Part shown: piece after piece, positions 1 to 23,497 of the stretch
How the letters are laid out: the number at the start of each line of letters is the position of its first letter
How positions within the stretch are numbered: position 1 is the first letter of the stretch
DNA from: Pigoraptor vietnamica
Lineage: Eukaryota > Opisthokonta > Filasterea
DNA: 23,497 nucleotides
Assembly (NCBI GenBank): GCA_943704525.1
Contig: CALSCQ010001276.1
Location: forward strand, 1-23,497
Reading direction: 5' to 3'
The notes under the pieces: generated by a model
What the model saw: only the letters and a program-made list of their open reading frames with translations
The model's database searches: none
What the model was told of the DNA's origin: nothing
Position numbers and translations under genes: made by a program

Positions 1-8
1 GGGGGGGG
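1..8. repeat. Terminal poly-G run (left contig end)
   Basis: The window opens with eight G, directly followed by a short CA tract, inside the second intron of the palmitoyltransferase gene. The other end of the window is also a G run, so this is probably where assembly stopped and not a biological end. Confidence 0.6.
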
Positions 9-55
9 AGGCACACACACCGAAAGCTAATACGTCACTTGGAGGGCATACATAC

Positions 56-917
56 CTCGTTCCAGTAGTCCAGAAAGACGGGCCCCGTGGAAGCGACCAT
101 CAGCAGCGTGAAGAGCGACCCATAAAAGAGAAAGAGCACAAAGTACTTGTAGTTCGTCCACGACGCGCAGTTGTTGATCCACGGGCAGTGGTGGTCGTAC
201 TTGAGCACGCACCGCTGGCAACTGCTGCAGTGGTGTGTGCGGTCGGGCTTGATGCACTGGCACTCGTTGCAATAGCGCAGGGATCCGTCCGGAAGCGACG
301 TCTCGCACGTGGGAAGCGCAACCGAGGGATCGGTGGGTGCGATAGGGAGTCCGCGCTCGTTTGTGCGCAGGCGGTGGAGAGGCACTTGGAACTCGCGGGG
401 AGGGGGGAGGGGCGGCGTGCGGCAGGCGCGGTAGTACGAAACGATCACGAGACCGAGAAGCTGAGCGAGTGAAGAACAGGCGTCGGGGGTATTGTGAGTC
501 TAAGTCGAAGGCCGCCATTCACTCCAAACAAATAAGGGAGATCGAGGCGACAGAAAAAATGGGCAGCTCTCATCACACTATGCCCCATCATGCACGTGCT
601 CGCATGTGCGTGCGGCGCAAACAGTGTTCAGAGGAGTGCGTGGGTGCTACTTGCAAAGAGATCGGCAGAGGGGGAAACAAAAAATTCAATAGCAATCCCC
701 CACCCACACACTGCACACGCGAACGACCACGCACCACGTGATAGAGCAGGCCGCAGATTGCCTTTGCCCCTGGTTCTGCCATGGCACGCACAACGACGGT
801 GCAAAAGAACCCATAGTACGAGTACACGAGCAGCGCGCAGACGAGCACGACGGGGAACCACCGCGCGACTGCGACGACGCTCTCAATGGTGCGCCCGCAG
901 CTGCCCGCGCTCGACAT
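56..917 (-). CDS. DHHC palmitoyltransferase (ZDHHC2/15/20, Pfa3 type), 5' part of gene
   Basis: Membrane protein S-acyltransferase: it loads palmitate on the DHHC cysteine and passes it to cysteines of target proteins at Golgi, endosome or plasma membrane. Exon 1 is 917-735 and exon 2 is 460-56, both phase 0, with donors GTGCGT and GTATGT; the gene runs off the left edge in intron 2. The 196 visible residues hold TM1 (about 16-43, with RWFP and YSYY as in ZDHHC20), TM2 (about 53-71, created by the splice), a cysteine-rich domain from about 123 with CQCIKPDRTHHC and D150-H151-H152-C153 followed by PWINNC, then NYKYF and TM3 (about 167-191). The start at 917 is preferred because it gives a short cytosolic N-terminus before TM1; the open frame upstream lacks family similarity. 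TM4, the TTxE and PaCCT motifs are outside the window. The DHHC domain is clear; the subfamily is inferred from the TM1 and KPDR patterns. Confidence 0.93.
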
Positions 918-1246
918 TCTCTCGGCGTGGAAATCGCTTCTCCTCTCTCGATCCCCTCGCTTCTCGCTATCCCATACACAGCCTCCGCGCGCACTCGTCT
1001 CGTCTCCTTCTTCTTTCTCTCTCAACTGGCAGCGGATAATTGGTTTGGCGAATTTTGGTTTTCAAAAACCACAAGGTGGCGTGACGACCAATTTTGCAGT
1101 GCGTCGATGTGATGTCATCTTCATGTTACCACCACAAGCTTGTTTTGGCCGAGTGGTCACGTGTCAAAGCAACCGGCGAAAGCGAACTCGTGCTCACACA
1201 CACGCGCGTGCAGAGGACGACGCGCTGTTTCAGCGCTGGCCAGTAA
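918..1246. promoter_or_regulatory. Divergent spacer between palmitoyltransferase and F-box-like gene A
   Basis: A 329-bp gap between two start codons pointing away from each other, so it must hold both promoters. It contains a pyrimidine-rich stretch next to the palmitoyltransferase start (about 1000-1025), a near-palindrome GGTTTTCAAAAACC at about 1050, and an E-box-like CACGTG at about 1158-1163. No TATA box is obvious. The role is inferred from position only. Confidence 0.4.
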
Positions 1247-3829
1247 ATGGCATCTATTGTCGACATCCACCTGGATGCCCTTGGCGACATTGGCGCGTTT
1301 CTCTCTTCCGCCGACCACCGCTCCCTCTCCTGCGCAACACGCGGTCTGCGCCGTGCAGCCGTCGCCCTGTGGCCTGACGACGTCGCGCGTTGTCTCAGGC
1401 GGCGCGTCGTGCGCGAGATGAGTGTCGATGCCGCCTTCTGTGCGCTTGTGAGAAAGACCCTTCTCGGTGGTCCCCTTGTGGCGCTTCCCATGCACGTGGT
1501 GGTCGAGGACTGCTGCGGTGCGAAGGTAGCACCTCTCTCGGAGACGGGATCGGCGACGGAGGGTTTCGCTGTGTGGGATGTGTGCCGTACGTGCGGTGTC
1601 CGCAAGGGCACTCCCGTTGGGGCCGCGAACTTCATGTACGAGCTGTCGTATGTCAGCGATTTCCACCGCGTCGATGTGAATGGCGCGTCGCTGCTACGGG
1701 ACGTATCTCCGCTCGTCTTCGTCCACACACTCGCGCTTCTTGGTTGCGGTGTGGTGGACATCTCGTGTTTGGCGGAGAGTGCGTCGCTCCGGAGGCTCGC
1801 GCTGTCGCAGTGCGACGGCATAACGGCAATCCCGCGCATAGCACAACTTCAGCGGGCGGAAATTCGCTGTTGCCCTGCATTGAGATCGGTCGATGCACTG
1901 GCACACGTCCGCGCGGTTGTGCTGGAGGGGTGCGAGGGCGTTCGCGACGTGAGCTCGCTCGCCAGCGTACATACGATTACGTTGCAGCACCGAGTGCGAC
2001 CTGCGGACGTTTCGGCGCTGTTTCTGGGCCGGGTGCATACGCTGGACCTGGACCACGTGACTATCCATGAGCTGCCGCAGGGCGCGCGCGTTCCCTCGCT
2101 CACACTCTTGTGCGTGCGCTTGTGTATCGCGCACGCGATCGACGAAGATGCCGTGGACTATTCGTCTCCGCGGGCGTTCAGACCGCCCTCCCCTCCTGCC
2201 GCGGGGTGCTTGACGCCCGTCGTTCTGGAGGACTCTGCGTTTTCGGCGGATTCGTCCGTTCCCATTGACCTCGCGCGCCTCTCGTTCGCGTCACTGTCCG
2301 TCAACCGCGGCGGCTGCAGGAAATTGCCCGACCACGTTGACCGCACACCTTGGGCCAGCGTCTGCGGCTTCGACGCGCTCGCAGCGAACATGAGCTCTGT
2401 ACGACTCCTTCTCGACCCCAAGCAACACTTCGATCTATGGTGGGCGGCGCACCTCGCGAGTGTGGACATAGAAATAGGGGGCTTCTACGGATCGAACGGG
2501 CCGAAGCTGTCGCTTGCGCCGCTCGCAAGAGTCCCGCGCGTGACCGTGCGCGTACGCGACGAAACTGTGTTCCGCGATTCCTCCGTGTACGGACTGCTCG
2601 CTGCAGTTGCCAGTGTTATGCAGGATTTGCCCGCCGACGTGCGCATGCAACGGCACGGCTGTGGCGCACTCGCCAGTGGGCGGTGGTCGGTTGGCGAAAA
2701 GGGCGACCGCATTTGGGACGTCGATTTTGCAAGCGCTGTTCTCTTCGCCATTGCGTCGTTTCCGACAGACGAAGCGGTGGTACGCAACGGCCTCAAATCG
2801 CTCACGAGGATGATTGCATCCAATAACCCCGTCTTTTTCAGTCAGTGCACGCCGGATTGCTTGGGAGCCGCGCGTGCCTGTCTCGAGAGGGAGACGGCGT
2901 CGCGCGACTGCGTGGGTGCCGCGCTTGCTCTGCTGTTGGGAGCGGCAGAAATCGCGTACTCCGCGGGGAAGGCGGACGTCGTGCTGCAACTGCGCAGTGC
3001 TCTCCCTCTCGGGGATTTGGCGCGTGTGGCCGTCCGCGCCGCGAATGCGTGGCCGCAGAGCACGACGGTTTTGGAGCCTGCGGTCGGAATTCTGCACATC
3101 TGCGCTCGTCTTGTGGTCGAGTACCGTCGCTCAATTGCGCACGACTACCGCTTGCAATATGTGAACCCGACCGATGTTGAGTATGTGAACCCGACCGATG
3201 TTGAGGCCATTTCTCTCGATCGCTCGTGGGTGTCGACGGCCATCCGTGCGGCTTTGGTACTCGCGCAGCGATACCCACTCGACGTTCGTGAGCAGACGGC
3301 GCAACGTCCCATGAACCTTCTGGCCACACTCGCGGACATTGACCGCAGTTGTGCTCAGGAGCTTGTGAAGGCAGGTGCGTTGGACTTTCTGCTGGAGCGA
3401 GCGGCCGCGTGTCTTGCCGGGCCTTACAACCGACATTTGGTTGAGGGTGAGAACGTGCATTTTCATGCCAATCGCCAGCGCTCGGACGGCTCGTGGGTTG
3501 TCCCTCTCAGCAGGCTTGCGCAGTACTCGCGGGACGTTGACGCCGACACCCCTGCGCTGCTTTCGGCGGAGCTGATATTTGACGTGGCGCGGCGACTGTC
3601 GCGGTGGGCCATCGATGCCGGGGAAGTCTTCAAGGGTGCGCTGGCACTCGTGCACGCCGGATCCTTTTTTTTCCCGTCGCCGCACGGTACTGGTCTGAGT
3701 CACGCTTGTGAGGACATGGAGAGAGGAATGCTCATATGGCGGGCCGTGCAGCGTCACCGTTTTGACCCCGACCTGGCCGGCGGTCGCCGCGGTGCACAGT
3801 CCCCACGATTACACGCAGTACTACTGTAA
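1247..3829 (+). CDS. F-box-like / leucine-rich repeat / ARM-like protein, copy A (860-codon open frame, tail lost)
   Basis: Single open frame of 860 codons starting at AAATGGC. Residues about 4-45 resemble an F-box (hydrophobic helix ending DIGAFL, then R-SLSC-ATRGLRR), which would bind Skp1 in an SCF ubiquitin ligase. Residues about 150-290 carry irregular leucine-rich repeats (LALLGCGVVDISCL, LEGCEGVRDVSSL). The C-terminal half is helical with ARM/HEAT-like stretches (LLATLADI...LVKAGALDFLLERAA). It is collinear with copy B (12993-9496, minus) from the first residue to RFDPDL near codon 842. After that, B-like sequence continues in another frame (see next entry), so the last 18 or so codons and the stop at 3827 look like the product of a frameshift. 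A 24-bp tandem duplication (3158-3205) repeats YVNPTDVE. Likely a pseudogene, or a gene giving a protein without its tail. The F-box and ARM assignments are by pattern only. Confidence 0.7.
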   Translation: MASIVDIHLDALGDIGAFLSSADHRSLSCATRGLRRAAVALWPDDVARCLRRRVVREMSVDAAFCALVRKTLLGGPLVALPMHVVVEDCCGAKVAPLSETGSATEGFAVWDVCRTCGVRKGTPVGAANFMYELSYVSDFHRVDVNGASLLRDVSPLVFVHTLALLGCGVVDISCLAESASLRRLALSQCDGITAIPRIAQLQRAEIRCCPALRSVDALAHVRAVVLEGCEGVRDVSSLASVHTITLQHRVRPADVSALFLGRVHTLDLDHVTIHELPQGARVPSLTLLCVRLCIAHAIDEDAVDYSSPRAFRPPSPPAAGCLTPVVLEDSAFSADSSVPIDLARLSFASLSVNRGGCRKLPDHVDRTPWASVCGFDALAANMSSVRLLLDPKQHFDLWWAAHLASVDIEIGGFYGSNGPKLSLAPLARVPRVTVRVRDETVFRDSSVYGLLAAVASVMQDLPADVRMQRHGCGALASGRWSVGEKGDRIWDVDFASAVLFAIASFPTDEAVVRNGLKSLTRMIASNNPVFFSQCTPDCLGAARACLERETASRDCVGAALALLLGAAEIAYSAGKADVVLQLRSALPLGDLARVAVRAANAWPQSTTVLEPAVGILHICARLVVEYRRSIAHDYRLQYVNPTDVEYVNPTDVEAISLDRSWVSTAIRAALVLAQRYPLDVREQTAQRPMNLLATLADIDRSCAQELVKAGALDFLLERAAACLAGPYNRHLVEGENVHFHANRQRSDGSWVVPLSRLAQYSRDVDADTPALLSAELIFDVARRLSRWAIDAGEVFKGALALVHAGSFFFPSPHGTGLSHACEDMERGMLIWRAVQRHRFDPDLAGGRRGAQSPRLHAVLL
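3158..3205 (+). repeat. 24-bp exact tandem duplication in gene A
   Basis: Two identical 24-bp units (3158-3181 and 3182-3205) keep the frame and duplicate the octapeptide YVNPTDVE. Copy B has no duplication at this place. Perfect identity suggests a recent slippage event. Confidence 0.9.
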
Positions 3830-4145
3830 CACGGATGATACAACTCGCGCTGCGTTGTCCACGTACATCGCGCGCAGTCCTCGACTGTTCTCCGTTATTG
3901 CCACGCGTGCTATTAGGATTGGCAGAATGGCCGCCGAAATCGGCCATGCCGGTGGTGGCTTCTCGTTTCTCTCTGCGGCGATGAGGGCTGCGCTGTCGCA
4001 GAATTGCCCGACACGTGCTGCGGACATTGACATGGCGAGGCCGTTTTCTTCCTCTCATACTGAGGAGTCGGCGCGCGCCTATGCCCTTGCGGCGGGTCTC
4101 GAAGAACTCGTTGCGGCTTGCGTAGACAAAGGAAGCGACGCCGAC
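3776..4145 (+). pseudogene. Out-of-frame continuation of F-box-like gene A, up to the block junction
   Basis: Downstream of codon ~842 of gene A, similarity to copy B continues in a different frame: STYIARSPRLF, then GHAGGGFSFLSAAMRAALSQ, matching SSYVARSPYLD and GRSGGGIVFLSEVMRASLSH in B. Similarity runs on to LAAGLEELVAAC and DADE (about 4145) and stops. The change of frame lies at about 3776-3800; a single-base indel explains it. I saw no convincing short intron there, as no donor/acceptor pair restores the frame cleanly. Immediately after it, minus-strand AMMECR1 coding sequence begins, marking the edge of the inserted block. Confidence 0.75.
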
Positions 4146-4445
4146 GAGGGGTTGTGCGCTGAACGTCCCGATGCATCCACGGAGCTGCCAATCGTCCTTG
4201 TTTTTCGAGTCACGCATCGTCCACGTCACAAACAGAGGGCTGGACAAATAAACACATGGATGCACACGTTAGTTCTGGCGCTTTGCGTGCACGCACATGC
4301 CGCTCACACGCGAGACTCACTAATACAGGTTGGAGAACGACGGCTTTCGCGGCGCAGGGCCTTCGCCAAGTTCACTCGCAACCACGTCGAAGCAGTACGC
4401 GCACATCTTCTCCGTTGCAACGCGTTCCTGGGGCTCCGCGGCCAT
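4146..4445 (-). pseudogene. AMMECR1: Truncated AMMECR1-domain gene, 5' half (exon 1 and part of exon 2)
   Basis: Exon 1 (4445-4327) begins MAAEPQERVATEKMCAYCFD and ends PRKPSFSN; exon 2 starts at 4239 with PLFVTW, then LRGCIGTFSAQPL. These are hallmark segments of the AMMECR1 family (EMC-YCFDVL..., PLFVTW, LRGCIGTF), a conserved domain of unsettled biochemical role found in archaea and eukaryotes. The intron 4326-4240 has donor GTATTA and acceptor TTTGTCCAG, phase 2 on both sides, and restores the frame exactly. Similarity stops at about 4146, where the other half of the domain (YALTSALKDSRF and beyond in relatives) should follow. There the plus strand is gene A instead. The gene keeps its start and presumably its promoter in the CA-rich spacer but has lost more than half of its domain. 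It can only be a fragment here; an intact copy may exist elsewhere. Confidence 0.85.
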
Positions 4446-5520
4446 GCGCACAGGGACACACACATGCGCACATTGACACACACATGCTCACAGTGACACA
4501 CACATGAGTACATCGACACACACTCAGGCGCACAGTGAGGCACATAGACGCACAGTGAGACACATAGACGCACAGGGACACACACTAACGCACACCAAGC
4601 GCACACAGGGACACACACAGACAGCACACGCGTGGGATGACACACACAGACACACGGACAGTCTGGCACATGCGCAGTGTGATACACAGTCGCTGGCACA
4701 TAGACGCAACATAGACATAGGGACACAGACAGACGTATGCATGTGCGGAGTGACGGACACAGACGCAAGATTGCACCACAAGCGGACTTGGCAGGGACAC
4801 ACACAGACACACACAACACGCGAGGGACTGACACACCCAGACGCTCCGCATGCGCTTACACCGAGATAAACCACGCAGCACAGTGCAGACGGCACACGGC
4901 AGATGCACACACGCCCGACGCACCACTGACACGCAGGGGCACCGGCAGATGGACGCACCACGCGCACAGAGACACGCAGACGGCGCACTGGCAATCCGAT
5001 GCGCCGCTGCGCAGTTCTCAATGAACTGATGAGACACACACTCGCACGCCGACGGCCGGCACACACTGGCACACACACAGGCACTCATGCACGCACGCAC
5101 ACTGGCACATACACAGGCACTCATGCACGCACGAACACACTGGCACACATACACGCACTGCCGCTCATGCGGCACGCACACACACACTGGCACGCATGCA
5201 CGCATGGCACACACACACACACGCACACATGCACGCACGCACACACTGGCACACACACAGGCACTCATGCACGCACGCACACTGGCACATACACAGGCAC
5301 TCATGCACGCACGAACACACTGGCACACATACACGCACTGCCGCTCATGCACGCACACACTGCAGGCACGCATGCACGCATGGCACTGACACACCGACAC
5401 GCACTCATGCACGCACGCACACACTGGCACACACACAAGCACTCATGCACGCACGCACACCGTGGCACACGCACGCACTCATGCATGCACGCACAATACA
5501 CACTGGCAGACGCACACTTC
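4446..5520. repeat. CA-rich degenerate satellite between AMMECR1 fragment and kinase gene
   Basis: About 1.07 kb of imperfect (CA)n and GCACGCACAC/GACACACAC words. On the plus strand it is almost only A, C and G with purine/pyrimidine alternation, the type of sequence able to form Z-DNA. Local sub-repeats of about 20 bp (CACATAGACGCACAGTGAG-like) occur at 4528-4575. It gives long open frames on both strands (HTHTGTH- or VCVCVPVC-like), which are composition artefacts. It occupies the divergent spacer between AMMECR1 (minus) and the nuclease-kinase gene (plus). Confidence 0.9.
5060..5350. repeat. 180-bp higher-order repeat within the CA satellite
   Basis: The segment 5060-5170 recurs without any difference at 5240-5350, an offset of exactly 180 bp, while the bases between them differ. 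This shows a recent segmental duplication inside older degenerate satellite. Confidence 0.85.
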
Positions 5521-5707
5521 TCTCACTGTCTTTCTTACCCGAACGCCGCGATTCTTGGCGAGGTGTTGGAGTCCAGACATGTGAACACTGACCCACCCCG
5601 GATGAAGATGAGGTCTTCATTTTTGATCACACCCTCTTCCTCTCTCCTTCCATCGCCGCATCCCTTCATCGGAGCGCGGCATCGGTGCGCCACAGCACTG
5701 CGCAGCC
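5521..5707 (+). promoter_or_regulatory. Presumed promoter and leader of the nuclease-kinase gene
   Basis: Non-repetitive 187 bp between the satellite and the start codon at 5708. It includes a pyrimidine-rich CTCTTCCTCTCTCC block (about 5632-5650), which could be an initiator or leader. The start context CAGCCATGG is a good Kozak match. No TATA box seen. Confidence 0.35.
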
Positions 5708-8423
5708 ATGGCGCAGCAGGGGGACCCCCTTGCGGAGGTTATAGAGAAGATTGGGAAGGTCGAGAGCAAGATTGATGCCCTCGAGAAGCGCATCGAACCC
5801 CTCCAGGCCATTCCGTTTGACCAGCGGACAGCCAGGCCGACGAAGGAGTTGGAGCAGCTGCGCGAGGAGAAGACCAAGCAGCTCGGCGTGCTGGAGCAGC
5901 TGCTCAAGAAGGAGAACAGGCTGAGTGCCGGTGAGTGCCCGACGTGGCCTGTCGCACACTCAGTGTCTATGTTTACTGCTTTTGTTCCCCGCCCTTCGCT
6001 GAAATTGCATCCCGTCTTTGTTTCTTACAGCGGCGGCGAACAGTGCGGGTGCGTCGACGACCGGTGAGGCCATCGCGTTTTTCTTGATTCCATGTTTGTG
6101 TGGTTGTGTGCGGTCGTTTTTTTTCCTTGTGACGGTGGCTCTTGTGCGCCCTTTTGCCCGTCGCAGTCCCCTGTCGGTGTCACGTGCGCGTGTGTCTCTA
6201 CTGTGCGCTGTGTCTTTGTTTCTGCTGTGCGGTGCGTCTTTGTCTGTGCTGTGCGGTGCGTCTTTGTCTCTGTTGTGCGCTGTGTCTTTGTCTCTGCTGT
6301 TGTGCACGTGGTGTGTGTGTATGTTCCTGTGTGTCTGTGAGCATGTTGCATTTTTTGTGCATGTGCTGGCATGTGCGAGCCTTAGTCAGCCTCTTCCAAG
6401 TCTGTATGCCCTCCCATGGTATCTCATGTGTGTGCATTGCAGTCGGTGATGCCGCCATAAAGAAGTACGTGGAAGAGATCGAAGCCAAATTGGACGCAAA
6501 ATGTGGGTTCAAACTGTGCGCCGAGTTGCTCTCCTTGTCTTCGTTGTCGTGCTCATCTCAAGCGGACGTGCAGACGCGCGTGCGGGCGTTTCCCTTCGCG
6601 GAAAATCGCATCCCTCTCAGTACGGCGATGTGGCGGAGACGATCACGACCGTCACTCCAGAGTTACCGGGCGAGATCCTCGGTGCTGGCAGCGTCGGCGA
6701 CGGGGAGTGGCTGGCGTTGAAGGAATTTCTCGAGCGCAAGCTCGACAAGAAGATTCTGGGCGAACTGGCGGCGGCGCGATCGCAACGCTCCAGCGTGCCG
6801 CCGCATGCGTCGGGCAGCCTTCCTACGGGAAAGCGCGTCTTTCGCAAGGGAGAGTGGACTTTCCACAAGGAAGCCTGCGTCCAGGCGTTTTACAACGAAT
6901 TGCTGGCGATTGTTGCGGAAAACAACTCGCCCGTTTTCGTAGCGCACGATCGTTCGCATCGCCACATGTATCCAGCGATGGACGGAGTGTACCTTCAGCC
7001 CGACCTCAATCTGGCGGTGGGGCACTGCGGAGGGAGATGGGTCGCGTCGGCCAGCGTCGGTGAGCTGAAGTTTGCTTTCGACGACTCGTCGAGGACGGAT
7101 GCGTTGTGCCAAGTAATGCAACGCTGTGCGGCGATGGGCGCGAACCAGTATTTCCGACAGACGGCCTGGTGTTTGATTGGCGATCGCAATTGCGTCGAGC
7201 TCGTGCATGTCGAGGGCATTGGCGGACGCATGCGCTTTTCGCGACGAACGGGCCTTCTACCCCTCTTTGATGAGGGCGACGACCATTTCACGCGCTCGCT
7301 CGGGCGAGGGTTTTTCGCGCTGAGGTCGTGGGCTCTTGCGAAGGCTGTTGACGTCGGCTATGCGATGTCGCTGCCGACTGAGCTCAGGCTTCCTGTGAGT
7401 GGAAACGCGGGGACCCTCGATGTTATCGAGGCGTTGTTCCTATCGTCGTCCGTCGTCGTTCTGCGCGGTTCGATGCGCGTTGGATCGTCGCCTGTAACGA
7501 CCGACGTTGTTGCGAAGCTGGTTGTCAAGGGCGAGCGCTCGAAACGGTTCGCGCAGGAGCGAAAAGCGCTTGAGCAGCTCAAGCACCCGTCGATACCAAC
7601 GCTCCTCGCGTTCGGCGAGAATGTCGATCTTAAGGGAAGGAGCTACTGTTTTCTGCTAACGACGCCGGCCTGCACCCACGTTTCCGAGGAGCTCGACGAA
7701 ACCTCTTACGTTTATCGTGCGATTCGGGGCGCGTCCAAAGCGCTCGAGTACGCGCACGAGAAGGGGTGGTTCCACGGCGACGTGAAGCCGTCCAATATCG
7801 TGTGCTCCGCCGACGCATCAACGGTGCAGTTGATCGACTGGGATTGCGCGCTGCCCGCCGGTGCGACCGTGGCGTACGTCGGCACTTTCGAGTTTATGTC
7901 TCTGCCGCTGATGCGGCGGTACCTGTCATCTGGCGCGCAATCGGTTAAAGACTATGCGTACAGCGCGATAGACGACTTGGACTCCCTGTTTTATACGGCG
8001 TTCTTCCTGATCTCTCGCATCGTTTCTCGTCGTTCGCCGGGGCACATCGCGTGCGTGTTCATTACGTCGAGACCGCAAGTACGTTCAGTGTCGCATCTGT
8101 TCGACGCTTCCTTGTCTTTATATCTGACATAACGTCTCAATTTGCGACTGCAGGCGGACTACCTTGTGCTCAAGGAGACCCTCTTGAACAACGAAACGCT
8201 GTTTAATCACGTGATCGACTCGATCGCCGACGTCGACGATGATTTCCGGAAGTTCATGAAAGAGGCCCGTGGCACGTTTGTTCAGCGAAGGCAAGTGCCG
8301 ACGCCGAGGGGGGTGAAGGCGCGCAAGAAGCGGGCGTCGGACTTGCTTGCGACAGTCTTTTCTAGCCTCGGTCTCGGTGACTTTGAGGACAAAGATGACG
8401 ACAGCACTGACCACGCCTTGTAG
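5708..8423 (+). CDS. Crinkler-like protein: coiled coil + PD-(D/E)xK nuclease-like domain + protein kinase
   Basis: Five exons, 5708-5930, 6031-6063, 6443-6502, 6574-8078 and 8154-8423, join in phase to 696 residues; donors are GTGAGT, GTGAGG, GTGGGT and GTACGT. Residues 1-75 form a heptad-like coiled coil (ELEQLREEKTKQLGVLEQLLKK), as in the header of Crinkler/CR effectors. Residues about 195-330 look like a PD-(D/E)xK nuclease fold: P248-D249 in QPDLNL and E269-x-K271 in VGELKF. A kinase domain follows (about 395-600): degenerate glycine loop, K420 (VVAKL), E434 on helix C, catalytic loop HGDVKPSN (D508, K510, N513), metal site D527 in DWD instead of DFG, and a helix-F-like DDLDSL. All key residues are present, so it looks active. 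The tail is basic, then acidic (EDKDDDSTD). Nuclease plus kinase in one chain is known in Crinkler-type proteins of fungi, oomycetes and some protists; fungal FunK1 kinases are also related. Substrates are unknown. The gene sits inside the block that splits gene A. Confidence 0.85.
6201..6296 (+). repeat. Four 24-bp tandem units in intron 2 of the nuclease-kinase gene
   Basis: Imperfect units starting CTGTGCG(G/C)TG at 6201, 6225, 6249 and 6273, each 24 bp. They make up part of the 379-nt intron (6064-6442), the longest in this gene. Open frames read through the array on both strands without meaning. Confidence 0.8.
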
Positions 8424-8430
8424 TTGATGA

Positions 8431-9076
8431 GGTGAAAAATTTATTCCGGCGACCCTTTGCGCCCTCGCATTGACTTCGATACTGGGAATTGAACTGTCAC
8501 GGGAGCCCACGGAGACGGATTCGAAAAAAAGGCGGAAGTGGCAGCGTGCACGTGCGCAAGGTATGCTGGCGGCCGATCTGTTGGGCGAGAGTTCCATCGA
8601 GGCGTTGCGCGTGCTTCACTGGGCAGTTGGAGCGATTGCAGAACACTCGCCGTGCGATGCGCTGCGCTCGAGCGGAGTGGCTGTCGCGGTTGGCGCAGTC
8701 GGTTTGTCTGGAATATCAGAAGTGGGATTGGGATCGCGAGGGGAACGGAAGCTCAGCGGTCGTTATCGACGGAAGCGGCGTGGTGCCGGCGATTCGCGTG
8801 GCGCACTCTCTGCTTGTTGCAATCGCACGGGGCGGACTGGTCGTCGCGTCGCGGCTGCGAGAGCAGTCTAGTATTTACATCGATTATGGCGCCTTTATCG
8901 CCGCTGCGGCTGTGTTTGCGCTGTGTGCGCTGGATCGTCAGCAGCGCGCAACTCTCGTCGGCGTCTCGGTGCACTCGCTGCGGATATTGTTATCGAAGAG
9001 CACGCCGAGTGTGGCGGAGGCCATGCACGCGGTGGCAGTGACTGCTCTTGGCGACCTGCAGCGGGAGCTCATGTGA
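8431..9076 (+). pseudogene. 3' end of an F-box/LRR/ARM-like gene, most simply the tail of gene A
   Basis: Starting at about 8446 the plus strand encodes PATLCALALTSILG, matching PATLCALAVTAAVG in copy B. It goes on with ALRSSGVAVAVGAVGL (B: GLRASGTLLSQTAGLV), then in another frame after about 8690 with IRVAHSLLVAIARGG, GAFIAAAAVFALCALDRQQRATLV (B: GSFIAAATILALCAVDGQQRASLV), and ends LGDLQRELM with a stop at 9074. It begins a few bases after the stop of the nuclease-kinase gene. Relative to B, roughly 45 codons are missing between the end of the 5' piece (4145) and this piece. At least one frame change inside it supports decay. It could instead be the remnant of a third family copy. Confidence 0.8.
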
Positions 9077-9495
9077 ATGATTTCTATGAATATTAGATTG
9101 CCGGCAGTTTGAAGACTGAGGCAGCTTCGCTGGGTGGCATGTTACGTAATAACTATTGTATGGAATTCGTCCGAGTTGCTGTTTGGGACTGAATGATTGG
9201 CCTCCCTGTTGTAAGTTTTGAGGGTGGACGCAATGCAGAAAGTGGAGACAGCGAGGCCAGTGGTTAACCCCGGTACAACAATAGCGATGACTGAGACTAC
9301 GCACTCCGCCAGCTACCCGTCACTTCCGCTGCCCTTAAGTCGTCCCTAACTGCCGGCAAAACTGAAGACTAGACTGTCACAATAAGTGGCGCCCGCTTTG
9401 GCAGGTAGAAATCGGTTTCCATACTCCCGGTGGCCGTCCGTGTATGTGTGTGTGTGTGTACGTGCCGTGGTGTGTGTGTGTGTGTCGCAATGGCC
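9077..9495. other. Spacer between the convergent family copies, with a (TG)n tract
   Basis: About 420 bp without a credible gene. It holds a TG-rich tract at about 9438-9486 and two similar words, GCCGGCAGTTTGAAGACT at 9100 and GCCGGCAAAACTGAAGACT at 9352. No canonical AATAAA is seen for either flanking gene. Confidence 0.6.
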
Positions 9496-12400
9496 TCATT
9501 GACAGGCAGGCGAGCATTCCATGGAACATGCGCCAACTCCGGACCTAAAATCATATCTGATCAATTCAATACAAGCAAGTTGTGAAGCTCGTCCAGCGCA
9601 GTACCAAAATCCGCCTGCGCAAACAATGCGATCGCACTGGCAGGTCGCGTCGCCCACAACCGGCGCAGCGCGCGCATCGTGTGACACGTCCTCGACGAGC
9701 GACGCGCGTTGCTGACCGTCCACTGCGCACAATGCAAGGATGGTCGCTGCAGCAATGAAGCTGCCTTGTGTGGGCGACAGAAACTGCTTCTCCGTCTCCG
9801 CAGCCAATAGCCCGCCCCTCGCGAGGACCCGAAGCAAGGAGCGCGCAATGCAAACCTCTGACCCAACACCGCCGTCTCTTGCCACTCGCTCGCCGCCCGC
9901 TTTCCTGCCCTTCAGCTTTTCGTAAGCGGGGAAAACCAACCCAGCTGTCTGCGAAAGCAAGGTTCCGCTTGCGCGCAACCCCTCACATGCCGAGTATACC
10001 GCGATCGCCTCGACCGACACGAAGAGCTCACGCAAGTCCACAGACTCTGGCGCCGCAACAGCCAACGAGCCAACGTTCCCCAGTTCCATAGGAATCGGCA
10101 CCAATGCCTTCAATCCCACCGCCGCTGTCACCGCCAGGGCGCAGAGGGTTGCGGGCGCCGCAGCGTCGCGATCTGGCCGGCACTTCGCAAAAAGCAGCAT
10201 AGACGCCGCGCGCGCAATGTCATGGAGGCACAACCGATGGTCGGAGTCCCACAACCGCTCCGTCCCAAGGCACGCGACGCAGTTCTCCAGCGCCATGTCG
10301 ACTGTGTCCGCGCACCCTCCATCCTCACCGGAAGCAATGAGCGCGCAGAGGCCCTCCGCAAGTTTGCAGAGGTGTTTGCGTTCAAGCTGCGCGTTTTCCC
10401 CGTCGCACTCGTGGGAGAGGGAGGCCCGCATAACCTCCGAGAGAAACACAATGCCACCGCCCGAACGGCCGATTGCAGTCGCAATTCCTTCCAGCGAAAA
10501 TATCGCTAGCGCTCTTTCCAAATCCAGATAAGGGCTGCGAGCGACATATGAGGACAGTCTTGTGAGGACGGCGGGCATACGGCTCCGAAAGGCGAGAGCG
10601 GAAGCCACTTCGAGATCGTAGTCGAAGCGGTGGCGATTCATGGCGCGCAAAATGAGGTCTTCATGTCGCGACTGGTCCATACCCGCAAAGGCGCGCTCTC
10701 GCGACGGGAACGTGGACTCTCCGGCGAGTAGCAGCTCCAGCAATTCCGAATAGCCAATGTCAGTGATGGCCCGCTGTGAGAGTTGCCGTGCCACGTCAAG
10801 CAGCGCATTGGCCGACACGAGCGCGGGCGCGCCAGTGTCCGAGTCGGCGCACGCGTACTGCGCGAGTCTGCCGAGAGGGATAATCCACGAGTTGTCCGCA
10901 AGTATGGAAGGGCTGTCCAGCCGCGCGGCGGCGCGCTCCAGCAGCATGTCAAGCACGCCGGCCTCCACGAGCTCCCGCGCGCACCTGCGGTCGATGTCCG
11001 CCAGAGCGGTAAGGAGGTTCATAGGGAGTTCTATCGAAGGCACGCGGCGGTCGAGAGGACAGCGTTGCGCGAGTGCCAGCGCCACGTCGACAGCAGTCGA
11101 CACCCACGAGCGTTCCTGGCGCACATTTGAGGCGACTTCGGGGAACACCGTGACGTTCTTAGATTGGATCACCCACAAGGGAAGATATCGACCATCTATC
11201 GGCGCCCTTTGTCGTCCGGCGAGACGCGGCATCGACGCGCAGAATTCGAATGTTTGCGCCGCAGCCTCCAGGACGGCCACGTGATCCGGCCACGCGCGCG
11301 CAGCATGAACGGCCGCGCGAGCCATTTCGTCCAGAGGAAGGGCGTCGCGCACTTCTTGCGTGCCATCATCCGCCCGTCTACAGTACGTGCTTACGGCCGC
11401 GTCAAAGAGCAGCGAAAGCGCCGCCGCTACGCACGCCGGCGGCAGCCCGTCCCTGCCAAGGCACGCGTGGGCGACCGCCACCCACGCTGGGTCGCACTGG
11501 TTACTTTGCAATTTGAAGTTCGGCGCAATCATCTTCGCCAGCGACCTCAGCCCGCAGAGCACGATCTCTTCGTCCGTCGGAAACGACGCGATGGCGCCGA
11601 GGACAGCGCTCGCGTAACTCTCGTCTCGGAAGCGGTCGCCTTTGCAACCGATGAACCACCGACGGCCGGCGAGTGCCTCACACCCGTGCCGCTGCACGCG
11701 CACGTCGGCGGGCGCCTCTCGCATGACAGTGGCGACCGCAGAGAGCAGTCCCCACACTGACTCGTTGTACCCACGCACAGTCACATATCGCACGTTCGCC
11801 AGCGGCGCCAGCGACAGCCCTGCCCCGTACGGCTCGATTTCAACGACCACCCTGGACAGGTGGCATGCCCACGAGACATCAAAGTGCACGTCTGATTTGT
11901 TGACAATGAGGCGAACCGACGTCATGGTCGCCGCAATGACGTCAAAGCCGCGCCGCGGCGCGTAATAGTCGGGGAAACTTGACACACCACCCGTGCCATC
12001 GTATGGCGGGAGCGGACTGTTGCACAGCGACAGCGACTTGACCGAGAGACGCGCAAGGTCCACGCTCTCATACCTCGTCCGCTGCGAATTAACGAAAGGA
12101 TGCTCTTCTCGAGAAAGTTGCACGAGCACCCCGAATAGCGTGAGCGAGTGAACGCGCGCACCCTCTGGCAAAGGCATGATCACCACCGAGTCCAGCACCA
12201 GCGAGTGCACGCGGCCCAGAAACAGCGCAGACACGTCCGTAAGTACACTGCTGAGTTTGATGGTGACAGTGCGCACACCGGCGAGGGGGCTCACATCGCA
12301 CACACCCTCGCACCCCTGCAAGATGACTTCGCGGGCGTGGGCCAGCGCATCGACCGACGTCAGCGCACGGCAGCGGCGAATCTCCGCTCGCTGAAGGAAC

Positions 12401-12993
12401 GGAATGTGTGGGAGCGCCGTTACGTTATCGCAATGCGACAGCACGACCTTCCGGAGCGTCGCACTCTGCCCCAGACACGCAATGTCCGACACGCCGCAGC
12501 CCTCAAGCACGAGCGTGTTCACGGAGGCAAGCTGCGACACGCTCTCCAACGACCGCACGCCCATCACGTCGACACGATAGAATCCGGCGACGCATGCCAC
12601 TTCGCGCGCTGCGACGGGAAGACGGGAAAAAGGCTCACGGGCACCGCAGACGCGGCATTCCGTATCGATCGCAAACCCTTCCGCCGCCGAACAGATAGTT
12701 ACGCGCCTGCCCCAATTTTGGCAGCAGTAGTCCTTTACTTCCGTGTGAATGGGGAGCGGCGCAAGGGGACCAAAGAGGAGGGTGTTGCGCACGAGCGCGC
12801 AGAAGGCGGCGTCCAGACCCATGGCGCGCACAACGCGCCGCTTGAGACTGACGGCGACATCGTCCGGCCACAGAGACACGGCCGTGCAGCGCAGCCCACG
12901 TGACACGCGCGAGAGGGAGCGGCGGTCGTCGCTGCAAAGAAATGCGCCAATGTCGCCGAGTGTGTCCACGGGGAGGTCGAGAAGGGACGCCAT
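9496..12993 (-). CDS. F-box-like / leucine-rich repeat / ARM-like protein, copy B
   Basis: Intronless open frame of 1165 codons. The start at 12993 is chosen because its MASLLDLPVDTLGDIG lines up with the first residues of copy A; upstream in frame there is only a GTG. Residues about 4-42 are F-box-like (LPVDTLGDIGAFL, RRSLSRVSRGLR), suggesting Skp1 binding and a role as SCF substrate receptor. About 145-285 are irregular leucine-rich repeats (LVLEGCGVSDIACL, VILQGCEGVCDVSPL). A CxxC pair (ECRVCGA) lies before the repeats. The C-terminal ~800 residues are helical with ARM/HEAT-like runs (LLTALADI...LVEAGVLDMLLERAA). The last ~45 codons (below about 9695) do not match copy A's tail, whereas another frame there does (MRALRRLW...LDELHNLL, ending near 9561). 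So B probably has a small indel that replaced its native C-terminus. Substrate unknown; family recognition by pattern only. Confidence 0.75.
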   Translation of the reverse strand: MASLLDLPVDTLGDIGAFLCSDDRRSLSRVSRGLRCTAVSLWPDDVAVSLKRRVVRAMGLDAAFCALVRNTLLFGPLAPLPIHTEVKDYCCQNWGRRVTICSAAEGFAIDTECRVCGAREPFSRLPVAAREVACVAGFYRVDVMGVRSLESVSQLASVNTLVLEGCGVSDIACLGQSATLRKVVLSHCDNVTALPHIPFLQRAEIRRCRALTSVDALAHAREVILQGCEGVCDVSPLAGVRTVTIKLSSVLTDVSALFLGRVHSLVLDSVVIMPLPEGARVHSLTLFGVLVQLSREEHPFVNSQRTRYESVDLARLSVKSLSLCNSPLPPYDGTGGVSSFPDYYAPRRGFDVIAATMTSVRLIVNKSDVHFDVSWACHLSRVVVEIEPYGAGLSLAPLANVRYVTVRGYNESVWGLLSAVATVMREAPADVRVQRHGCEALAGRRWFIGCKGDRFRDESYASAVLGAIASFPTDEEIVLCGLRSLAKMIAPNFKLQSNQCDPAWVAVAHACLGRDGLPPACVAAALSLLFDAAVSTYCRRADDGTQEVRDALPLDEMARAAVHAARAWPDHVAVLEAAAQTFEFCASMPRLAGRQRAPIDGRYLPLWVIQSKNVTVFPEVASNVRQERSWVSTAVDVALALAQRCPLDRRVPSIELPMNLLTALADIDRRCARELVEAGVLDMLLERAAARLDSPSILADNSWIIPLGRLAQYACADSDTGAPALVSANALLDVARQLSQRAITDIGYSELLELLLAGESTFPSRERAFAGMDQSRHEDLILRAMNRHRFDYDLEVASALAFRSRMPAVLTRLSSYVARSPYLDLERALAIFSLEGIATAIGRSGGGIVFLSEVMRASLSHECDGENAQLERKHLCKLAEGLCALIASGEDGGCADTVDMALENCVACLGTERLWDSDHRLCLHDIARAASMLLFAKCRPDRDAAAPATLCALAVTAAVGLKALVPIPMELGNVGSLAVAAPESVDLRELFVSVEAIAVYSACEGLRASGTLLSQTAGLVFPAYEKLKGRKAGGERVARDGGVGSEVCIARSLLRVLARGGLLAAETEKQFLSPTQGSFIAAATILALCAVDGQQRASLVEDVSHDARAAPVVGDATCQCDRIVCAGGFWYCAGRASQLACIELIRYDFRSGVGACSMECSPACQ

Positions 12994-13305
12994 GTGCGCC
13001 ACTCGCTCACGCGCGCACTGCGGCGAGCGCCGTCAAGTGGATGCGCTTGATGAGCTCAACGTCCGTCCCGTGCTAGACAGGTCAGGTGGATGCGCGTTGG
13101 TGCGTGTTTGCGTCACCGCGTTCAATCGCGAAACCCTGCGCGTTTGGAGCGTCGTTGTTTTGCGTTTGTAGCGGAGCGTCCTGTGTGCATCAGCGGCATG
13201 ACGTGTTGTCCCACCCACTGTTTATTGATCCGGGTCCGAAAATTCGGCCTTTTTTCCCCATATTCACAAATTAATTGGAGGACCGAAGACTGGGTTTCGC
13301 CGGCA
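12994..13305. other. Spacer between ENDOV 3' end and copy B start
   Basis: A 312-bp gap between two minus-strand genes. It must hold the promoter of copy B and the 3' end of ENDOV. Apart from the polyadenylation hexamer listed separately, I see no motif or RNA gene. Confidence 0.5.
13221..13226 (-). terminator. Possible polyadenylation hexamer of ENDOV
   Basis: TTTATT on the plus strand reads AATAAA on the coding strand, 80 bp past the ENDOV stop codon, a normal distance for a poly(A) signal. Confidence 0.5.
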
Positions 13306-15046
13306 TTACGGAGCCGTGGTGGCTATTATCCGCAGGTACTCTCGCGATTGAATGTCAGCCTGCAGAGAGGTTGGGAAAACCGCGCGTTGTCACATTCTCA
13401 ACATTCGCTGACTGGCTTAAATACGACAGATGCGTGGCAGTGACCGCACGCGTGACGGCTTGCCGTGTAGTCAGCGAAATCAGTGCGGCCACACTGAACA
13501 CACGTGCTCACCTGGCGAGTTGGCTCTGGAATTCGGTGTCTGCAGCAGCGCAAGACGACCTCGACGGCCGTTTCGAGGGACACGCGATGCCCTTGCGAAA
13601 CAAAAACGGGATTTGTTGTGTTTGTCGTGCTTCGAACCGCCTGCCGGCACGAATCGCCCGCCGCTCACGTCAGCAGGTGATCCGGCAGGAAGAAAGTGTG
13701 AACACGAAACGCTTAAACGAGACCTGTGCGCTGATAATTTCTATTCTAAAGAAGCCGCACAATATATGCACACCCACCGCGCCCAGCACTTTGCCCGAGT
13801 CACCGACCAAGTCCACGCTGCACATGCTGTCGTCCGCAAGCAGGCGAGGCACGTGTTCGGCACGGATGCGATCGAGCGACAGGCCATCGACAAAGAGGAA
13901 TGTCTTGCCCACACCAATGGTGGGAATGTCAGCGAGGACTCCGAGATGGCACGCTTGGCCAAAGCCTGAAGACAGATGGGAAATGGACCACGTGTTGAGC
14001 TGCGAGGAGAGGTGATACAAGAATTGCGCCCCTTCCGTACGCAGCCATCGCACCACGTTTCAGGTTGAGCATGAGCACACGAGCACCGTGTTTCAGGTTG
14101 AGCACGAGCACACGAGCATCCACACACACCTCGTGGATGAAGGATGCCATTGCCGTCGACCATTATCAACTGCACAAACACACACAATAAGTCAGCAACG
14201 TTAACAGTCACCCACACTTAGCGAGCGAGTGAACGGAAAGCGTGAGAGAGAGGAGCGCACGCGCGAACGTGCAAAAGCACATCAACGTCGAAGGTCATGA
14301 CTACTTTGGCTCAACAGGGCGGTCAATACATCTCTCGCCCGCATGACGAATGCAACACAGCACATGCCTGAGGGTAGAGGTGCGGGTGCGTCCGCCGAAT
14401 GTCGTCAAGCAGCTCCAGGAGGAAAGGGACCTCGCGAAAGGCCAGAAAGCCCGAGATGTACGGCAGGCGCAGCTGCACCATCTTGCACTGCGAGTACACA
14501 ACCTGCGCAAAGAGATAGCCGCAGTGAGAATGCATGCAGACCGATTGAGGCACCCCCACGCTGTGACACACGCCTACACCGACACGCATACACAGTGGGC
14601 ACACAAGCACACAGACGCGCGTAGTACTACAAAGTGTCGTACGCATATATCAATTCCTCACGCGCAAACATGCCCACCTTAAGCGAGGGAAATTCGAGGA
14701 CGACCAGCGAAGCGCACGCGTCGACGTCATTTCCCTTGATGAAACTGATGTCCACGCCGCCAATAAGACGCAGTGGCTCCTTCCCCGGCGACGGCGTCAG
14801 CGACCACGGGACATCGTCGTGCAGAATAAGACGCCTTCGAAGCTCGCGTTGTTCTCTGTTGTGGGGCATGTGCGTGTGTTGGTAAGCAGCGCCGAAGCCG
14901 TCAGACGATTCCCTATTATGGTCACCCACTGCTTAGCCGTCAGACAGATTCCCTATTATGGCCACTCACTGCTTCCACAGCGCCCGCATTTCGTCAAAAT
15001 GGTTGTCAGTGGGTACTCTTGGTACGGGAGGTTCTTGCGCGTCCAT
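13306..15046 (-). CDS. ENDOV: Endonuclease V (inosine-specific nuclease), complete
   Basis: Cleaves nucleic acid near deaminated adenine (inosine); eukaryotic members mainly act on inosine-containing RNA. Seven exons give 266 residues: 15046-14970, 14855-14678, 14502-14368, 14169-14130, 13965-13778, 13640-13512, 13359-13306; phases agree at every junction. The chain follows the human enzyme: LWKQEQRELRRRL, GGVDISFIKG (catalytic Asp), the strand-separating wedge PYIS, GFLAFREVPFLLE (catalytic Glu), LIMVDGNGILHPRGFG (Asp), CHLGVLADIPTIGVGK, LVGDSGKVLGA, and GHRVSLETAV (His), ending CRHRIPEPTRQADIQSRE. All four catalytic positions are present, so it should be active. Intron 3 begins GC (CAG|GCATGT), a GC-AG intron. 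Intron 1 holds a duplicated copy of the exon 1 donor. Divergent from the CaaX-protein gene with 843 bp between starts. Confident; the first exon rests on phase, donor GTGAGT and similarity of LWKQ. Confidence 0.93.
14057..14122. repeat. Two 33-bp tandem units in ENDOV intron 4
   Basis: The sequence GTTTCAGGTTGAGCAYGAGC and following bases occurs at 14057 and again 33 bp later at 14090, with few differences. It lies wholly within the intron between 14130 and 13965. Confidence 0.8.
14896..14974. repeat. 39/40-bp tandem duplication spanning the ENDOV exon 1 splice donor
   Basis: Units 14896-14934 and 14935-14974 differ by a one-base indel and a few substitutions. The right-hand unit contains the last bases of exon 1 and the donor GTGAGT. 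The left-hand unit, now inside intron 1, contains the matching donor-like GTGGGT. Confidence 0.88.
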
Positions 15047-15889
15047 AATTGAAGGATCAGAAACGCAGAACGAGGGACTGAGGCGAGTGGAAAACAATCG
15101 TCACACTCTGAATAGCTCAGTGCGGCGAGCTCTTATATACGCGCTGCCCCGCGTGCAAAGAAAGTCGGATCTCAAACTCCCGTCTCACCCAGAAGCCACG
15201 AGAAGCGAAGAAGGACAGTAAAAACAACGGGAGAAAGTGACAAAACATGCTGCAACGACCACTGCCGCTGTTTCGTGACGTCATGTCTGCATTGTAACAT
15301 TGTAACATAAGGTAACATGCACAGTGAGAAAGAAATTAGCCGAGGTCTCGCGGTGGCTGCGGTGCAACCTGATTGGGCGAGTGCGCAAGATATTGTCCAC
15401 ACGCGGTCGCACACACACACACGCACACACACACACACACGCACATACACGTCTAGGGGAAAAAAAAACTCCCGCCACATGGTCTTCCATAGCGCTGTCT
15501 TGTACGTACGCACAAACGCCCGTTCTATCTGCGCGTTATCTTCTTCGGCGCTGCTCTGTCGACTTGACCCACCGATCCCACACGGCTTGCTGTGGGCGCA
15601 CTGCCCGCAAGCCCGCGTCCAGAAAGTCGCCGGCATTGTGCGCAGTTCGCTGTTCGGGGCGTGTTGCCCGTTGCTTGTTGCGTACGCCTTCAGGCTGCGT
15701 GTGCTGTCCGCACTGGGAGGGAGTGCCGTGCTTAAGTGGGGATTACCTGACGGGCGCGACTACCCAAGGGTTGTCCACTGCCATTTCGATCCGACGCCCC
15801 GACAGTCGTGTTAACTCCGAAAGCGAGAGGAACGTGACGTCTGCGCTTTGGGAGAGACTCAAATCGGTCGTTTTCTTCACTCTGCGAAG
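15047..15889. promoter_or_regulatory. Divergent spacer ENDOV / CaaX-protein gene
   Basis: 843 bp between two outward start codons. Visible elements are a perfect CRE/ATF palindrome TGACGTCA (15276-15283), three TAACAT words at about 15295-15318, a (CA)n tract (about 15410-15450) and a run of eight A (about 15461). Open frames here show no family similarity. Regulatory function is inferred. Confidence 0.4.
15276..15283. promoter_or_regulatory. CRE-like palindrome TGACGTCA
   Basis: Exact 8-bp site recognised by CREB/ATF-type bZIP factors in many eukaryotes, located between divergent genes, 230 bp upstream of ENDOV. The same octamer also occurs in an intron (16597) and in copy B coding sequence, so chance is not excluded. 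Confidence 0.3.
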
Positions 15890-17769
15890 ATGGCGGGCGC
15901 CGAAATGGAGCTGACAAACCTCCGCGAGAGCATGATGACGGCGCTTGCGTCGTTCGACATGAGCTTCGACTGCGACCTCACGTCCAAAGTGGACCTCGAT
16001 CTAAAGATTGAGGAGCTCCCGAAGGTGTGTGCGAGTGCGAGTCGTTCGCCTGTTGCGTGCGAGCACGCTTAAACTGCCGCATCAATGCTGAGATGGATTT
16101 GCGCGTGTGGCACACGCCCACGCATTGACAGCCCCAAGACAACGTGTCCGTGGGCACCGTCGACCGCTCGAACAGCACGATAGATATGGGAGAAACGGAG
16201 CAGAGGCGCGGCAGCCTGCGAGGGGTGAGTGCCCGACCTCCGTACAGTAGCAATGTGTGCCTGTACACGCAGTCACAGAGCTGCATTTTTCTCGCCCCAT
16301 GTGTGTGGCCGATCTGCGTGGGGTCTTCTCCGCACGACTGTATTGCACTGCCACTGTGAAGCCGCTGTTAAACGAGTGCGGCGCTTCTCTGGCGCTCTGA
16401 CTGCGTCACTTTTACCTTCGTGTGTTGTATTTTGTGCTCGTGTGCGTGACTGCTGCGAGGCGACCACTCAATCGCGATTTTTCGCTTCCCGTTCCATTGT
16501 CTGTTCAGAATGCGACAAAGAAGGCCAAGAGCGCTGTGGTGGGTCACGTGTGCCTTGCCCTCAACTCAGCGTGCGGCAGTCCTTGCGATTCTATTGTGAC
16601 GTCACTTATATTCACGTGTCACCCCGTGTCGCAGTCTGTCTTTGGGACAGGGCCGCGGCGCAGTTCCGAGCGGCGCCCTTCCGCGCTCAAGTCGGAGAGC
16701 CTTGGCACGGTGTGTGCCCCCTGTGGTGCCGTTATTTGGCTGCGCTCATGTCTCGCATTAGGGTGCGCATGTCTAGCCAATGTCGCATGTATGTATTGTC
16801 TTCTCTCCCTGGTTTCAATCCCTACTGCAATATCGGTGCCCTCTGCTAACACGGCCATGCGCGCGTGTTGCAGGTGACACCGCGAAAGGACTCTACGTCG
16901 TCCACGGTGGGTATTACACCCGGTCCATTCCCTCAAAGAAGGCTTCGCCGTGTCGCTCACCCTCCCCCCCTCTCTCTTGACCACAGCCGGGCAAAGGCCC
17001 TCTGTCGCTGGATTCGCCGTCGGCGCCGTCATCTGCACAGGCGAGCGCACAGCCGTCTCAGGTCGAAATTTCGAGTGCCGTCGAAATTCCCGAGGTGTCT
17101 TCCCAACCCCACACGCCCGCGCGGGGCGCTGCGGAAACTGCGTCGCGTGTGTCGCCACAGTGCGAGCGGCCGTCGTCCACCAGTACGCCGATTAAGGCGG
17201 ACGTCTCGTCGCATGCGCACGTGCACACAGAGGCCACACCCGTCGCAACACCGGTGAAGGCTGCCCCCAGCGCTGCACCCAGCACAACAGCGACGCCGGT
17301 GAAAGTCGCGCCCGAGTCACAGAAGCACGGCACTCCCGTGCACGCTGAGAACAAGGACGCGCACGCGGGTGAGGCGATTGCGGTGACATCCACACCCATC
17401 AAGAAGGAAGAAGGTGCCACCGTATTGCACGCGCAGGAATCCGTTGGGACGACGAAGCCTGCCGCTGCAACGGACGGCCAAAAGGAGGTATCGGCGAAGA
17501 AGGAGGACGCAGTAACTCCGGCATCCACGGCGGCGACGGTGCCCGTGTCGGCGGCTGCATCGGCCGTTCAAGTGACGACAAAGGCCGAAGTGAAGCCTGC
17601 GGAAACGACGAGTGCGTCTGCAGTGCCGGCACAACTCGCCACTCCGGCGGCGCCCGCGAGTACTGCGGCTGCCGCTGCGCAGAAGTCCGCTCGTCGCGAT
17701 TCGACAGAGCTGAGCCACCGGCGCAAGGAGGAGAAGAAGAAGGGGGCGTGCGGGTGCAGTGTGCTATAG
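15890..17769 (+). CDS. Low-complexity protein with CaaX prenylation tail and clustered kinase sites
   Basis: I do not recognise the family. Six exons, 15890-16024, 16132-16224, 16509-16538, 16635-16709, 16874-16906 and 16987-17769, all phase 0 with GT-AG borders, encode 382 residues. The N-terminal ~45 residues are acidic and may be helical (LRESMMTALASFDMSFD). From about 120 on the chain is disordered, rich in Ala, Thr, Pro and Ser. Four R-R-x-S sites of the PKA type occur (RRGS at 70-73, RRSS at 94-97, RRPS at 99-102, RRDS at 358-361), and repeated (S/T)-P-x-(K/R) sites of the CDK/MAPK type (TPRK, two STPIK, two ATPVK). The C-terminus is polybasic KEEKKKG followed by CGCSVL: a CaaX box ending in Leu (geranylgeranylation favoured) with a second Cys (C377) for palmitoylation. 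Thus probably a peripheral membrane phosphoprotein, perhaps a scaffold. Start chosen at 15890 as the first ATG of the open exon; Met at 15905 is possible. Confidence 0.75.
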
Positions 17770-18026
17770 TGTGCATAGTTGGCTATTTCTATTAGCTGCG
17801 GCGTAGCGTCGGCGGTTGTTGGGCGTGCGTGCGCGCGAAATGAACTTTCAAACCGCGTATTTCGCAATCTTCCGCCTCTTATTTCGTCGAACTACGGCTC
17901 GGTGGCCACAGTGGTCCCGTGGCGTCGGCAATGCCCCTGTCTGATTGACTGTCTCGCTTGCCCCTCGACGCCCTGAATACTGTGCTGGAGGTATGCAGGA
18001 GCTGCTGGCCCGGGAAAATCGGGGTG

Positions 18027-18181
<155 letters not shown>

Positions 18182-18277
18182 AGCTCACACAGTGCCTCCG
18201 AACATTGCACTTGCCCTTCGTCTGCCCCGGCTTACTGTGCCATTGAACCCTTTGCCGTGTCCTGTGTAACAACTATT

Positions 18278-18283
18278 AATAAA
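18278..18283 (+). terminator. Possible polyadenylation hexamer of the CaaX-protein gene
   Basis: AATAAA on the plus strand, about 510 bp past the stop codon and beyond the (CA)n tract. If used, the 3' UTR would contain the repeat. No nearer canonical hexamer was seen. Confidence 0.3.
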
Positions 18284-18496
18284 CGTTGCCAGCCGAGAGT
18301 GCGTTGTCCGCGCCAAACTGAACAGTGTTGTTCGAAACATGGAACGTCAGCCCTTAGGAGAAACCAAATTCTGAAATGAAAAAAAAGTAAAAGGAGAGAG
18401 AATAAAAGAATACGAAGAGGGTAGATGCCCTGTGCTAACGACTGTATTGAAGCACCGTAGTACCAGCATGACCGCAGGGGGTCAGCAGCCGATGGC

Positions 18497-21400
18497 TCAG
18501 TCCCACTCGTCCTCCGCCACGCCCTCCATGAGGTCCTGAGGGAGAGTGTCGCCCGCGCGCTCGCTCAGCGTGGCAACCATTGCGTTGAGGAGCTGTGAAG
18601 GAAAGTGGCGTGTCAGATAAAGTACAGACAGTCGCTCACTCTGAGTTACGTGTCACAGATGCTGTGTTGTGGGGGGAAATCCGACTGCCCTGTGACGAAT
18701 AATGTCTCTTGTGCGCACGTGCGCCGTGTGTGTGTGTGCGTGCGTGGGTGCGTGTATTGTGTGTTGCGTGTGCGTGCGAGAAGATTTCTCCACGCACCTT
18801 CTCCTTTTTCTCCTCAGGTGTGTCCTCCTTCGGATTGAACGCGGCAAACTTGCGCTCCTTCGGCGCTTCCACGGGCGCTTCCGACACTGCAAAGGCAAGG
18901 AAAAACGATTAGCAACCACAGAAACGCAGGGAAGGAAGGAAATGAAAACAGCAACACACGACACAACCAAGGCCACAGTCACAAACGACCGCCATGCGCG
19001 AGTGTCGGCGGGCGAAGCAAAAACAAGTATTATTTGCAGGGGAAAAAAAAAGTTCATAAACGTTGAGTAAAAATGAAAAATATGACAGTCGCGGCCACGC
19101 ACTAAAGCGTGTTTCAGATAGACAGCCCCGCACAACACGGGTGACTTACGCTTCTTCATCCCGGCCGGGAGCAGCGAGACGCGCGGCTGGACCTTGTCGC
19201 TGCCCGCGAACCACTCGGCTGCGTCGTGCGCCGGCAGCCACTTTTGCACTGTGTCGGGGAACACATCGTCCTGGAAGTACTCTTTCTGCAAGCGCAACAA
19301 AGTTCGATACTCCGTCAGTGGATTGCAAGTGTTACGCAAGAATAGCAGCCCGATGGGGGTCCTCAGTCATCGTGTTAGACATGCACGACATACGACATAC
19401 ACACGCAACATAACGCATAGCACACGAGCCGCCCACGCAGCACACACACACACATGCCCGCTCATACACACGCAACACACAACACGCCCGACATACACAC
19501 GCAGCACAAAAACACAGCACACGCTCTCATGGAGAGCAAGGACGCGCAAGAGGTGCTCCCTCTTCGCGTGGGACCGGATGACGATCACGATCAAGGACGC
19601 GCAGGCGCAACACACAACACGCCCCCGCTCATGCACACGCAACACACGGCTCAGCACACTAGGCGCACCTTCGTGCGGGGAACGTGGATGCCGATGACCT
19701 CAATCGTCGACTGCGACAGCTTGAGAATGCGCAGAAACTCGACGTTCTTGACGTCGCACACGTTCTTCGGGAGGAAGGCGACGCCCTGTTGGATCACGTT
19801 CGTCTTGTACGGGGGGATGGGGTGCGCGTACGGAGCGTCGTTCGCAATCTCAAAGCAGTGAATGCTCGTGTCGCCCTGCGCGAGTGTCGCACAGAACGAA
19901 TTGTGAGCGCACGATTATGGGTGTGTGCGCGCATGTGCGTCTCTGCGTGTCAATCTCGCAACACATGGGACCCGTGGGATGAGACCATAAAGAGATAACG
20001 AACCGCTGCGTACACTGCTACTCAGAATGGAGGGACGCAGAGATCTCAGTTCGTGGAAGTAAGTCATAGGGTTGAACCCTCATCGACTCCCGCAGAGGGA
20101 AGCAGAGAGAGAGAGAGAGCACTCACCCGTCCATTGAGGAAGAGGAGGCCCGTGTCTTCGTCGTAGTGCGGCACAAGCACCGCAGGCGACACATCTACGT
20201 TGGCCGTTCCAATGGGCGACGAAATGTCGTCAGCCTTGAAGATGAACACTTGGCGCTCGCTCGACCTGCGCACGCATCCGAAAGCACAAGTGAGTCGCGT
20301 GAGCATTGTGTGTGTGGCCCGAGAAATCCACGTCGACGGAAAGGGGCGGACGGTCGTGGAATGGCGTTGTTGAAGCAGAGGAAAGCACAAGAGAGGGTGT
20401 TGTGTGTTTGCAACGCACCTATCGAAGCCGGTCGTGGCAATGTAGCCCGTGTTCCCGAGCCATGCCACGCGGGAGCCGCGCGATCCGACGTGGTTGTTGC
20501 CGGTCTGCGAGAGCGGCAGCGTTAGATAGGTTGTGCATGTGTCTGTGTGCGTATGCGTGTGTGCATATGCGTGTGTGCTTGTGCGTATGCGTGTGTGCAT
20601 GTGTGTGTGTGTGTGCGTGTGCGCGCATATATGTGTGCATGCGTGTGTGAGAGTGTGCATGTGCGAGTGTGTGCGTGCGTGCGCGTGTAATGTGTGCATG
20701 AGTGCGTGCGCCCCTGAGGGACCCTGGCCCTCCCATTCAGCCGACCTGCAGCAGCTTCCCCGTGCGCGCATCGAATATCCGCAGGAGCTTGTCCTTGGCA
20801 ACCGTTGCGAGGAGCTTTCCGTCGGGGCTGAACTCCATCCCGAAGAGCTGGAGAGACAGAATAAGCGTTGCCGCCGAAAATGAGTAACGAGTACGTAACA
20901 AAGGCCATATCACAATAGCAAGCACACAAGAACCAAGAAAAAAATAAAGACCGAAAGGACCGCACACAGGTTACGGGAACGTACATAACTCACACAGATG
21001 CAAACGCGCACTATCCTACCACGGACAGCAATACACTGCACACAAGCGCGCCAACGCGCATGCACGCACGCACCTGGTCGCCGTGGCCCTCGATCGTGAT
21101 GAGCTCCTTTCCGGTGGAAAGGTCCCACAGCTTGACGAGGAAATCGTAGCCGGCCGTTGCGACGACGTCCCTGGCAGTCGTGTGGAAGCGGATCACGTTG
21201 ATCTGAGAAAGAAAAAAAGACGGCGTTGTGAGTTGAAGCGTGTAGCCCAAAAGTCGCCAACAGACGGACGTCTTGCGACAAGACAATCGCTGCACGCAAG
21301 GGCGTTGCGCATGTGTAGCACACGACATGAACGGGGTGTTTTCAAAGCACGCGCGATTTTGCGCTCTAATACAAGACGAGTAGACCCACCTTCTGCTTGT

Positions 21401-23052
21401 GGCCGACGAGGCGCTGCGCAGGCTCCGACACGGTTTCCTTGATTCCGCCCTCGGGGATCTTCCACACGCGGAGAGAGCAGTCCTCGGTTGCTGTCGGGCA
21501 TTGAGTGGGTGAGGTCACACCGCGAGGGCAAGCCAATAGGACGATAAGTCATGAGCGTGCGCGGCCTGCGTTCGTGCCGTGAAGGCGCTTGCGTATTCGT
21601 GTGTGTGGTAGCGTGTCGTTGTGTGTTAGAGTGTGTGAAAGTAGCATGTGGGTGGGTGGGTGGGCGTGCATGCACGTGCGAACAGCAGCCCTCCATTCGC
21701 GCAATACCGCGCAGACATACCGACGACAATCATCGACTCGTCAAACGGATTCAGCGCAAAGTCAAGGACAGCCGAGCCGTTCTGCAGAACAGGCGGAGAG
21801 TTGCCGACGCGCGGGTTGGGCGCGAGTGGCAGCACGCACACTTGGCCACCGGGGCCGGTGAGAGGGAACGCAACAAACTTGGTGTTGGCCTGTGGAAGCA
21901 TGGTTCAGCTTAGATCAAATACAGTGGCCCATCGACCCCACTAGTAAGTTAGGAAGATGGGAGTTGAGGGTTCATCATAGGGCGTGTGCGTATGTGTGTG
22001 TGTGTGTGTGTGTGCGCGTGTGTGCGCGCGTGTGTCTGCTTGCGTGCGTGCGTGCGTCAGTGCCTGTGTTTTGGGGAAATACACGCACTGCACAGCGCGC
22101 AGCCACGTAAGCGCACCTGGAGAACGTTGGCCTCTCCCGGGAGCGCGGGGCTGAGTCCCACAATTCCGTCAATGTTGTTGCGCTTGTGCTGCGGAATGCC
22201 CTCAATGTGATTGAATTTGGACTGCCGCTTCACCTGGCGCATCGTCGCTGGAGAGCGCGGCGGCTCCTGTGAATGCACGCACGGGAAGAGCGGAAGGGGG
22301 TCAGCAACTACTGCGGGCGCTCACACAAACGCACATGGACAATTGGAGGAAGACGGTCAGCAACTGCCGCAGGCCGCCAACGCAACACACATGGACAAGC
22401 GAGAGGACGAGGAGGGCCACCAACAAGTTCACACTGGATAATACTAGAGAGGTCACTCGGTATCGAGGGCGATGGAATGTGTGCGCACGTGCGTGGGGTG
22501 GCGAGCGACAACGACCACTGCGAACGTGACCAGCAACCCACAGGGGACGCGGCAGGGCTGGCTGTGCTGCCGCCAACTGAGAGCGCCGCCATTGGCTTCT
22601 GGATGTCGGCGGCGCGGGCAGGCGCGGGCGACGCAGGCCCGGGGGACGACGGCGCGACAGCGGATGCAGAGGGCGTAAGCGACGACGAGGCCGACGAAGG
22701 CGCAGGGGCAGCAGATGCGGACGAGACGGGCGCGCCGGATGACTTGGGGCGCTTAGCGGGGTCGAGTGGGATGCGCGACTGCGTGCCGTTCTCGCCCGCG
22801 GCCCACGCGGATGCGCCAATGGGAGCGATGCCGGAGAGGGTGTCGGGGAAGAGGTCGTCATGGAACTCGCGGTGAGACTGAAAGCGGTTGCGGTGGGTGA
22901 GCGAGGGGCGCGGCAGACACACAGAAGCAGAGCATGCAGATATCGGCCATACAACGAAAAGGACACCACACGCTGACAAAAATATCGACGGGCAGCGGAG
23001 TCTCTTTGGGGGATACCGAGTTTGTGCGAGTGTGCGTGTGTGTGTGTGCGTA

Positions 23053-23148
<96 letters not shown>

Positions 23149-23332
23149 GTGTGTTTGGGGGAAAGGGTATGTGTGTGAGTGCCCACCTTGCGCGGCACTT
23201 CGTACGAGATGGGCACGACGGCCTGCTTTGTGAGCTTCAGAAGGCGCACCACTTCGCACGCCATGACGTCGACGGCGCGCTTCGGGACAATCGTCATGCC
23301 ATAGTTGGGCGAGTCGGTCGCCGTCACGGGCG
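18497..23332 (-). CDS. CORO7: Coronin-7 (POD-1 type, two beta-propellers), 3' part of gene
   Basis: WD40 protein of actin and Golgi traffic. Thirteen visible exons, all in phase: 23332-23187, 22877-22542, 22266-22117, 21889-21721, 21490-21390, 21202-21074, 20847-20746, 20504-20419, 20265-20127, 19875-19669, 19285-19150, 18886-18798, 18592-18497; 627 codons plus a split one. The first propeller ends with GMTIVPKRAVDV...EVPRK and FHDDLFPDT. An Ala/Ser/Pro-rich linker of about 85 residues follows. The second propeller starts QVKRQSKFNHIEG and holds WD-type blades (VWKIPEG, LVKLWDLSTGKEL, LRIFDARTGKLL). It ends KEYFQDDVFPDT, a charged segment, then LLNAMVATL, LPQD and EGVAEDEWD at the stop. That tail matches human CORO7 closely and is the Arp2/3-type acidic motif. 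Two copies of the F-DD-FPDT hallmark prove the tandem type. Donors vary (GTGCGY, GTGGGY, GTAAGT, one GTCGGC at 20745). The first propeller lies beyond the right edge. Confidence 0.95.
18716..18782. repeat. TG-rich tract in last coronin-7 intron
   Basis: Degenerate GTGTGTGCGTGCG words within the intron 18797-18593; CA-type on the coding strand. Confidence 0.8.
19380..19660. repeat. CA-rich degenerate tract in coronin-7 intron
   Basis: ACACACGCAACACA-like words across the intron 19668-19286, interrupted by a non-repetitive patch (about 19530-19600) in which CAAGGACGCGCA occurs twice. TG-type on the coding strand, unlike the other coronin introns. Confidence 0.8.
20521..20705. repeat. TG-rich degenerate tract in coronin-7 intron
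   Basis: GTGTGTGCGTATGCGTGTGTGC-like words fill most of the intron 20745-20505, up to the acceptor region. Confidence 0.85.
21583..21675. repeat. TG-rich and GGTGGGTGGG tract in coronin-7 intron
   Basis: Degenerate TG words followed by TGGGTGGGTGGGTGGGCG, a short tetranucleotide run, in the intron 21720-21491. Confidence 0.75.
21985..22062. repeat. TG-rich tract in coronin-7 intron
   Basis: TGTGTGTGTG and GTGCGTGCGTGCGTG runs in the intron 22116-21890. Confidence 0.85.
23030..23155. repeat. (TG)n microsatellite in coronin-7 intron
   Basis: Nearly pure TG from about 23055 to 23146 with degenerate flanks, in the intron 23186-22878. CA-type on the coding strand. Confidence 0.95.
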
Positions 23333-23479
23333 CTGTGCGAGGGTCGAGGGTGTGGGATTGGGTCGACAGTCGCTTGCAGAAACGCGCAGATAGAGTGCAA
23401 GCGGAGGAGAGAGTGGGCGCGTTTCTGAAAGGTTCGACAACCAGCGCAGGAGTGGAGAGAAGGTGGGAGAATAGCCCCA

Positions 23480-23497
23480 GGGGGGGGGGGGGGGGGG
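23480..23497. repeat. Terminal poly-G run (right contig end)
   Basis: Eighteen consecutive G end the window inside a coronin-7 intron, mirroring the G run at base 1. Confidence 0.7.

Follow-up and report, generated by a model that had tools for sequence, protein, structure and literature searches.

The window analysed here, a 23,497-nt stretch of Pigoraptor vietnamica DNA (contig CALSCQ010001276.1), includes gene A, which belongs to a large family of F-box-like genes. Gene A is damaged, and on the best reading of the sequence it was split and the opening filled with DNA pieces whose relatives lie in other parts of the genome. It is probable that a double-strand break or gap in gene A, with the loss of approximately 146 bp, was filled with DNA from unlinked loci. 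The interrupted gene, the insert, and the neighboring paralog, B, are arranged as follows.

1247..4143, plus strand: left portion of gene A (F-box-like family), with an open frame to 3829; alignments to B and to a paralog on contig C574
4144..4145, unstranded: left junction; two bases given to neither side; microhomology at most 1–3 bp
4146..4443, minus strand: internal AMMECR1 fragment, 298 bp; part of exon 2 (4146–4239), intron 1 (4240–4320), and part of exon 1 (4321–4443), exon limits taken from the sequence
4444..4767, unstranded: piece of a dispersed CA-rich satellite, approximately 324 bp; right edge soft (4767–4791)
4791..5540, unstranded: CA-rich upstream flank of the kinase cassette, common to other header loci (C1167, upstream of its header, 74%; C1366; C808)
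5708..5930, plus strand: kinase gene exon 1, predicted coiled-coil header; splice model and header relatives
6031..6063, plus strand: kinase gene exon 2; GT-AG splice model; identical in C808
6443..6502, plus strand: kinase gene exon 3; GT-AG splice model
6574..8078, plus strand: kinase gene exon 4, with the nuclease-like ExK region and the protein kinase domain; Pkinase E 4.4e-11, ExK alignment, and splice model; alternative end 8087
8154..8423, plus strand: kinase gene exon 5, stop codon 8421–8423; splice model
8424..8445, plus strand: remaining cassette 3′ end; right junction 8444–8446 with approximately 1 bp of overlap, common with C1365 to 8444 and homologous to C574 again from 8446
8446..9067, plus strand: right part of gene A; C574 alignment and DNA search
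9496..12993, minus strand: paralog B, neighboring family member; open frame of 1165 codons; family search

Alignment to the C574 paralog places the split in gene A between 4143 and 8446, bearing out the interruption by an inserted block that a preliminary description of this DNA had proposed. Positions 1247–4143 align with C574 (L017 352–3169) at 2374 of 2788 identical bases, and positions 8446–9067 (L017 3316–3945) at 511 of 616. The missing target between them, given earlier as about 45 codons, is indeed lost and amounts to 146 bp, or approximately 49 codons (L017 3170–3315 on C574). B, the original yardstick, is a genuine paralog; the closer C574 gene, with 73–88% identity to gene A by piece, serves better than B, which is 48% identical in protein (421/881 columns). 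The same alignment reveals frameshifts in gene A outside the insert (+4 at 3779–3782 and −2 after 8679), while C574 has frame breaks of its own in its first half. As judged from its sequence, gene A is now a pseudogene, housing a passenger gene that still looks functional.

Unsplit family members, which the preliminary description had proposed to seek, do exist: 10 of the 14 other family loci tested align unbroken to C574 over both split points, with the other four and B aligned there in part. Extra DNA between matched pieces did not exceed 380 bp in 32 family loci (a survey of 62 of the 63 family match rows, one small C880 row being left out), though 11 of the 32, gene A included, are unmatched beyond B residue 1000, so that splits of the gene A type would escape. 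An unsplit, near-identical copy of gene A was not found in the assembly; a DNA search with the right half (8446–9480) returned itself, C574 at 80%, and one 33-bp match. Profile comparison detected an F-box-like match in five of eight family members (best E 0.0022), with none in B itself or in gene A, and no protein relatives of B were recovered from a large protein set (8000 candidates scored).

The ends of the insert likewise agree with the earlier account, which had found no target-site duplication or terminal repeats. The longest stretch common to both sides of the target is 5 bp and the longest terminal inverted repeat 4 bp, both ordinary in comparison with random pairs (2000 and 1000 in the two controls); junction microhomology, judged without gene A's ancestral bases, is 0–3 bp. 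A tRNA scan identified no tRNA genes in the window.

The leftmost piece sits precisely at the border of the lost target and is 96% identical to C917:8988–9282. An E value of 1.2e-134, together with the restriction of this sequence to two places in 32.5 Mb (the window and C917), indicates that the match is not due to chance. Its identity as AMMECR1 on the minus strand stands, but what had been called a truncated gene is in fact an internal fragment, with the parent's start codon and 3′ part both absent. Nine substitutions in 295 compared bases (approximately 3% overall) separate it from C917, five of them in 78 intron bases and four in 217 exon bases; the exons look better conserved than the intron, which is unexpected for a neutral copy on its own branch, though these numbers are small. 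The relatives of the adjoining satellite piece are on C990 (87%, query 1–321), C763 (85%, 4–324), and C87 (79%, 1–292), and the C990 and C87 matches begin exactly at 4444; C808 reaches only 68–69% against this piece. Because the CA tract belongs to the insert and arrived with it, it offers no evidence for the fragile target site previously suggested.

The remaining cassette of approximately 3.65 kb brings a satellite of its own, located upstream, and an apparently intact gene of five exons encoding a header, the ExK region, and a kinase. Its two closest relatives are a near copy on C808, which departs from the window sequence from 8396 on, and a decayed copy on C1365, which adjoins an SGT1 gene; the window and C808 kinases differ by a dS of 0.10. 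The header module also occurs elsewhere in the genome without this kinase exon. Querying a large protein set with the kinase ORF identified three distant kinase proteins (7999 candidates scored).

The protein kinase domain (PF00069) is recognized in the window gene at E 4.4e-11 and in all eight aligned members. Substitutions on the window's branch, 12 synonymous and 8 non-synonymous (p 0.0009), indicate purifying selection on the kinase exon, of which no sign was seen in the header exon (omega 2.0, not significantly above 1; p 0.19). Residues D, W, E, Q, and R are invariant in the seven rows of the ExK alignment, and the K of ExK is retained in six. The gene had been described as a complete nuclease-kinase; it is a complete five-exon kinase gene, while its putative nuclease part, which would have an REase (PD-(D/E)XK) fold, found no support by profile or PDB, the PDB profile search yielding one chance-level match (E 1.8). 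No known header family was identified for exon 1, with weak coiled-coil matches below cut-off only. A single-sequence structure prediction for the ORF at 6501–8132 (mean pLDDT 36.2) was unusable and put aside, as was an apparent signal peptide at 6501, since most of that stretch is intronic in the splice model.

The relatives of the pieces are on different contigs (C917; C990, C763, and C87; C808 and C1365), and C917 is absent from the kinase matches. These data do not support the capture of a single chromosomal fragment, as first envisaged, and the intact AMMECR1 gene beside a second kinase copy that such a capture had suggested was not found. Retention of introns in both the AMMECR1 piece and the kinase gene points to copying at the DNA level, which, like the edges, the unlinked relatives, and the lost target bases, can be read from the alignments. 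We infer the break itself, the single event, and the pathway. A double-strand break or gap would have opened gene A at the cost of approximately 146 bp, and the gap would have been closed with filler copied or captured at unlinked loci: the AMMECR1 piece, a probably separate satellite piece, and the cassette with its complete header-kinase gene and upstream satellite. Either end joining with filler or template switching by a polymerase would have been the pathway, and the repair, with pieces from two or three loci, would postdate the divergence of gene A from C574. The pieces are less diverged from their relatives (9/295 for AMMECR1, dS 0.10 for the kinase) than gene A is from C574 (dS 0.26), making one later event possible. 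Divergence is greater in the kinase pair than in the AMMECR1 pair, suggesting either that the pieces are of different times or that C808 did not serve as a recent direct donor; the assembly may lack a third-party locus that already combined the pieces. Break repair, the favored explanation in the preliminary description, continues to fit best, with insertion and deletion combined and neither target duplication nor terminal repeats. Filler DNA with genes in it is described in PMC3445842, and the joining of insertions at naturally occurring breaks in PMC2567098.

A Helitron-type or other mobile element might instead have picked up the AMMECR1 piece together with the kinase cassette and carried both into gene A in one insertion. 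Capture of gene fragments by Helitrons is reported in PMC6544945 and PMC4289320, and section 11 of PMC5289972 includes a proposal that they shuffle Crinkler genes in Phytophthora. The genome contains one Helitron Rep match (C319:2742–3476, E 3.2e-16), on a contig that also has part of the header module (C319:11172–11790). Helitrons have 5′ TC and 3′ CTRR ends and a 3′ hairpin. However, both terminal motifs are absent from the junction letters of the insert, folding of its final 50 bases is no better than that of shuffled sequences (z +0.80), target bases were lost, and the 3′ ends of the C808 and window copies differ; such an origin is unlikely. Several separate insertions, or a joint move from a locus where the pieces were already joined, could account for the greater divergence of the kinase pair, and CA-rich DNA upstream of the header at C808 as well implies that at least cassette and flank moved together. 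This scenario appears quite unlikely given that the AMMECR1 piece is present only in the window and on C917, that no joined pieces were found elsewhere in the assembly, and that this piece abuts the lost target exactly.

Chimeric assembly of the contig, whose ends are runs of G and whose satellites are hazardous to assembly, is very unlikely: the pieces all differ from their relatives (96%, 87%, and 93%), so that simple misjoining with another contig in the assembly explains none of them, gene A resumes after the 146-bp gap as the same gene in the same orientation, and no unsplit near copy of it was found. The nuclease-kinase gene might also drive its own spread in a homing-like manner, making a break and then filling it; a complete cassette, a kinase exon under purifying selection, and an ExK motif kept in six of seven relatives would suit this reading. 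Yet the C1365 copy sits beside SGT1, there is no common target, target bases were lost, the nuclease activity is putative, and neither C808 nor C1365 is among the F-box matches (best 40 of 313 and best 53 of 350 candidates). The spread into multicopy families entertained in the preliminary description is thus not borne out, and homing-like movement seems extremely improbable. Equally improbable is a broader proposal, that header-nuclease-kinase genes are conflict genes whose nuclease breaks the host cell's chromosomes, their satellite-flanked cassettes being the preferred filler at these breaks, and that they disperse into multicopy families while their headers diversify.

Repair of a break in gene A with unlinked filler would make this a clear natural case of a microbial eukaryote patching a site with material related to two or three unlinked loci, including a whole gene whose kinase exon was kept under purifying selection. 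It illustrates how repair of this sort can disperse conflict-type genes and inactivate multigene-family members with no need for a transposon. A cassette responsible for its own spread would amount to a novel type of selfish gene, a reading that the evidence at hand does not favor.

The passenger gene resembles FunK1 and Crinkler-type nuclease-kinases, with nuclease as a putative label. Two whole paralogs exceed the cut-off for FunK1 (Pkinase_fungal, PF17667; 35.5 and 31.9 vs. 24.1 bits), and the sequence ahead of the kinase aligns to profile positions 19–82; six of eight members match at E 1, at which the window's copy has no match. Crinkler-RHS-type (CR) proteins share an N-terminal helical header module, the ExK region, and the kinase, and differ in that the header here belongs to no known family and the nuclease fold is putative. 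According to section 11 of PMC5289972, REase plus kinase accounts for about one sixth of CR C-termini; the CRNs described in that source show the reverse of the fast-evolving header exon and conserved kinase exon seen here. Helitron gene capture likewise brings several intron-bearing gene fragments next to one another without target duplication, but differs in its Helitron-like ends, absent from these junctions, and in the loss of target bases here. The event is of a known kind, a repair scar already familiar from plants and animals: filler-DNA or templated insertions in plants, primate numts, yeast, and cancers share the unlinked donor pieces, target deletion, lack of target-site duplication, and scant microhomology, whereas here one donor piece is an entire, apparently intact gene plus the flank upstream of it, the host is a microbial eukaryote, and the break is deduced from its scar.

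Gene A and its neighbouring paralogue B (9496–12993, minus strand) are members of a dispersed F-box-like family within the genome searched (32,526,649 bases in 1395 contigs, the window being one entire contig, C522). With B as query, at least 63 matches were recovered among the best 40 of 313 candidates scored, grouping into at least 32 loci including A and B. Pfam F-box-like is matched by five of eight aligned family members (best E 0.0022), and a profile built from all eight matches leucine-rich-repeat structures; neither A nor B itself has a Pfam match. Family members (e.g., window 9496–12993) each consist of one long open frame with no visible intron, in an intron-bearing genome, and homology between A and its paralogue on contig C574 begins 48 bp ahead of the start codon and stops at the gene 3′ end; judging by these intronless frames and homology limits, the family may have spread through RNA copies. 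The window also holds a DHHC palmitoyltransferase (35–448) and a coronin-like WD40 gene (18653–23327, minus strand; WD40_4 E 5.6e-10 for one ORF), and its ends are runs of G (1–8, 23480–23497) that resemble an artefact of assembly or library preparation.

Among its relatives A stands closest to C574 (73–88% identity by piece); with B it shares 48% of 881 protein columns. Aligned to C574, A matches up to 4143 and again from 8446, confirming the preliminary description of a split gene whose flanks resume in the same gene. Ten of the 14 other family loci tested align unbroken with C574 across both break points. Insertion accompanied by deletion likewise stands, as A lacks 146 bp present in C574; the proposal to date the event by B does not, B being too distant. 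A is a pseudogene, because its frame is shifted by +4 at 3779–3782 and by −2 after 8679; the first half of C574 also contains frame breaks. The open frame of A carries a perfect 24-bp tandem duplication at 3158–3205.

The insert comprises the following pieces (C numbers denote other contigs of the assembly; the header is the predicted coiled-coil exon 1 of the passenger gene):

4146–4443 (298 bp), AMMECR1 internal piece, 96% identical to C917:8988–9282
4444–4767, dispersed CA-rich satellite; C990 87%, C763 85%, C87 79% (best 40 of 1199 candidates scored)
4791–5540, CA-rich flank, also found ahead of the header on C808 and C1167; occurs at C1366
5540–8444, cassette; C808 92.8% over 6209–8396 and ~80% over 5315–6295, C1365 89% over 7034–8444

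The AMMECR1 piece contains part of exon 1, intron 1 and part of exon 2 (exon bounds read from sequence), and against C917 shows two indels, 4 substitutions in 217 exonic bases and 5 in the 78 intron bases compared; the genome search found no further place for it. GT-AG introns fit both AMMECR1 (from sequence) and the kinase gene, which marks the genome as eukaryotic. Among the best 40 of 1199 candidates scored, the satellite matches of C990 and C87 start exactly at 4444. Where one satellite piece gives way to the next is only softly defined, and the first could have belonged to the cassette's donor.

These relatives are unlinked (C917; C990, C763 and C87; C808 and C1365), which argues against the single captured chromosomal fragment proposed earlier. 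A break in gene A was probably closed with filler DNA drawn from two or three donor loci. This reading fits the unlinked positions of the relatives, the retention of introns, the loss of target bases, the sharp edges and the lack of element ends. The left junction has two unassigned bases and microhomology of at most 1–3 bp, the middle junction (4443/4444) is sharp, and the right junction has about 1 bp. No target-site duplication or terminal repeat signal was found: the longest flank-flank direct match (5 bp) and the longest match between insert ends (4 bp) do not stand out from 2000 and 1000 random pairs, respectively.

The most serious alternative to filler-DNA repair is Helitron capture, since the genome's one Helitron Rep match (C319:2742–3476) shares its contig with part of the header module (C319:11172–11790). 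However, the insert junctions speak against it: by the generally known end features of Helitrons, no Helitron-like end was seen in the junction letters at either insert end, and the last 50 bases fold with a z of +0.80. An assembly error is improbable, given that each piece has diverged from its relatives and that gene A continues on the far side of the insert. Nothing found in the family searches or the neighbourhoods of the copies supports homing-like spread of the passenger gene, also suggested earlier. Divergence is lower for the AMMECR1 piece against its relative (about 3% across the piece, about 6% within its intron) and for the kinase exon against C808 (dS 0.10) than for A against C574 (dS 0.26, dN 0.12; 803 codons), which places the insertion after the A/C574 split.

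The kinase exon is 95% identical in protein to that of C808 (dS 0.100, dN 0.021). Polarised with C1365 as third sequence (342 codons), synonymous and non-synonymous changes number 12 and 8 on the window branch (p 0.0009), 16 and 9 on the C808 branch (p 4e-05), and 11 and 18 on the branch of the frame-broken C1365 copy (p 0.085). The header exon (5708–5930) is 57% identical in protein to C808 (dN 0.228, dS 0.113); its non-synonymous odds are 11 times those of the kinase exon, with no difference in synonymous density (p 0.79), though its omega does not significantly exceed 1 (p 0.19). Some of the history recorded in both exons may predate the insertion. Separately from this kinase exon, the header module also stands at C1189, C1387 and C1167, and partially at C992, C319 and C769.

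The passenger gene model, from a search over GT-AG sites, comprises five exons with a single stop codon and encodes 696 aa (699 aa with one alternative donor), and its main ORF matches Pkinase (E 4.4e-11). Intron 2 holds a 24-bp minisatellite (6193–6300) that also occurs alone on many other contigs. Two further loci, on C910 and C201, encode a protein kinase domain followed by cysteine-rich stretches that by eye resemble RING-between-RING ubiquitin ligases; these stretches had no Pfam match at E 0.001. The seven aligned relatives, among which the window and C808 are nearly identical, all share D, W, E, Q and R, and six of them also have the K of the nuclease-like ExK motif. In five of the seven, the pre-kinase region on its own gives a Pkinase_fungal match with E no higher than 5, the best (1.7e-05) being the sole one above cut-off; neither profile nor structure matches gave a nuclease fold, and the predicted model was unusable.

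The label of putative nuclease is based on the ExK motif together with a reviewed architecture, that of Crinkler-RHS-type proteins, in which REase and kinase are combined in about one sixth of C-termini (PMC5289972, section 11). We do not know of an earlier account of this example or its contents, though one may exist in print; break repair with filler DNA is an event type already known from plants and animals.
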